Assembly (NCBI GenBank): GCA_013177945.1
Contig: JABLXW010000008.1
Coordinates: 62,001-126,000 of the forward strand
Direction of reading: 5' to 3'
Source of the DNA: Bacillota bacterium
GTDB taxonomy: Bacteria > Bacillota > DSM-12270 > Thermacetogeniales > Thermacetogeniaceae
DNA: 64,000 nt
The position numbers and the translations under genes are program-made. Below are positions 1 through 64,000 of this stretch, one piece after another. Numbering within the stretch: position 1 is the first letter of the stretch; every line of letters starts with the position of its first letter. The notes under the pieces were generated by a model, which searched no databases, was not told the DNA's origin, and saw only the letters and a program-made list of their open reading frames with translations.

Positions 1-1074
1 CACATTGTCCTTTTGAGCAACAATAATATTGACGCTTGCAGACATGCCGGCTTTAAGGAGGCCGCCGGGGTCAGCCAGGGAGACAACGACGTCGTATAGC
101 TGGACGTTGGATACCGTTGTCGCCTCCGGAGAAATCCAGGCCACCTCGCCATTAAAGGTCCTCTCCGGAAAAGCGTTGACGGTAAAGGTTGCCTTCTGGC
201 CAACCTTGACCTGGCTGATATCCGCCTCATTAACCTGAGCCCGCAACTGGAGGCCGGTTGTGATCAGAGTGATGAGACCGGTGCTGCTGTCGGAACTTTC
301 GCTGCCCCCGCCGCTCGTGCGCTGGCCGGTTTCGCCCCTCACGGCAGCGATGACCCCATCGAAGGGTGCCCGCAGCCGGGCAGAATCAAGATCGTTTTGG
401 GCCAGCATGAGCTGCGCCCGCGCCGCATCCACCTGGGCCTGGGCAGCGGCTATATCTTCGGGGCGATTTCCGCTTTTTAGTGCTTCGAGGGCGGCTTGAG
501 CCTGGCGCAATTTGGCGGCAGCCGTGTCGCGGTTGGCAAGGGAATTATCCAGATCGGCCTGGGCAAGGGCCCCTACCTCGAAAAGAGCCTGATCGCGCTT
601 TAAGGCCTCTTCGGCGCTCTTGTAGGCAACCTGGGCCTGGGCTACATTGGCTTCTGCCTGGGCAATCTCGGTCTCCAGGGGCCCTGCCTCCAGAAGACGC
701 AGTTTCGCCTCGGCTGCCTTCAAATTGGCTCTTGCCTGAACCACCTGGGCCTCCAGGTCGGACGTGTCAAGGCATGCCAGGAGCTGCCCTTCCTTAACCC
801 GGTCGCCTGGTTTGACGTATATCTCTTTGATGACACCGCCGGTTTTGAAATTCAGGCCAACGCTTTTCACCGCCTCGATCGTTCCTGTTGCCTTGACGGC
901 GTTGACGATGCTGCCTTGCCTGACAGGCATGGTGATATAGTTTACCTGACCCTGGCGCCCCCGCCACCACCAGTACCCGGCACCGACAACCAGTACAGCC
1001 AAACAGCCGAGCAATAAATATAACCCTTTACGCCTCTGTTGAGGTTTTAAAAAAGCCGCCGCTTCGGTCGTCAT
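1..1074 (-). CDS. HlyD/RND-type periplasmic adaptor subunit of an efflux pump, partial
   Basis: This is the membrane-fusion subunit that links an inner-membrane exporter to a TolC-like channel. The ATG at 1074 opens a basic N-terminus and one membrane segment at about residues 17-36. A lipoyl-type half (GDRVKEGQLLA), an Ala/Gln-rich coiled coil at about 95-215, and the returning lipoyl half (RAPFDGVIAAVRGE) follow. The gene runs off the window after 358 codons, so the C-terminus and the pump genes expected beyond it are not visible. It lies 31 nt behind the TolC-like gene, implying one transcript. Family confidence is high; the substrate is unknown. Confidence 0.9.
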   Translation of the reverse strand, partial: MTTEAAAFLKPQQRRKGLYLLLGCLAVLVVGAGYWWWRGRQGQVNYITMPVRQGSIVNAVKATGTIEAVKSVGLNFKTGGVIKEIYVKPGDRVKEGQLLACLDTSDLEAQVVQARANLKAAEAKLRLLEAGPLETEIAQAEANVAQAQVAYKSAEEALKRDQALFEVGALAQADLDNSLANRDTAAAKLRQAQAALEALKSGNRPEDIAAAQAQVDAARAQLMLAQNDLDSARLRAPFDGVIAAVRGETGQRTSGGGSESSDSSTGLITLITTGLQLRAQVNEADISQVKVGQKATFTVNAFPERTFNGEVAWISPEATTVSNVQLYDVVVSLADPGGLLKAGMSASVNIIVAQKDNV

Positions 1075-1105
1075 GGCCGCCCTCCCTGAATTTTCCTTGA
1101 ATTTT

Positions 1106-2200
1106 TTAGGTGCCCCCGCCAGAGGCAGCCCAGGGTTTTTCGAAAGCCATTCTTAGATAGGCATGGTTGCGGAGTATTTCTTCAACGGTTTCCTGTGCCT
1201 GGATTACCTCTGCTTCGGCAGCAACCAGCTCCGCCCTGGTGATCATGCCGACAGCAAATTTCACCTGGGCGATACGCAGCTTTTGCTGCGCTGTTTTCAA
1301 TGCTTCCTGGGCCGCGTTGTATTTTTCCTCAAGATTTTTAGCCTGGTAATAAAGACTGCGGGTAACGTTGCCCAGGAGTTCTACGGCGCTGGCCGCATCC
1401 AGTTCTGTCTGGTTGAGTTCTATCTGTCTTACCTCGTACGGTGTGTAGTCACCGCTGAAATACATCATCTCTGCAGCCCACTTCGCCAGGGTTACTTTTT
1501 GTTGGGCAAGCCAGGCGCTGGGGCTTTCTTCGATGACCCGCTGCACTTCATAATCGAGGTCGGCAACTTCTAAAGGCTCGTAGGCAGGCTTATCTGTCAG
1601 CCTCGGCCGCTCATTAGAGCCCAGCCCGACCAGCTGGTTGAAGGCATTGTAGGCATCCTCCAGGTTATGCCTGGCAGCAACCTCATTGCTTTGCGCCTGT
1701 TTCCATTGCATTTCAGCTTCGCTGAGGCTCGAGGGCGATGCCGCGCCATACGCAAGCCGGTTGCGAGTGTTCTGCAGGTTGATCCGAGCCTGCTGGGTCA
1801 ATTTTTCCATGGTGGCCAGTTTCATCTCCGCCACCTGGACATCCCAGTAGCTTTTGCAAACTTTCAGCACCAGGGCGTCCGTAGTCGAAGTCAGGGTTTT
1901 TTTGCTCATCTGCCAGTTGAGATCGGCCGAGAGCAGCCTGTTCCAGCTGGCCTCGATTTCCGGGTCGTAGGTTTCTCCCTCAACAGGGGTAAAGCTCAAG
2001 GCCTCACTTGCCTGCTCACGCAATGCCTCCGTTCGCTCAACTTCATACTGGGCCTTTTTAACATCTTTGCTGTTTTGAAGGGCCAGGCTAATGGCCTGCT
2101 CCAGAGTCAGAACATCGTCGTTCTGCTCTGCAAAAGCCGCCGGCAGCAACGATCCCAGAACTAAAAGCAAGGTCATTAACAAGGTAATTCCCTTCCGCAT
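1106..2200 (-). CDS. TolC-family outer-membrane-efflux-like protein
   Basis: The 364-residue protein has a clear signal peptide (hydrophobic core about residues 5-24, cut near AFA-EQ) and two long alpha-helical, Ala/Gln/Glu-rich halves with the LTLEQAISLALQNS opening typical of TolC/OEP proteins. It is shorter than classical TolC (about 470 residues) and lacks obvious beta-barrel strands. It sits between a lipoprotein gene and the HlyD-type adaptor in one minus-strand unit. In a bacterium that otherwise looks Gram-positive its role is unclear: it may form a trans-wall helical conduit rather than an outer-membrane pore (inference). Confidence 0.82.
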   Translation of the reverse strand: MRKGITLLMTLLLVLGSLLPAAFAEQNDDVLTLEQAISLALQNSKDVKKAQYEVERTEALREQASEALSFTPVEGETYDPEIEASWNRLLSADLNWQMSKKTLTSTTDALVLKVCKSYWDVQVAEMKLATMEKLTQQARINLQNTRNRLAYGAASPSSLSEAEMQWKQAQSNEVAARHNLEDAYNAFNQLVGLGSNERPRLTDKPAYEPLEVADLDYEVQRVIEESPSAWLAQQKVTLAKWAAEMMYFSGDYTPYEVRQIELNQTELDAASAVELLGNVTRSLYYQAKNLEEKYNAAQEALKTAQQKLRIAQVKFAVGMITRAELVAAEAEVIQAQETVEEILRNHAYLRMAFEKPWAASGGGT

Positions 2201-2261
2201 TTAATCCCTCCTCATTTTTCCTCCGGACGCTGCGGAGTCGCCCGGCACCGGCCTTTTCGTA

Positions 2262-2807
2262 CTAGTTCGGTCGGATCAGCTGGATAAAAGCAACAGACTG
2301 CTCACCACTCGAAAGTTTTTCTCCAAACCACAACATCAATAAGTCGCCTTCCTGAATGTCCCCGACCTCGAGCCGGGCTGTTTCCTGATTTCCGGGGCTC
2401 CTGTTAAAGCCCTGAATTTTAATGATTTGGGCATCTGCAGGGATTACCAGGTCCAATGTTTCATCTGTAATCTGGAACATTTCTGCTCTCCGCCTGGCAC
2501 GCTCTTCCGGGCTCGGGGGCTCACCTTGTTCTTGCTGAATTTCGCTTCTTTCAGGTCTTTCAGGAGGTCCGTCTGGCGTTCTGGCCTTGTAAACGGTTAA
2601 CTTGCTGCCGGCAACGGTTTTCACTTTCCCGATCATATCGGGGGGCCTCCGGGGAGGTGCAGGCTGCTTTGTGCTCTCGCCGGATGCTGTTGCATTTGCA
2701 GAATTCTTCTGCCCGCTGCTGCCTGCCGGGCCGGTCTTGGAGCCGCATCCTGCTGTCAGCAAGAACAGGAAAACAGTTGCCGCTGCCAGCAATTTTTTGC
2801 CCAACAT
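2262..2807 (-). CDS. Proline-rich lipoprotein of the efflux operon, function unknown
   Basis: The 181-residue product begins MLGKKLLAAATV and carries a lipobox (LTAGC) at about residues 17-21, so it should be lipid-anchored outside the membrane. A low-complexity Ser/Pro/Lys segment follows, then a small domain with alternating hydrophobic residues ending IQLIRPN. The ATG at 2807 was chosen because an AGGTGG ribosome site lies 8 nt upstream; an in-frame GTG 12 nt further up lacks such spacing. It heads the unit with the TolC-like and HlyD-like genes. I do not recognise the domain; a secreted accessory or sensor of the pump is a guess. Confidence 0.75.
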   Translation of the reverse strand: MLGKKLLAAATVFLFLLTAGCGSKTGPAGSSGQKNSANATASGESTKQPAPPRRPPDMIGKVKTVAGSKLTVYKARTPDGPPERPERSEIQQEQGEPPSPEERARRRAEMFQITDETLDLVIPADAQIIKIQGFNRSPGNQETARLEVGDIQEGDLLMLWFGEKLSSGEQSVAFIQLIRPN

Positions 2808-2876
2808 AAAAAATTCCACCTTTCCTCAATATCACCATATTCTCCGACACAGTGAAAAATAGAGAAAACGTTAACA

Positions 2877-3045
2877 TCAGACCATATCTTCCATCACCAC
2901 CAGCTGCAAACCATCAAGACCTGAACCCGCTTCGGCGCAGAGATCAAAAGTCTGTTCTGTCAGGTGTTCTGCCGTCTCTCTGGAACCAGAAAGGTGGAGG
3001 CTTAAGTTGTATACCTGGTTAATTAACTCTGTGAACCAGAATGTT
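2877..3045 (-). pseudogene. Remnant of an ECF-type RNA polymerase sigma factor (region 2)
   Basis: Reading from 3045, an open frame with no start codon encodes FTELINQVYNLSLHLSG, then SRETAEHLTEQTF, then unrelated residues and a TGA at 2877. This closely follows ECF sigma region 2.1-2.2, which usually reads like YNLALRLTGNREDAEDLTQETF. The DNA-binding remainder is missing, so I read it as a degraded gene fragment. It lies between the divergent efflux and two-component units. Confidence 0.45.
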
Positions 3046-3159
3046 TTTTGGGAGCCTCTCCGGAATGGCAGCCAACATTTCTTTTGGATAAATTTATAAA
3101 TAGAAATTGTGGGAAAATTATCAAGAAATTGTGGGAGATTATGAAAGGAAGTATTTAAA

Positions 3160-3202
3160 AAGGACGTGGTCGTGAAAAAAACACGTCCTTATTTGTTATA
3201 AT
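3160..3202 (+). promoter_or_regulatory. Promoter -10 box with an overlapping 9-bp inverted repeat before the response-regulator gene
   Basis: AAGGACGTG (3160-3168) and CACGTCCTT (3182-3190) form a perfect inverted repeat, followed by TATAAT at 3197-3202, 22 nt before the response-regulator start. The repeat covers the expected -35 position, where no good -35 hexamer is seen, so it could be an operator for an activator or for autoregulation (inference). Confidence 0.45.
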
Positions 3203-3224
3203 TTAGGTCAAGGGAGGTCAGGAT

Positions 3225-3902
3225 ATGTCCTTTCGAATTTACTTGGTTGAGGACGACAAAAATCTGAACTCCGTGCTGACCAGTTATTTGCAAAAAGAAG
3301 GCTGGCAGGTCTCTTCTTTTTTAACCGGAGAAGCAGCGAGACAGGCCATCGGCGATTCCCCCCATTTGTGGATACTGGATATTATGCTCCCTGACATCGA
3401 CGGCTTCCAGCTTATCAAAGAGATTAAAGCCGCTTCACCTGACATCCCGATAATTTTTATTTCTGCGCGGGATGCCGACATCGACCGGGTTGTTGGGCTG
3501 GAAATGGGCAGCGACGATTATCTGCCGAAACCTTTTCTGCCCCGCGAGCTGGTGATCCGGACTCGCAAACTGCTGGAGCGTGTATATATGCGCCCTGCGC
3601 AACAGACCGAGCCATCAGCCCTGACGATTCCTCCATATTATGTCAATGAGGCAAGCAGAACTGTCAGGTTAGGGGAAGAGGTCGTTGAGCTGACCTCCAA
3701 AGAATTCGACCTCTTGCTTTTCTTTGCCAAAAACCAGGGCCGGGCATTATCCAGGGAACAGATACTCAACTGCATCTGGGGTGAAGATTATTTCGGAACA
3801 GACCGGGTGGTTGACGACCTGGTCAGGCGGCTGCGCAAAAAGATGCCGGAGCTGCGCATCGAAACGATATACGGGTACGGTTACCGGATGGTGAAGTCAT
3901 GA
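3225..3902 (+). CDS. OmpR/PhoB-family response regulator
   Basis: The 225-residue protein has an N-terminal receiver domain with acidic pocket Asp10/Asp11, phospho-acceptor Asp52 (LWILDIMLPD) and Lys102 (LPKPFLP). A winged-helix DNA-binding domain occupies about residues 130-225 and ends ETIYGYGYRMVKS, as usual for the family. Its stop overlaps the start of the kinase gene by 4 nt (ATGA), so the two are translationally coupled. It is divergent from the efflux operon, which is a plausible but unproven target. Confidence 0.92.
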   Translation: MSFRIYLVEDDKNLNSVLTSYLQKEGWQVSSFLTGEAARQAIGDSPHLWILDIMLPDIDGFQLIKEIKAASPDIPIIFISARDADIDRVVGLEMGSDDYLPKPFLPRELVIRTRKLLERVYMRPAQQTEPSALTIPPYYVNEASRTVRLGEEVVELTSKEFDLLLFFAKNQGRALSREQILNCIWGEDYFGTDRVVDDLVRRLRKKMPELRIETIYGYGYRMVKS

Positions 3903-5278
3903 AAAACCTTCCATTATCTCTGCAAATCTGGCTGGTTTTTACTGCCATCACCTTAGGCATCTCGGTGCTGTTAACCATTTTGTTTCCCTGGACTTTGCGG
4001 GATTTCTTTACCAGGGAAATCTATGCTACCATCGAGAGCGCTCAAAGTTTAATGTTCAACCGCTTCGCCAGCGAGCTAAATAGAGGAATGTGGAAACCGG
4101 GAGTTTTTTTCGAGGGATGGCAGCAACCGCAGGACATCCGTGCCGTTAATCATTTTATAATCTCTTGCGAAAGCGATGAGATCATTTCTTTTCGCGTCCC
4201 TCTCCTTTCTGAAGAGTTTTTGTACAAGGTAAAAAAAGAGGCAAAAGAACAGATGAGCAGCAGCCAGCGCTACAGCGGTCAGGTTGGAGGCAGGAAAATA
4301 TTTTACGTAATAAGCAAGAGTAATCTATGGGGATACGACGTTTTTCTTGTCTCGTACATGTGGGACTCTTACCGCGAGGATCTGGTGCAAACCCTCTTCA
4401 AGAGGCTGGTGCTGATCATGAGCCTCGTATTCCTGTTCAGCTGGGTGCCTTCTCTCGGCCTGGCAAGATATTTGTCTAACCCGCTGGTGACTTTGGAGAA
4501 GCGCGTTAAAAGGCTTGCCAACCGCGACTGGCATGAGCCCATCCAGCTGCAGCGCAAGGATGAAATAGGCAGGCTGGGCCAGTCCGTAGAGCAGCTGCGA
4601 AACCAGCTGATTCGCCAGGATGAAGCCCAGCAGTCGTTCTTGCAGCATGTATCCCATGAGCTGAAAACTCCTGTTATGGTAATCCGCAGTTATGTGCAGT
4701 CAATTCGCGACGGCATCTATCCCAAAGGAGACTTAACAAGCACGGTGCAGGTAATCGAAGAAGAGGCCGAGCGGCTTGAAAAACGCATTCGCAACCTGCT
4801 TTACCTGACCAAACTCGACTATATGGCAAGTCATAAGCCTGTGCACGAAACTTTTGACATAACCCGATTAATCAGGGAAGTAATTGAGAGGCTGCGCTGG
4901 CGCCGCAGAGAGCTGGACTGGTCGTTAAAGCTCTCCCCTGTCAAAATCAAAGGGAATATTGAACAATGGCGGGTAGCTTTAGAAAATTTATTCGACAATC
5001 AGATACGTTATGCCAGAGAACAGGTTAAAATCTCTTTGTCTACAGGAGGCAGCGGCAGCGGAGCTGCTCTGCTGCACATCTGGAACGATGGGCCCGCTAT
5101 CGAACAGGAAATCATGAACAGGCTGTTTCAAAAGTTCAACAAGGGATACAGGGGAGAATTTGGGCTCGGCCTGGCTGTTGTCCAGCGCATTGCTTCTCTG
5201 CATGATGCCAAAATATGGGCTGCAAACGAAGAGGAAGGGGTTTCTTTTTACCTGGAAATCCCCGTTGCTCAAACCTAA
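3899..5278 (+). CDS. Membrane-bound sensor histidine kinase
   Basis: The 459-residue protein has membrane segments at about residues 9-31 and 165-187 flanking an extracytoplasmic sensor region of about 130 residues. A HAMP linker, a HisKA box containing SHELKTPVMVIRSYVQS (phospho-His in SHELK), and an HATPase domain with N, G1 and G2 boxes (GEFGLGLAVVQRI) follow. It is coupled to the OmpR-type regulator upstream. The sensed signal cannot be read from the sequence; the neighbouring pump suggests envelope stress or a toxic compound (inference). Confidence 0.92.
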   Translation: MKNLPLSLQIWLVFTAITLGISVLLTILFPWTLRDFFTREIYATIESAQSLMFNRFASELNRGMWKPGVFFEGWQQPQDIRAVNHFIISCESDEIISFRVPLLSEEFLYKVKKEAKEQMSSSQRYSGQVGGRKIFYVISKSNLWGYDVFLVSYMWDSYREDLVQTLFKRLVLIMSLVFLFSWVPSLGLARYLSNPLVTLEKRVKRLANRDWHEPIQLQRKDEIGRLGQSVEQLRNQLIRQDEAQQSFLQHVSHELKTPVMVIRSYVQSIRDGIYPKGDLTSTVQVIEEEAERLEKRIRNLLYLTKLDYMASHKPVHETFDITRLIREVIERLRWRRRELDWSLKLSPVKIKGNIEQWRVALENLFDNQIRYAREQVKISLSTGGSGSGAALLHIWNDGPAIEQEIMNRLFQKFNKGYRGEFGLGLAVVQRIASLHDAKIWAANEEEGVSFYLEIPVAQT

Positions 5279-5338
5279 ACAGCAACCAGGCCTGCCTCCC
5301 GCGCCCTGGCAAAAACCATCGCGAAGGGGGCATTCTTT

Positions 5339-6607
5339 TCAGGTGCCGGACTCCCAGGAGGCCAGGTACTTTTTCTGCTCATCGGTCAGCTCCTCCAGCC
5401 GCACCCCGAAAGCCGCAAGCTTCATGCGGGCAACCTGCTCGTCAATTTCCCGGGGCACCCGGTAAACGTCAGGCTTTAAATCTCCCTGCTGCGCGATCAG
5501 CCAGGCAGCAGAAAGGGCTTGATTTGCAAAGCTCAGGTCCATCACCTCGACAGGGTGGCCCTCCCCGCAGGCAAGGTTGACGAGCCTCCCTTCACCCAGC
5601 AGGCAAATCCGCCGCCCGTCCTGCAAAACAAACTCCTCCACATTTTCACGGACGGTCCGCCGCTCCCGCGCCCGCGCCTCCAGCGCCGGGATGTCGATCT
5701 CCACGTTGAAGTGCCCGGCGTTGGCAAGGATCGCCCCATCCTTCAAGGCGGCAAGGTGCTCCTCCCCTAAAACGTGGATGTTGCCGGTTGCAGTGACAAC
5801 GAAATCGGCCCTGGAGGCGGCGTCCTTCATGTCGGTCACCTCAAACCCGTCCATCCAGGCCTCCAGCGCCCTGAAGGGGTCCACCTCGACAACGATCACC
5901 CTTGCCCCCATGCCGCGCGCCCGGGCGGCGATCCCCCGGCCGCACCAGCCGTAGCCCACAACCACAAAAACAGATCCGGCCAGGAGGTAGTTGGTGGCGC
6001 GCAGGATCCCGTCAATGGTGGACTGCCCGGTGCCGTACCGGTTGTCAAACAGGTGCTTTGTGAGGGCGTCGTTGACGGCCACCACCGGGTACTTTAAAGC
6101 GCCGTCCCGCGCCATCGCCCGGAGTCTCACCACGCCGGTGGTGGTTTCCTCGGTCCCACCGATTACCCGGAGCGCCTGGGCGGGCCGCTCCTTGTGGAGC
6201 GTTGTCACCAGATCTGCCCCGTCGTCGATGGTGATCTGGGGTTCGGTGTCGAGGGCAGCATAAATCTGGCGGTAGTAGGTTTCCCTGTCCACCCCCCGCC
6301 GGGCATAGGTGGGAATCCCGTAGATCACGTTGAGGGCGGCGGCAACATCATCCTGGGTGCTGAGGGGGTTGGAGGCGCAGAGCACAACCTGCGCTCCCCC
6401 GGCCTTGAGCACCCGCGCCAGGTTGGCAGTTTTTGCCGAAATGTGGAGGCAGGCCGCGATCCGGATCCCTTTCAGGGGTTGGGACTCTTCCCACTCCCTG
6501 CGAATTTGCCGGAGCACCGGCATCTTCCGCCAGGCCCACTCGATTCGCCGTTCCCCCAATTTACCCAAGTTTTCGTCCCTTAATGTCAAGCAGGCAAGAC
6601 TTCCCAT
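5339..6607 (-). CDS. ahcY: S-adenosyl-L-homocysteine hydrolase (adenosylhomocysteinase)
   Basis: The enzyme splits S-adenosylhomocysteine into adenosine and homocysteine, relieving product inhibition of methyltransferases. The 422-residue length fits the short thermophilic/archaeal type, without the roughly 40-residue insertion of proteobacterial enzymes. Visible marks are the substrate-domain [11 protein letters not shown], the GTEETTTG segment, Lys/Asp in [19 protein letters not shown], and the NAD-binding [13 protein letters not shown]. The ATG at 6607 has a strong purine-rich site upstream. It is monocistronic and faces the histidine kinase gene. Confidence 0.93.
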
Positions 6608-6915
6608 TCCTTTTCCTTCCCTCCTTGTTTAGTCAGTTCAGACGCGGAGTCGTCGATCCATCCCTGTTGCCCTTCTGCCTGTTGATTTCCCCGGCGCGCA
6701 GCCCCCAGTCTGCCCCCGTTAATCATACCACAAATTTCATTCCCGCGTCCCGTCCGAATTCCCGGAGATCAGGCAGGTTTCCTGCCCCCGGAGAAAGTGC
6801 CCGAACACCGCGGTTGAAGGCAAAAATCTTAATGAAGATATAGGCAAGCCCCCTTCTCTTGTGCTAGACTTGTAGCAGAAGCGCCAGACAAAATCATCGA
6901 AAGGGTGAGGGATGC
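6608..6915. other. Intergenic region between divergent ahcY and DUF362 genes
   Basis: No gene is seen. Reading toward ahcY there is a TATGAT -10-like box near 6725 and roughly 115 nt of leader. A GC-rich hairpin-forming stretch lies around 6765-6800. I could not match the leader to a known SAM or SAH riboswitch. Confidence 0.3.
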
Positions 6916-8013
6916 TTGAGGGCAGAAGTATTTTATGCAGACTCGAGGGCGAAAAGCGGAGAAAACCTGCTGGATAAAGTCGGGCGCCTCTTCGACCGGG
7001 CGGGCTTCGCTCCCCTGATCAGGCCAAAGGACCTCGTTGCCGTGAAGATCCATTTTGGGGAAAGGGGGAATACCGCTTACATCCGCCCTCAGTTTGCCCG
7101 GAAGGTGGTCGAAAAGATCAAAGAGGCCGGGGGGCGGCCTTTCCTCACCGACGCCAACACCCTTTACGTGGGAAGCCGGGCCAATGCCGTCGACCACCTG
7201 GAGACCGCCCTGGAAAACGGCTTTGCTTATGCCACCGTCGGAGCGCCGCTGATCATCGCGGACGGCCTCTGGGGGCGTGACTTCGTCACCGTAGAAATAA
7301 ACCAGAAGCACTTCCGGGAGGCAAAGGTGGCAAGCGCCGCCTATTATGCCGATGCTTTAATGGTTCTCACCCACTTTAAAGGCCACGAAATGACGGGCTT
7401 TGGTGGAGCCCTCAAGAACATCGGAATGGGCCTGGGGTCGCGCGCCGCCAAGCAGGCGATGCACTCTGACGCCCTTCCCACGGTGAACCCCGAAAAATGT
7501 ATTGCCTGCGGGCGCTGCACCAGGTGGTGTCCGGCAGGGGCGATCAGGGTAGAAGAGGTGGCAGTAATCGATCAAGGACGCTGCCTGGGCTGCGGGGAGT
7601 GCACCATCATGTGCAGGGAAGAGGCAATTGCCATTAACTGGAAGACAACCCCTGATGCCGTCCAGGAAAAGATTGTGGAGTACGCTTACGCCGTTTTAAA
7701 GAACAAAGAAGGGAAGGTGGGATTCATCACCTTCCTCACAGACATCAGTCCGGAATGCGACTGCTGGAGCTACAACGACGCTCCCATCGTCCAGAACATC
7801 GGAATTCTCGCCAGCAAAGATCCGGTAGCCCTCGACCAGGCCTGCGTCGACCTCGTAAACGCCCTGCCGACCCTGCCGGGATGCAAGATCGACCTTCCGG
7901 CAGGAGCCGACAAGTTCCGGGGCCTCTACCCCGGCATCGACTGGACGGTGCAGCTGTCCTACGGAGAAAAGATCGGCCTCGGCACCAGGGACTACCGCCT
8001 GATCCGGGTTTAA
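6916..8013 (+). CDS. DUF362 domain protein with two [4Fe-4S] ferredoxin motifs
   Basis: The protein combines a DUF362 fold with a ferredoxin insert at about residues 190-240 carrying CIACGRCTRWCPAGAI and CLGCGECTIMCREEAI, enough for two [4Fe-4S] clusters. No signal peptide or membrane segment is visible, so a cytosolic redox role is likely. The start is TTG at 6916, supported by AAGGGTGAGGG just upstream; a nearby ATG is out of frame. Its stop overlaps by 4 nt the end of the convergent gene. The family is common in anaerobes and its reaction is not established. Confidence 0.85.
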   Translation: MRAEVFYADSRAKSGENLLDKVGRLFDRAGFAPLIRPKDLVAVKIHFGERGNTAYIRPQFARKVVEKIKEAGGRPFLTDANTLYVGSRANAVDHLETALENGFAYATVGAPLIIADGLWGRDFVTVEINQKHFREAKVASAAYYADALMVLTHFKGHEMTGFGGALKNIGMGLGSRAAKQAMHSDALPTVNPEKCIACGRCTRWCPAGAIRVEEVAVIDQGRCLGCGECTIMCREEAIAINWKTTPDAVQEKIVEYAYAVLKNKEGKVGFITFLTDISPECDCWSYNDAPIVQNIGILASKDPVALDQACVDLVNALPTLPGCKIDLPAGADKFRGLYPGIDWTVQLSYGEKIGLGTRDYRLIRV

Positions 8014-8723
8014 CCGGGAGGTTTGATTTCGATCTTTTGGTTGAAGTCCCGGAATTCCACGGTCAGCGAGAGGAAGGTGCCGGGGCTGTTTTTATTCTCT
8101 GCAGTAGCCTGCGCCTTCAGGAGCATCCGGCTCCTTTTATCAACCCAGAAGCGGTACGTAAAGTTCTTCCACCACATTTCCAGATATTTGTTTTCGATCT
8201 CCGGCCGGAACTCCACCAGCCAGCACTTCCGCCTTCCCACCTTTTCAGTCCTCAGAATTCTGGGGCTGCCGATTATTTTAAACTGGAAGTTGCTTAAAGG
8301 GTTGATTTCGGCCCAGAATACCTGCTGCCTGGTGAGGTCGTTCCCTTCCAGGACAACCCATTTTTCGGAAACGGGATCACGGGTATAGGTCTTCTTTCCG
8401 ATCTGAAAAATCTCCACAGGGGTTCCCAAAATTGTCCCTTTGATATGAAAATCTTCTGCCGCCTTTTCCCCCTGCACCCGGCTCCAGGTCTGCTTTTTTC
8501 CCCCGAGATTAAATTCTGCGGCAATCTGGTAGCGGTAACCCCGCGCCTGGTTCGCCCGTTTCACCGTCTCCTGAATCAGCGCTCCCGGCTCGACCTTTGT
8601 TTGAACCCGGTAAAAATAAAAGCCCCCAGCCACCAGAACAAAAACACACAAAAACAGCCCAGCCCGCCAGAAAGCCTCCTTCTTCTGCAACCGGAGTTCC
8701 CCCCAGTCCATTGCTCGAACCAC
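8010..8723 (-). CDS. Membrane-anchored LolA/LppX-like protein of unknown function
   Basis: The 237-residue product has one N-terminal membrane segment at about residues 20-40 and no lipobox. An extracytoplasmic domain rich in alternating beta strands follows (TYRFWVDKRSRMLLKAQA). This resembles the lipoprotein-localisation or sporulation-type fold seen in many clostridial exported proteins that bind a hydrophobic ligand, but the match is by eye only. It stands alone between the convergent DUF362 gene and the end of groEL. Confidence 0.6.
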   Translation of the reverse strand: MVRAMDWGELRLQKKEAFWRAGLFLCVFVLVAGGFYFYRVQTKVEPGALIQETVKRANQARGYRYQIAAEFNLGGKKQTWSRVQGEKAAEDFHIKGTILGTPVEIFQIGKKTYTRDPVSEKWVVLEGNDLTRQQVFWAEINPLSNFQFKIIGSPRILRTEKVGRRKCWLVEFRPEIENKYLEMWWKNFTYRFWVDKRSRMLLKAQATAENKNSPGTFLSLTVEFRDFNQKIEIKPPG

Positions 8724-8850
8724 TAAACTCTAAGCTACCTCCAGTTTATGCTGAAAAAGCCCTCCCTATGCGCCTCTCTCCAACCCTGCCGCTCGACTCT
8801 CTGTCCCCAGTTTCAGTGCCTTCCGGAGGAGGCTCTTCCTGGAAACGCGA

Positions 8851-8880
8851 AAAGGGATCCGCTTGGCGACGGATCCCTTC
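8851..8880 (-). terminator. Intrinsic terminator of the groES-groEL operon
   Basis: On the minus strand GAAGGGATCCG pairs with CGGATCCCTTTT around an 8-nt loop and ends in a short T run, 56 nt past the groEL stop. Confidence 0.75.
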
Positions 8881-8935
8881 TGTTTCACATGGGAGGTCTC
8901 GACCAGTTTGCACCTTTTCTCGCGTGATTCTTCTG

Positions 8936-10555
<1,620 letters not shown>

Positions 10556-10570
10556 TCACCCTCCCTTTAT

Positions 10571-10858
10571 TTAGTCAACAACCGCAAGAAGATCCCGTTC
10601 GTTAACGATCAGGTATTCTTTTCCCGCAACCTTGACTTCGGTGCCGGCATAGCGCGAGAAAATCACCCGCTCCCCCACCTTTACCTCCAGGGGAACCCTT
10701 TCTCCGTTTTCGAGGACCTTCCCCGTCCCTACCGCAACGATTTCCCCCTGCTGGGGCCTCTCTTTTGCGGTATCCGGTAAAATAATCCCACCCTTTGTTT
10801 TGTCTTCTGCTTCTACGACCTTGAGTACAACCCGATCGCCTAGCGGCCTCAGATTCAC
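10571..10858 (-). CDS. groS: Co-chaperonin GroES (10 kDa)
   Basis: The 95-residue lid subunit of the GroEL chamber begins [19 protein letters not shown] and contains the mobile-loop region [19 protein letters not shown] and the C-terminal [14 protein letters not shown]. It is the first gene of the groES-groEL operon. A CIRCE operator lies 22 nt upstream of its start, so heat induction through HrcA is expected. Confidence 0.98.
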
Positions 10859-10879
10859 AACTTGACCCCCTTCTTTTTA

Positions 10880-10906
10880 TTAGCACTCTCTTAAATTGAG
10901 TGCTAG
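10880..10906 (-). promoter_or_regulatory. CIRCE operator (HrcA binding site)
   Basis: TTAGCACTC, a 9-nt spacer and GAGTGCTAG match the CIRCE consensus except for the last base. The site is directly upstream of groES, the standard place for HrcA heat-shock repression. Confidence 0.95.
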
Positions 10907-11479
10907 ATCTGACACTATTATAATAATTTCACCCCTGAAGAAACGCAAGCCGTTGAGAGGCCATTAAGTATAAAAATCGCGCTTGTACTTAAAACTTTTT
11001 CCAAAAATCTCGGCGATTAATTCTTTTTGGCTCATTTACTGCTCCAAAATAAGATTTTCCCAGGATTAATTCTTTCCTGCAGGGCGGCAAACTATACAAA
11101 AACAGCCATCCATCAAGTCCGGCTGCCCGGCAGCCGCAAGAAGCGGCAGCCCCCCAGGCAGCCGCTCAAATAGCCAGAAAAAATAAATCTGGAGCGCATA
11201 TCATCATCCGGATCGGGAGAGAATATAAGCAGGTTCACAGCAGCCGGGCTAAGACTACTGCAGGTCTCATAATATACGGGCGTTTCCTGAAAAGGGATCT
11301 GCAGTGGTCGAGCAAAGGTCCCTGCAGGTTCTTAAAGGTATTCCCTTGCCGGATCTGCAGGAGCCGGAGCGAAGGCCGGTATGGGTCGGGTGAGGGTCTG
11401 CCGCAGCCCGAACGGTTACGGCAGGCTCAAGAGCAGGGATCCATTACCGGCCGGGCGCAGACTGGCTGAGGTTCTGCAG
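10907..11479. other. Long gene-poor stretch upstream of groES
   Basis: No convincing long gene is present. The segment holds a possible 23-codon ORF (10964-11035, listed separately). A GC-rich hairpin made of repeated CGGCTGCC-type words lies near 11120-11165. From 11280 onward, repetitive CTGCAGG-rich DNA grades into the repeats at 11480-11605. Confidence 0.4.
10964..11035 (-). CDS. Possible 23-residue peptide ORF
   Basis: ATG at 11035 follows TTTTGGAGCAG at ribosome-site distance and encodes a short basic peptide beginning MSQKELIAEIFGKSFKY. It may be a true small protein, a fossil, or chance. The only support is the start context and plausible codons. Confidence 0.25.
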   Translation of the reverse strand: MSQKELIAEIFGKSFKYKRDFYT

Positions 11480-11605
11480 GGGTCTGCAAGGGCCGAGAGG
11501 TTCTTGCAGGCTCTGTAAGGATCTCCTCGCAGTCGGGCAAAGGTCGGTCCTGGTTCGAAAAGGGTCTGCAGGGGCCGAAAGGTTCCTGCAGGCTTTGTAA
11601 GGATC
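11480..11605 (+). repeat. Two diverged 44-bp direct repeats in CTGCAGG-rich DNA
   Basis: The segments 11480-11523 and 11562-11605 align over 44 bp with about six mismatches, sharing GGGTCTGCA, GGGCCGA, TTGCAGG/CCTGCAGG and GTAAGGATC blocks, 82 bp apart. Weaker related units (GGATCTGCAG followed by AGGTCCCTGCAGG) occur around 11297-11400. No coding function is evident. Confidence 0.6.
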
Positions 11606-11663
11606 GCGGCTGGCCGGCGCGCAGGTTGCTGTGGGCCTGTCTTTTAAGGTTTCAACGGCAAAC

Positions 11664-12158
11664 TCACGCATCAGGGCGGGCGCATTCTCCTCCCCGCCCC
11701 TGCAGAATCTCAAGGGCATGAGGAAGCGCGGGCAAAATCACTTCCAGGTTCTCCCGGACGGCGCGGGGGCTGCCCGGGAGGTTGATGATCAGGGTTTGAC
11801 CGCGGCTTCCCGCCACCCCCCGCGAAAGCATGGCGTGCGGGGTGTGCCGCAGCCCGGCCGCCCGCATCGCTTCGGGGATGCCCGGGATGAGGCGCTCCAC
11901 CACCTCGAGGGTTGCCTCCGGCGTGACATCCCGGGGGGAGAGACCGGTTCCGCCCGTTGTCAGCACAAGATCCACTTTTTGGTCGTCTGCATAAAAAATA
12001 AGCTTTCTGGCAATTTCCTCTTTCTCGTCCGGAACCACATCGTAAGCAACAACTTCTCCTCCAATGGAAGCAACAATTTCTTTAATCACCGCCGCACTGT
12101 AATCTTCCCGGGCTCCCCTTGCCCCCTGGTCGCTCGCCGTCAGAATCGCCACCTTCAC
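11664..12158 (-). CDS. moaB: MoaB/MogA-type molybdopterin adenylyltransferase
   Basis: The protein probably adenylylates molybdopterin before metal insertion. The family signature TTGGTGLSPRDVTPEA, the later AMLSRGVAG, and LPGSPRAVRENLE are visible. The start chosen is GTG at 12158 (MKVAILTASDQG), which has AGGAGGGG at ribosome-site distance; an upstream in-frame ATG lacks this. It is the last gene of the Moco operon. MoaB and MogA cannot be separated with certainty by eye. Confidence 0.88.
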   Translation of the reverse strand: MKVAILTASDQGARGAREDYSAAVIKEIVASIGGEVVAYDVVPDEKEEIARKLIFYADDQKVDLVLTTGGTGLSPRDVTPEATLEVVERLIPGIPEAMRAAGLRHTPHAMLSRGVAGSRGQTLIINLPGSPRAVRENLEVILPALPHALEILQGRGGECARPDA

Positions 12159-12188
12159 TGCCACCCCTCCTGTTCGGGTCAACCTCTC

Positions 12189-12647
12189 TTAATTTGCGCC
12201 TTGCTCTGGTTCGGGTGCGAGGACCTCGATGGGGTCCCCCACCTTTACGGGGCCGCCTTTTAAAACCCGGATGAAGATTCCCTCGCGCGGCATCACGCAG
12301 TCCCCCGCCTGGTAGTAAATGGCGCACCTGGTATGGCACTCTTTCCCGATCTGGGTAACTTCCCCGAGGGCGTGCTCACCCAGGCGGATTTTCGTGCCCA
12401 CAGGGAGGTTGACAAGCTCGATCCCTTCAGTCGTGATGTTTTCTGCGAAATCGCCTGGCCCCACCCCCAGACCCTGCTCCTGCATCTTTTTGATGCTTTC
12501 CAGGGCGAGCAGGCTGACCTGGCGGTGCCAGGGCCCGGCATGGGCATCCCCCTCAAGGCCGAAATTTTCGATCAGCATCCCCTGCCCGACGTTGATTTTC
12601 CGCTCCCCTTTGCGGGAACTGGTGCACACTGCTACGATTCTTCCCAT
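12189..12647 (-). CDS. MOSC-domain protein
   Basis: About 152 residues form a stand-alone MOSC domain, the beta-barrel found at the C-terminus of Moco sulfurases. MOSC proteins bind sulfur carriers or molybdopterin. The conserved motif around [19 protein letters not shown] contains the cysteines. The start ATG at 12647 ([11 protein letters not shown]) overlaps the end of moaC by 16 nt, implying coupling. Its setting among moaC, moaA and moaB supports a cofactor-maturation role, perhaps carrying sulfur for the dithiolene or for formate dehydrogenase (inference). Confidence 0.85.
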
Positions 12648-13147
12648 TCCGCTTCCCCTTCCCGTAAAAATCTTTCGCTTTTCCCGCCCGACTTTTCCAC
12701 CAGGCGGATCTCCCCGATCACCATTCCCCGGTCCACCGCCTTGCACATATCGTAAATCGTCAGGGCAGCAACACTCACAGCGGTCAGGGCCTCCATTTCC
12801 ACCCCGGTCTTCCCCCGGCTCTTCACCCGTGCCTCGATTTCAACCGCACTGCGCTTCGCGTCAAACCGGAAGCGGAGGTCCACCCCGTCCAGCAGCAGAA
12901 GATGGCACATCGGGATCAGTTCGGGAGTGCGCTTTGCCGCCATAATTCCGGCGACCTGCGCCACTCCCAAAACATCCCCCTTTGCAATCCCCCCGGTTTG
13001 AATCAATTCCAGGGTTTCCGGCGCCACGAAAACCGCTCCCCGCGCCCTTGCCTCCCTTGCAGTTTCGGGTTTTCCCCCCACATCAACCATGCGGGCGCGG
13101 CCCTGCGGATCAAAATGGGTCAGTTCGGCCAAATGCTCAACCCCCAA
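12632..13147 (-). CDS. moaC: Cyclic pyranopterin monophosphate synthase MoaC
   Basis: MoaC converts the MoaA product to cyclic pyranopterin monophosphate, the first stable Moco precursor. The 171-residue length and motifs [50 protein letters not shown] and the Lys/Asp in CKAVDRGM are canonical. The start appears to be TTG at 13147, overlapping the moaA stop by 11 nt; no better start with a ribosome site is visible. Confidence 0.95.
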
Positions 13148-14117
13148 TCTGGCACATCCCCCGCCCCCCCTCGGGTGCGCCTTTTGCTTTATGGTAGCCT
13201 TCCGGCTTTAAAAGGAGAGCGGTCCGGAAAATCTCTTCCAGTTCGGCATCGCCTGCGCCTGCCCGCAGCGGCCCCCGCAGGTCGACCTCCCGGTGATCGT
13301 GGAGGCAGGGACGGAGCTTTCCGTCTGCCGTGAGCCGGAGGCGGTTACACCGGGCGCAGAAGTGGTTGCTCACGGCATCAATAAACCCTACCGTTCCCAG
13401 GGCGCCGGGCAGGCGGAAGTACCGGGCAGGACCGCTTCCCGAGATTTCTCCGGCCGGAGCAAGATCTCCAAAAATTTCCTGGAGCACCGATTTAATCTGG
13501 GAGCAGGAGATAAAATGCCTTCCCGCCAGATCCCTGCTCGTCCCTACAGGCATGATTTCGATAAACCGCACGTGGAGGGGATAAGCATACGTGAGGCGGG
13601 CAAAATCCGGCCATTCCCGGTCGTTGAACCCCCTGAGGGCCACGACGTTAATCTTGACGGGATGAAAGCCGGTCCTGAGCGCCCCGGTGATCCCCTCCCA
13701 AACCAGGTGAAAATCTCCACCCCGCGTCAACCGCCGGTAATTTTCTGCATTCAGGGTATCCAGACTGATGTTGAGACGGCGTATCCCGGCTTCAAAGAGC
13801 CGTTCTTTCATCTGGGAGAGAAGAGTTCCGTTTGTGGTCAGAGACAAATCCTTGACTCCCGGCAGAAGGGCAAGGGCCCTGATGAAAGAAAGGATCCCGC
13901 GCCTGATCAGGGGCTCTCCGCCTGTCAGGCGAAACCTGTTGATCCCCAGCCGGAGAGCAACCTGCGCAATCCGGATGATTTCCTCAAAGCGCAGGATCTC
14001 GGCACGGGGCTTGACCCTGATCCCCGCTGCAGGCATGCAGTAAAGGCACCGCAGATTGCAGCGGTCTGTCACCGAAATCCGCAAATAGTCAATTCTTCTT
14101 CCAAACCTGTCCTCCAT
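13137..14117 (-). CDS. moaA: GTP 3',8-cyclase MoaA (radical SAM)
   Basis: MoaA uses S-adenosylmethionine and two [4Fe-4S] clusters to start Moco synthesis from GTP. The N-terminal radical-SAM triad is CNLRCLYC, with [13 protein letters not shown] following. The C-terminal cluster cysteines lie in [20 protein letters not shown]. The start is ATG at 14117 ([15 protein letters not shown]) behind GGGAGGG, giving 326 residues as usual. One oddity is that the usual C-terminal Gly-Gly activating tail appears as MCQIGG, so the GG is retained. Confidence 0.96.
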
Positions 14118-14184
14118 AGCCCCCTCCCTCCCTGAATTCAGGCAGCAGAGGACCGCCCCGGGAGGCCGCCCGGGCCGCCCCATT

Positions 14185-16113
14185 TTACGTTCTGGCCATA
14201 ATTTTCCCGCAGTCCCTGAAGTCGTACCCCGCAAGCTTCCCGGCCGCCCGGCGGAAGCCGGGATCTGCGAGAACCTCCCTGAGAAGGCGGATCTCCTCCT
14301 CTTCCCAGAAGGCCGCAGGAATGCAGAGGTCGTAGCGCTCTTCTCCCACAGGAATGAAATCCAATCCGAGCGCCCCGGCCGCAGCCCGGATCCCCAGGCC
14401 GACATCTGCGCTCCCGGAGGCGACGGCTGCCGCAACACTCATGTGGGTGTACTCCTCCCGTTCGTAGCCCGAGACCCGGTCCGGGGAAATCCCCTGCCGG
14501 CGCAGCAGGTGGTCAAAGAGGAGCCGCGTCCCCGAACCCCGCTGGCGATTGACGAAACGGATGCCGGACCGGGTGAGGTCCGCCAGCTCCCTGATCCCCA
14601 ACGGGTTCCCCCGCTGCACAATCATCCCCTGAATGCGGTAAGCCAGGTTAACCAGGTACGCCGGCTCGCCGCCCAGGATCCGCTTCACATAGGGAAGATT
14701 GTACTCACCGGTTTCCTTATCCAGCAGGTGGACCCCGGCAAGGTGGGCCTCACCCCGCGCCAGTGCAGTCAGGCCTCCCAGGCTCCCCACATGAGAAGAA
14801 ACCAGGCGGAACCCCGGGCGCTTTTTCCGGATCAGGTCCGCCAGGAGATCCAGAACCAGGTCGTGGCTTCCCACCGCAACAATGGTGCGGGCTATCTCGT
14901 GCTGGGGCCGGAGAAGCTCCACCTCCACCTCGGCCCCGGCGGCATATCCCTCCGAGAGGCGGGGGATCCGCAGAATCCCGTCAGCCTGCACAAGGGAAGT
15001 CACGGCTCCCGCGCCCCGGGGGAGGGTTAAAACCACCAGTTCATCCCTGACGCGCCCGAGCTTCACCCTCACGAACTCCTCGGCACCCAAAGGGGAAACG
15101 AACTTCCGGCCCACCCTCGCCTTGACCCGCGGCCTTTCCGGAACGGGCAGCCCCAGCTTTTGATAGACAACCGGGCGCGCAAAGATTTCAAAGGCGAGAG
15201 CTGCTGAAACGGGGTAACCGGGGACGCCGATGGCAGGCTTCCCCTGAATCGAGCCCAGGACCACAGGCTTTCCGGGTCTGATGGCAACACCGTGCACATA
15301 AACCTCCCCGAGTTCCCGGATCAGGGAGGCGGTGTAATCTTCCCTCCCCGCCGAAGAACCGGCGATCACCGCAACCATATCCGCCTTTCCCAGAAATTCA
15401 AGGATTACCTTCTTTAAAAGCTCGTAGTCATCGGGCGTCCGGGGGCCGTAGACCGGCTCCCCGCCCCATTCCTCCACCAGCCCTCCCAGCACCCGGCTGT
15501 TGGACTCAATCACTGCTCCCGGCTCCGGTCTTGCTCCGGGTGCAACCAGTTCCGTTCCCGTCGGGATCAGCGCCACGCGGGGTTTGGGATAAACCTCGAC
15601 CTCGGCGACTCCGGCGGTCAGCAAACCCCCGATGTCGTAGGGGCGAATCTGCTGGCAGGCAGGCAGAATCATTTCCGTTTCCACAAAATCCTCCCCCGCG
15701 ACCCGCACGTGCTGCCAGGGAACGGCGGGGGCAATGATTTCTACAGTGCCTTCTTCCGGAAAATGGAGGTCTTCGATCATGATCACCGCATTCGTCCCTT
15801 CCGGAAGGGGGTCCCCGGTGTCGACCAGAAACGCCTTTTCCCCAAGCCGGAGCCGGACCGGGTTTGTCTCGCAAGCTCCGAAGGTATCCCCGGCAAGGAC
15901 GGCAATCCCGTCCATTGCAGCAGCGTGGTAGTGAGGCGAGGAAATCAAAGCAAAGACCGGCTCCGCCGTCACCCGTCCCCTTGCCTGAGCGACAGGAATT
16001 CGCTCCGGCCGTCCCGGGTTCAGCGCCCCCAGGCCGGCGAGGGCCGTCAGGAAGCGTTCCAGGGCCTCCTGGCGGGGAATGTTTTCCAGATAGCGCTGTC
16101 CTGCTTTACCCAT
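14185..16113 (-). CDS. MoeA-type molybdenumtransferase fused to a periplasmic-binding-protein-like domain
   Basis: Residues 1 to about 410 form a MoeA protein that inserts metal into adenylylated molybdopterin (MDGIAV, VDTGDPLPEGTNAVIMIED, VAVIAGSSAGREDYT, GVPGYPVSAAL). Residues from about 415 to 642 are a type 2 binding-protein/LysR-substrate-like domain (SSHVGSLGGLTALARGEAHL, VNRQRGSGTRLLFDHLLR), which probably binds molybdate, tungstate or a pterin. The 642-residue fusion is known in clostridia and archaea. It lies 12 nt downstream of the second moeA. Which metal it handles cannot be told from the sequence. Confidence 0.9.
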   Translation of the reverse strand: MGKAGQRYLENIPRQEALERFLTALAGLGALNPGRPERIPVAQARGRVTAEPVFALISSPHYHAAAMDGIAVLAGDTFGACETNPVRLRLGEKAFLVDTGDPLPEGTNAVIMIEDLHFPEEGTVEIIAPAVPWQHVRVAGEDFVETEMILPACQQIRPYDIGGLLTAGVAEVEVYPKPRVALIPTGTELVAPGARPEPGAVIESNSRVLGGLVEEWGGEPVYGPRTPDDYELLKKVILEFLGKADMVAVIAGSSAGREDYTASLIRELGEVYVHGVAIRPGKPVVLGSIQGKPAIGVPGYPVSAALAFEIFARPVVYQKLGLPVPERPRVKARVGRKFVSPLGAEEFVRVKLGRVRDELVVLTLPRGAGAVTSLVQADGILRIPRLSEGYAAGAEVEVELLRPQHEIARTIVAVGSHDLVLDLLADLIRKKRPGFRLVSSHVGSLGGLTALARGEAHLAGVHLLDKETGEYNLPYVKRILGGEPAYLVNLAYRIQGMIVQRGNPLGIRELADLTRSGIRFVNRQRGSGTRLLFDHLLRRQGISPDRVSGYEREEYTHMSVAAAVASGSADVGLGIRAAAGALGLDFIPVGEERYDLCIPAAFWEEEEIRLLREVLADPGFRRAAGKLAGYDFRDCGKIMART

Positions 16114-16125
16114 CTTCCTGCCCCC

Positions 16126-17379
16126 TCACAGGACGTAATCTGTTCCGTAGAGATAAACATCCACCGGGGTTCCGGCGGCAACCCCTTCTCTTTCGAGGGG
16201 AATCCTGAAAAATCCGTCCCCCTGGACCATCGGAGCAAGCAAACCGGACTTGCCCAGAAGCGGGTCTGCCCATAACCTGTCCCCTTCTCGCCGCAGCCTG
16301 ACCCGGACGAAATCCTCCCGCCCCGGGGCCGAGGCGAGACTGCGGGAAACCAAAGCCGGGACAGGCGGCGGACCCGGCCTGATTTTTCGATAAGACCCGA
16401 ACTTCAACAGGGGAGCCACCAGCAGATCAAAGGCAATCAGGGCGGCCGCGGGATGCCCCGGCAGTCCAAAAACCGGCTTTCCGCCCCCAACCGCTCCCAG
16501 GGTCGGCTTCCCGGGCCGGGCCGCCAGGCCGTGAAAAACCAGGCCGGGCTCCCCCAGCTCCTCAAGGGCCTGCACCGTCAAATCGCGGGTGCCCACCGAG
16601 CTTCCTCCGGAAATGAGAACCAGGTCCACCTCCCGGTGGGCCCTGGCCAGGGTCTCCTTAAGCAGGCGGAGATCGTCTCTCACCAGCCCGTAAAGCACCG
16701 GAGCTCCCCCGCATGAGAGAACCTGCCCGAACAGGGAATAAGAATTTACGTCCCGCACCTGGCCGGGAGCAGGCTTCTCCCCGGGGGGAACCAGTTCGTC
16801 CCCGGTGGAAACAATCCCGACGCGCAAGGGTATGTAGACCTGTAGCTCCAGTTCTCCAACCGCCGCAAGGAACCCTAAATCCTGGGGGCGGAGCAGGTGG
16901 TTTTCGGAAAAGATTTCGGTGCCTGCCTTGATGTCTTCATCCGGCAGAATTACGTTTTCGCCCACCCCCACCGGCCTGACAACTTCAATCCCCTCCTCCC
17001 CTGCCTGCTCGGTATGCTCGACCATGACAACGGCATCAGCACCCGGAGGGAGCGTCGCCCCGGTGGCTACCTGCACGGCCTCTCCAACCCCCACCGTCAG
17101 GCCGGGGGGAAATCCCACTTTCACTTCGCCTTTTACAAGCAAGTAGGCCGGGGAGCTCTCGGAGGCGCCAAAGGTATCCTGAGCCCGGACCGCGTAGCCG
17201 TCCACTGTAGACCGGGGGAATCCGGGCACATCTTCCCCTGCCACCACACCCTGTGCCAGGCGCCTTCCCAGGCAGTTCAGAAGAGGGCACCGCTCAGTCC
17301 GGCGCAGCTCCGCAGGAAGATGTGCGGCCATCTTTGCCCTTGCCTCGTGAACCGGGAGCACCGTGAAAAGTTCCTTCAT
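16126..17379 (-). CDS. moeA: MoeA-type molybdopterin molybdenumtransferase
   Basis: This is a stand-alone MoeA of about 417 residues with the family motifs STVDGYAVRAQDT, ATGATLPPGADAVVMVEHTE, LISGGSSVGTRDLT and FGLPGHPAAALIAFDLLV. It probably ligates molybdate or tungstate to molybdopterin-AMP. A TTG directly precedes the ATG at 17379; either could start, and AAAGGAG lies upstream of both. Two different MoeA genes in a row raise the possibility that one serves Mo and the other W (inference from W-using anaerobes). Confidence 0.93.
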   Translation of the reverse strand: MKELFTVLPVHEARAKMAAHLPAELRRTERCPLLNCLGRRLAQGVVAGEDVPGFPRSTVDGYAVRAQDTFGASESSPAYLLVKGEVKVGFPPGLTVGVGEAVQVATGATLPPGADAVVMVEHTEQAGEEGIEVVRPVGVGENVILPDEDIKAGTEIFSENHLLRPQDLGFLAAVGELELQVYIPLRVGIVSTGDELVPPGEKPAPGQVRDVNSYSLFGQVLSCGGAPVLYGLVRDDLRLLKETLARAHREVDLVLISGGSSVGTRDLTVQALEELGEPGLVFHGLAARPGKPTLGAVGGGKPVFGLPGHPAAALIAFDLLVAPLLKFGSYRKIRPGPPPVPALVSRSLASAPGREDFVRVRLRREGDRLWADPLLGKSGLLAPMVQGDGFFRIPLEREGVAAGTPVDVYLYGTDYVL

Positions 17380-17409
17380 CAAGCGTCGCGCTCCTTTTAA
17401 AGCATTCCG

Positions 17410-17604
17410 TTAAAAGCACCCCAGGGCGCACTCTTTGATTTTAATTTTGAGCTGATTGCAGGCAGCACCGATCACGCGGGGGGAGACTCCCAGGAAGGCG
17501 GCCAGTTCCCGCGCCGCAGAACAGGTAATCTTTCCCTCCGGAGCCGCCTTTAAAAGAGCTTCTTTAATCCGGGGGTCAACCTCAACCATCTTCTCTCTGC
17601 CCAT
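17410..17604 (-). CDS. Small protein at the head of the Moco operon, unknown function
   Basis: The product is about 64 residues. It contains PRIKEALLKAAPEGKITCSA, then an Ala-Arg-Glu-Leu helix followed by GVSPRVIGAACNQLKIKI and the tail KECALGCF. The layout resembles a compact helix-turn-helix-like module with Cys residues, but I cannot place it in a family. The start ATG at 17604 follows GGAGG; an internal ATG (MVEVDP) is also possible. It is the first gene after the Moco-type riboswitch, so it should be co-regulated with moeA. A decayed copy of its middle part lies at 20636-20726. Confidence 0.7.
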   Translation of the reverse strand: MGREKMVEVDPRIKEALLKAAPEGKITCSAARELAAFLGVSPRVIGAACNQLKIKIKECALGCF

Positions 17605-17657
17605 GCTGCACCAAACCTCCTGCTTCAAAGTCAGGCTCCAGCACCTGAAAATGCAAA

Positions 17658-17685
17658 GGGCGCCAACCCTGGAACCGGTGCGCCC
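17658..17685 (-). terminator. Terminator-like hairpin in the riboswitch expression platform
   Basis: On the minus strand GGGCGCACC pairs with GGTTGGCGCCC across a short loop and is followed by a T-rich tract (TTTGCATTTTC). It lies between the aptamer and the first gene, where ligand-controlled termination is expected. Confidence 0.6.
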
Positions 17686-17691
17686 TCGCAA

Positions 17692-17810
17692 TCCTGCAAC
17701 TCCTTTCCAAGGTTGGGAGGTACCCCGGTTTCCCGGAATACCCTTCGGCCGCCGGCAGCTTTTTTTGCAGCAAGCCCCGCCGCAGCCTGCGTCTAGCCTC
17801 CATAGCAGGA
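17692..17810 (-). promoter_or_regulatory. Moco/Tuco-type riboswitch aptamer
   Basis: TCCTGC (17805-17810) and GCAGGA (17692-17697) close a roughly 119-nt structure. Its 3' core, CCTCCCAACCTTGGAAAGG, closely follows the CCTCCC-N5-TGGAAAGG core of the E. coli moaA Moco leader as I remember it. A nested hairpin, TTCCGGGAAACCGG, lies just before. It precedes seven Moco synthesis or associated genes. The assignment rests on remembered consensus and context, and Mo versus W specificity is not resolved. Confidence 0.75.
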
Positions 17811-17909
17811 ACGCCTTAGGAAGGCTAAATCGGAGTTCGGTCCTCTTCTCTTTTTTGATTTTTACTTTACCCCAATTCGAGCATCGTGCCCTCGCTTAAC
17901 ATTTCGCTT

Positions 17910-18740
17910 TCAAACAGAAAAATCCTGCTTCAACGCCCCCTTTTTTGCGCCCGGCAGCTCCTCGTTCATGCTCCCCGTGCGGTACCCTGCCAGGTCAAGG
18001 GTGACATAGAGAAAGCCGAGTTCCTTCAGAAACCCGGACACCTCCTGCCGGTGCCGGAAAATGAGGGGGGCCTCCTCGGCCCCGCCCTCGATCCGGGCAA
18101 GCCTCCCGTGGGACCGCACCCTTACCAGGCGGCAGCCGAGAGCATGAAGAAATTCTTCGGCCCGTTCGATCCTCTGCAGCTTCTCCCGCGTGATTTCCTC
18201 CCCGTAAGGAATGCGGCTGGCCAGGCAGGCGGCAGCGGGCTTATCCCACGTGGGGAGCCCTGCCTCGCGGGAAAGAAGGCGAATCTCCTCCTTCGAAAGC
18301 CCTGCCTCCTGGAGCGGGCTGCGCACCCTCAGTTCACGACCGGCGCGCCTGCCCGGCCTGTAGTCCCCTTCATCATCCCGGTTCCCGCCGTCGATCACCC
18401 AGGCCAAACCCTTCTCCCGCGCCAGCTCCCAAAACTTTGTGTAAAGGAGCTTCTTGCAGTAATAGCAGCGCTCGGGAGGGTTTGCCCGGTACTCCGGCAG
18501 CAGGAGGGGATCGAAATGAATGACAAAGTGCTCTACTCCCAGCTTGCGGGCAAGCTGGCGCGCCTCCTCGACCTCCCGCTCGGGATCCACCGGAGAGGAG
18601 GCGGTCACCGCGCAAACCCGGTCCCCCAGCTCCTGCCGGGCCACCCAGAGGAGAAAGGTGCTGTCCACCCCCCCGGAAAAGGCCACAAGTGCACTCTCCA
18701 GCTCCCGAACCAGCCTCCTCAAGTCATCAAGCCTGCCCAA
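17910..18740 (-). CDS. larE: LarE-family ATP-dependent sulfur transferase
   Basis: LarE proteins adenylylate and sulfurise a pyridinium dicarboxylate on the way to the nickel-pincer cofactor. The PP-loop AFSGGVDSTFLLW, a CYYC pair, and the conserved AACLASRIPYGEEI with its likely sulfur-donating Cys are visible. TTG at 18740 was chosen as start because GGAGGGG sits 5 nt upstream; it gives about 276 residues, the family norm. No larB, larC or larA is in the window, so the final cofactor user is unknown. Confidence 0.85.
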   Translation of the reverse strand: MGRLDDLRRLVRELESALVAFSGGVDSTFLLWVARQELGDRVCAVTASSPVDPEREVEEARQLARKLGVEHFVIHFDPLLLPEYRANPPERCYYCKKLLYTKFWELAREKGLAWVIDGGNRDDEGDYRPGRRAGRELRVRSPLQEAGLSKEEIRLLSREAGLPTWDKPAAACLASRIPYGEEITREKLQRIERAEEFLHALGCRLVRVRSHGRLARIEGGAEEAPLIFRHRQEVSGFLKELGFLYVTLDLAGYRTGSMNEELPGAKKGALKQDFSV

Positions 18741-18862
18741 ACTGTCCCCTCCAGTTCGCTCCTCAAATTTTTGCCCTTTTGCAACTTGAAGCGCGGCCGT
18801 CAATCTCCTGCGAAGCGTCGGCACCCTCAAAAGGGAATTAACGGCTAACGGGCAAAGCCATA

Positions 18863-20089
18863 TTAGACCTTTCTGAAATAAAATATGGATTCAAAGAATT
18901 TATTTTCGTCCCTTTCGGTTCTCATCAGAACCGGCCTGTGAAAAACGTCTATCAATTCAAAACCGCATTGTTTCCCTACCTCTGGATATAAATTAAATTT
19001 ATCATTTGCCACAATAAACACAGGTGCATGATCAACCAGATTCCGAGAAACATTTTTAAACACATCCACTACACCTTCTACATACTCCCTTTTTGCGCTT
19101 CCATTCTGTCCCTTCACCGCAGGGCCTATCTCTAACTCATCCAGTCTCGGAAAATCAAACAGTTCGTAAGCATATCTGTGCTGTTCGTGGTAATCTATCA
19201 GTCCAACATAAGGCGGTGAAGTAAAGATCCCGTCTATTCGCAAATCGTCAGGCAACCTGACAGTTCTTGCATCTCCCTGGATAATTTTGATAAAGGCATC
19301 TGTTCTTAATTTATCAAATTCGTTGAGCCTTTTTATTGTATCATAGCTGTACCGGTTGATGAATTTCAGGGCTTCATCGATGGGTTCGCAGTATCTTTTA
19401 TGCTTAATGCACCAGTATTTTTCCCTTACAGGTCTATCAGGCCTTGCCAGATCATAATGGGGAATAAGTCTTGCCGAGCGGGCAGCTCTTGAAAGGATGA
19501 TCATTAACACATCCTGGTTTTTATAATCCTTGATCATGCTCCGGTAAAAAAGAATCTCCTGCAGTGCTCTCTCTGAAAACCATTCTTTGAGATACTCACT
19601 ACTGGTTTCATATTTTGCTACGGGTTGATCAATATCAAAGAGCGTCCGGTTTTGATTTTGCAGCCTGGAACTGAAAGATTTGAGTCTTTTCAACGCATCT
19701 TTAATTTCTGCTTCCACTTCTGGAATATTGTATTTTCTGGTCTTGACCTGCTGGATCAGAACATTGAAAGGCGACAATTCTATACCGACGGAGTTCATGC
19801 CCAAGATATTTGCTTCTATCAGCGTTGTCCCTGAGCCTGAAAAGGGGTCAAGGATTGTATCCCCCTTTTTGAAATATCTCTTTAAGAAGACCTCTACAAG
19901 CTGGGGGATAAATTTGCCAAGATAAGGATGCAGGCGGTGAACATGCTTCGTTCTCTCAGATTCTCTGACAGAGATAAATGTCAGGTCATTGCCTAAAATT
20001 TCAAGATTTTTCTGTGTGTTTGTTTTCTTTTCAATAAGCTCAGGGTCTATTCCGAATTTTGCTGCCGCTTTTTTGTTCACCTCAAGCAT
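18863..20089 (-). CDS. Orphan site-specific DNA methyltransferase (amino-methyltransferase type)
   Basis: The 408-residue protein has the SAM-binding motif DPFSGSGTTLIEA at about residues 82-94 and the catalytic TSPPYVG at about 291-297. Motif I therefore precedes motif IV, as in N4-cytosine or N6-adenine enzymes of the alpha or gamma arrangement. The N-terminal HPYLGKFIPQLVEVF resembles motif X. No restriction endonuclease gene adjoins it. Its base composition is clearly AT-richer than both neighbours, which suggests recent transfer. Target sequence and base are not predictable here. Confidence 0.88.
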   Translation of the reverse strand: MLEVNKKAAAKFGIDPELIEKKTNTQKNLEILGNDLTFISVRESERTKHVHRLHPYLGKFIPQLVEVFLKRYFKKGDTILDPFSGSGTTLIEANILGMNSVGIELSPFNVLIQQVKTRKYNIPEVEAEIKDALKRLKSFSSRLQNQNRTLFDIDQPVAKYETSSEYLKEWFSERALQEILFYRSMIKDYKNQDVLMIILSRAARSARLIPHYDLARPDRPVREKYWCIKHKRYCEPIDEALKFINRYSYDTIKRLNEFDKLRTDAFIKIIQGDARTVRLPDDLRIDGIFTSPPYVGLIDYHEQHRYAYELFDFPRLDELEIGPAVKGQNGSAKREYVEGVVDVFKNVSRNLVDHAPVFIVANDKFNLYPEVGKQCGFELIDVFHRPVLMRTERDENKFFESIFYFRKV

Positions 20090-20307
20090 AACCCGCCTCC
20101 CCCAGATTTGACCTCCCGGCTCACTTCAACCTGGAAACCTTTGCCCAAACGCCCTGCCCTCGCGTAGATTTAAAATTCGCCCGCGCCGTCAAATCTCCTT
20201 CTCCTGCCCGGCCCCCGCGCCGGGATCCTCACCTCGCCCCCAAACCATCTAATCCTCGCCTCTTGCCCGGGGGCGGTCCCCCCCTGCCCTGGTATCTAGA
20301 CGCAATC

Positions 20308-20337
20308 TTGATATGCCGGCTGCCGGGATTTTATAAT
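20308..20337 (+). promoter_or_regulatory. Sigma-A-type promoter before two short ORFs
   Basis: TTGATA (20308-20313), an 18-nt spacer and TATAAT (20332-20337) precede the ATG at 20356 by 18 nt, with GGGGAGGTGA between. Confidence 0.6.
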
Positions 20338-20355
20338 TTAGGGGAGGTGAAGAAT

Positions 20356-20442
20356 ATGCGACAAAAAGTGGGTACAGCCATTTATTCCCGGCTCCTTTAC
20401 AGGGCCAGGCTGGTGGCTAAAAATGAAAAAACATATCAATGA
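20356..20442 (+). CDS. 28-residue ORF, unknown
   Basis: ATG at 20356 follows GGGGAGGTGA and a promoter match. It encodes a basic peptide beginning MRQKVGTAIYSRLLYRAR and stops at 20442, overlapping the next short ORF by 20 nt. It could be a leader peptide controlling that ORF by coupling, or the front half of a frameshifted gene. Confidence 0.4.
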   Translation: MRQKVGTAIYSRLLYRARLVAKNEKTYQ

Positions 20443-20596
20443 GATAATTGAAGAGGCGCTGGAGCCATACCTGATCGCGAAAAAGGGAACCGGAGAGGGG
20501 GAATCTTCTATCGTTAAGATGACCAGAGGCAGTATACCATCCCGGGCTGAAGTGGTAAAAAAGGTCCTGGAGGAGGAAGACTTTTTCGAGGTTTGA
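20423..20596 (+). CDS. 57-residue hypothetical protein
   Basis: The frame from ATG 20423 encodes an amphipathic protein with MKKHINEIIEEALEPYLIAK, a Gly/Glu linker, then RAEVVKKVLEEEDFFEV. It looks like two helices joined by a flexible loop. It shares the promoter at 20308-20337 with the 28-residue ORF. I do not recognise the family; its size and acidic tail would suit an antitoxin or adaptor, but nothing adjacent supports that. Confidence 0.45.
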   Translation: MKKHINEIIEEALEPYLIAKKGTGEGESSIVKMTRGSIPSRAEVVKKVLEEEDFFEV

Positions 20597-20635
20597 GGAA
20601 TTGCCCGCCGGCAGCCGGATCTTCATCGACAAGCA

Positions 20636-20726
20636 TACCGATCACCCGGGGGGAGACTCCTGGAAGGCAGCCAGTTCCCGCGCCGCAGAACTGTAATCCT
20701 TCCCTCCGGAGCCGCCTTTAAAAGAG
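20636..20726 (-). pseudogene. Decayed partial copy of the small Moco-operon gene
   Basis: This 91-bp stretch matches 17467-17558, the middle of the small gene at 17410-17604, with only a handful of substitutions and two single-base deletions that destroy the frame. No start or stop of the original is retained. Confidence 0.75.
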
Positions 20727-20766
20727 CCTGGTACGCAGTACCAGCCAGGAAAGAAGAAATCGACCG

Positions 20767-21630
20767 CTAAACGCTAACGACACTGGCAAGGCGACCGGCG
20801 ATGTCCTTCAGACTTTCCGCCATTTTCCGGATCTCACTGACCGAAGCGGCCACCTGCTGCGTGGCCGCAGCCTGCCGCTCACTTACAACTGCTGTTTCTT
20901 CGACTTCGGCAAAAATTTCTTCTATCGATTTTTCGATGTTGCGGAGAGTTTTCCCGATCTGCTCAGCAGATGCCTTGCTGTGCTCGGCAAGTTTTCTCAC
21001 CTCATCGGCAACAACCTTAAACCCGCGACCATGCGCTCCGGCACGGGCTGCTTCAATGGCCGCATTCAGCCCCAGAAGTTTTGTCTCAGCCGCCACGTTT
21101 TTAATAAAATTGAGAACTTTATCGGTGTCCTGAACATCGCGCCTGGCGGTACCAGTGAGCTGTTCCAGCTTTTGTCCCCGTGCCGCAAGTTCCTCTGCCC
21201 CGCCGGCCAATTCCTGAACTGCAGTGTTGATCTGCTCCACGGCACAGCTCAGTTCGTCAGCCAGTGCGGCCAATTTGCGCGATTGGGCAAGTTCGTTGAG
21301 TAAATCCTCTTTGGCTTCAACTACTGTCATCATGAGATTGGCCGCTGCTGCTTCGACCAGGGTGGTCTTTTCTCCTTTCCGGGCCCGCAAAAGTTCCTCG
21401 ACCTTCGGGTTTCCGGTGGCCTCGATAACCACGTCGAGGTCCGAATATTCAAGCATCTCCACACAATCCCGGTAGGTTTTGATGCCCGATTCTTTTGCAA
21501 GTTTCATACCCGGTGCCTCTTCGTTGATATCAGCAATTCCTACCACGCGGACACCCGGCAGGTCGCTCAGTGCCTTCAGGACCGAGGTTCCACCTTTACC
21601 TGCGCCCACAATTCCCACTTTGATCATCAT
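20767..21630 (-). CDS. Soluble methyl-accepting-chemotaxis-type transducer with an N-terminal Rossmann domain
   Basis: Residues 1 to about 105 form a dinucleotide-binding fold ([18 protein letters not shown], then [16 protein letters not shown]). Residues from about 110 to 287 are a coiled coil with the canonical transducer tip [20 protein letters not shown] followed by [17 protein letters not shown]. No membrane segment is present. The arrangement suggests a cytosolic redox or NAD(P)H-state, or CoA-ligand, sensor talking to CheA/CheW. No other chemotaxis gene is in the window. Start at 21630 (MMIKVG) or the next Met. Confidence 0.85.
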
Positions 21631-21747
21631 TTTCTTGAGGCCCCCTTAAACCATATTCAATTTTGGTTTAGATGTATAAAAACAGGCTTGAAGCCGCTTG
21701 CAAACCGGGTTCCCGCCTCCCAACATAGCGGCCCGGCACCTGAAAAA

Positions 21748-21802
21748 AGAAGCCGCCACGAGAACTGGTATCAAAACCAGTGGGAGGTGTATGGCGGCTT
21801 CT
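21748..21802 (-). repeat. Nested inverted repeat, terminator-like (copy 1 of a small family)
   Basis: AGAAGCCGCCA (21748-21758) pairs with TGGCGGCTTCT (21792-21802); inside, ACTGGT pairs with ACCAGT. On the minus strand the right arm runs into a T run, so it can terminate the small gene ending at 21857. Related elements occur at 36081-36120 and 38335-38403. Confidence 0.6.
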
Positions 21803-21856
21803 GGGGGGGTGCTGATTTAAAAAAATCAGAATCCAGGAAATCCCCACTTCAGGAAG

Positions 21857-22069
21857 CTACTTTTCTTTTTTTTTAGTTTTAAAGGGGTTCTGGATTCCCA
21901 GCTCCTTTAAAACATATTTATAGAAAAAGTCGAGATCGTCGTAGGGAAATTCAAGTTCAACTTTCTCCTGGGCCTGGAGGTCCCTTTTTTCGGGAGAGGT
22001 TTCCGGCGCTTCCTTTGCCTCCGGCTCACGCTTCACATGTTCGTTACCGCCCTCATGTTCGGGAGTCAT
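21857..22069 (-). CDS. Small EFPYDDL-motif protein (paralogue of 44837-45013)
   Basis: The 70-residue protein has a charged, disordered N-terminal half and a hydrophobic C-terminal segment with LEFPYDDLDFFYKYVLKEL and a basic tail. The motif EFPYDDL-x3-Y-x-Y is shared with the small protein at 44837-45013 and nothing else seen here. ATG 22069 follows AAGGAGGGG. A sigma-54-type promoter lies at 22143-22160, with its predicted start about 63 nt upstream of the gene. The function is unknown; co-regulation with the formate hydrogenlyase operon is inferred. Confidence 0.75.
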   Translation of the reverse strand: MTPEHEGGNEHVKREPEAKEAPETSPEKRDLQAQEKVELEFPYDDLDFFYKYVLKELGIQNPFKTKKKEK

Positions 22070-22142
22070 TCAAACAACCCCTCCTTCCTGCAAACAAACC
22101 AGACTGACCGCTTTACACCCGTTCCTTTGTGAATAAAGTAAC

Positions 22143-22160
22143 ATGCAAAAACTATGCCAG
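22143..22160 (-). promoter_or_regulatory. Sigma-54-type promoter for the small EFPYDDL gene
   Basis: On the minus strand CTGGCATAGTTTTTGCATG has GG and GC separated by exactly 10 nt, matching the TGGCAC-N5-TTGC consensus at all but one key base. It overlaps the end of the 30-codon ORF. Confidence 0.65.
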
Positions 22161-22244
22161 CGCACCTTCGTAATCCGGCCGTTTTTCCCGAGCTTCTCTA
22201 CCCTCAGGGGGCGCCTCTTGATTCAGATCCCTGTTTTCCGACAT
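22152..22244 (-). CDS. 30-residue hydrophilic ORF behind a sigma-54-type promoter
   Basis: ATG 22244 follows GAGGAGGAAGG at good spacing and encodes a charged peptide, MSENRDLNQEAPPEGREARE and ten further residues. A sigma-54 promoter match lies 82 nt upstream. It may be a leader peptide or a small protein made with the EFPYDDL protein. It is too short to judge by composition. Confidence 0.4.
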   Translation of the reverse strand: MSENRDLNQEAPPEGREAREKRPDYEGALA

Positions 22245-22325
22245 TTTCCTTCCTCCTCTCCTGAATCAAACTTATCCCGCAGCCCCCGAGCCCTTTCCTG
22301 ACAAGAGATTCTGTAATATGCACTT

Positions 22326-22343
22326 ACGCAAAAAACGTACCAA
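22326..22343 (-). promoter_or_regulatory. Sigma-54-type promoter before the 30-residue ORF
   Basis: On the minus strand TTGGTACGTTTTTTGCGT gives GG-N10-GC with a TTGC -12 element. The enhancer-like block at 22431-22485 lies about 90-145 bp upstream. Confidence 0.65.
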
Positions 22344-22361
22344 AAACGTGCAGCCACGCAA

Positions 22362-22392
22362 ACAGGGGCCGCGCCGCAGCACGCGCCCCTGT
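22362..22392 (-). terminator. Hairpin terminator downstream of the formate hydrogenlyase operon
   Basis: ACAGGGG and CCCCTGT close a GC-rich stem 110 nt past hycI, with a short T run on both sides, so it may work in either direction. It also insulates the sigma-54 promoter that follows. Confidence 0.5.
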
Positions 22393-22430
22393 TTTTCTCT
22401 ATTCTCAAGGTTTTTCTTAAAGCACTTCTT

Positions 22431-22485
22431 CCGTGATTTCGTAATTTTTGCCGGGAATCTGGAATCTCTTTCGAAAAAGAGGAAG
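22431..22485 (-). promoter_or_regulatory. Enhancer-like block B (putative activator site for sigma-54 promoters)
   Basis: On the minus strand CTTCCTCTTTTTCGAAAGAG, a spacer, then AAAATTACGAAATCACGG align with block A (36234-36312) and more loosely with block C (44585-44640). The dyad TTCGGA-N6-TCCGAA of A and C is degenerate here; the ATTACGAAAT word is exact. Confidence 0.5.
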
Positions 22486-22501
22486 CTGGGCCAGCCGGCA
22501 G

Positions 22502-22951
22502 TCAGACTTCAGGGAAGGCCAGGGCTCCGGACTTCAGCCGCTCATAGACGGTCTCTACCGCCTGCCTGACTTCAGGTGAAAGAGGCAGCCCGAAGGCAAC
22601 ACCCTTGGGCTGAATCCCGATAAAATAAACCCTCGGGACGGCTTCCTTGAGGGCCCGGAGAAAAAATGTCAGGGGTAAATTATGGGTGGTGATGAAAAAC
22701 CGATCGGCAATGCAGTCTTCGGTAAGGAGGCGAATGCTCCCGGGCGCCAGGCCCATCTCTGCCGCGTCCACGACCACGGCCACCTCGGGCTTCATTCTCC
22801 GGACGAGATGAAGGCAATTTTCCGGCACCGATTCTCCGTTTATGACCTCCCAATTCTGCAGGGGGAAAAGGGTCAGGAGCCGGGCCAGCAGCGGCCCGGC
22901 TCCGTCGTCACCCATCAGTTCGTTTCCGACCGTAATCACGAGACCCTTCAT
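22502..22951 (-). CDS. hycI: HycI-type hydrogenase maturation endopeptidase
   Basis: This nickel-dependent peptidase trims the C-terminus of the large hydrogenase subunit after Ni insertion. The 149-residue frame from ATG 22951 has the family opening VITVGNELMGDDGAG with the Glu and first Asp ligands, VVVDAAEMG, and the His in ITTHNLPLTFF. Its ATG overlaps the hycH stop by 4 nt. It closes the operon; its expected substrate is the C-terminal tail of the HyfG homologue at 24703. Confidence 0.92.
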   Translation of the reverse strand: MKGLVITVGNELMGDDGAGPLLARLLTLFPLQNWEVINGESVPENCLHLVRRMKPEVAVVVDAAEMGLAPGSIRLLTEDCIADRFFITTHNLPLTFFLRALKEAVPRVYFIGIQPKGVAFGLPLSPEVRQAVETVYERLKSGALAFPEV

Positions 22952-23355
22952 GATGCCCTCACCACCAGGTAAATTGCCGGTTCCTGTCTGATCATCTGCA
23001 GAAGCCGGAGGAGAGACCGCGCCCACCTCTTCTCCTCCGGCAGCATTCCGGGCAGGGCGGCCTGCAAAGCGCTTGACAGGGCCGGGAGGTGCTCCCTGGT
23101 AATCTCGATTTCTCCCCACTTCAAGACGCCCTCCAGCTTCCGCCTGCCCTCCCCCGGCGGGAACTTTGCAATCCACCGCTCATATTCATCATGACCCATG
23201 CCCATAATCTTGCGAAAACAGTCCAGAACCCCGATGTGGTGACCGATGGCCAGGCTGTAGTAGATTAAATTTTTGCACTGCTCCGGGGCATCCTTGCTGT
23301 CCACGAATTTCCGGTTCAACTGGTAGAACTCAACTCTCCTAAGCACTTCCGGCAA
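22948..23355 (-). CDS. hycH: Formate hydrogenlyase maturation protein HycH
   Basis: The 135-residue product matches E. coli HycH along most of its length from memory, with QLNRKFVDSKDAPEQ, IYYSLAIGHHIGVLDCF, RRKLEGVLKWGEIEI and EPAIYLVVR. HycH is a cytosolic assembly factor for the group 4 hydrogenase large subunit. The ATG at 23355 overlaps the hyfI end by 17 nt; an in-frame GTG shortly inside could also start. It is coupled to hycI downstream. Confidence 0.92.
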   Translation of the reverse strand: MPEVLRRVEFYQLNRKFVDSKDAPEQCKNLIYYSLAIGHHIGVLDCFRKIMGMGHDEYERWIAKFPPGEGRRKLEGVLKWGEIEITREHLPALSSALQAALPGMLPEEKRWARSLLRLLQMIRQEPAIYLVVRAS

Positions 23356-24124
23356 CCCTTTCCATGCTGTCCAAAAAGATCCGGTGAATTTTCATGAACA
23401 CCTCCACGAGGCGCGCGTCCTTTTCTGCCTTTAAGAGTTCTTTCACCCTTTTATCGACCTTTTGCGGATCCTTTTCGGCAAGGAACTCCAGATATTGATT
23501 GGCGATCTGCCTCCCGTGCCAGTAGCCGCAAAGGCGGCGGGCCTCCCGCTCGATCTCCTTCCGGAGGCTGATGGGAACCTCGGGAAACTTGAGCCGCACC
23601 CCGGCACCCTCCCCTTCCACGTAATGTTCGCCCTTCATCTTCTGGTGGAGCAATCCCAGCGCAACCGCAAAGCCGTGGATGGTTGCGCAGGGAGTGGGAG
23701 GGCATCCGGGAATGTAGAGATCGACCGGGAAAACGCTGTCGGCCCCGCCCCAAACCCCGTAGCTGTCGTGAAAGATCCCGCCGCTGCAGCCGCAGGCGCC
23801 GTAGGCCACAACAACCTTCGGGTCGGGAGCCGCCTTGTAGGCCCGGATGGCGGGCACCCGCATAGGTCTGGTCATGGGGCCCGTAAAGACGATGACATCG
23901 GCATGCCGGGGAGAACCGACCACTTTGATTCCGAATCTTTCTGCATCAAAGAGGGGCGTAATTGCGGCAAAGATTTCAATCTCGCACCCGTTGCAACCCC
24001 CGCAGTCAACCCGGTAGACGTAAACCGAACGCCTGATCAGTTTTAAGAGTCTGAGCTTGAGTTCCAGGATCTTTTCCTTCTGGCTGGCATCCAGTTCCTG
24101 GTTGAGAGTGATCAATCTCCTCAC
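23339..24124 (-). CDS. hyfI: Group 4 [NiFe] hydrogenase small subunit (HyfI/HycG, NuoB-like)
   Basis: This subunit carries the [4Fe-4S] cluster next to the NiFe site. Cluster ligands are seen as DCGGCNGCEIE, GACGCSGG and PGCPPTP. The 261-residue protein is normal for HycG/HyfI and has a charged, helical C-terminal extension (about residues 190-261) that may contact the membrane arm. It is 3 nt downstream of hyfH and overlaps hycH. Confidence 0.95.
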   Translation of the reverse strand: MRRLITLNQELDASQKEKILELKLRLLKLIRRSVYVYRVDCGGCNGCEIEIFAAITPLFDAERFGIKVVGSPRHADVIVFTGPMTRPMRVPAIRAYKAAPDPKVVVAYGACGCSGGIFHDSYGVWGGADSVFPVDLYIPGCPPTPCATIHGFAVALGLLHQKMKGEHYVEGEGAGVRLKFPEVPISLRKEIEREARRLCGYWHGRQIANQYLEFLAEKDPQKVDKRVKELLKAEKDARLVEVFMKIHRIFLDSMERVAGSA

Positions 24125-24127
24125 CTC

Positions 24128-24664
24128 CTATTCAAGGGGCGTAAATACAGCTTTTTTCATCTTTTCCACTTCAACCTTTCTCCTGCACTCAGGGCAGACC
24201 TCTAAAAGGGCCCTGCGGTTGGCAACTTCCGGCTCGGGAAGTCCGGCCTGCACCATGACGGCCAGAACGTATTCCAGTTCCTTTGCAGGGGTGAAGAACC
24301 TGTCGCAGAAACGGCACTTATTCAAACGGAAGTCTGCCCGGCAGATCAGGTCCTCTTTTTTGAAGGCAGCCAGTTCGAACTCGGGGGAAAGGGTAATCGC
24401 TTCTGTTGGACAGACCTCCTCGCAGCGCCCGCAGAAAATGCAGCGGCCGTAGAAAAGCTGCCAGGTTCTGATTCCCCTTTCGAGGTCACAGCTCAATGTG
24501 ATGGCATTCGCCGGACAGGCAAGGGTGCAGGCGCCGCAGGAAATGCAGAGTTCAAAGTTGTAAACGGGCTTTCCCCGGAAGCCGGGGGCCACCTCCGCCG
24601 GCGCAAAGGGGTATTTAAGAGTTGCTTCGCCCACCTGGAGCACTTTTTTAAGCAGCTTGATCAT
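24128..24664 (-). CDS. hyfH: Two-cluster ferredoxin subunit HyfH/HycF (NuoI-like)
   Basis: The 178-residue subunit has two [4Fe-4S] motifs (CISCGACTLACPANA and CIFCGRCEEVCPTEA) passing electrons to HyfI. A C-terminal extension contains two further CxxC pairs (NKCRFCDRFF and EVCPECRRK) spaced like a rubredoxin-type zinc or iron site. It sits between hyfG and hyfI in the standard order. Confidence 0.95.
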   Translation of the reverse strand: MIKLLKKVLQVGEATLKYPFAPAEVAPGFRGKPVYNFELCISCGACTLACPANAITLSCDLERGIRTWQLFYGRCIFCGRCEEVCPTEAITLSPEFELAAFKKEDLICRADFRLNKCRFCDRFFTPAKELEYVLAVMVQAGLPEPEVANRRALLEVCPECRRKVEVEKMKKAVFTPLE

Positions 24665-24702
24665 CTTGTCAACCTCCTTCCCTCTTCCCGGTTTGAGAAA
24701 TT

Positions 24703-26436
24703 TCAGGACTTGAGCGGGGAGTCTTTCTGCTCACGGCAGTACCGCTCCAACTCCTGGTAGGGAATGGTCTTCGCTTTCTTCTTGCGGACGTCGATCACGG
24801 TAACCCTCTCCGTGCAGGAATAGCAGGGGTCGATGCTGGCCACAATCAGGGGAGCGTTGGAAATCACATTCCCCCGGAGCATGTACCTGATCGGGGGCCA
24901 GTTGTTGTAGCTGGAGGCGCGCGGCCGCCAGCGGTACACCTTCTGGTTGTTGTCGGTCATCAGCCAGTGGATGTCTTCACCCCGGGGGGCCTCAACACAC
25001 CCCACCGCCCAGCGATGCGGCTTGTAGGCGAAGCCCTCGACCAGGATGGGGCCGTCAGGCATCTCGTTCAGGCAGTTTTCCAGGATCGAGAAAATCTCAT
25101 AAATCTCCAAGGCCCGGACCAGCGTCCTGGCGAGAACATCGTTCCCTTCCTGGGTGATCAGCTTCCAGGGAACGCGGTCATAGGCGCAGTAGGGATGGTC
25201 GGCCCTGGTATCCCGCCTGTAGCCGGAGCCCCGGACGGTGGGGCCAACCGGGCTGAGATCCCTGGCAACTTTCCGGTCGAGGATGCCCACTCCCTGGGTG
25301 CGGTGGAACAGGTTGGGGGTGTTGACCAGGATGTCGATCATTTCATCGACTTCCTTCCGGACCTCGGCCATTAAGGCCAGGACGCGATCCCTTTCGTCCT
25401 TTAAAATGTCCTTGCGCACCCCGCCGATCAGGTTCATCCCGTAAGTTTTCCGGGCCCCCGTGAGAATTTCCGCCATTTCCATGGATTTTTCACGGACCCG
25501 GAAGAGCTGCATGAAGCCCGTATCAAATCCGATGAAGTGGCAGGCCAGCCCCAGGTTCAAAATATGGCTGTGGAGCCGCTCTGTCTCAAGCAGGATGGTG
25601 CGGATGTACTGAGCGCGGGGCGGAACTTCAAGCCCGATCGCGTTCTCAACCGCCATCGTGTAGGCAATGCTGTGGTGGTAGCCGCAGATGCCGCAGATCC
25701 GCTCGGCCAGGAAGTGGATCTGGTCGTAATCCAGGCGGTTTTCCGCCAGCTTCTCCAGCCCGCGGTGGCAGTAGAAGAGGCGGTAGTCGGCATCAACAAC
25801 CGTTTCCCCATCGACAAAAAGGCGGAAGTGGCCGGGTTCATCGGAGGTTACGTGCAGGGGGCCCAGGGGAATTTCCACCAGACCCTCCCCCTCCACTTCG
25901 ATGAATTCAAAGGTTTCTTCTTCGGTCGTGGGCTCCGGGCGGCAGCGGTAATCCATTGCATCTTTTCTCAACGGATGGAAGTTTTCCGGCCAGTCGTCGG
26001 GCAAGGCCAGGCGGCGCGGGTCCGGGTGCCCGACCGGGTGGATTCCGAAGAGGTCGCGCACATCCCGCTCATACCAGATGGCTGCGGGAACCCGCGGTGT
26101 CACCGAAGGAAACTCCGGTTTATCTGGAGGAACCAGCGCCTTTACCGTCAGCCAGATGTTTTTCTGAGGATCTCGCTCTTCCTCGATGGATAAAACGTAG
26201 TATACCGCAAAGTGCCCGTTCAGGCTGCGCTCATCATTACCGACAACACTGGAGAGCCACCCGCCCTGCCGGTAATATGCCTCTTCCACAACTTCCGGGA
26301 GGGAGTTGAGATCAACAGTCAGGGTTACCTGGTCCGGGGTCTGCCAGGCCTCCTCAAGGATCGCCGCTCCAAACTTGGCCCGCAGGGCATCCACGTACTT
26401 CTTGCCGCCCTGCTCGGGCTTCACTTCATGTTGCAT
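24703..26436 (-). CDS. hyfG: Group 4 [NiFe] hydrogenase large subunit (HyfG/HycE)
   Basis: The 577-residue catalytic subunit joins an N-terminal NuoC-like domain (about residues 1-175, ending [18 protein letters not shown]) to a NuoD-like NiFe domain. The four Ni-binding cysteines lie in [11 protein letters not shown] and [10 protein letters not shown]. The protein continues about 30 residues past the second motif, a tail that HycI would cut after the Arg, so the gene encodes the unprocessed precursor. It makes H2 from protons using formate electrons, or runs in reverse. Confidence 0.97.
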
Positions 26437-26459
26437 CCCACGTCAACCTCCTTTTCCCT

Positions 26460-27899
26460 CTAGCTTAACAGGGTCAAGACAATGTACTGGGAAATCAGCG
26501 TCATGACCATGAGAATGGCCAGGACTGACGAAATGGCAAAGGGCACTTGCGACGCCCCGGCAACCGGTTCTGAGGGGGCGCCCAGGACGCTTGCTCCCAG
26601 CCACTTCAGGAACCAGATGAAGCTTCCGACGGATTCAAGGATTGTAACGATGATCAGGACAAGGATCAGCGGATAGAGCTTGCCGATCTCAAAACCGCCG
26701 ACGAAGATCATGAATTTGCTGAAAAATCCGTTAAAGGGAGGAACGCCTGTAATGGCCACAGCAGCCGCAATAAACCCCAAACCGACAACCGGGATTTTAT
26801 TCAGAATTCCCTTGAGCATCGGGAGCAGGCGGGTGCCGGTCGTATAGGCCAGCGCCCCGGCAACCAGGAAGAAAAGGCCCTTGGCGAAGGCGTGGTTGAA
26901 GATGTGGGCCACCGCTCCGTTAAAGGCCATCTTTGAGCCGTAGATGGAAATGGAGATCGCCAGGAAAATGTAAGAGAGTTGGGTGATCGTAGAGTAGGCG
27001 AGCAGGCGCTTCATATCCTCCTGCGGGAAGTACATGACAAAACCGTAGATCATGGTGACAACCGCCATGATTGCCCCGATCAGGCCGATCACCTGGGGAA
27101 CCGCCCCCGTTGCCAGGACGGTCCGGGCGAAGATATAGACTCCTACCTTAACCATCGAAGCGGCATGCAAATAGGCGCTCACCGGGGTCGGCGCCACCAT
27201 CGCCTCGGGGAGCCAGGACTGGAAGGGGAACTGGGCGGACTTGCCCCAGCAGGCGATCAGGATCCCGATAAAGGCGATGATCTTTCCGGCTTCCGTAAGC
27301 TCGTTGAGGGCGTTGACAGAAAAGCTGCCCGTATTCACAAAGACGTAGGCGGTGGCCACGTAGAGCCCGAGGGCGGCGGCGTGGGTGAGGACGATCGCCA
27401 GGAGCGCGGACTTTCGGGATTTCTGGTCCCCGTAAAATCCGATCAATCCCCACGAGCAGAGGCCGGTCATCTCGAAGAAGAACAGGAGCCCGAGCAGCGT
27501 GGAGGAGAAGACCACGCCTGCCATGGAGCCGATAAAGAGGAGCATGAAGGCGTAGAACCTGGGAACTCCTTCTTTGATCGGATGCTCTCTGTTCTCAGGG
27601 CTCATGTATCCCGCCGAGTAGGTGCAGATCAGCCAGCCGATGAAAACCACGATGAAGTTGACCAGAACGCTCAAAGCATCGATGGTTACTCCGTAGAAGC
27701 TGATCCCGCCTATGGTCACCAGATCCCGGGTGAAGCTCGCGCGGTCGGCCGCAAAACCGACCAGCAGGAGCAAACCGCAGACGAAGGCCAGGAAAGAGAA
27801 GAGTTGACCCACCTTTTTCGCGTGCCGCTCCGGCAGAAGGAGAACAAGCAGGCTACCTATTGCCGGAATCAAGATGCTTCCCAGCGTATACCAGAGCAT
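26460..27899 (-). CDS. hyfD: Antiporter-like membrane subunit (HyfD/NuoL-type)
   Basis: The 479-residue polytopic protein (about 14 hydrophobic segments) has the proton-antiporter core with SWLPEAMVAPTPVSAYLHAA, the SMVKVGVYIFAR that follows in NuoL-type subunits, and the lysine-bearing KSAQFPFQ. It is one of three such subunits here, consistent with a HyfBDF-type ion-pumping formate hydrogenlyase. Its assignment as HyfD rather than a second HyfF rests on length and motif type. It lies directly before hyfG. Confidence 0.85.
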   Translation of the reverse strand: MLWYTLGSILIPAIGSLLVLLLPERHAKKVGQLFSFLAFVCGLLLLVGFAADRASFTRDLVTIGGISFYGVTIDALSVLVNFIVVFIGWLICTYSAGYMSPENREHPIKEGVPRFYAFMLLFIGSMAGVVFSSTLLGLLFFFEMTGLCSWGLIGFYGDQKSRKSALLAIVLTHAAALGLYVATAYVFVNTGSFSVNALNELTEAGKIIAFIGILIACWGKSAQFPFQSWLPEAMVAPTPVSAYLHAASMVKVGVYIFARTVLATGAVPQVIGLIGAIMAVVTMIYGFVMYFPQEDMKRLLAYSTITQLSYIFLAISISIYGSKMAFNGAVAHIFNHAFAKGLFFLVAGALAYTTGTRLLPMLKGILNKIPVVGLGFIAAAVAITGVPPFNGFFSKFMIFVGGFEIGKLYPLILVLIIVTILESVGSFIWFLKWLGASVLGAPSEPVAGASQVPFAISSVLAILMVMTLISQYIVLTLLS

Positions 27900-27948
27900 C
27901 TAAATCTCACCTCCAGAATCCCTCATAATTTAACCCTCTTCCCAAAGC

Positions 27949-29451
27949 CTAGAATCCGGACTGGACGATACCGGCAGCACCCTTGAGCAGGTCCGAAAGA
28001 GGCGAAGGGATGTAGACGCCCAGTCCGAACATGAGGATGAAGAGAAGGAAAATGGGAAGTATGGTTATGAAGCTGACATCGCCTCGCGTCACGTTTTCGG
28101 GAGGTGAGCCGAATACCGCCTCGCCTATCAGGCGGAGAAAAGCAGCAAAAACCACCAGCAGGAAGAGGAGACAGAGAATCATCAGCCAGAGATACCCGCT
28201 GTTTAATCCGGCCGTGACTGTCAACAGTTCGCTGATGAAGACGTTAAAGGGCGGAGAGCCGGCAACTGCCAAAGCGCCGCTCCCCAGCAGGAAAGCGGTA
28301 AAGGGGACCACCTTCAGCATCCCCTTGATGACGTCCAGGTCCCTTGTGCCGTACTTGATTAGAATGTTTCCGGAGGTGCAGAACATCAGGGACTTGGCAA
28401 TGCTGTGGTTGATGGTGTGGAAGAGGGCGGCGAAGATGCCCAGAGGCCCCCCCAGGCCCAAACCTGTGGCGATGATCCCGACGTTTTCGACGCTGCTGTA
28501 GGCGAGCATCCGCTTGATGTCCCGCTGGCTGAAGATGAAGAAGGCTGCAAAGGCAATGGAAAGGACGCCGAAGATCAGGAGCAGCGTGCTGGGGAAAGCG
28601 CTTCCGATGGCCTTTCCCACCACAATGTAGTACCTGATGATGGCGAACAGGGCGCACTTGAGCAAAACTCCGGAAAGGAGGGAACTCACCGGGCTTGGAG
28701 CCTCGCTGTGGGCATCCGGCAGCCAGGCGTGCATCGGGAAGAGCCCCGCCTTTGTCCCGAAGCCGATGAGGATGAAGACAAAGGCCAGCTTCATCACCAT
28801 CGGATCCAGCAGCTGAGCATGCTTCACGATCTCCGTCCAGAGCATGGAATCGTGGGCGTTCTGCAGAACGTTGAAAGAGTTGGAGTAGACCAGGATCGTG
28901 CCGTACAGGGCAAAGGCAACGCCGACACTGCAGATCAGGACGTACTTCCAGGCGGCCTCCAGCGACGACTTGTGGCCGTAGAGCCCGACCAGGAACGCCG
29001 AGCCCAGCGTGGTTGCCTCAACACCAACCCACATTAAGGCGATGTTGTTGGAGAGCACCGTAAAGATCATGGTGAAGAGAAAAAGGTGAAAGAAGCCGTA
29101 ATATGTGCTCAAGCCCTTCCTGTCCACTTCACCTGTTACCAGGTCGTGCCGCATGTACCCGATGGAATAGAGACCGTTCAGGAATCCCATCAGGCCGATT
29201 ACGAGCACGAAGACGGCGGCAAGTTTATCGGCATAAAACCACTCAGCAAGCGCCAGCAAACTTCCGTTTAAGAGCACCAGCCTGACAGCCCAGAGCGTCA
29301 GGACCAGGAGCAGGGTGATTCCGATCAGGTGCACAGCTTCAAGAAAGCGGCGGGCGCCGGCGCCCAGGGTTCTTGCCCAGAAGGCAAGGAGCGAGACGAC
29401 AAAAGGAATTACCAGCAGCCACACTAAAAGATTTCCGCTCACCTGCGTCAC
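27949..29451 (-). CDS. hyfF: Antiporter-like membrane subunit (HyfF-type)
   Basis: The 500-residue polytopic protein has the conserved core GTKAGLFPMHAWLPDA, SEAPSPVSSLLSG and the HTINHSIAKSLMF helix with its His and Lys. Its start is immediately after the hyfE stop (1-nt junction), showing tight coupling. Together with the HyfB- and HyfD-type subunits it forms the ion-translocating membrane arm. Confidence 0.88.
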   Translation of the reverse strand: MTQVSGNLLVWLLVIPFVVSLLAFWARTLGAGARRFLEAVHLIGITLLLVLTLWAVRLVLLNGSLLALAEWFYADKLAAVFVLVIGLMGFLNGLYSIGYMRHDLVTGEVDRKGLSTYYGFFHLFLFTMIFTVLSNNIALMWVGVEATTLGSAFLVGLYGHKSSLEAAWKYVLICSVGVAFALYGTILVYSNSFNVLQNAHDSMLWTEIVKHAQLLDPMVMKLAFVFILIGFGTKAGLFPMHAWLPDAHSEAPSPVSSLLSGVLLKCALFAIIRYYIVVGKAIGSAFPSTLLLIFGVLSIAFAAFFIFSQRDIKRMLAYSSVENVGIIATGLGLGGPLGIFAALFHTINHSIAKSLMFCTSGNILIKYGTRDLDVIKGMLKVVPFTAFLLGSGALAVAGSPPFNVFISELLTVTAGLNSGYLWLMILCLLFLLVVFAAFLRLIGEAVFGSPPENVTRGDVSFITILPIFLLFILMFGLGVYIPSPLSDLLKGAAGIVQSGF

Positions 29452-30111
29452 CTACCCTTTTAGTAAAGTAAGCTTATCGGTATCAAGCGTACCCAAAACC
29501 CTGAACAGGGAGATGGCGATGACACTCATGATGACGACGGCAAAGATGGCGTCGGTAAGAATCCCGATCTCTACGGTTTCCGGGGCGTTGTAGGCCATGA
29601 AGGCAAGGGTTAAATGGGATCCGTTTTCCATCAAACAGTAGCCCAGGATCTGCTTCAGGGCGTTCCTGCGGGTCAGGATGCAGAGCAGGCCGAGCAGGAA
29701 GTGGGCAATGGAGACCGCAAGCGCGGGTTTGAGCTTGAGAATGGCCTGCATGTGGAAAGGAGTCACGATCAGAAACGCCAGACCGATAAACAGCGCAGCG
29801 AGCAGGAGCGAAGATGCAGGGCTTAGCAGCGCCCCCGGTTCTCCCGGGTCCCCTACCTTCTCGAGGGCTTTAATGATCAGGTAGGGAACCAGGATCACCT
29901 TCGTAATCAAGGCGGTAATGGACCAGATGTACAGGGGTGTTGCTTTCATGAACACGGCCAGGCAGAGGAAGATCAGCACCAGAACAAAGGACTGAAGGCT
30001 GTATAAATGAGCCGAGAGATGGGGCCTTCTTGTCTCGACAACCATCAAAGAGGTGATGATCAGCAGAACTGCCAGGGCATTGATAATCTGAACTCCCGTC
30101 ATACCGCTCAC
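29452..30111 (-). CDS. hyfE: Membrane subunit HyfE
   Basis: The 219-residue protein has about six hydrophobic segments and a NuoK-like second half containing HFLLGLLCILTRRNALKQIL and LMENGSHLTLAF with its membrane-embedded Glu. Length and position between hyfC and hyfF match E. coli HyfE. It abuts hyfF. Confidence 0.88.
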   Translation of the reverse strand: MSGMTGVQIINALAVLLIITSLMVVETRRPHLSAHLYSLQSFVLVLIFLCLAVFMKATPLYIWSITALITKVILVPYLIIKALEKVGDPGEPGALLSPASSLLLAALFIGLAFLIVTPFHMQAILKLKPALAVSIAHFLLGLLCILTRRNALKQILGYCLMENGSHLTLAFMAYNAPETVEIGILTDAIFAVVIMSVIAISLFRVLGTLDTDKLTLLKG

Positions 30112-30120
30112 CTCACTTCA

Positions 30121-31065
30121 TCAGATCTGAACCAGGTAGAAAACGAAGGAAAGCAAAGCGATTCCCAGGGCCACCCAGGTGATGTGAGGCGCTCTGAAGA
30201 GCGTCAGCCTTGCCATGGAGTTTTCAATCACAGCAACAATTACGTACAGGCAGAAGAGCTTCAGGAAAAAGAGCACCGCAGCACCGAGAACCCCAGGCAG
30301 GCCCGGCGTGGCAGCGCTTCCAAACGGGAAGAAGATGGCCAGAAACAGAGAGAGGACGACCACCTGTTTTGCAAAGATCCCCCATTTGAGCAGCGCCAGC
30401 CCGGGCCCCGAGTACTCCGTCAGGGGCCCCTCCTGGACCTCCTGCTCCGCCTCGGCAAGGTCGAAAGGCAGCTTTCCCGTCTCAATAAAAGAGGCAACCG
30501 CAAAGGCGGCCATGCCCAGCCAGATCGCCGGGCTTGTATAGGAGACCTTGCCCAGGGCAATCATCTGGCTCATCGTTCCCAGGTTTGTGGAGCCTGCAAA
30601 GAGGGCGATAATGAAGAGCACCAGCATGATCGCAGGTTCCACCAGCACGCCCAGGGCAAGCTCCCGGGCCACGCCGATCTGGGCAAAACCGCTTCCCGAG
30701 TCGAAACCCGACATTGCCAGGAAGAACCTGACCATTGCGAAGAGGTAAACTACGAGAATCATGTCGCCAACAACCCCGAAGGGCGACTGTAAAACCCACA
30801 TCGGAATCAGAGCAGCGATGAGGAGAACGCTGACCATGATAATGTAGGGGGTCGCCCGGAAGACCCAGGTTGCTTGAGCCGGTCTGACCTCCTGCCGCTT
30901 CATGAGCTTGACGATGTCGTAGTAGTATTGAAAAAGAGGAGGTCCCTTGCGGGAATGCATCTTAGCCCTCAGCACCCGGGCCAAGCCCGCAAAAAAGGGT
31001 GCCAGCAGGAGGACAAAAAGAGCCTGGAGAAAACCGATGAGGAAAAGCCTGGCATCGAACATCAT
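30121..31065 (-). CDS. hyfC: Membrane subunit HyfC (NuoH-like)
   Basis: The 314-residue polytopic subunit links the hydrogenase arm to the antiporter-like arm. Visible NuoH-type marks are AKMHSRKGPPLFQYYYD, VARELALGVLVEP and the acidic loop DLAEAEQEVQEGPLTEYSG. Eight hydrophobic segments are apparent. It begins 15 nt past the end of hyfB. Confidence 0.93.
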   Translation of the reverse strand: MMFDARLFLIGFLQALFVLLLAPFFAGLARVLRAKMHSRKGPPLFQYYYDIVKLMKRQEVRPAQATWVFRATPYIIMVSVLLIAALIPMWVLQSPFGVVGDMILVVYLFAMVRFFLAMSGFDSGSGFAQIGVARELALGVLVEPAIMLVLFIIALFAGSTNLGTMSQMIALGKVSYTSPAIWLGMAAFAVASFIETGKLPFDLAEAEQEVQEGPLTEYSGPGLALLKWGIFAKQVVVLSLFLAIFFPFGSAATPGLPGVLGAAVLFFLKLFCLYVIVAVIENSMARLTLFRAPHITWVALGIALLSFVFYLVQI

Positions 31066-31080
31066 CTTGCCCCCTCTCAG

Positions 31081-33105
31081 TTAAAATCTCACGGCAGCCA
31101 ACAGAATGACCAGGGTGATAATGATATAGGTGCAGTACAGCCGCACATTCCCCAGCTGGAGTAGCTGGACGAGCCTCCCCAAACCCTGGACACCCCGGGC
31201 GAGAGGCCTTCCAATAAACTTCTCCCACATATCTTCCACCTGTACTAGATAGGCCACGCGGGTGCTGAAATAGGCACCCGCGGTCGCCCCGAATTCCTTC
31301 AGGGTCGCACTGAACAGGTAGAGGGGCCGGAAAATGATCTGGAGCGGCTGGGCAAAGGCATGGGAAGAGTAGGTCATCTGCGGGATGTACTTATAGCCGC
31401 AGGCCCAGGGCGTGGGATCGAGCCGCGACCCGACTCCCGCTCCTCCGTACAGCACCAGCAGGAGCAAAGGCAGGACCAGGAATCCGATCAGGAGCAGGGC
31501 AATTAAAGGCGTGGAAAGTGCAGCCCGGGCAACATCTCCGGGGAACACGGTGAAAGCAGAACTTACCGGAACCGCCCCTGTGTTCAGGAGGCCGGCAACA
31601 ACCGACACGATGCGGGGTGCAATCAGGGGGGCGCCCAATCCGAAGACAACGCACCCAAGCCCGAGAACGGCCTTTCCTAAAAGCATGGGGAAGGGGGCCT
31701 CCCGGGCCTTTTCACCGTGTTCGCTCCGGAAGGGTCCGGTAAAGGCTACCCCGTAGGCCTTCACAAAACACATAGCCGTTAAGGCTCCCGTCATAGCCAG
31801 GAGCATGGCAAACAGGGGCACAAACACCTTATCGGCAAAGCCGCCGCTCATCCCCAGGGTGAAAAGGGACTGGTAGATGAACCACTTGCTCACAAAACCG
31901 TTCAACGGAGGAATGGCAGCAATCGATGTTGCCCCTACAAGAAAGATGAAGGCGGTCACGGGCATGACCTTTGCCAGGCCGCCCAGTTCCTCTAAATTTC
32001 TGGTGTGGGCCCTGTAGATGACGGAACCCGCCCCCAGGAAGAGGAGGCCCTTAAAGGTGGCGTGGTTGAGCAGGTGGTAAAGCCCCGCCATCAGCCCGAG
32101 GCCGACCAGGAGCGGCCTGTTCAGGGCCAGGCCCAGCATCCCCGCCCCGACGCCCATCAGAATGATGCCGATGTTTTCAATGCTGCTGAACGCAAGCAAT
32201 CTCTTCAAATCGTGCTGCGTGAGGGCATATACCATCCCCAAAACGGCGGAGATGATCCCGACCACGAGAACCAGGAAGCCCCACCACCAGCCGCCGGCTC
32301 CCAAAAAATCCATGCAGACACGAATGATCCCGTAGATTGCCGTTTTAATCATCACACCGGAGAGGAGAGAGGAGACATTGGAGGGAGCCACGGAGTGGGC
32401 CTCGGGGAGCCAGAAGTGCAGGGGCACCGCTCCTGCCTTGGCGCTGAAGCCGACAAACGCCAGGATAAAAAGCACCGAACTCAGGACGGGGGTTAATTTC
32501 GCAGTCCGGAAAACTGCAAAATCAAAGCTCCCCGTGATGATAAAGAACAGAATGAAGGAGAGCATGATCAGGGCGGCGCCGGCGTGGGCGACAAGGAAGT
32601 AGAGGAAGCCGGCCCTCAGGGCCTCCCTGTCCTGCTCGTAAATAACCAGGAAATACGAAACAAGGGTCATGATCTCCCAGAAGATCAGGAAGTAAAACCC
32701 GTTTCCGACGGTCACGACCAGAATCATTGAGGCGATAAAGAGGTTGATTAAGAATCCCAGCACACCCGGATTCTTCCTGGTATACTCATCCAGGTAGGAG
32801 AAGGAGTACAGGGAAACAGCCGCAGCCAGAAAAGAAATCACCAGGACCATGAAGGCCGATAACTGGTCGACCTCCATCGTAAAACGGGTAAAGGGAATCC
32901 AACCAGGAGCATCCAACCGGAATCCGCTCCCGGCGAGCACCAGGAGGGCCGAAGCAATTCCTGCAAGGGAGGCAGCAAAGGCGCTCAAACTGGTGATGCA
33001 GTTGGCAAACCTGCCGCTGTTGTTAAAGATCAGTGCAGCGACCGCCCCGGCCAAATAGAGGAAAATGGAAAGCAAAAGGAGATCCTGTGCGCCCATCAAC
33101 CTCAC
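31081..33105 (-). CDS. hyfB: Large antiporter-like membrane subunit HyfB
   Basis: The 674-residue protein, essentially the length of E. coli HyfB, has around 16 hydrophobic segments and the core FWLPEAHSVAPSNVSSLLSG followed by the HLLNHATFKGLLFLGAGSV helix. The reading frame starts at GTG 33105, which overlaps the hyfA stop (GTGA); an ATG 9 nt later is an alternative. It is the proximal ion-translocating module. Confidence 0.92.
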   Translation of the reverse strand: MRLMGAQDLLLLSIFLYLAGAVAALIFNNSGRFANCITSLSAFAASLAGIASALLVLAGSGFRLDAPGWIPFTRFTMEVDQLSAFMVLVISFLAAAVSLYSFSYLDEYTRKNPGVLGFLINLFIASMILVVTVGNGFYFLIFWEIMTLVSYFLVIYEQDREALRAGFLYFLVAHAGAALIMLSFILFFIITGSFDFAVFRTAKLTPVLSSVLFILAFVGFSAKAGAVPLHFWLPEAHSVAPSNVSSLLSGVMIKTAIYGIIRVCMDFLGAGGWWWGFLVLVVGIISAVLGMVYALTQHDLKRLLAFSSIENIGIILMGVGAGMLGLALNRPLLVGLGLMAGLYHLLNHATFKGLLFLGAGSVIYRAHTRNLEELGGLAKVMPVTAFIFLVGATSIAAIPPLNGFVSKWFIYQSLFTLGMSGGFADKVFVPLFAMLLAMTGALTAMCFVKAYGVAFTGPFRSEHGEKAREAPFPMLLGKAVLGLGCVVFGLGAPLIAPRIVSVVAGLLNTGAVPVSSAFTVFPGDVARAALSTPLIALLLIGFLVLPLLLLVLYGGAGVGSRLDPTPWACGYKYIPQMTYSSHAFAQPLQIIFRPLYLFSATLKEFGATAGAYFSTRVAYLVQVEDMWEKFIGRPLARGVQGLGRLVQLLQLGNVRLYCTYIIITLVILLAAVRF

Positions 33106-33662
33106 CCCTCCGCTCCCTTAAACATCGCGACTGCGCCGGTCACGGCGCCCGCCCGCTTGAGCCTGCTCCAGCGCTCCACATCTCCTCCCTCCACCAGCTG
33201 CAGGGCCTTGGTGGGGCAAACCCGCACGCACTGGGGGCCCTGTTCATCAAAGTCGCATAAATCACACTTGATTCCGATGGTTTTCTGCCCTGCGAACCAG
33301 GCGAGGAGAGGTGGGAGCGTCCGGGCCGGTTCTGCCTGTACGGAGGGGGGCGGAGTGCCCTGGATCGTAATGGCTCCAAAGGGACAGGCCAGGGCGCACA
33401 TCTTACAGCCGATGCAGAGCCCTTCGTTTAACTTCACCATCTGCTCCTTAACTTCAATAGCTTTAACTGGGCAGACCAGGGCGCAGGGCGCGTCTTCACA
33501 GTGATGACACTGCACGGGCATCGTTCCCACCGGAGTATAAGTAACATGGAGCCTCGGGTAAGCCTGAAGCCCCTGCTTCACGTGGTTCACGACGCAGGCA
33601 GCCATGCACGTATAGCAGCCCAGGCACCGGTCGGGATTGGCAATCACAAAGCGGTTAAACAT
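33102..33662 (-). CDS. hyfA: Four-cluster ferredoxin subunit HyfA/HycB
   Basis: The 186-residue electron carrier between formate dehydrogenase and the hydrogenase has four [4Fe-4S] motifs: CLGCYTCMAAC, CHHCEDAPCALVCP, CIGCKMCALACP and CDLCDFDEQGPQCVRVCP. Its ATG overlaps the fdhF stop (ATGTTTAA) and its stop overlaps the hyfB start, so all three are coupled. This adjacency supports a physical FdhF-HyfA contact. Confidence 0.95.
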   Translation of the reverse strand: MFNRFVIANPDRCLGCYTCMAACVVNHVKQGLQAYPRLHVTYTPVGTMPVQCHHCEDAPCALVCPVKAIEVKEQMVKLNEGLCIGCKMCALACPFGAITIQGTPPPSVQAEPARTLPPLLAWFAGQKTIGIKCDLCDFDEQGPQCVRVCPTKALQLVEGGDVERWSRLKRAGAVTGAVAMFKGAEG

Positions 33663-35895
33663 GGGCTTCCCTCCTCCCGCTCTTCAACTGACCTGCCACT
33701 TCCGCCTCCAGATCAACCAGGTACTTCTTCTTTTTTTCCTGGAGGATGGCCTGGAATTCGGCGGGAGTGATCTTTTCCACCTTCGCTGCTGCCACTTTGA
33801 ACTCCGGAATGCAGGCCGCCGGGTCTGTCGAGTTAATGGTGAGTTCGTTGACATTGGCCTCCCAGAAGTGGAAAGTGGTGAAAACCGTTTTCTCGGGCAC
33901 CCGCTCCGTCACCCACGCCCTTGCAGCAATGGAGCCGCGCCTGGTGGAAAGCCTGACGAAATCGCCGTCTTCAATGCCGAGCTTCCTGGCATCGCGGGGG
34001 TTGATTTCGATCAGCTGCTCAGGGGTAACCTGGGTGATCGGCCAGGACTTCCGGGTCATGGTGCCGGTATGGTAGTGGTAGCCTCTTCTTCCGGTGGTGA
34101 GGGTGAAGGGGTACTCTTCGTCGGGTAGCTCTGTGATTTTGCCTGCGAGCGCATTTTTGAATTCTCTCACTTTCTCCTCCGGAATCCGCACGGGATCGAA
34201 GAAAACCGGACGCAGGTTGGCCTTCCCGGACGGGGTCGCGAATTTACCGCCCTGGTAGAGAATGGGAGTACCCGGATGGTCCTCTGCCGGACAGGGCCAG
34301 TTAATCCCTCTCGCCTTTTCCAAACGGCTGTAGGTGATCCCGCCAAACTTCTCCGGAACCAGCCGCCGCACCTCATCCCAGATCTCCTGGGGATGGAGGT
34401 AGTTCATCCTCCCGTAGTCCATCTTCTGGGCGAGAGCGCTGAAGATCCACCAGTCATCACGCGCTTCACCAGGCGGATTCACAGCCTTGCGCACCCGCTG
34501 GACCCTGCGCTCGGTGTTGGTGAAGGTTCCTTCCTTTTCGCCCCAGCAGGCTGCGGGGAGGACGACATGAGCAAGGCGGGCGGTTTCGGTGAGGAAGATG
34601 TCCTGGACGACGAGGAGATCAAGATGCTCGAAGGCATGCCGGAGGTGATCTGAATCGGGATCGCTCATCACGGGGTTTTCACCGAAAACATAGGCAGCCC
34701 GGACCCGGCCGCCCAGGATCGCATCGGCCACTTCGGGGATCCTCAGACCTGGCTTGGAGGGAAGCCTGACATGCCACTCCTTCTCAAAACGGGCGCGGTT
34801 CCCCTCATCGGTGACGGCAAGGTAGCCGGGCAGCAGATTGGGAAGGCAGCCCATGTCGCAGGCCCCCTGCACGTTGTTCTGCCCCCGCAGGGGGTTCACG
34901 CCTGTACCCGGTCTGCCCAGGTTCCCCGTGATCACGGCGAGGTTGGAAAGGCTGACAACGGTTCCCGTCCCGTAGCTGAACTGGGTGACACCCATGCAGT
35001 AGAGGATTGCAGCGTTCCTGGCCCGAGCGAAGAGGCGTGCCGCCTCGACGAGATCCTGCTGGGGAATTCCGGTCAACCCCTCCACATAGGCAGGGGTATA
35101 CTCCTCTACCGCTTTCTCCAGGTCGCCAAAGCCCTCGGTATAATTCTGAACAAAATCTGAATTGTAGAGCTTTTCTTTGACAATAACATGAAGCAGCCCG
35201 TTAATCAGCGGGATGTTGTAACCCGCGGGAACCCTCAGCCAGATGTCGGCCTTGTTCGCCATTTCAGTCAGCCGCGGGTCGGCAACAATAAGTTTGGCCC
35301 CCCGTTCTTTAGCCTTGATCACATGCCTCGCAACCAGAGGATGGCACTCTGCCGTATTGGAACCGATGATGAAAATAACATCCGTGTGCTGACTGATTTC
35401 CGGAATCGAGTTGGTCATCGCCCCGCTCCCTAACGTCATCGCCAGACCGGCGACCGTTGGGGCGTGTCAGAGGCGGGCGCAGTGGTCTACGTTGTTGGTG
35501 CCCATCACCGCCCGCGCGAACTTCTGGGCAACATAATTTTCCTCATTGGTCGCCCGCGCCGAGGCGAACAGGACAAAGGCATCCGGGCCCGACTCCTGCC
35601 TGATCCTGGTCAGGCGCCCCGCCACGAAATTGAGCGCCTCGTCCCAGGATACAGGGGTGAACCTGCCGTCCTTTTTGATCAAGGGAGCAGTCAACCTGCG
35701 GGGATCTTCTACGTGCTGGTACCCGAAGTAACCCTTGACGCAAAGTTCACCTTCGTTCACGGGGTGCAGGCTGTCGGGCTCCACCCCTGCGATATGGCCA
35801 TCTTCCACAACCAGATAGAGGCCGCAGCCGGTGCCGCAGTAAGGGCAGATCGTTAAGACTCTTTCTGTTCTTCCCTTCTCAAAACATGATACCAA
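33655..35895 (-). CDS. fdhF: Selenocysteine formate dehydrogenase H-type, molybdopterin catalytic subunit
   Basis: The enzyme oxidises formate to CO2 on a bis-MGD Mo or W centre and feeds the hydrogenase. The frame reads through TGA at 35467-35469, giving CARL-Sec-HAPTVAG, the same context as Sec140 of E. coli FdhF; here Sec is residue 143. The N-terminal cluster motif is CPYCGTGCG. A dinucleotide-binding domain fills the C-terminus. TTG at 35895 was chosen because AGGGAGG lies 9 nt upstream; an in-frame ATG at 35940 has no ribosome site. Automated callers would split this gene into two. It leads the 12-gene operon. Confidence 0.95.
35425..35469 (-). promoter_or_regulatory. Bacterial SECIS element for selenocysteine insertion
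   Basis: Starting at the TGA, the mRNA folds AACGGTCGCC with GGCGATGACGTT around the loop GGUCU. The GGUCU apical loop with its bulged U is the SelB-binding feature of E. coli fdhF, at the same distance from the UGA. Confidence 0.85.
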
Positions 35896-36033
35896 TGGAC
35901 AAGACCTCCCTTCTTCCTTAACGCTTAATCCGAACGGCATGATCCGGGATTAACGCCTCGATCCCATCCCACCCCCTTCGAGAGAACAACATCCTCCCTG
36001 GCAGGGAGAAATGCAAACTGCTTCAATTTAACA

Positions 36034-36051
36034 AAGCAAAAAATGTGCCTG
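36034..36051 (-). promoter_or_regulatory. Sigma-54-type promoter of the formate hydrogenlyase operon
   Basis: On the minus strand CAGGCACATTTTTTGCTTT has GG and GC exactly 10 nt apart, with GGCAC and TTGC intact. The predicted start is about 125 nt before the TTG of fdhF. This parallels the sigma-54/FhlA control of the E. coli formate hydrogenlyase genes. Confidence 0.7.
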
Positions 36052-36080
36052 CCCTGACGGTCCTGGAAGCAAAGCAGAAA

Positions 36081-36120
36081 CCGCCGGGACTGGGTCTGGT
36101 TCCAGCAAAAATCCCGGCGG
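36081..36120. repeat. Nested inverted repeat upstream of fdhF (copy 2 of a small family)
   Basis: CCGCCGGGA (36081-36089) and TCCCGGCGG (36112-36120) are perfect 9-bp arms, with CTGG/CCAG nested inside. The right flank GGCGGCTTTTGG is shared with the copies near 21.8 and 38.4 kb. Here it lies 30-70 bp behind the sigma-54 promoter of fdhF rather than after a gene. Confidence 0.55.
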
Positions 36121-36233
36121 CTTTTGGAGCCGATCCCGGCTAACCACTCCAGCATCCGGAGTGCCGCGCCCATAAAGTGTGTTCGGTGAGACGGCAGGGA
36201 AAACTCCCGGTCAAATCAGCATATTCGAAGAAT

Positions 36234-36312
36234 CTTCCCTTTTTTCGGAGGCAGTTCCGAATTCGCGAAAAAAATTACGAAATTGCGGTATTCTTGAAGT
36301 ACGAAATCGCGG
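36234..36312 (+). promoter_or_regulatory. Enhancer-like block A between divergent sigma-54 promoters
   Basis: It contains CTTCCCT, the dyad TTCGGA-N6-TCCGAA (36244-36261), and two direct repeats TACGAAATTGCGG (36276-36288) and TACGAAATCGCGG (36300-36312), 24 bp apart. It lies about 20-95 bp upstream of the kinase -24 element and about 190 bp from the fdhF promoter, so one activator could serve both. Confidence 0.6.
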
Positions 36313-36327
36313 AATCTGGCAGAAATT

Positions 36328-36344
36328 TTGGCATGTTTTTTGCA
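36328..36344 (+). promoter_or_regulatory. Sigma-54-type promoter of the GAF-PAS kinase gene
   Basis: TTGGCATGTTTTTTGCA has the exact GG-N10-GC arrangement and a TTGCA -12 element. It points to the kinase gene whose start is about 240 nt downstream. Confidence 0.7.
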
Positions 36345-36584
36345 ACATTTTTGTGCTACAATTCTATAAACATTTGCCCCTCGCCGTTCCTGAAACTTTT
36401 TAAAAACTCCGGGTCCGACAACTAACCCTACAGAACTTCAAACTCTAAAAATCAAGGTATGAAGAGGAAAGCAAGAAAAACTGGCGAACAATTTATCTAG
36501 AAAGTAAAAAAGGGGGGAGGCCTGGGATTAAGGTCAAACCGTGGCGGTAAAGGTAATCCTGTTCAGGGCAGCGAGGTGTTGAAG

Positions 36585-38326
36585 ATGCCCGAACAAAAAG
36601 CCTTGCTCAAAAAGCTCCCAGGGGCTTATACCACAAGGCGGAGCTATTACACAGAGCTGGCCGTTCAAAAAGCCCAGCTCATCGAAAAGCTCACCGGGGT
36701 TTACACCGCCAAGCGGAGCTACTACGCGGAACTTAAGGAGAAGATTTCCGAGATTACGAAGCGAAACCTGCAGCTGGAGATTCTGAGTGAGCTTGCCAGG
36801 CAGATCAGCATCAACACGCCGCTTGAGGAGATTGTGAAGAACGTCAGCACCAGCCTGGGGCAGGTGCTCCCTTTTGACCGGGTCAGCCTGTGCACCTTTC
36901 GGGAAGGAAAACTTTACCTGAACTGCTTTCACCCTGATGATGGAATCTGCCAGCCGGGAATGGAAATTCCCCCGGAGGCAGGAAGGGCGCTCTGGCATGT
37001 GAGCGAGAACCCCCGGCAGCTGGTCTGGCAGCGGGATGCCGGGATTGAAGACAGGCACCTTGCCCGGCTGGGGCTCCAGGTTGCCGTGATCAGCCCCCTC
37101 TTCGCCCAGAAAAGGGTCTTCGGGCTCCTTTGCGTGGCAAGCTTCCAGAAAACCAGCTACGATCCTCCAGATCTTACCTTCCTCCAGCAGCTGGCCAACC
37201 AGCTGGCGATTTACCTCCAGGACCGGGAACTCTTCGCCGAGGTGACCAGGGCGAAGATCGAGTGGGAAGCCACCTTCAAAGCGGTTAAGGATCTGATCGT
37301 GGTCGTGGACCGGGAGATGCGGATCCTGCACGCAAACCTGGCCGCGCTCCAGTTCTGCGGCCTCTCTGAAGAAGAAGTTTTGGGGAGGAAGTGCTGCGAG
37401 GTGATCTGCGCCTCCTCCAGCCCCTGCCCTGAGTGCGCCGCCTCTGAGGTCCTCCGGACAAAAGAGACCGCCCACTCCCAGCGCCTCCTGGACGACGGCC
37501 GGGTGATGGAGTTTTACGCCTACCCCGCCTTCCACGAAGAAGACGACCTCTGGGTTGTGATCTACATCAAGGACATCACGGAAAGGCTCAAAATGCAGGC
37601 GCAGCTCCTGCGCGCCGCCCGCCTCGCCGCCCTGGGGGAGATGGCGGCCGGGGTTGCCCACGAGCTGAACACCCCTCTTGCCGTGATTCTCGGAAATGTT
37701 CAACTGCTGCTGCGCAGCTGCCCCCAGGACGACCCAAAAAAAAGGCTCCTCGAGGACATCAAAACCTGCGGCCTGCGCTGCAAGCAGATCGTCCAGGGGC
37801 TCCTTGCCTTCTCCCGGCAGGAGCACTATGTCTTCCATCCTCTTTCCGTGAACGATGTGGTCCGGGAGGCCCTGAAGCTCGTTTCTTACCAGATCGAAAC
37901 CGACAACATCCAGATAGATGTGGATCTGGATCCAAAGATTCCCCAGATTGCGGGGAACGCCCAGCAGCTCGAACAGGTTGTGGTGAACCTCCTCCTCAAT
38001 GCCAAGCAGTCCTTTGAGGGTGTCGGGGAGAGGCTGCGCCTGATCGGGATCAAGACCGGATACGATCCGGAGCGAAACCAGGTTTTTATAAAAGTGTCTG
38101 ACACCGGCCAGGGGATTCCGATGGAGAATCTCACCCGCATTTTCGACCCCTTTTTCACAAGCAAAGGGGTGGGAAAGGAACGGGGCTCGGGCTCTCCGTG
38201 AGCCTGGGGATCGTCCAGGCGCACGGGGGAACCATCGGTGTGGAGAGCGAGCCCGGGAAGGGAAGCACCTTTACCGTTTACATCCCTCCCTGCCAGAGCC
38301 AAACCGGTGAAGAGGCGGCAGAATGA
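36585..38326 (+). pseudogene. Soluble GAF-PAS sensor histidine kinase, frameshifted near its C-terminus
   Basis: The protein has no membrane segment. A duplicated YTTRRSYYTEL/YTAKRSYYAEL motif at about residues 15-50, a GAF domain (about 65-215), a PAS domain (about 220-330, with several Cys), a HisKA box (GVAHELNTPLAVILGNVQ) and an HATPase domain follow. The frame breaks near 38165-38190: the main frame ends ERGSGSP at 38201, whereas the next frame supplies [18 protein letters not shown] and runs to TGA 38326. One missing base would explain it, either a true mutation or a sequence error. The start is ATG 36585 behind GAGGT; an in-frame GTG at 36576 is possible. NtrB-like architecture suggests control of sigma-54 promoters (inference). 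Confidence 0.8.
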
Positions 38327-38334
38327 AAAGGAGC

Positions 38335-38403
38335 AAAAAAAGCCACCGGCATCATCTGGCTTTGGCGGCACCAGCCAGGGCGGAGGATCGCCGGCGGCTT
38401 TTG
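38335..38403. terminator. Nested inverted repeat between convergent genes (copy 3 of a small family), likely bidirectional terminator
   Basis: Left arm AAGCCACCGGC and right arm GCCGGCGGCTT enclose CTGG/CCAG. A-rich and T-rich flanks on opposite sides suit termination of the kinase gene and, in reverse, of the transporter gene. The right flank GGCGGCTTTTGGGG matches copies 1 and 2. Confidence 0.6.
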
Positions 38404-38530
38404 GGGAACTTCGAGTCCATTCTGCCTTTTTCTACTTGCAAATTCCATGCCAAAAATAAAGGAGGCAGTAAGCCTCCTGTTCCGAAACGACATGGCAACG
38501 GCCCGGCCTCCGGAGCCGGGTTGGCAATCT

Positions 38531-39250
38531 TTAACGGTTTCTTAAAGGGTTTTCCTGCTCTCTCATTCCTCTTTCCAGATCCCTCAAAGAAACGGCAAAC
38601 GGATTGAAGTTGGTCCCGATATCGAAGTAGTCCTCCTGCTCCACCCTTTTGAGCCAGTTGACAAAAATGTAGGTCAGGGGTGTTGCCGCGATTTCGTAAA
38701 GTGTTTTGAAAATGTAGTTGCTGCCACCCATCACAACCAGCGCGGGAAAAGGAATTACCCCTGCAAAGGCCACGGCAACAAAGAGGGCAGAATCGATGAA
38801 CTCACCCACCAGGGTCGAGCCGATCGTCCGCGTCCAGAGCCAGCGCCCGCGCGTGAAGATCTTCATTTTCGCAAGCACGAATGAGTTTGCAAACTCCCCG
38901 CTGAAGTAGGCAAGCAGGCTTGCCAGGACGATGCGCGGGGTCTGCCCCAGAATCGCCTCGTAGGCCCCCTGGCGCTGCCAGTCCGGGGCTGCAGGCAAAA
39001 CGCCCACCAGCCAGTAAACAAAGGCCATAAAGATGCAGGCCGCGAACCCCGACCAGATCGCGATCCTGCTCCTCTTGAACCCGTAGACCTCGGTCAGGAT
39101 GTCGCCGAAAATGTAGGCAAAGGGAAACAGGATTGTCCCGCCGTCGAAGTAAAAGGGGCCCAGCTGCGTGACCTTCACCGCGACGGTGTTGGACAGCAGC
39201 AGCACAACCACAAAAGCCACCATCACTAAAGGAAATAACCTGTACGGCAC
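38531..39250 (-). CDS. VUT/YhhQ-family transporter, probable queuosine-precursor uptake
   Basis: The 239-residue integral membrane protein has about six hydrophobic segments. Family marks are LSNTVAVKVTQLGPFYFDGG, IFGDILTEVYGF, YFSGEFANSFVLAKMK and TRTIGSTLVGEFIDS. DUF165/YhhQ proteins import preQ0/preQ1-type precursors. The GTG at 39250 (MPYRLFPLVMVAF) was chosen because AAGGAGCAGGAAAG lies just upstream; the frame stays open far upstream without another good start. It converges on the kinase gene. Confidence 0.85.
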   Translation of the reverse strand: MPYRLFPLVMVAFVVVLLLSNTVAVKVTQLGPFYFDGGTILFPFAYIFGDILTEVYGFKRSRIAIWSGFAACIFMAFVYWLVGVLPAAPDWQRQGAYEAILGQTPRIVLASLLAYFSGEFANSFVLAKMKIFTRGRWLWTRTIGSTLVGEFIDSALFVAVAFAGVIPFPALVVMGGSNYIFKTLYEIAATPLTYIFVNWLKRVEQEDYFDIGTNFNPFAVSLRDLERGMREQENPLRNR

Positions 39251-39849
39251 CTTTCCTGCTCCTTTTTTTCTTGTGCGCCCCGCTTTCCAGTATACCAGCT
39301 TTCCCCTGATAAGAAAAGGCAGTTCAGGAACGGCCCAGGAACGTGGCATGAGTGCCGGGGCAAAGGCCACCCTCTGCCGATACCATACGTCACAGCCTGA
39401 CAGGGAGACTGCTTGAACCTCGAAAGATTTTATTTGCAGCAGTGATGAGAAAGACACGGAGGAACAAGGTAGTACCCACGATAGGCTTTTTCGGGTTGTC
39501 GCCCTTGACGGAACTGGTCTATTCAGCTCGCAAAGCAGATGCTGTTCGGACCTGCCAAGCAGTCCATCATAAAGATGGCCCCTCCTCGCCGCAGCTACTT
39601 TCAAACGAATCTCACCTCCTCCCCGGAGCGAAAAATGCAAAAATGCAAAAGAAGCAAAAAGAAGGTCAAAAAAGACCTCCTCTTCTATTGACTCATTCAA
39701 ATTAACTCGGCAAGTTTTTTTGTGTAATGATTCGTCGAATTCTGTCGGCCGCGCCGGCACCTTGACCGCCTCCCCGCGGAGCTGCTATACTTGGTGCGCG
39801 CGGTGCAGGCGAAAGCCGGGAAACTGTGGGGCGCGGGAGGGAACTGAGA
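39251..39849. other. 600-bp region between divergent transporter and glycosyltransferase genes
   Basis: No confident gene. Reading toward the transporter there is a hairpin with a T run (GGTCTTTTTTGACC near 39670) and a stem GGTCCGAACAGC/GCTGAATAGACC near 39520-39560. A TATACT -10-like box lies near 39290. An open frame continues upstream of the transporter start but lacks a recognised protein. I tried preQ1-type aptamers and did not find one. Confidence 0.35.
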
Positions 39850-41040
39850 GTGGCCTCGGGAGAAAAACGCCGGGCTGCGGTGCTGGAAAATCAGGAGATC
39901 ATCTGCATTTCCTCGGTGGACTGGGACCCCATCTGGACGCGCAAGCAACAGGTGATGTCGCGCCTGCCTGAATCAAACCGGATTCTCTACGTAGAGCCGC
40001 CGATTTCCCTCCTTTCGCCTTTCAAGGACCCTGCCTGCTGGAAGAAGTGGAGAACCTGGCGGGAGGACCTGCGCCGGTGGAGCGAGAACATCTACCTGTA
40101 CTCCCCGCCCCCGGTCCTCCCCTTCGGGAACGTCTACCGCCCCGTGAACTGGCTGAACCAGGCCTGGCTCGCCCCCTTCATCCGGGCCGCGGCCCGCGCC
40201 CTCGGCTTCCGGCGCCCCATCCTCTGGACCTACCTCCCTAACACCGCCGACCTCGCCGGGAGGCTCGGGGAGAGGCTCGTCATCTACGACTGCGTGGACG
40301 AGCACGCCGCCTACACCGGCTTCCGTCCGGAGACGGTCAACACCCTGGAGAAAAAGCTCCTGAAGCTCGCCGACATTGTCTTCGTGACGGCAAGGGGCCT
40401 CTACGAAGCAAAAAAACCTTACTGCCGGGAAATTCACCTCATCCCAAACGCCGCCGACGTCGCCCACTTCAGGCGCGCCCTCGACCCGGAAACTCCCCTC
40501 GCTCCGGAGCTGCAGGGCCTTCCCCGCCCGATCCTCGGTTTCGTAGGGGTGATCCAGGACTGGATCGACCTTGACCTGATTGCCGAACTCGCCCGGAGGC
40601 GCCCCGCCTGGTCCTTCGTCCTGGTGGGGCCTGCGGGGCCGGGCGTGAATTTGGGCCCCCTCCGGGAAATGGCAAACGTGCATCTCCTGGGCAGGCGGGA
40701 TAAAGAGGTCCTCCCCAGCTATTTTAAAGGCTTTGACCTCTGCCTGAACCCCTTCCGTTTGAATAAATTAACGGCAACGGTGAGCCCGCTCAAGTTCTAC
40801 GAGTACCTGGCGACAGGGAAACCGATCGTTTCCGTCCCTCTCCCCGAGGTCGAACCCTTCTCCGGGCTGGTGGAGATCGCCCGAGGCCCCGACGAATTCC
40901 TGCAAAAAATCGAGGCGGCCCTTGCCTCAGAAACTCCGGAGCGCCAGGCCGCCCGCCTGCAGGCCGCCGGGGCAAACTCCTGGGAGCAGCGGGTGGCGGA
41001 AATGATGGCAAAAATCGCCCCCCACCTCAAAGAAAACTGA
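39850..41040 (+). CDS. Glycosyltransferase, GT-B fold (group 1-like)
   Basis: The roughly 396-residue enzyme begins with GTG 39850 behind GGGAGGG. The N-terminal half holds ICISSVDWDPIWTRKQQVMS and the C-terminal half the nucleotide-sugar-binding region (GFVGVIQDWIDLDLIAELA, LLGRRDKEVLPSYFKGFDLC, LKFYEYLATGKPIVSVPLPE) with the conserved Glu pair. No signal peptide is present. With the sugar-nucleotide dehydrogenase downstream it suggests surface polysaccharide synthesis. Donor and acceptor are not predictable. Confidence 0.85.
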   Translation: MASGEKRRAAVLENQEIICISSVDWDPIWTRKQQVMSRLPESNRILYVEPPISLLSPFKDPACWKKWRTWREDLRRWSENIYLYSPPPVLPFGNVYRPVNWLNQAWLAPFIRAAARALGFRRPILWTYLPNTADLAGRLGERLVIYDCVDEHAAYTGFRPETVNTLEKKLLKLADIVFVTARGLYEAKKPYCREIHLIPNAADVAHFRRALDPETPLAPELQGLPRPILGFVGVIQDWIDLDLIAELARRRPAWSFVLVGPAGPGVNLGPLREMANVHLLGRRDKEVLPSYFKGFDLCLNPFRLNKLTATVSPLKFYEYLATGKPIVSVPLPEVEPFSGLVEIARGPDEFLQKIEAALASETPERQAARLQAAGANSWEQRVAEMMAKIAPHLKEN

Positions 41041-41042
41041 CC

Positions 41043-41245
41043 TCACCGACCTATCCAGAGGGCTTCGACTTCACCAATATCCCTGAGCTCCGGATCACCT
41101 GTCATCAACAGACTTCCGGCGGCCCTGGCGGTGGCCAGGGCAAAAGCATCCGCGTAAAGAATGGCATATTTAATCTTAAAACCGGCAGCAGCAAAAACGA
41201 GGCTGACTGCATTCAAATAGAGCCGGAGCGAAGTTTTGGTTACAT
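41043..41245 (-). pseudogene. C-terminal remnant of a VapC-like PIN-domain toxin
   Basis: The minus-strand frame ending TGA at 41043 reads IKYAILYADAFALATARAAG, then SLLMTGDPELRD, then LWIGR. This matches the last third of PIN-domain proteins, including the YADA and TGDPE acidic residues. The N-terminal half with the first catalytic Asp and any antitoxin gene are missing. Confidence 0.6.
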
Positions 41246-41292
41246 GTCAAGAAATAAAAAAACATCTGCTTTTGGAAGGAACTCCAGGGGCC

Positions 41293-41331
41293 TCTGAAGA
41301 AGTTATCTGAAGAAGTTATCTGAAGAAGTTA
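41293..41331 (+). repeat. Three tandem 13-bp repeats
   Basis: TCTGAAGAAGTTA is repeated three times without a mismatch, directly between the PIN-domain remnant and the sugar dehydrogenase gene. Confidence 0.9.
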
Positions 41332-41419
41332 TAAGGGTTGAAGAATTACCGGCAGGAACAGCAGAGGTCACGGCTCGCTGCCAGCCATTCAGAAAGCAAG
41401 GAAGAAAGGAAGGAAGCTT

Positions 41420-42718
41420 ATGGAAACGGAAAGAAAAATCGCAATTTTCGGGCTCGGTTTCGTAGGGCTCCCCCTCGCCCTCAGTTTCGCCCTCCGGGGC
41501 TGCCGGGTGACCGGCGTTGATGTGGACGGGCAGCTGGTAGAGGACCTGAACCGGGGGATCACCCACCACCTGGAATCCTACCGGGGCACACCGATTCAGG
41601 AAATTCTCAAGGAGCAGCTGAAAACCGGAAGATTCCAGGCCACAACCAATCCCGCACCGGCCCTCGCCGCCTGCAGGGACATCATCGTTACAGTGGGGGT
41701 TCCCGTCGCCAACGGCATCCCCGATTTCAACCCCGTCAGGGACGCGGTGGCCACAATCGCCCAGGGTCTGCGGCCCGGCCAGCTCGTCCTGGTGCGCAGC
41801 ACCCTAACACCGGGGACAACCCGGCGCGTGCTCCAACCCATCCTTGAGTCCTCGGGTCTCAAGGCCGAGCAGGACTTCTACCTTGCCTACGCTGCGGAGC
41901 GGATCGCCGAGGGGCGCGCCTTTGAGGAGTTCGAAAACATGCCCACAGTTGTCTGCGGGGTGGGGCCCCGCAGCCTGCAGCGCGCCCGGGAGGTCCTGGG
42001 AATCGTGACGCGGGCGGAGCTGGTTGAGGCGAGTTCCATTGAGGTGGGGGAAACGGCCAAGGTGCTGGAGAACATCTCCCGGGATGTGGACATCGCCCTG
42101 GTCAACGAGTTTGCCCGGTTTACGAAGGCGCTGGGAATCGACATCTTTGAAGTGATCAGGGTTGCCAACACCCACACGCGGGTCAACCTCCTCCTGCCCG
42201 GCCCCGGCGTGGGCGGTTACTGCGTCCCCAACGCCCTTTACTACCTGCTCCCCCGCGCCCTGGAGTTCAACCTCAACCTGCGCATTTTTCCAACGGCCCG
42301 GCAGATCAACGACGAGGCCCCAACCTACGTGGCAGGGCTGGTCCTGAAAAATCTCCCGGTTCCCCCGGCCCGGGCTAAAGTCGCCGTCCTCGGCATCGCG
42401 ATGAAAGATTACTCCAACGACGACCGGCTCAGCCCCGCCCATACCGTGATCAAGGTGCTGCAAACGGCGGGGGTGGAGGTCAGGGCCTTCGACCCGGCGG
42501 TTCCCACCCGCTACCCCTTCTCGGCTGCCAGCCTGGAGGAGGCTCTGCAGGGTGCCCACGGGATTGTGGTGCTCGCCCGGCAGCGGGGGCTCGACTACCA
42601 GAACCTCTCCTCCTTCAGGGAGTTGATGAGCAAGGAGCGGCCCTTCATCGTGGACACCCGGAACATTTACGACCGCGCCGCGGCGGAAAAAGCGGGGTTT
42701 CACCTGGAAACCCTTTAG
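41420..42718 (+). CDS. Nucleotide-sugar dehydrogenase (UDP-ManNAc/UDP-glucose dehydrogenase family)
   Basis: The 432-residue enzyme oxidises a UDP- or GDP-sugar to the uronic acid with two NAD. The N-terminal Rossmann motif is IFGLGFVGLPLALSFALRG. The middle helix EVGETAKVLENISRDVDIAL and the catalytic Cys in PGPGVGGYCVPNALYYL are present, though the Asp/Asn after the Pro differs from the common GGxCxPxD. The C-terminal UDP-binding domain has VLGIAMKDYSNDDRLSP. WecC-like UDP-ManNAc dehydrogenase is the likeliest subgroup. ATG 41420 follows AAGGAAGG. Confidence 0.88.
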   Translation: METERKIAIFGLGFVGLPLALSFALRGCRVTGVDVDGQLVEDLNRGITHHLESYRGTPIQEILKEQLKTGRFQATTNPAPALAACRDIIVTVGVPVANGIPDFNPVRDAVATIAQGLRPGQLVLVRSTLTPGTTRRVLQPILESSGLKAEQDFYLAYAAERIAEGRAFEEFENMPTVVCGVGPRSLQRAREVLGIVTRAELVEASSIEVGETAKVLENISRDVDIALVNEFARFTKALGIDIFEVIRVANTHTRVNLLLPGPGVGGYCVPNALYYLLPRALEFNLNLRIFPTARQINDEAPTYVAGLVLKNLPVPPARAKVAVLGIAMKDYSNDDRLSPAHTVIKVLQTAGVEVRAFDPAVPTRYPFSAASLEEALQGAHGIVVLARQRGLDYQNLSSFRELMSKERPFIVDTRNIYDRAAAEKAGFHLETL

Positions 42719-42760
42719 GAAAATGGGCCTGGGTTGAGGCACCGGAGCAACAAAAAGAGA

Positions 42761-42793
42761 ACCGCACGGCATGCCGTGCGGTTTATTTTTTTC
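42761..42793 (+). terminator. Intrinsic terminator after the sugar dehydrogenase gene
   Basis: ACCGCACGGC and GCCGTGCGGT form a perfect 10-bp stem with a 2-nt centre, followed by TTATTTTTTT. Confidence 0.9.
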
Positions 42794-42878
42794 TAAAACA
42801 AGCCATATTAATTGAGGAACTAATCCCCTTCAGTTTGGCGGGCTCATAATGAAACACTTCCGGAGGGAGGAAAACTCA

Positions 42879-43070
42879 ATGGACGTTTTCGTTGATCCTG
42901 ATCTCTGCATCAGCTGCGGAACCTGCATCGACCTCTGCCCCGAAGTCTTCGACTGGGACGAAGAGGGAAAGGCCCACTCCCTTTACGATGAGGTTCCCCA
43001 TGACCTGGAGGAATGCGCCAGGGAAGCCGTCGAAAACTGCCCTGTTTACGCCATCAAAGAAGCCGATTAG
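42879..43070 (+). CDS. Single-cluster [4Fe-4S] ferredoxin
   Basis: The 63-residue acidic protein has CISCGTCIDLCPEVF and a distal ENCPVYAIKEAD, the layout of monocluster ferredoxins such as the Thermotoga type. It should be a soluble low-potential electron carrier. ATG 42879 follows CGGAGGGAGG; an ATG 30 nt upstream is in frame but less well placed. It ends 4 nt inside the convergent GH18 gene. Confidence 0.93.
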   Translation: MDVFVDPDLCISCGTCIDLCPEVFDWDEEGKAHSLYDEVPHDLEECAREAVENCPVYAIKEAD

Positions 43071-44446
43071 GCTGCGGGAATGGCTGCTGCAAGGTCTTCC
43101 CAGAACTCCGGGAAGCCCAGACCGAGGCGCCAGAGGGAGACCCCGGCCAGCCCCTGGTCCCGGGCAAGATCCAGCTTCGCCTTGAGGCTCGCCCTGTTCT
43201 CGTACCAGACCTCGTGCTTCACGCCGGCCTCATCGACATAAGTAAAGTGGGGGAGGCAGGAAACAGGGTCCCAGGCGGGAAACGTCTGGTGCGCCGCGGC
43301 CAGGGCCTCCGCCTGCCGGAATGTCAGGGAGCTAGCGTCCTTTCCTTCCGGCCAGTCGTACCCGTAAAGACCCAGGCCGAGAAGGATTTTATCAGGTGGA
43401 AGGAACTGCCGGGCGTAGGCGATTACCCGCTCCACCCAGTCGTAAGGGGCGATGGGGCCCGGCGCCCCGGTCCGGTAGCTGTAGTCGTAGGCCATGAGAA
43501 CGATCCTGTCGGCATATTTCCCGATTTCGCCGTAGTCGTAGGCGGCATGCCAGGGCACCTCCCGGACCTTGGCCGGCACCGCCACCACAAGGTCCGCCCC
43601 CACCTGCTTTAAGGCCTGAGAAAGTTCCGCCAGAAAGGTGTTGAAGGCTCCCCGATCCTCCGGCCTGACGAACTCAAAGTCCAGGTTGACGGCCTGGTGC
43701 CCCTCCTCCCGGACGAGGTTGACCAGGCTGCTGATTAAAGCGGCGCGCGCCTCCCTGCTGTTCAGCAGGATGTGCAGCTTTTCGGGGTCGAAAAGGGCCA
43801 CGGAGGCCTGGGTGCGGATCTTCTGCTGACGGGCAAAGTCCAGCGCCAGATGGTGTGCCTGGGGGTAGTCGAAAACCAAATTTCCCGTTTCATCAGCCTC
43901 GTACCAGCGGAAGGCCACATCTGTGAGGTTCATGTACCGCTCAAGAAGCTCCTGGTAAGATCCTCCATAGTAATAACCGAGCACCACTTTTTCCTGCGCG
44001 CAGATCGTGATTAAAACCCTCCTTCCAACCCCGTCCCAGGTCACGGCGGCTCCGAAGGCCTCGCTCAGGAAGCGCAGCGGCACCAGGGTGCGGCCCTGCC
44101 TGATAACCGGAGGCACATCAAGCACAAAACCCCGGCCGTTGACGAAAACGTTTGGGCTCCCGGGCCAGAGGACAACCGCAGTAGCGCCCCGGGTCAGGGT
44201 AACCTGCCGCGTTTCCGGCTCCCAGGCAACTGCCGCCTCAAAGGCGGGCGTCTCCGCGAGGAACCGGATCGGTACCAGGGTACGCCCCTGCACGATAATC
44301 GGTTCCACATCGGGAAAGAAAACCTGCTGCCCGTTGACGAAGACCCGGACGGGAGCTGCGGCGCGGGCCGAAGCCGGGGCTGATGGTGCCCCTGAAAGCA
44401 GTGAAAACATGGTGAGACCTGCAAGCAAAAGCCTCCTCCAGTTCAT
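43067..44446 (-). CDS. Secreted GH18-family protein with two copper-amine-oxidase-N-like domains
   Basis: The start ATG 44446 (MNWRRLLLAG) follows GGAGG and gives a signal peptide. Two repeated VFVNG domains follow at about residues 35-95 and 95-150 (VQGRTLVPIRFLAE and IRQGRTLVPLRFLSEAFGA), typical wall- or surface-binding modules of clostridial spore and cell-wall proteins. The remainder is a GH18 barrel of the YaaH/SpoVS type, with VNLDFEFV bearing the catalytic acid and RIVLMAYDYSY. It may cleave peptidoglycan or cortex glycan. It is convergent with the ferredoxin gene. Confidence 0.88.
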   Translation of the reverse strand: MNWRRLLLAGLTMFSLLSGAPSAPASARAAAPVRVFVNGQQVFFPDVEPIIVQGRTLVPIRFLAETPAFEAAVAWEPETRQVTLTRGATAVVLWPGSPNVFVNGRGFVLDVPPVIRQGRTLVPLRFLSEAFGAAVTWDGVGRRVLITICAQEKVVLGYYYGGSYQELLERYMNLTDVAFRWYEADETGNLVFDYPQAHHLALDFARQQKIRTQASVALFDPEKLHILLNSREARAALISSLVNLVREEGHQAVNLDFEFVRPEDRGAFNTFLAELSQALKQVGADLVVAVPAKVREVPWHAAYDYGEIGKYADRIVLMAYDYSYRTGAPGPIAPYDWVERVIAYARQFLPPDKILLGLGLYGYDWPEGKDASSLTFRQAEALAAAHQTFPAWDPVSCLPHFTYVDEAGVKHEVWYENRASLKAKLDLARDQGLAGVSLWRLGLGFPEFWEDLAAAIPAA

Positions 44447-44584
44447 TCCTTCTTTGCCTCCCGGCATAAAACTGAAGGAAATTATTCTCCCCTTCCCTGC
44501 ATTTTCCTCCCGCAATTTTACGGTAATTTCTTCCTCTTCCACCAAACCTCCCTGCCTCGCAAGGCGTGCGTTTTCTCATGCCTG

Positions 44585-44640
44585 CTTCCCTATTTTTCGG
44601 AGGAGGTTCCGAAAATACGGAAAAAGGAACGAAAAAATGG
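44585..44640 (+). promoter_or_regulatory. Enhancer-like block C
   Basis: CTTCCCT, then TTTTCGGA and TCCGAAAA as a perfect dyad with a 6-nt centre (44594-44615), then A-rich DNA with AACGAAAA. The first 30 bp align almost base for base with block A at 36234. It is about 145 bp upstream of the sigma-54 -24 element, a usual enhancer distance. Confidence 0.55.
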
Positions 44641-44756
44641 AGGGGCCCGATTCTCCAGATCCGGTGCTTTTGGAGGTCAGGACCGGCAAACCAGACAGGA
44701 AGCCAGCCTTCTGAATTCCCGAAGCTGTTCGAAATGCCCGCCGCGGGCCTGTTCAC

Positions 44757-44772
44757 TGGCACGTTTTATGCG
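44757..44772 (+). promoter_or_regulatory. Sigma-54-type promoter of the second EFPYDDL gene
   Basis: TGGCACGTTTTATGCG has the full TGGCAC -24 element and GG-N10-GC spacing; the -12 part is ATGC rather than TTGC. The predicted start is about 55 nt upstream of the ATG. Confidence 0.7.
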
Positions 44773-44836
44773 TATTTGATCCAGGCGAAGGGGTTAAAAG
44801 GAGGCGGCCGGAAGGGCCGGAAAGGAGGTCTCAAAA

Positions 44837-45013
44837 ATGGCAGTCAGCGTCAAGGAATTTCAGGGGAAATTCCAAGGGAAAGGAAGGCAGGAAGAGCAGA
44901 GAGTGGCGCCCGGGAAAAAGCGGGCAGAAAAAAAGGACGCATACGAGTTCCCTTACGACGACCTCAAACTCCTCTACGACTACCTTACGAAACAGGAAAA
45001 CACCACCCGGTAA
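44837..45013 (+). CDS. Small EFPYDDL-motif protein (paralogue of 21857-22069)
   Basis: The 58-residue basic protein begins MAVSVKEFQGKFQGKGRQE and ends with YEFPYDDLKLLYDYLTKQEN. AAAGGAGGTC sits 7-16 nt before the ATG, an excellent ribosome site. The charged N-terminal part and the hydrophobic EFPYDDL-x3-Y-x-YL end match the design of the 70-residue protein at 22 kb. A sigma-54-type promoter and an enhancer block precede it. The function is unknown; possibilities are a stress-binding or complex-assembly peptide. Confidence 0.75.
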   Translation: MAVSVKEFQGKFQGKGRQEEQRVAPGKKRAEKKDAYEFPYDDLKLLYDYLTKQENTTR

Positions 45014-45119
45014 AAAGTTGAACAGGGTATAAAATTTTTCGATCCAATCGCCGATGGTATGGGTCCCTTCAATCCGGCCGGTCCCGGCGGGGGGATAGGC
45101 CTTAAAAGGAAAGGCTGCT

Positions 45120-46067
45120 TCAAAGGGGCAGCTGCTGTTTCAGGGTAAGAACAGGGGCAAAAAGGTCGCCGAAGCGTGCAAGGCGCCGGAGAACCTCGCC
45201 GGCCTCAAAGACGAGCAGCTCCGGGGCTTCCTTCGCCAGGGCAGCCTCCAGCTCCGTCCAGGCCACCGGGGTGGAAGCAGTGGGGCGTTCGGCAGCCCGG
45301 AGGGAGTAGACGCAGACGGTGGTCTTGTGGGCATCGTTCTGGCTCCAGTCGATGAAAACCTTACCTGTGCGGAGCTTCTTGTTCATCTTTGAAACCACCA
45401 GGCCGGGGTGCTGCCTTTCCAGGAGTTCGGCGCAGGCCCTGGCAAAGCCCCTGGTCTGCTCGTAGGAAGCCGGGAGGTTGAGGGGAACGTAGACCTGGAG
45501 CCCCTTCAGGCCGGAGGTTTTGGGAAAGCTCCGCAGCCCCAGTTTTTCCAAAAGCTCCCGGAGCCGGAGCCCCACCCGGGCGCACTCCAGGATTCCTGCC
45601 GGGGGCCCGGGATCCAGGTCGAACACCAGCATGGTGGGAGCAAAGGGGTCTGCGGCCAGGGAAAGGGAGGTGTGCAGCTCGAGGGCAGCCAGGTTGGCGG
45701 CCCAGACCAGAGAAGGAAGGTCGTTGAGGAGGCAGAAATTGATCGGAGGGCCGTTCTTCCTGCCCAAAACCGCGGCCGTCCGGAGCCAGTTGGGGCGGAA
45801 CTCCGGGCACTCCTTTTGGTAGAAAAATTTGCCCCGCACCCCGTCGGGGTAGCGCTTGAAGGTGACCGGACGCTCTCTGAGGTGCGGGAGCAGGGCCGGG
45901 GCGATCCGGCTGTAGTAGTCGATAACCTGGGCCTTGGTGAAGCCCGCAGCCGGATACAAAACCTTATCCAGATTCGAAAGCATGAGATTTTTGCCATCAA
46001 TTTGAACCGTTGTTCTGTCGGGCACTACTTCCCAAACCCCTGCGCTGGCAGCCTTGTAACAAGTCAT
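45120..46067 (-). CDS. LigD-type polymerase/primase domain protein
   Basis: The 315-residue protein is a stand-alone archaeo-eukaryotic-primase-like polymerase domain, as found in bacterial end-joining ligase LigD. Marks are NLDKVLYPAAGFTKAQVIDYY, ERPVTFKRYPDGVRGKFFYQ, the catalytic VFDLDPG, and TSGLKGLQVYVPL. It would fill gaps with dNTPs or NTPs at breaks. Neither Ku nor a ligase domain is nearby. The reading frame begins at ATG 46067; a shorter start near MLSNLDKVLYP is possible. Confidence 0.88.
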   Translation of the reverse strand: MTCYKAASAGVWEVVPDRTTVQIDGKNLMLSNLDKVLYPAAGFTKAQVIDYYSRIAPALLPHLRERPVTFKRYPDGVRGKFFYQKECPEFRPNWLRTAAVLGRKNGPPINFCLLNDLPSLVWAANLAALELHTSLSLAADPFAPTMLVFDLDPGPPAGILECARVGLRLRELLEKLGLRSFPKTSGLKGLQVYVPLNLPASYEQTRGFARACAELLERQHPGLVVSKMNKKLRTGKVFIDWSQNDAHKTTVCVYSLRAAERPTASTPVAWTELEAALAKEAPELLVFEAGEVLRRLARFGDLFAPVLTLKQQLPL

Positions 46068-46202
46068 TCCATACTAAGTTTGCGCAAACTCCAAGTTTAA
46101 TAATCAAAAGGATGGTTCTGATGAAAGGGAATCCTCAATCAAAACACCAAGTGTACACCAATTCCATTGCTTCAACTTTTGAGTCTTCTTGAATCGTGTC
46201 AT

Positions 46203-46715
46203 TTACTTTTGTGTGATCGTTTTTATTGAAATCAAATAATCAAATATCATCAAAATCCCATCTGCAACCTCAAACCACCCCAGGTTTTTGCCGTCACTGT
46301 TTACGCCCTGATATTCCTCGTATTTAGGACGGTATTTTTGCAAAACAACCCCTGCGGGATCTCCCACTTTAACTCCGAGGTCATTTTGAAACTCCGGACT
46401 ATGAGATAATACATGGAGCACTCTTAAAGACTCTTTGCCAATAATCACAGTAATTCCCCTGTCATACTTCATAATTCGCTGGGGCTCCCCGTAGTAAGCC
46501 GGCTCACTATTTACCGTCTCGCTGTAATCATCTCCCAGCACTTGAACAACATGATCCCGGGAATCCCCAAGCTGGATCCCTGCTATGTTCGGCCCGGTCA
46601 CTGTCTTTTTGCTGCCGGTTTCCTCAGTACCGGCACTACTGCTGCAGCCAACGAGAACAACAGAAAAGAAAGCAGCAAAGATAATTGCCAGCCATTTTGT
46701 TTTCACCCGAAACAC
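46203..46715 (-). CDS. Lipoprotein of unknown function
   Basis: The 170-residue protein has a signal sequence and lipobox (VVLVGC), so it should be anchored outside the membrane. The mature part (GIQLGDSRDHVVQVLGDDYS and later GVKVGDPAGVVLQKYRPKYE) shows two similar GD-x-VVQVLG-type repeats, resembling small beta/alpha lipoproteins of Bacillales and clostridia. It is AT-richer than its neighbours and lies next to the mobile endonuclease gene. No function can be assigned. Confidence 0.7.
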   Translation of the reverse strand: MFRVKTKWLAIIFAAFFSVVLVGCSSSAGTEETGSKKTVTGPNIAGIQLGDSRDHVVQVLGDDYSETVNSEPAYYGEPQRIMKYDRGITVIIGKESLRVLHVLSHSPEFQNDLGVKVGDPAGVVLQKYRPKYEEYQGVNSDGKNLGWFEVADGILMIFDYLISIKTITQK

Positions 46716-46946
46716 CCCCTGATTTAAAAATATTATCCTGCCTCCGGACCTTCCTACAACTTTACAACTTATAATACATTAAATACTACCCAAAAACTTT
46801 AAAAGTGCGAAAGCATGTGAAGCCGGGAATTTGCACTTTGAGTGTTCAGCGCTGCAAACACACCTCTCCCCAAAGGATCGGCCTTCTAAAGGATCGGCCA
46901 GTTCTTCCGAGCGCAAAGAAATAAGCCATACAAGAAATAACCACAG

Positions 46947-46975
46947 TTGTATAAAAACAAAAATTTTATTATAAT
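46947..46975 (+). promoter_or_regulatory. Sigma-A-type promoter of the endonuclease gene
   Basis: TTGTAT (46947-46952), a 17-nt spacer and TATAAT (46970-46975) precede the GTG at 47009; CGGAGGGAG lies between. Confidence 0.65.
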
Positions 46976-47008
46976 CTTGAATAGAAACATACGTTCGGAG
47001 GGAGAACT

Positions 47009-47416
47009 GTGAAAAAAGAACATGCGGCGTATATTGCAGGTATTATTGATGGAGAAGGAAGTATTTCCTTGGTAAAAGTGCATAAAAATCAGTATCCATC
47101 ACCTTTCATAAGTATACCCTCATCAGATTTAGAACTGCTGGAATGGATTAAAAATACCACAGGTTACGGTACCATAATTCGTAAAAGAAATTATAACCCT
47201 GCCAGGCACAAAGATTCTTATACATTAAATATAAGGTATAATGAAGCGATTACATTACTGAATGATATTGTTGAATACTTGGTTCTTCCAAGAAAGAAAC
47301 GGCGTGCTATGTTGATAATATCGGAATATAAAAAAGTAACGCCGCGAAACGGGAGATACTCAAAAGAACTACTTGCTGAAAAAGAACGTTTTTACCAAAA
47401 ATTTAATTCAATATGA
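47009..47416 (+). CDS. Single-motif LAGLIDADG homing endonuclease
   Basis: The 135-residue protein begins at GTG 47009 behind GGAGGGAG. It carries one LAGLIDADG helix, AYIAGIIDGEGSI, near its start, so it should act as a homodimer. The rest (YGTIIRKRNYNPARHKDSY, LVLPRKKRRAMLI) fits small intron-type endonucleases. Base composition is strongly AT-rich against a GC-rich genome. It lies outside the group I intron, 48 nt past the tmRNA 3' end on the opposite strand, with its own promoter. The intron-less ssrA T loop is the natural candidate target (inference). Confidence 0.88.
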   Translation: MKKEHAAYIAGIIDGEGSISLVKVHKNQYPSPFISIPSSDLELLEWIKNTTGYGTIIRKRNYNPARHKDSYTLNIRYNEAITLLNDIVEYLVLPRKKRRAMLIISEYKKVTPRNGRYSKELLAEKERFYQKFNSI

Positions 47417-47426
47417 GAATATAACA

Positions 47427-47456
47427 AAAGCAGACCGCAACAATCAGGTCTGCTTG
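47427..47456 (-). terminator. Intrinsic terminator of the tmRNA gene (convergent with the endonuclease gene)
   Basis: AAGCAGACC pairs with GGTCTGCTT around a 12-nt loop, followed on the minus strand by TTGTT. It begins 8 nt after the tmRNA CCA end. Confidence 0.8.
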
Positions 47457-47463
47457 AATTTTC

Positions 47464-48083
47464 TGGTGGAGGCGAGGGGACACGCTCCCTGCAGGTTTCC
47501 CTGCAGCGTGGACTATATCTTTACCCGGCGCGTGCTCAGGTGCCGGGTACCTGGCGTATTATGAAGAGCGCAATATGTTTGTGAGATGCTCTTCATCCAA
47601 GGCTAAAGCCTTGAGTCTCTACAGGGCCTGCCTGATTTAGTTCCAGGCTGACCCCTCGGTGTTGCCATATAGCGATGCTTGCGCTACTTAGGTTTCACCG
47701 ATGTAAGCCAGGTTTTCACCTGGATGTTGCCATCCAGGGCGACCTTTTGATCGAACCCCTGTCCGGAAGACCGGCTGCAAAGGCTTCTCCGAGCGCAGCC
47801 GGTGTTTTGTTCTCGCCGGAAAAAGCGCCCGCCGGCAGGCTCTCATCCGGCCAGCTCCGAGGTTTTCCGCTGCACCCCTGGAGCGCAGGGTGCAGCGGAT
47901 TGGCCTGCTGGGTGACGCCCGTTGCCGGCCCGCAGGCGAGGCCGGGCGGACGGGCCGCTTAATTAAGCAGCCAGAGCCAATTCTTCGTTGGCGGTTATTT
48001 TCTTTCCACCGTATTCCGGGCTGGTGGAACCCCGGCTCGCTGCCTCTGCCTCCAGATTCCCCCGTCGAAACCAGTACGCCCCC
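47464..48083 (-). ncRNA. ssrA: tmRNA (ssrA), interrupted by a group I intron
   Basis: The 5' end GGGGGCGTACTGGTTTCGAC and 3' end CGCCTCCACCA pair as a 7-bp acceptor stem, and CCA is encoded. The tag frame at 47963-47992 reads ANEELALAA then TAA; the charged Ala precedes it on stalled ribosomes. The T stem AGGGG/CCCCT is split by the intron at 47481-47749. Removing it restores TTCGATT, a normal T loop, and a mature RNA of 351 nt. The gene is downstream of smpB, the usual partner. Rescue of stalled ribosomes would depend on splicing. Confidence 0.95.
47481..47749 (-). other. Group I intron in the T loop of tmRNA
   Basis: The 269-nt insertion follows a U at the 5' splice site and ends in G. The last exon bases CGAU can pair with intron GUCG to make P1 with a U-G at the splice site. 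CTGGATG/CATCCAG capped by GCAA forms the next hairpin. The conserved 3' core AAGATATAGTCC lies at 47510-47521, with AGAGACT at 47613-47624 as its likely P7 partner. No ORF is inside; the endonuclease gene is beside it. Confidence 0.88.
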
Positions 48084-48141
48084 ACTTTGTTTTTTCAAGA
48101 GCGCCGCCCGCCAAAACCAGTGCCAGTGCGCTCCCGGTTAT

Positions 48142-48169
48142 ATTATACCACAATCCCCCTGCTCCGCAA
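48142..48169 (-). promoter_or_regulatory. Sigma-A-type promoter of ssrA
   Basis: TTGCGG, a 16-nt spacer and TATAAT on the minus strand lie about 60 nt upstream of the mature tmRNA 5' end, implying a short leader removed by RNase P. Confidence 0.65.
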
Positions 48170-48212
48170 ACACCCAAGCAGGAGGAGCTTCCCCGGCAGG
48201 GGGGTCCGCCGG

Positions 48213-48692
48213 CTAGCGATCCCGCCCGCGCCACTCCCGCGCCATTTCCCGCGCCGCATCCCTTTTTGCGATTTCTTCCCGTTTGTCGTAGAGCTTTTTC
48301 CCCCGCGCCAGCGCCAGCTCCACCTTCGCCTTCCCCCTTTTAAAATAAAGGCGCAGGGGGATCAGGGTGTATCCCTTCTGGGTGGTCTGGCCCAGGAGGC
48401 GCCTGATCTCGCGCTTGTGCAGGAGGAGCTTCCGGGCGCGCTTGGGGTCGTGGTTGAACCGGTTCCCCTTCTCGTAGGGGCTGATATGCATGTTCTGGAG
48501 GAAGACCTCCCCGCCCACCACCTCGGCGTAGCTGTCCCGCAAGCTCACCTTTCCGGCCCTGAGAGACTTCACCTCCGTCCCCACCAGGGCAATCCCCGCT
48601 TCATATGTTTCATCGATATAGTAGTCATGCCGCGCCTTCCTGTTCTCGGCTACGACCTTAATGCCTTCGTTTCTTGCGTCCCGCAGCCTCAT
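48213..48692 (-). CDS. smpB: SsrA-binding protein SmpB
   Basis: SmpB carries tmRNA to stalled ribosomes. The protein has the family core [56 protein letters not shown] and the basic tail [18 protein letters not shown]. About 159 residues is normal. ATG 48692 is used; GTG and TTG lie 3 and 9 nt upstream with no better ribosome site. It is transcribed in the same direction as ssrA, 130 nt upstream of it. Confidence 0.97.
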
Positions 48693-48707
48693 CACCCCCA
48701 AAAAACT

Positions 48708-49160
48708 TTAAGAACGGTGCTCGAAATCTCCTGAGCCGCCCAGCAGGTTCTCTTGCTGGGCCGGAGAGAGAACGCAAAAGGCGCCTTTCGCAGCGGCAAC
48801 GAGCCTGCCCCCGGCGCCCCGGATTTCCCCCCGGGCCGTGATCAGGCGCCTTTTGCGCCCCTCAACCCATCCTTTGAGCTCAAGGGGGATGCCGACCCGG
48901 GCCGGATGATGATACCGCACCTCGATTCCCGCCGTCACCGTCAGCTCGCCCTGCGCAAAAACCGCCTTGTACATCACCTCATCCAGCAGGGCGGCAAGAA
49001 TCCCCCCGTGCACCACGCCGGGATACCCCTCCCAGCGGGCATCGGGGAGAAACTCGCCGCGCGCCCCTTCCCCGTCAACATAAAAAAAACGAACTCCGAG
49101 CCCCGCCGGGTTTTCGTCACCGCAGACAAAACACCCTTTATACAAGGGCAGCTCCTTCAA
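48708..49160 (-). CDS. PaaI-like hotdog-fold thioesterase
   Basis: The 150-residue protein has the hotdog motif with GVVHGGILAALLDEVMYKAV, whose HGG and Asp are typical of PaaI-type acyl-CoA thioesterases. An N-terminal GCFVCGDENPAG, a Cys pair seen in a clostridial subgroup, is also present. The substrate is unknown. It lies between rnr and smpB, and its stop is 15 nt before the smpB start, so co-transcription is likely. Confidence 0.85.
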   Translation of the reverse strand: MKELPLYKGCFVCGDENPAGLGVRFFYVDGEGARGEFLPDARWEGYPGVVHGGILAALLDEVMYKAVFAQGELTVTAGIEVRYHHPARVGIPLELKGWVEGRKRRLITARGEIRGAGGRLVAAAKGAFCVLSPAQQENLLGGSGDFEHRS

Positions 49161-49209
49161 CAGACCAACCCCCTCCGCCTAATTCTGCTAGCCTCCTCTG
49201 CTTCCGCCT

Positions 49210-51405
49210 TTACCTTCCCAGGGAGGAAACTCCAGCAACCAGTTCAAAGTCGACCTGCCTGTCCTCCAGGCTTGCCCGCGCCACCTGGACCCGCACCCGG
49301 TCGCCAATCCGGTATACCTTCTTCGTGTGCTCCCCGGTCAGGGTGTAGTTTTTTTCATTAAAAATATAGTAGTCATCGGTCATCGTGGAAACGTGCACGA
49401 GCCCTTCAATCCCGTTGGGAAGGGCGACGAACATTCCGAAATTCGTCACGCTCACCACAATTCCCTCGAAAACCTCTCCCAGAAACTGGCGGATATATTC
49501 GACCTTCTTGAGGTCGACCGTTTCCCGCTCTGCCTCTTCGGCCACCAGCTCCCGCGCCGAACACTGCTCCGCATAGACAGGCATCAAGCGCGCCAGCTTT
49601 TCCCTGCGCTTCGGCCTCAGTTCCCCGTGGGCAAGGAACTCCCACAGAACGCGGTGTACGATCAGATCCGGGTAGCGGCGGATCGGCGAGGTAAAGTGGG
49701 TGTAGAGCCGCACCGCCAGTCCGAAGTGCCCGAGGGGCCGGGGATCGTAGCGGGCATGCTGGAGGGAGCGAAGCATCACCGTGTGGACGACAAGCTGTTC
49801 GGGCCGCCCCTCGACCTGCTGCAGGACCTCCTGAAAAAAGCGGGGGTGAACCCCGTTGCGAGAGGGAATGTGAAAACCGAAGCCGTGCAGAAACTCGTTC
49901 AGCTGAACAAGCTTTTCGGGGTTCGGCTCCTCGTGAACCCGGTAGAGGAGCGGGGCCCCCAGGTGATACAAATGTTGGGCAACGGTTTCGTTTGCAATCA
50001 GCATGAACTCCTCGATAATCTGGTTGGCAATGGACTGCTCCAGGAGCCAGACGGCTACAGGACGCCCCTGCTCGTCCAGCGTCACCTTGCTTTCGGGAAA
50101 GTCGAAGTCCAGCGCGCCACGCTGCCGCCGCCGGTTCCGCAAGATCAGGCAGAGGTCCCGCATCTGGTGGAAGGTCTCGACGAAGGGAGCGTAGCGCTGG
50201 CAGAGTTCGGGGTCCTCTTCCTCCAGGATCCGGCGCACGTGCGTATACGTCATCCGCTCCGCAACCCGGATGACAGAGGGCCCGATCTCGTAGCGGATCA
50301 CATGGCCCTCCCGGTTGATCTCCATGAACACGGTCAGGGCAAGCCGGTCTTCCCCGGCGTTGAGGCTGCAAATTCCGTTCGAAAGGCGCGGGGGAAGCAT
50401 GGGGATCACCCGGTCCACCAGGTAGACGCTGGTCCCGCGCCGGAAGGCCTCTTTGTCCAGCTCGCTGTTCTCCCTCACGTAGTAGGCAACATCGGCGATG
50501 TGGACCCCGAGCCGGTAGTTCCCGCCGGGAAGAACTTCAAGGGAAACGGCGTCGTCCAGGTCCCGCGCGTCCTCCCCGTCAATGGTCACCACCGGCAGCT
50601 CCCGCAGATCCCAGCGCCCCGCCAGGTCCTCCTGAGAAAGCTCAAGGGGGATTGCCTCCGCCTCCCGCAGCACGCGGGCAGGAAAATCCTCCGGAAGCCC
50701 GTATTTCTTTACGATTGCCAGGATGTCGACCCCAGGCTCACCTGCAGCCCCGAAGCGCTCCACCACCCGGCCCTCGGGGCTGCGCCGCGCCTCGGGCCAC
50801 CTGGTGATCTCCACCACCACTTTATCCCCCTTCCGCGCCCCTCTCATTTTGGCGCGGGGGATAAAGATGTCCCAGCCCAATCTTTTGTCATCGGGGACCA
50901 CAAAGGCGAAGTGGCGTCCTTCCTCTTCCAGGGTTCCCACAACCCTCTGGTTGGCGCGCTTCAGAATCCTGATCACTTCCCCCTCGGCCCGCTTCCCGCG
51001 CAGGCTGTAGCCCAGCGGGCGGACGATCACACGGTCGTTGTGCATCGCACCCCCCAGGTTTTCCCTGGAGATGTAGATGTCATCTGTTCTCCCGTCATCG
51101 GGAATCAGAAAGGCGTAGCCCTGGGGATGGCCCTGGAGGGTGCCCACATAAAGATTCATTTTTTCAGGAAGGCCGTACCTGTTTTTCCGGGTCCGGACGA
51201 CCTCTCCCCCGGCCTCCATTTCTTCCAGCAAGAAAACAAGGCCGCCGAAATCTTCTCCAATCTCAAGCTGTTCAGCCAGCTCCTGCACTCCCAGGGGCCG
51301 GCCTGCCTTCTTCAAGAAATTCAAAACACGTTCTTTGAGCTTACCCTCTTTCTTTCTTTTTCGGATCTTCTTTTGGCCGCCCTGAGTTCTCTGTTTTTTT
51401 GCCAT
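49210..51405 (-). CDS. rnr: Ribonuclease R
   Basis: RNase R is a 3'-5' exoribonuclease that degrades structured RNA and non-stop mRNA handled by tmRNA-SmpB. The 731-residue protein has an N-terminal winged helix (RPLGVQELAEQLEIGEDFGG), cold-shock domains, the RNB domain with TIDGEDARDLDDAVSLE holding the metal-binding Asp cluster, and a C-terminal S1 domain (VVSVTNFGMFVALPNGIEG). The order rnr-smpB-ssrA is conserved in Firmicutes. Confidence 0.97.
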   Translation of the reverse strand: MAKKQRTQGGQKKIRKRKKEGKLKERVLNFLKKAGRPLGVQELAEQLEIGEDFGGLVFLLEEMEAGGEVVRTRKNRYGLPEKMNLYVGTLQGHPQGYAFLIPDDGRTDDIYISRENLGGAMHNDRVIVRPLGYSLRGKRAEGEVIRILKRANQRVVGTLEEEGRHFAFVVPDDKRLGWDIFIPRAKMRGARKGDKVVVEITRWPEARRSPEGRVVERFGAAGEPGVDILAIVKKYGLPEDFPARVLREAEAIPLELSQEDLAGRWDLRELPVVTIDGEDARDLDDAVSLEVLPGGNYRLGVHIADVAYYVRENSELDKEAFRRGTSVYLVDRVIPMLPPRLSNGICSLNAGEDRLALTVFMEINREGHVIRYEIGPSVIRVAERMTYTHVRRILEEEDPELCQRYAPFVETFHQMRDLCLILRNRRRQRGALDFDFPESKVTLDEQGRPVAVWLLEQSIANQIIEEFMLIANETVAQHLYHLGAPLLYRVHEEPNPEKLVQLNEFLHGFGFHIPSRNGVHPRFFQEVLQQVEGRPEQLVVHTVMLRSLQHARYDPRPLGHFGLAVRLYTHFTSPIRRYPDLIVHRVLWEFLAHGELRPKRREKLARLMPVYAEQCSARELVAEEAERETVDLKKVEYIRQFLGEVFEGIVVSVTNFGMFVALPNGIEGLVHVSTMTDDYYIFNEKNYTLTGEHTKKVYRIGDRVRVQVARASLEDRQVDFELVAGVSSLGR

Positions 51406-51546
51406 AACTCTTCTTCACCTTTTGTAAGTTCAATTGTTAACATCTCGATTTTATCACGGAGTGTTCTTTTGAAACAACAGAAAAGAGAAATCAATTAACA
51501 CAATTTCAACAATCGTGACACATTTAATTAGTATACCCCATCTTTG

Positions 51547-51575
51547 TTGACAACATTAGAATAATTTGCTATTCT
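51547..51575 (+). promoter_or_regulatory. Sigma-A-type promoter of the pyrophosphatase gene
   Basis: TTGACA (51547-51552), a 17-nt spacer and TATTCT (51570-51575) precede hppA by about 120 nt. The -35 box is a perfect consensus. Confidence 0.7.
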
Positions 51576-51696
51576 TTTTCTAGTCTCGACAAGGGATACA
51601 AAATACAAAATCCAGTTCAGGATGAAAAGGGGAGATGGCAGAGAAACTAAGGAGGAACTGTTTTCTGAAACAACCCATGGAAAGGAGAAAGCAGAG

Positions 51697-53805
51697 ATGA
51701 CGGAAAAACTGCTTGTGCTGGCACCTGTGGGATCTGTTCTGGCGCTCCTCTTTGCGGGATACCTTGCCTACATCGTGATCAAACGCTACGACGAGGGGCC
51801 CCCGGAGGTTGTTTTCATCGCCGAGGCAATCCGGGAGGGTGCCAAGGCTTACATCAAGCGCCAGTACAGCGGAGTTGCCCTTTTCTTTCTCGTAATGTTC
51901 TTCGTCCTTTTAGTTATTGCCTGGAAGGGCTACCTCACCTTTTTCACTCCCTTTGCCTTCCTCACCGGAGGCTTCTTCTCCGGCCTTGCCGGCTTCATCG
52001 GGATGACGATGGCCACCAACTCCAGCGCCCGCACTGCCATGGCCGCCAGGGAGAGCCTCAACAAAGCGCTCCGGGTTGCCTTCGCCGGGGGTGCTGTGAT
52101 GGGCCTGGTTGTGGTCGGCCTCGGCCTCCTCGACCTCAGCATCTGGTATTATGTGCTCGACTATTTCTACCGCCACCTTGATACCGCAACCCGGATCCAG
52201 AACATCACCAGCACCATGCTTACCTTCGGGATGGGCGCCAGTTCCCAGGCGCTTTTCGCCCGTGTCGGCGGGGGGATCTTTACAAAGGCTGCTGACGTCG
52301 GGGCGGACCTCGTTGGAAAGGTCGAAGCCGGAATCCCCGAAGACGATCCCCGCAACCCTGCTGTAATCGCCGACAACGTGGGGGACAATGTGGGAGATGT
52401 CGCCGGAATGGGCGCCGACCTCTACGAGTCCTACGTGGGCTCCATCGTGGCCACCGCCGCCCTTGCCGTGGCAGCAGGGCATGGCATACCAGGTGTCAGC
52501 ATCCCGATGGTGATGGCCGCAGTAGGAGTGCTCGCCTCAATCATCGGGACCTTTTTCGTCCGCTCTGGGGAAAACGTGGAGCAGGGAGTGCTCCTTGCGG
52601 CCCTGCGCCGGGGGATCTTCACCAGCGCCCTGATCATCGCGGTCGTTTCCCTCCCGCTCGTCTGGGCGGCGCTGGGCCGGGAGCAGCTCGGCGTTTACTA
52701 CTCCGTTCTCGCCGGTTTGATCGCCGGGGTAATCATCGGTCTGAGCACCGAGTACTTTACCTCGGGCGAATACCGCCCGACCCGCCTCGTAGCCAACGCC
52801 GCGGTGACAGGACACGCCACCGTAATCATCAGCGGAATGGCAACCGGGATGCTCTCTACCGCAATCCCCGTTGTGGTTGTGGGGGCAGCGGTAATGCTGA
52901 GCTTCTTCCTCTCCGGCGGTGCGGCCAATTATAACGCCGGGCTTTACGGCGTGGGGATTGCGGCCGTCGGAATGCTGAGCACCCTGGGGATTACTCTGGC
53001 GACAGATGCCTACGGGCCGATCGCCGACAACGCCGGGGGAATCGCCCAGATGTCCCACCAGGAACCCATCGTCCGGAAACGGACTGATGCCCTTGATGCC
53101 CTGGGGAACACAACCGCCGCCACCGGGAAGGGGTTCGCCATCGGTTCTGCGGCGCTGACGGCGCTGGCTCTGATTGCCGCCTACCGCGACCAGCTGGAGA
53201 TCATCATGCTCAGGGATCACCTGAACCTCCACCTCAACTTCTCAATCCTGAACCCGAAAGTCCTTGTCGGCCTCTTCCTGGGTGCAATGCTTCCCTTCTT
53301 CTTCGGGTCCCTGACGATGAACGCGGTGGGGCGCGCCGCCCAGAAGATCGTGCTGGAGGTAAGGCGGCAGTTCAGAGAGATTCCGGGGCTGCTCGAAGGC
53401 AAGGCGCGGGCCAACTACGCAAATGCGGTCGGGATCTGCACCCGCGCCGCTCAGATTGAAATGATCGCCCCTGCATTGACCGCGATCCTGGCTCCCCTGG
53501 TCATCGGAATCTTTCTGGGGGTGGAAGGGGTCGCCGGCCTCCTGGGCGGAGCGGTGGTTTCCGGATTCGTTCTCGCCGTGATGATGGCCAACTCCGGGGG
53601 AACCTGGGACAACGCCAAAAAGCACATCGAAGAGGGCGCCCACGGCGGGAAGGGCTCGGAGCCTCACAAAGCAGCCGTTACAGGAGATACGGTGGGAGAC
53701 CCGTTCAAAGACACCTCGGGGCCTTCTTTAAACATCCTCATCAAGCTGATGTCGATGGTCTCCATCGTCTTTGCCTCCTTCATCCTGCACAACGCCTTAT
53801 TCTAG
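51697..53805 (+). CDS. hppA: Membrane-bound, K+-dependent-type ion-pumping pyrophosphatase
   Basis: The enzyme hydrolyses PPi and pumps H+ or Na+ across the membrane, saving energy in anaerobes. The roughly 702-residue polytopic protein has [20 protein letters not shown] and [10 protein letters not shown]. Ala in the latter, rather than Lys, indicates the K+-dependent class; Na+ transport is common there but not proven. ATG 51697 follows AAAGGAG; an upstream in-frame ATG lacks this. It is monocistronic with its own terminator. Confidence 0.96.
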
Positions 53806-53836
53806 AACCTCACCTGCAATTCCAGACAAAATTCAA

Positions 53837-53866
53837 GCCGGTACAGTTCTGTACCGGCCTTTTTTT
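53837..53866 (+). terminator. Intrinsic terminator of hppA
   Basis: GCCGGTACAG and CTGTACCGGC form a perfect stem with a TT centre followed by a run of seven T. Confidence 0.92.
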
Positions 53867-53874
53867 GGCCATTT

Positions 53875-54099
53875 TCAGAGCATTGCCACAAGCAAGGTCA
53901 GCAGGAGAAAACCGACGGCAAGCACCGTCGAAACCCTGTTGAGAAACTCATCTATCCCCTTCTTCTTGCCCAGCAAAGACTGCGCGCCTCCGGCAATCGC
54001 GCCGGACAGTCCGGCGCTTCTTCCCGACTGGAGCAGAATCGTCGCAATCAGACCCAGGCTGAACAGCACCTGAAAAATCAGCAGAACGGTTTTGAGCAA
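53875..54099 (-). CDS. secG: Protein translocase subunit SecG
   Basis: The 74-residue membrane protein has two hydrophobic segments (about residues 3-22 and 55-73) joined by a loop with LLQSGRSAGLSGAIAGGAQ and the conserved FLNRVST. It is the small SecYEG subunit. It follows eno by 41 nt on the same strand and ends the glycolytic run, a common Firmicute arrangement. Confidence 0.92.
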   Translation of the reverse strand: MLKTVLLIFQVLFSLGLIATILLQSGRSAGLSGAIAGGAQSLLGKKKGIDEFLNRVSTVLAVGFLLLTLLVAML

Positions 54100-54140
54100 C
54101 CCGGCCTTCCTCCTTCCCGGTTTCCTGAAACAACTTTATT

Positions 54141-55454
<1,314 letters not shown>

Positions 55455-55468
55455 CTAAAAATTCCTTG

Positions 55469-57019
55469 TTAAACATTTGCCCTCAAAGGCAAAAGCAGAG
55501 AATGCCCGGTCATTTCCGGAGGTTTGGGAATTCCCAAGATCTCCAAAATCGTCGGGGCGAGATCCTCGAGGGCGCCCCCCTCCCGCAAAAGACACCCCCG
55601 GTACCTTTCCCCTACCAGGATCAGGGGAACTTCATTGGTGGTGTGGGCGGTGTGGGGCTCTTCACCGTCCCCCTCCAGCATCTGCTCGGCGTTGCCGTGA
55701 TCCGAAGTAATCAGGGCAACGCCCTCCTTCCCCAGCACTGCGGTCACCACCCGCCCCAGGCACTCGTCCACAACTTCAAGCGCCTTCACCGCCGCCTCCA
55801 GGACCCCCGTGTGGCCGACCATGTCGGGGTTGGCGTAGTTCAAAATAATGACATCGTACCTGTCCTTTTTAATCTCCGCAAGCACCGCCTCCGTCACCTC
55901 GCGGGCGCTCATCTCGGGCTTCAGGTCGTAGGTTGCCACCCTGGGGGAGGGTATCAGAATCCGGTCCTCTCCGGGGTTGGGCGCTTCAACCCCCCCGTTG
56001 AAAAAGAAGGTGACGTGGGCGTATTTCTCCGTTTCGGCAATCCGCAGCTGCCTCAAACCGTGCGCGGCGAGAACCTCGCCCAGGGTGTTTTTCAGGCTCT
56101 GGGGCGGAAAGGCAACCGGCGCCGGAATCGTCACATCGTACTGGGTCATGCAGACGAAGTGAACACCGGGATACCCCTTTTTCCTGGTGAATCCCTCAAA
56201 CTCCCTGTCCGTGAAGGCCCGCGTGAGCTCCCGCGCCCGGTCGGCCCGGAAGTTGTAGAAAATCACAACATCCCCGGGCCTTGCCTTCCCCTTCGGGTTC
56301 CCCTGAGCGTCAACGATCACCGTCGGCACCACAAACTCGTCGGTAACTCCCGCCTCGTAGGACCTTTCCAGGGCGGCCTGGGGAAGGGTGGCCTTTTCCC
56401 CTTTTCCGTAAACAATCGCCTCGAAGGCCTTTTCCACCCGGTCCCAGCGTTTGTCGCGGTCCATCGCGTAGTACCGGCCCATGACCGTGGCGATGACGCC
56501 GGTCCCCAGCTCCCGGCACTTTTTCTCTACAGCCTGGAGGTACTCCTTCGCGCTCATGGGAGGGACATCCCGCCCGTCCAGAAAGGCGTGGATGAAGACC
56601 CGGGAAAGCCGGTGGCGCTGCGCCATCTCCAGGAGGGCGAAGAGGTGGGTGAGGTGGCTGTGGACGCCCCCATCGGAAACCAGACCGAAAAGGTGGAGAG
56701 AGGCATCTTTTGCCTTTTCCATCGCTTCAACGAGCACCGAGTTCCTGAAAAATTCCCCCGTCCGGATCGCCCTGCTGATCCTGGTGATGTCCTGGTAGAC
56801 CACCCGGCCCGCCCCGATGTTGAGGTGCCCCACCTCCGAGTTTCCCATCTGCCCCTCCGGGAGGCCGACCGCCTCCCCCGAGGCGGCGAGGGTCGTGGCA
56901 GGATAATTTTCCTGGTAATAGCAGAAGTTAGGGGTCCGGGCGAGGCAAACGGCATTCCCCCTCGCCTCCCCGGCGCACCCCCAACCGTCCAGAATGATGA
57001 GAGCCAGCGGGTGCTTCAA
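55469..57019 (-). CDS. gpmI: 2,3-bisphosphoglycerate-independent phosphoglycerate mutase
   Basis: The 516-residue metalloenzyme interconverts 3- and 2-phosphoglycerate. The metal- and serine-bearing motifs LIILDGWG, GQMGNSEVGHLNIGAGR, FIHAFLDGRDVPP, and the final SDHGNAEQML are intact. Its start overlaps the tpiA stop by 4 nt (ATGA), so the two are coupled. Confidence 0.97.
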   Translation of the reverse strand: MKHPLALIILDGWGCAGEARGNAVCLARTPNFCYYQENYPATTLAASGEAVGLPEGQMGNSEVGHLNIGAGRVVYQDITRISRAIRTGEFFRNSVLVEAMEKAKDASLHLFGLVSDGGVHSHLTHLFALLEMAQRHRLSRVFIHAFLDGRDVPPMSAKEYLQAVEKKCRELGTGVIATVMGRYYAMDRDKRWDRVEKAFEAIVYGKGEKATLPQAALERSYEAGVTDEFVVPTVIVDAQGNPKGKARPGDVVIFYNFRADRARELTRAFTDREFEGFTRKKGYPGVHFVCMTQYDVTIPAPVAFPPQSLKNTLGEVLAAHGLRQLRIAETEKYAHVTFFFNGGVEAPNPGEDRILIPSPRVATYDLKPEMSAREVTEAVLAEIKKDRYDVIILNYANPDMVGHTGVLEAAVKALEVVDECLGRVVTAVLGKEGVALITSDHGNAEQMLEGDGEEPHTAHTTNEVPLILVGERYRGCLLREGGALEDLAPTILEILGIPKPPEMTGHSLLLPLRANV

Positions 57020-57801
57020 ACTGTCTGCCCCCTTGCCACCGCGGCGCCGCGGATAATCTCGACGAAAGAGTCCACCTTTAAGCTTGCTCCTCCCACCAGC
57101 ACCCCGTCAATTTCCTCCTCCTCCATAAAGGGAACGATATGCTCTGGCGTCATGCTTCCCCCGTAAAGGAAGCGAACCCGGCCGGCGAAGGAGGCGCCGA
57201 AGAGCCGCCCCAGCTCCTGGCGCAAAACCCGGACCACCGCAGCCGCATCCGCAGGTGTTGCGGTTTTTCCGGTGCCGATCGCCCAGACCGGTTCGTAGGC
57301 AACAACCAGGCCGGCGGGATCTTCTATCCTCAACCCCGCCAGTCCGGCACGCAGCTGCCGGAGGCAGAAGGCTTCCGCCTCCCCGGCCTCCCTGGCCGCA
57401 AGGTCCTCCCCCAGGCAGAAGATGGGGCGGAGGCCGCAGGAAAGGGCGGCTTCAAGCTTCATCCGGATCATCTCATCGCTCTCTCCAAAGTGCTTGCGGC
57501 GCTCCGAGTGCCCCAGAATCACGTACCGGCAGCCCAGGGCGCAGAGCATGGGGGCGGAAACCTCCCCGGTGTATGCCCCTTCGGGCGCCCAGTGCATGTT
57601 CTGGGCGCCCCACCCGATTGCGCTTCCCGCAAGCACCCGGGCGACGGCCGGAATGGCCGGAAAGGAGGGGCAGACCACCACTTCAACCCCGCCCGGAACC
57701 ACCTTCTCCCGCAGCAGGGAGGCAAAGGCCGCCGCTTCGTCGGGTGTTTTATACATCTTCCAGTTGCCGGCCACTAACGTTACCCTGCCTGATCCTTCCA
57801 C
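57016..57801 (-). CDS. tpiA: Triosephosphate isomerase
   Basis: TIM converts dihydroxyacetone phosphate and glyceraldehyde 3-phosphate. The barrel has NWKMYKT with the catalytic Lys, GHSERR with the catalytic His, VAYEPVWAIGTGKTATP with the catalytic Glu, and FLYGGSMTPEH. GTG at 57801 (MEGSGRVTLVAGNWK) is taken as start with GGGAGCAGGAG upstream. A longer frame reaches into pgk but lacks homology. About 261 residues. Confidence 0.96.
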   Translation of the reverse strand: MEGSGRVTLVAGNWKMYKTPDEAAAFASLLREKVVPGGVEVVVCPSFPAIPAVARVLAGSAIGWGAQNMHWAPEGAYTGEVSAPMLCALGCRYVILGHSERRKHFGESDEMIRMKLEAALSCGLRPIFCLGEDLAAREAGEAEAFCLRQLRAGLAGLRIEDPAGLVVAYEPVWAIGTGKTATPADAAAVVRVLRQELGRLFGASFAGRVRFLYGGSMTPEHIVPFMEEEEIDGVLVGGASLKVDSFVEIIRGAAVARGQTV

Positions 57802-57835
57802 TTCTCCTGCTCCCTTCTTGGGTTCGGGATTCAGT

Positions 57836-59056
57836 TCAGCTTCTCGCAAGGACGGCAACACCGGGCAGCTCTTTTCCTTCGAGAAACTCCAGAGAGGCGC
57901 CTCCCCCGGTCGAAGCATGGGTAACCTGATCGATCACTCCCGTTTTTTCCAGAACGGCCAGCGTATCTCCCCCGCCGACCACAGAGATCAAATCGGGCCT
58001 GGCCAGGGCGCGCGCGATCGCCTCGCTCCCGCGGGCGAACTCCTCCCGCTCGAAGACGCCCAGGGGGCCGTTCCAGAAAACGGTCCTCGCCTTTTGAATC
58101 AGCTGCGTGAAGCGCTCCGTCGTCCGGGGGCCGATGTCAAGGGCGCGCCACCCGGCAGGCACCTCTCCCGGCGCAACAACCCTGATCTCGCCGGCCCCGT
58201 CCCGGGAGATCACCAGGTCCACCGGGAGCTCCACAGCCACCCCCCGGGCGCGGGCGCGCTTGAGAAACTCCCGCGCGAACCCGACGTTTTCCTCATCAAC
58301 CAGAGAATCTCCCAGTTCGTACCCCTCGGCCCGCAGGAAGGTGTTCGCCATCCCGCCTCCCAGCAGAAGCTGGTCCACCTTGCCGAGAAGATTTTCCAGA
58401 ACCCCGATTTTATCGGCAATCTTTGCCCCCCCTAACACCGCCGCAAAGGGATGGGCGGGATCGGTCAAAATGCGCCCCAGGGCGCTGACCTCCTTTTCCA
58501 TCAAAAACCCTGCTGCCGCAGGGAGAAACTCCGCAACCCCGGCCGTCGAGGCATGGGCGCGGTGCGCCGTACCAAAGGCGTCGTTAACGTAGACGTCCGC
58601 GAGGGAGGCAAGTTTCTTCGCAAACTCCCGGTCGTTGGCCTCTTCCCCGGGATGGAAGCGGAGGTTTTCCAGGAGCAGGACTTCTCCCGGACGGAGCCGC
58701 GCCACGGCCTCTTCAACGGCAGGCCCCACGCAGTCATCGACCTTCTGCACTTCCCGGCCCAGCATTTCCCCCAGCCTGCGCGCCACCTCGTTCATCCGGA
58801 GCTTTTCGACAACCTTTCCCTTGGGCCTGCCCAGGTGGCTCATCAAAATGACCTTTGCCCCCCGCTCCAGCAGGTAGCGGATCGTCGGAAGGGTCGCGGC
58901 GATTCGGGTATCGTCGGTGATCTTCCCGGCCTCATCCAGGGGGACGTTGAAATCAACCCGGACCAGCACCCTCCTGCCCTCCACATCGAGGTCCCTGATG
59001 CTCTTGATGTTGAATTTATCCTTCAGGCCGACGGTTTTACCTGTTTGCGGACTCAT
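57836..59056 (-). CDS. pgk: Phosphoglycerate kinase
   Basis: The enzyme makes ATP from 1,3-bisphosphoglycerate. The 406-residue protein has a short N-terminal extension before the core VLVRVDFNVPLDEAGKITDD, substrate-binding LMSHLGRPKGK, NDAFGTAHRAHAST, and the ATP-site FWNGPLGVFEREEFARG and VVGGGDTLAVLEK. It lies 53 nt downstream of gap and 34 nt upstream of tpiA. Confidence 0.98.
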   Translation of the reverse strand: MSPQTGKTVGLKDKFNIKSIRDLDVEGRRVLVRVDFNVPLDEAGKITDDTRIAATLPTIRYLLERGAKVILMSHLGRPKGKVVEKLRMNEVARRLGEMLGREVQKVDDCVGPAVEEAVARLRPGEVLLLENLRFHPGEEANDREFAKKLASLADVYVNDAFGTAHRAHASTAGVAEFLPAAAGFLMEKEVSALGRILTDPAHPFAAVLGGAKIADKIGVLENLLGKVDQLLLGGGMANTFLRAEGYELGDSLVDEENVGFAREFLKRARARGVAVELPVDLVISRDGAGEIRVVAPGEVPAGWRALDIGPRTTERFTQLIQKARTVFWNGPLGVFEREEFARGSEAIARALARPDLISVVGGGDTLAVLEKTGVIDQVTHASTGGGASLEFLEGKELPGVAVLARS

Positions 59057-59109
59057 TCAATCCCCGCCTTTCCAGAAATTTTTCGCCGGGCTTCCTGCTG
59101 ACCGGCCGA

Positions 59110-60420
<1,311 letters not shown>

Positions 60421-60660
60421 AGCTCTCCATGCGGAGAGTCAACCCGTTGTTGCATCTCTGGGAACAGCCGCGCAGGCCGGACTGCCAGTCTCCAGGAGGG
60501 CGCGACTGGCAAACTGGTGGAGCGGACGGGGAACAGGAGCAAAGTGCCGCCAGGCTCAACCGGCACTCGCCACCCCAAGGTCCCCCTGCGCTTGAAGTGG
60601 CTTTCGGGGACATCCGGTGCGGAACCAGCAGCTGATGAGACCTGCCGGGGTATAACCCCG
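60421..60660. other. GC-rich region of consecutive hairpins downstream of rpoN
   Basis: Five hairpins follow one another: CTCTCC/GGAGAG, TGCCAGTC/GACTGGCA, AGTGCCG/CGGCACT, GCCAC/GTGGC and CGGGG/CCCCG. There is no good reading frame. I could not match it to 6S RNA, SRP RNA or RNase P RNA. It may be a structured RNA or a complex 3' end of rpoN. Confidence 0.35.
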
Positions 60661-60701
60661 AGTTCGGGAGAGATTTAATCCTGGTTCGGTCGAGGCGGGG
60701 G

Positions 60702-62108
60702 TTAACGGTAGCGCTTTCTCTGCCGCACAGGAGGGATTCCGATTTCCTGCCTGTACTTCGCCACCGTCCGGCGGGCGATCCGGATTCCCCTTTCCCGCAA
60801 AAGCTCACAGAGGTGCTGGTCGCTGTAAGGCCTTGTGGCGTCTTCGTTCTCGACCAATTCCTTTAAAATGCGCTTGATGCTCTCGGCAGCAACCATCTCC
60901 CCGGCCACAACATTTTCCACACCGCTTGAGAAGAAAAACTTTAAATCGAAAACACCCTGCGGGGTCTGGATGTACTTGTTGGCAATCGCCCGGCTTACGG
61001 TGGACTCGTGCAGTTCCGCCACCCGGGCGATCTGCTTGAGGGTAAGGGGCTTCAGGTACTTGATCCCCCGCTCCAAAAACTCCCGCTGGGAATCGACGAT
61101 GCACTTTACCACGCGGTAAAGGGTCAGGCGCCGCTGCTCGATGCTGCGGATCAGCCAGACCGCCGCCTTCAGCTTGTTCTCGATGAACTGCGCGGTGGCG
61201 GGATCACAGGTGTCCCGCTGTCTCAGGAGAGTCTGGTAGGTCTTATTGATGATCAGGCGGGGCACCGAAACGTCGTTGACCAGGACGATGAACTCCCCGT
61301 CGACCTTTTCCACGATCACATCCGGGACAATGTAGCGGACATCCCCCGGCCTGGAAAAGTTCCGGCCCGGCTTGGGATCCAGGCTCTTGATCAGGTCGGC
61401 CTTCAGCTGGACCTCCTGCACCGTCAGGCCCAGGGCCGCCGCGATCTTGGCCAGCTTCCCCCGCGCGAGATCGCCCAGGAAAAAGCGCACCAGCTTCTCC
61501 ATAACCGGAGTCCGCAGGCCGCGCTGCTCGAGCTGAATCAGGAGGCACTCGGCAAGGTCGCGCGCTCCCACCCCAGGTGGATCGAAGGACTGGATGACCT
61601 TGAGGATGCGCTCAATTTCCGAAACCGGATACCCGCACGCCTTCTGGACCTCCTCCAGGCTGATCTGGAGATAACCCCGGTCGTTAATGTTTCCGATTAA
61701 AAACTCCCCGATTTCCCGCTCCCAGGGCTCGGAGAGGGAAAGATGGAGCTGGAGAGTAAGGTGCTCATGAAGGCTCGGTGCCTGGGCGACAAAGTGCTCG
61801 AAGTTGTAAGCATCATCATCTTCCTGATCCGCCCAGGCCCGGTCAAAGGACCGGTCGACCTGACCGTACTCTGCCAGGTACTCGCACCAGTCCCGGGTAA
61901 AATCATCCCCTGCGGGTTCCGACCCGATCTCCTCTTCGGGCTCAGATTCGTCCCGGACCTCCAGGAGTGGATTTTCGAGCATGGCATTCTCGATGTACTG
62001 GACCAGGTCCGCTGCGGAAAGCTGGAGAACGGTAATCGCCTGCCGGAGCTCCGGTGTCATAACCAGCTTCTGGGATTGTTCAAGATTGATTCCATAACCT
62101 AAACGCAT
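60702..62108 (-). CDS. rpoN: RNA polymerase sigma-54 factor
   Basis: The 468-residue factor recognises -24/-12 promoters and needs an AAA+ activator. The Gln/Leu-rich region I (INLEQSQKLVMTPELRQAI, VLQLSAADL), the acidic region II, the core-binding domain, a helix-turn-helix (LKQIARVAELHESTVSRAI) and the C-terminal RpoN box ARRTVAKYRQEIGIP are all present. Five promoter matches in this window fit its binding site. It lies between the glycolytic run and DUF502/whiA. Confidence 0.97.
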   Translation of the reverse strand: MRLGYGINLEQSQKLVMTPELRQAITVLQLSAADLVQYIENAMLENPLLEVRDESEPEEEIGSEPAGDDFTRDWCEYLAEYGQVDRSFDRAWADQEDDDAYNFEHFVAQAPSLHEHLTLQLHLSLSEPWEREIGEFLIGNINDRGYLQISLEEVQKACGYPVSEIERILKVIQSFDPPGVGARDLAECLLIQLEQRGLRTPVMEKLVRFFLGDLARGKLAKIAAALGLTVQEVQLKADLIKSLDPKPGRNFSRPGDVRYIVPDVIVEKVDGEFIVLVNDVSVPRLIINKTYQTLLRQRDTCDPATAQFIENKLKAAVWLIRSIEQRRLTLYRVVKCIVDSQREFLERGIKYLKPLTLKQIARVAELHESTVSRAIANKYIQTPQGVFDLKFFFSSGVENVVAGEMVAAESIKRILKELVENEDATRPYSDQHLCELLRERGIRIARRTVAKYRQEIGIPPVRQRKRYR

Positions 62109-62208
62109 CTGACACCCTCCCCCTAACCCTCTCCTTCTTAAATTCGACCAATCTCCGGCAATTCCTGCTCCTTTTTAACATCCTATGCTGCCAGCCGGGC
62201 AATGATAC

Positions 62209-62871
62209 TCAACGGGGCCTCGGGCTCTCCCGCCGGGGGGCAGGGAGGCCATCCCCCGCCCCTCCCGGGCGCCGGTTCCGGTAAGAGGGGGCTGAGGTGA
62301 TAATCCCGCCGGAAACAAGCAGCTTCAACCCCTCCTCTACGCTCATCTCAAGAAAAATCAGCTCCTCCCGGGGGGCAATTAAAAAAACCCCGGCTGTAGG
62401 AGGGGTGGCAGGAAGATAAACATTTAAAAGGTCCTTTTTAATCCTCCCCTTCACCTCGGCCGGCGCCTCCCCTGTGATGAAACCGAGGGAATAGAGGCCG
62501 CGCCGGGGGTATTCAAGCAAAACAACCCGCTGAAAGGCTTCCCGCCGCTGCAGGGCAAAGGCCTCCATTACCTGCTTCGTTGCGGTGTAAATGCTCTTGA
62601 CAACCGGAATCCGCCGCAGCACCTCCTCGCCCCACGCCAGGAGCTTCCTCCCCACTACATTGGTTCCGAAGAGGCCCGCAAGAAAAACCAGGACGATCAT
62701 GATCAGGAAGCCGGCCCCTGGTATCGTGCGGCCCGTCAGGAGCTGGATGAAATTGCGGAGAATTCCATCCACCAGGTTGAAGGAAAAGGCGAGCACATAA
62801 CCGGTAATGATGAGCGGCAAAAGAACCAATAGCCCGGTCAAAAAATATTTCCGGAGAAAACGCCAAAGCAT
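62209..62871 (-). CDS. DUF502-family membrane protein
   Basis: The 220-residue protein has two strong membrane segments (about residues 10-32 and 52-72) and a conserved cytosolic part containing IPVVKSIYTATKQVMEAF and VYLPATPPTAGVFLIAPRE. DUF502 proteins are widespread and of unknown role; a membrane scaffold or stress function is sometimes suggested. The C-terminus is Pro/Arg-rich. It is 16 nt downstream of whiA. Confidence 0.88.
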   Translation of the reverse strand: MLWRFLRKYFLTGLLVLLPLIITGYVLAFSFNLVDGILRNFIQLLTGRTIPGAGFLIMIVLVFLAGLFGTNVVGRKLLAWGEEVLRRIPVVKSIYTATKQVMEAFALQRREAFQRVVLLEYPRRGLYSLGFITGEAPAEVKGRIKKDLLNVYLPATPPTAGVFLIAPREELIFLEMSVEEGLKLLVSGGIITSAPSYRNRRPGGAGDGLPAPRRESPRPR

Positions 62872-62887
62872 GGAGACTACCCCCTGG

Positions 62888-63859
62888 TTATTTTTTCAGG
62901 ATGTTCAGCCGGGCTTCCGGGCCGGTTTCCTGGTTCAAAACCCGGTCTGCGATCCGGCGCAGTTCCCGAAAGCGGTGGTTGACTCCGGACTTGCTCACCG
63001 GAGGGGAAAGGAGCCTGCCGAGTTCTCTAAAGCTCGCGTCAGGGTAAACCAGCCGGAGCTCGGCAAGGTCACGCAGATGCGGCGGCAAAGAGGAAAGCCC
63101 CCCGTGAGCCGCCAGCTGTTTGATCATTTCCACCTGCCTGAGGCCGGCCTCCACCGTTTTCGCGAGGTTGGCGGTCTCGCAGTTCACCAGCCTGTTCACA
63201 TGATTCCGCATCTCTTTCAAGATCCGGCTGTTTTCGAACTCGAGCACCGCCCGGGTCGCCCCGATAATGCGCAGAAACTCGCCCACCTGATCCGCTTCTT
63301 TGAGGTAAATCCCAAAGCTGCCCTTCCGCTCCCGCTGCCCAGGAGTCAAGCCGAACCGCGCGAGCGCCCTTTTCACCTCTTCGGCTCCCTCTGCAGTATC
63401 CAGAAGAAACTCCAGGTGGTAGGAGTGATCCGGTTTGCTGAAGTATCCGCTACCGAGAAAGCACCCCCGCAGAAAGGCACGGCGGCAGCAGCTCCGGTCC
63501 CACAAACGGAGGTCCAGGTGCTCCTTCAACCTGTTTTTGCGGCTGGCAAACCCGAGCTCCTGCAGGATAAACAAACCGTTCTGCCGGAGGGGAAGCCGGA
63601 TCACAAAAAGGTGGTGGTGACGCGGCCTGCTGCACCGGCGGACGGCAACGCTCCGATCCCACCCCAACTGCTTGGAGAGCCTGAAGACTTTCCGGGCAAC
63701 TGCCGGGCTCTCTGTTGTAATCACCAGGGCGTTTTCGGGCGACCCCAGGCAGAGGCTCCCTGCAGTGAGCGCCAGGGCGGCCAGCTCGGCGCGCCAGCAG
63801 CAGGGAGATGCCGGAAGGACCCGGGCTGCCTCCTGTTTGACCTGAACGGAAAAGGACAT
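62888..63859 (-). CDS. whiA: WhiA-type DNA-binding protein
   Basis: WhiA joins a degenerate LAGLIDADG-like domain (about residues 90-210, with RGCFLGSGYFSKPDHSYHL) to a C-terminal helix-turn-helix (PDASFRELGRLLSPPVSKSG). In Firmicutes it influences division and chromosome segregation. ATG 63859 (MSFSVQVKQEAAR) follows GGTGAG and gives 323 residues; an earlier in-frame start is less likely because it overlaps yvcK. It is 5 nt behind yvcK. Confidence 0.95.
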   Translation of the reverse strand: MSFSVQVKQEAARVLPASPCCWRAELAALALTAGSLCLGSPENALVITTESPAVARKVFRLSKQLGWDRSVAVRRCSRPRHHHLFVIRLPLRQNGLFILQELGFASRKNRLKEHLDLRLWDRSCCRRAFLRGCFLGSGYFSKPDHSYHLEFLLDTAEGAEEVKRALARFGLTPGQRERKGSFGIYLKEADQVGEFLRIIGATRAVLEFENSRILKEMRNHVNRLVNCETANLAKTVEAGLRQVEMIKQLAAHGGLSSLPPHLRDLAELRLVYPDASFRELGRLLSPPVSKSGVNHRFRELRRIADRVLNQETGPEARLNILKK

Positions 63860-63864
63860 GGCTC

Positions 63865-64000
63865 TCACCTTTTGCAAACCAGACGGATTACCGTCCGGGC
63901 TAATTTGCCAGGGTCGTGCCTGACAGGTTCCGTTTCCCTTAACGCTTCCTCCAGAAGGTCGGCCTTGATTACCCTGACTCCCATTCGGGCGAGGTTGTGG
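63865..64000 (-). CDS. yvcK: YvcK-type gluconeogenesis factor (CofD-like), C-terminal part
   Basis: The visible last 44 codons read HNLARMGVRVIKADLLEE and RHDPGKLARTVIRLV before TGA at 63865, matching the end of YvcK/CofD-like proteins. The gene starts beyond the window. Its place directly before whiA is the conserved rapZ-yvcK-whiA order. YvcK supports growth on gluconeogenic carbon and cell-wall synthesis in Bacillus. Confidence 0.85.
   Translation of the reverse strand, partial: HNLARMGVRVIKADLLEEALRETEPVRHDPGKLARTVIRLVCKR

Follow-up and report, generated by a model that had tools for sequence, protein, structure and literature searches.

The tmRNA gene (ssrA) in the window, a 64,000-nt stretch of DNA from a Bacillota bacterium, is interrupted within its T loop, which raises the question of what interrupts it and how an insertion without an ORF would move. 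It is the single standard-form tmRNA gene in the window and lies on the minus strand (48083-47464). In a covariance-model search, RF00023 matches 48075-47748 (minus) with 132 bits and an E-value of 1.9e-51, well above the gathering score of 47, so the tmRNA check proposed by the first-pass annotation came out positive. The match stops at the T-arm; the 3' half of the T-arm, the acceptor 3' strand, and the CCA end appear only past a gap. According to RF00023 and sequence reading, exon 1 without its last base (47751-48083, minus) contains the acceptor 5' strand GGGGGCG, the tag, the pseudoknots, the T-stem 5' strand, and the T-loop nucleotides TTCGA. Exon 2 (47464-47480, minus), as read from the sequence, contains the last T-loop U, the T-stem 3' strand, the acceptor strand CGCCTCC, and ACCA. 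The acceptor stem GGGGGCG/CGCCTCC has the G3-U70 wobble, and the tag frame, GCC AAC GAA GAA TTG GCT CTG GCT GCT TAA, encodes ANEELALAA. The RF00023 match, tag frame, G3-U70 acceptor, T-arm, and CCA thus all belong to a standard-form tmRNA. Taking out 47749-47481 leaves GGAC-AGGGG-TTCGAT/T-CCCCT-CGCCTCC-ACCA, with the slash within the loop marking the junction. Our reading therefore agrees with the earlier one that acceptor stem, ANEELALAA frame, and T stem are intact, and that excision of 47481-47749 restores a TTCGATT loop. ARAGORN found no tmRNA in the window, missing ssrA because of the intron. The gene for the tmRNA partner protein, smpB (48213-48701, minus; PF01668, E 2e-65), is located upstream of ssrA in the same direction. 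The whole genome has one sole match above the tmRNA cut-off, which rules out a second or pseudogene tmRNA; tmRNA-based rescue in this host would hence need splicing of the T-loop intron. Elsewhere in the window, 17684-17847 (minus) matches the molybdenum/tungsten cofactor riboswitch RF01055 with 71 bits.

The insertion (47481-47749, minus) is a group I intron of 269 nt that lacks an ORF and ends in G. RF00028 matches 47764-47489 over its whole length with 46.7 bits and an E-value of 2.2e-10. The suggested group I model check thus yielded a full-length match, yet one whose score falls short of the gathering score of 50. RF00028 gives 35.3 bits for the intron of the genome G348, which indicates that this model is weak for the subgroup. 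R1, our own covariance model of 114 positions covering the T-arm and the 5' half of the intron, scores the window's intron at 102 bits. With z = -6.3, the predicted fold of the precursor comprises P1, P2, P3-P6, P7.1, P7.2, P8, and P9, and the P7.1 and P7.2 hairpins are located between P7 and P3. Specifically (all on the minus strand), P1 (47740-47753) pairs exon CGAU 47753-47750 with GUCG 47743-47740, and the last base of exon 1 at 47750, the -1 U of the 5' splice site, forms a U.G wobble in it. P2 (47719-47738) is a hairpin with a GCAA loop, 7 of whose 8 pairs have changed on both sides. P3 (47550-47712) pairs 47712-47707 with 47555-47550 around P4-P6 and P7.1/P7.2. P7 (47511-47617), the expected guanosine-binding helix, pairs GACU 47617-47614 with AGUC 47514-47511 and forms a pseudoknot with P3, and P9 (47489-47506) is a hairpin with a GAAA loop. 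Fold and covariation agree on P1, P3, and P9. Across 34 related introns, 83.5% of the cells are paired, compared with 68.2% in shuffled and no more than 41% in slid controls. Of the 79 pairs, 48 have changed on both sides, while P1, including its wobble, and the four pairs of P7 are invariant. The P3-P9 core with P7, the -1 U.G pair in P1, and the terminal G are those of a group I intron. What had been claimed from the letters, that a 269-nt group I intron splits the T loop and that a U before it, a G at its end, a P1 helix, and a core are visible, is correct to the base. The intron is inserted after loop nucleotide 6, at the site numbered as T-loop position 7 in PMC11915505. Splicing would give back TTCGATT and a functional tmRNA.

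Intron-form tmRNA, with the intron at T-loop position 7, was reportedly first described by Williams in 2002. A survey lists 883 intron-form tmRNAs in 21 phyla, the majority at the position 7 subsite (PMC11915505), and the window's intron resembles them in host gene, T-loop subsite, boundary rules, and P7.1 region, with Bacillota as main hosts. R1 detected the intron in 20 genomes out of 398 sampled from the same phylum, three of these matches being weak, and in 47 of 207 Clostridiaceae genomes. The view that T-loop introns occur in few bacteria and are rare is contradicted by these numbers; a tmRNA interrupted by a group I intron is a known arrangement, and the window's intron is an ordinary member of the published set. 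The survey counted homing genes only inside the intron, in P7.1 or after P9, and found them in 36 of 883 (4.1%), about 4% of tmRNA introns versus 54% of archaeal rRNA introns (PMC11915505).

The new part of this locus lies outside the intron and beyond the coordinates of the first-pass annotation. A free-standing gene for a single-motif LAGLIDADG homing endonuclease of 135 residues (47009-47416, plus), with a GTG start after GGAGGGA, lies 47 nt beyond the tmRNA 3' end and is convergent with ssrA. Between the two genes is a 9-bp hairpin, AAGCAGACC/GGTCTGCTT (47428-47454), T-rich on both sides; a hairpin with a T run occurs at the same place in relatives, and it is likely a terminator common to ssrA and the LAGLIDADG gene. 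The assignment of the gene draws on PF00961 (E 9e-6), the structure model, the conserved position, and base composition. The AlphaFold model has a pLDDT of 94.8 and shows the alpha-beta-beta-alpha-beta-beta-alpha fold with the acidic-residue motif of single-motif LAGLIDADG proteins. Its Foldseek matches include the homodimeric enzymes I-MsoI, I-CreI, I-CvuI, and I-Vdi141I (E 1e-6 to 1e-5, TM 0.65-0.74). The protein shares with these the fold and the single motif YIAGIIDGEG, which is invariant in 39 family members, and differs in its identity of only about 20%, its extra last helix, its C-terminal TPRNGRY-like motif, which is conserved in the family, and the location of its gene outside an intron. 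The dN/dS of 0.03-0.25 reflects purifying selection and indicates that the protein has been kept functional. The GC content of the gene is 33-36% in surroundings of about 60%, which suggests that it was acquired from a low-GC donor. A phage or plasmid origin was considered and rejected, as the best phage matches have at most 40% identity and plasmid matches are none. The 49 relatives on viral contigs (at most 53% identity) include none with a convincing tmRNA intron, the best scoring 16.4 bits.

We then inspected whether this placement recurs. Protein patterns alone retrieved 73 genome loci of relatives. A T-loop intron is found within 1 kb of the gene in 52 of them, and the gene is outside the intron in 50: 45 genes are convergent in the 3' flank, five, all from proteobacterial MAGs, are also in the 3' flank but co-directional, and the two at L089 and L091, representing two lineages, are inside the intron. 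All seven genomes of the phylum sample that have a relative have one directly beside the tmRNA gene. Inside, co-directional, and convergent placements are intermixed on the tree, which indicates that the position has shifted while the tie to tmRNA has stayed. Aside from this family, two-motif LAGLIDADG genes follow intron-bearing tmRNA genes at 31 and 114 nt in the genomes G224 and G128 (L188:4276-5421 and L190:4399-5493). They resemble the window's gene in standing just after such a tmRNA but encode 364-382 residues with a Cys-rich N-terminus and are co-directional with tmRNA; this second class is an independent recruitment. One could regard the window's intron simply as an ordinary position 7 intron with an accidental neighbour, and it is indeed an ordinary member of the published set, but the adjacency in at least 50 genomes of several phyla excludes such an accident for practical purposes.

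Several loci depart from the common arrangement. At seven clostridial loci, the gene stands behind a remnant resembling a tmRNA 3' end, or behind its terminator, and the DNA upstream is unrelated, as if an island had pushed the gene away from tmRNA; in five of these (L039, L041, L043, L047, L064) the intron persists in the tmRNA gene of the genome. At L054 a remnant is not visible, and the genome's tmRNA likewise has the intron. In a genome of the same genus as the window's (G001, L016: 5073-5397, 11381-11730), an intact intronless tmRNA gene is followed by a homing-gene relic, and 6 kb beyond it lies a tmRNA 3' fragment with the intron still in it, which looks like the replacement of the tmRNA 3' end by a DNA island. 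Repeated intron-bearing tmRNA 3' ends, at most a few kb apart, occur at L188 (G224), L189 (G200), L063, and L099, and are further signs of islands entering intron-bearing tmRNA genes. At L096 (4001-4819), a homing-gene relative is located immediately 5' of the tmRNA gene rather than downstream of it. The record of Lutibacter sp. B2 (Bacteroidota; L040) has a tmRNA intron and a homing gene of clostridial type, and the assembly is probably misnamed or contaminated. In Tissierella praeacuta (L053:4408-4479), a full-length homing gene abuts the end of a group II intron, and a tmRNA was not found in that assembly. Two genomes of about 0.5 Mb (G414 and G421; L096 and L106, named Patescibacteria) give several extra R1 matches with E-values as low as 1e-10; these genomes are very small, and the matches are probably further group I introns.

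The presence of the gene was then compared with that of the intron. Among 207 Clostridiaceae genomes, 26 have a full-length gene. The intron is present in 22 of these 26 and in 25 of the 181 without one (p = 5e-13, a value that disregards shared ancestry and is thus too small); counting G468, whose intron is N-masked, the former number becomes 23 of 26. In all 21 gene-intron pairs on a shared contig the gene lies downstream in convergent orientation, at a distance of up to 340 bp in 14 and of 2.8-48 kb in seven. A gene or relic accompanies 32 of the 47 intron-bearing Clostridiaceae, far above the 4% from the intron-only search, and the other 15 have no trace of it. Across 78 loci, an intact gene occurs 53 times with the intron and four times without, and a broken gene nine times with and 12 times without (p = 7e-6, likewise too small given shared ancestry). 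Gene and intron distances each track SmpB distance (r 0.88-0.90), which indicates mostly vertical inheritance. Co-transfer of gene and intron, sought by distance matrices, was rejected, as the signal is mostly vertical and the partial gene-intron correlation of 0.39 is modest.

These data bear on what the protein does. If it were a maturase, binding the intron RNA and aiding its splicing, it would stay beside its substrate; purifying selection and largely vertical inheritance suit such a role, and the fold matches include I-AniI, a LAGLIDADG protein with the PDB title of bifunctional endonuclease and splicing factor. However, the congeners G348 and G386 are 96% identical in the tmRNA 3' region and intron, and only G348 has a 634-bp insertion with the gene. 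The gene is absent beside many introns, including about ten of this type in the phylum sample, and nine loci have the intron with a broken gene. The G348/G386 difference and the many introns without the gene make the maturase role unlikely. The same pair of congeners, in which the gene came or went without the intron, suits a different explanation: the endonuclease gene would be selfish and independent of the intron, targeting the tmRNA 3' flank or exon 2 and shielded by the insertion of the gene itself, and shared ancestry of the locus would account for its link to the intron. Such a gene could also stay beside intronless tmRNAs, as this one does, mostly as relics. Against this stand the strong enrichment of intact copies at loci with the intron, the two lineages (L089 and L091) whose intron itself contains a member of the same family, and a second LAGLIDADG class in the same place, so that we hold this explanation to be possible but rather improbable.

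We favor, with a probability of roughly two in three, collaborative homing, in which the T-arm is the common target of an intron lacking an ORF and a nuclease encoded outside it. The locus pairs a free-standing nuclease gene with an ORF-less intron to which it is linked, and the mobility of the intron would probably be supplied in trans by the convergent 3'-flank LAGLIDADG gene. The single-motif enzyme would dimerize with itself and act on the T-arm DNA of intronless ssrA, a near-palindromic inverted repeat that suits a homodimer. The putative target is GGGG-TTCGATT-CCCC, and the intron would enter 2 nt off its centre; position and symmetry are what point to the T-arm as the cleavage site. During repair from an allele with the intron, a tract of about 0.8 kb comprising the intron, exon 2, the terminator, and the endonuclease gene would be co-converted, and the intron, by splitting the target, would protect the host gene. 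Beside intronless tmRNAs the homing gene is usually broken. Of the seven intronless Clostridiaceae genomes with the longest gene copies, five have the variant T-arm GGACACGGGTTCGACACCCGT (TTCGACA), compared with 21 of the 152 other intronless Clostridiaceae (p = 0.001, again disregarding shared ancestry); the variant is in none of the intron-bearing Clostridiaceae genomes. L078 and L096 have intact genes and the aberrant T loops TGCAACT and TTCAATC. Variant T-arms in genomes with these genes may fit a resistant target.

Collaborative homing is known from phages (PMC3984707), such as the psbA nuclease of cyanophages, where an ORF-less intron likewise lies beside a free-standing homing endonuclease gene. 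The present pairs differ in being on bacterial chromosomes, in the LAGLIDADG family, in an RNA gene as host, and in occurring in many species, and their common target site is putative. Unlike the homing genes of the tmRNA survey, which are inside the intron, the window's gene is outside it, past the terminator and convergent (PMC11915505). A flanking homing gene at ssrA did not come up in our literature searches, and an earlier report may be among the early tmRNA-intron papers. It is fairly probable that a widespread chromosomal homing system exists, in which LAGLIDADG nucleases in the ssrA 3' flank cut the T-arm palindrome and drive the ORF-less intron through tmRNA genes. The spread of tmRNA introns, despite the low in-intron rate of 4%, would be accounted for by a gene located immediately outside ssrA. 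If this is true, the greater part of the machinery that moves tmRNA introns has gone uncounted because it lies outside the tmRNA gene.
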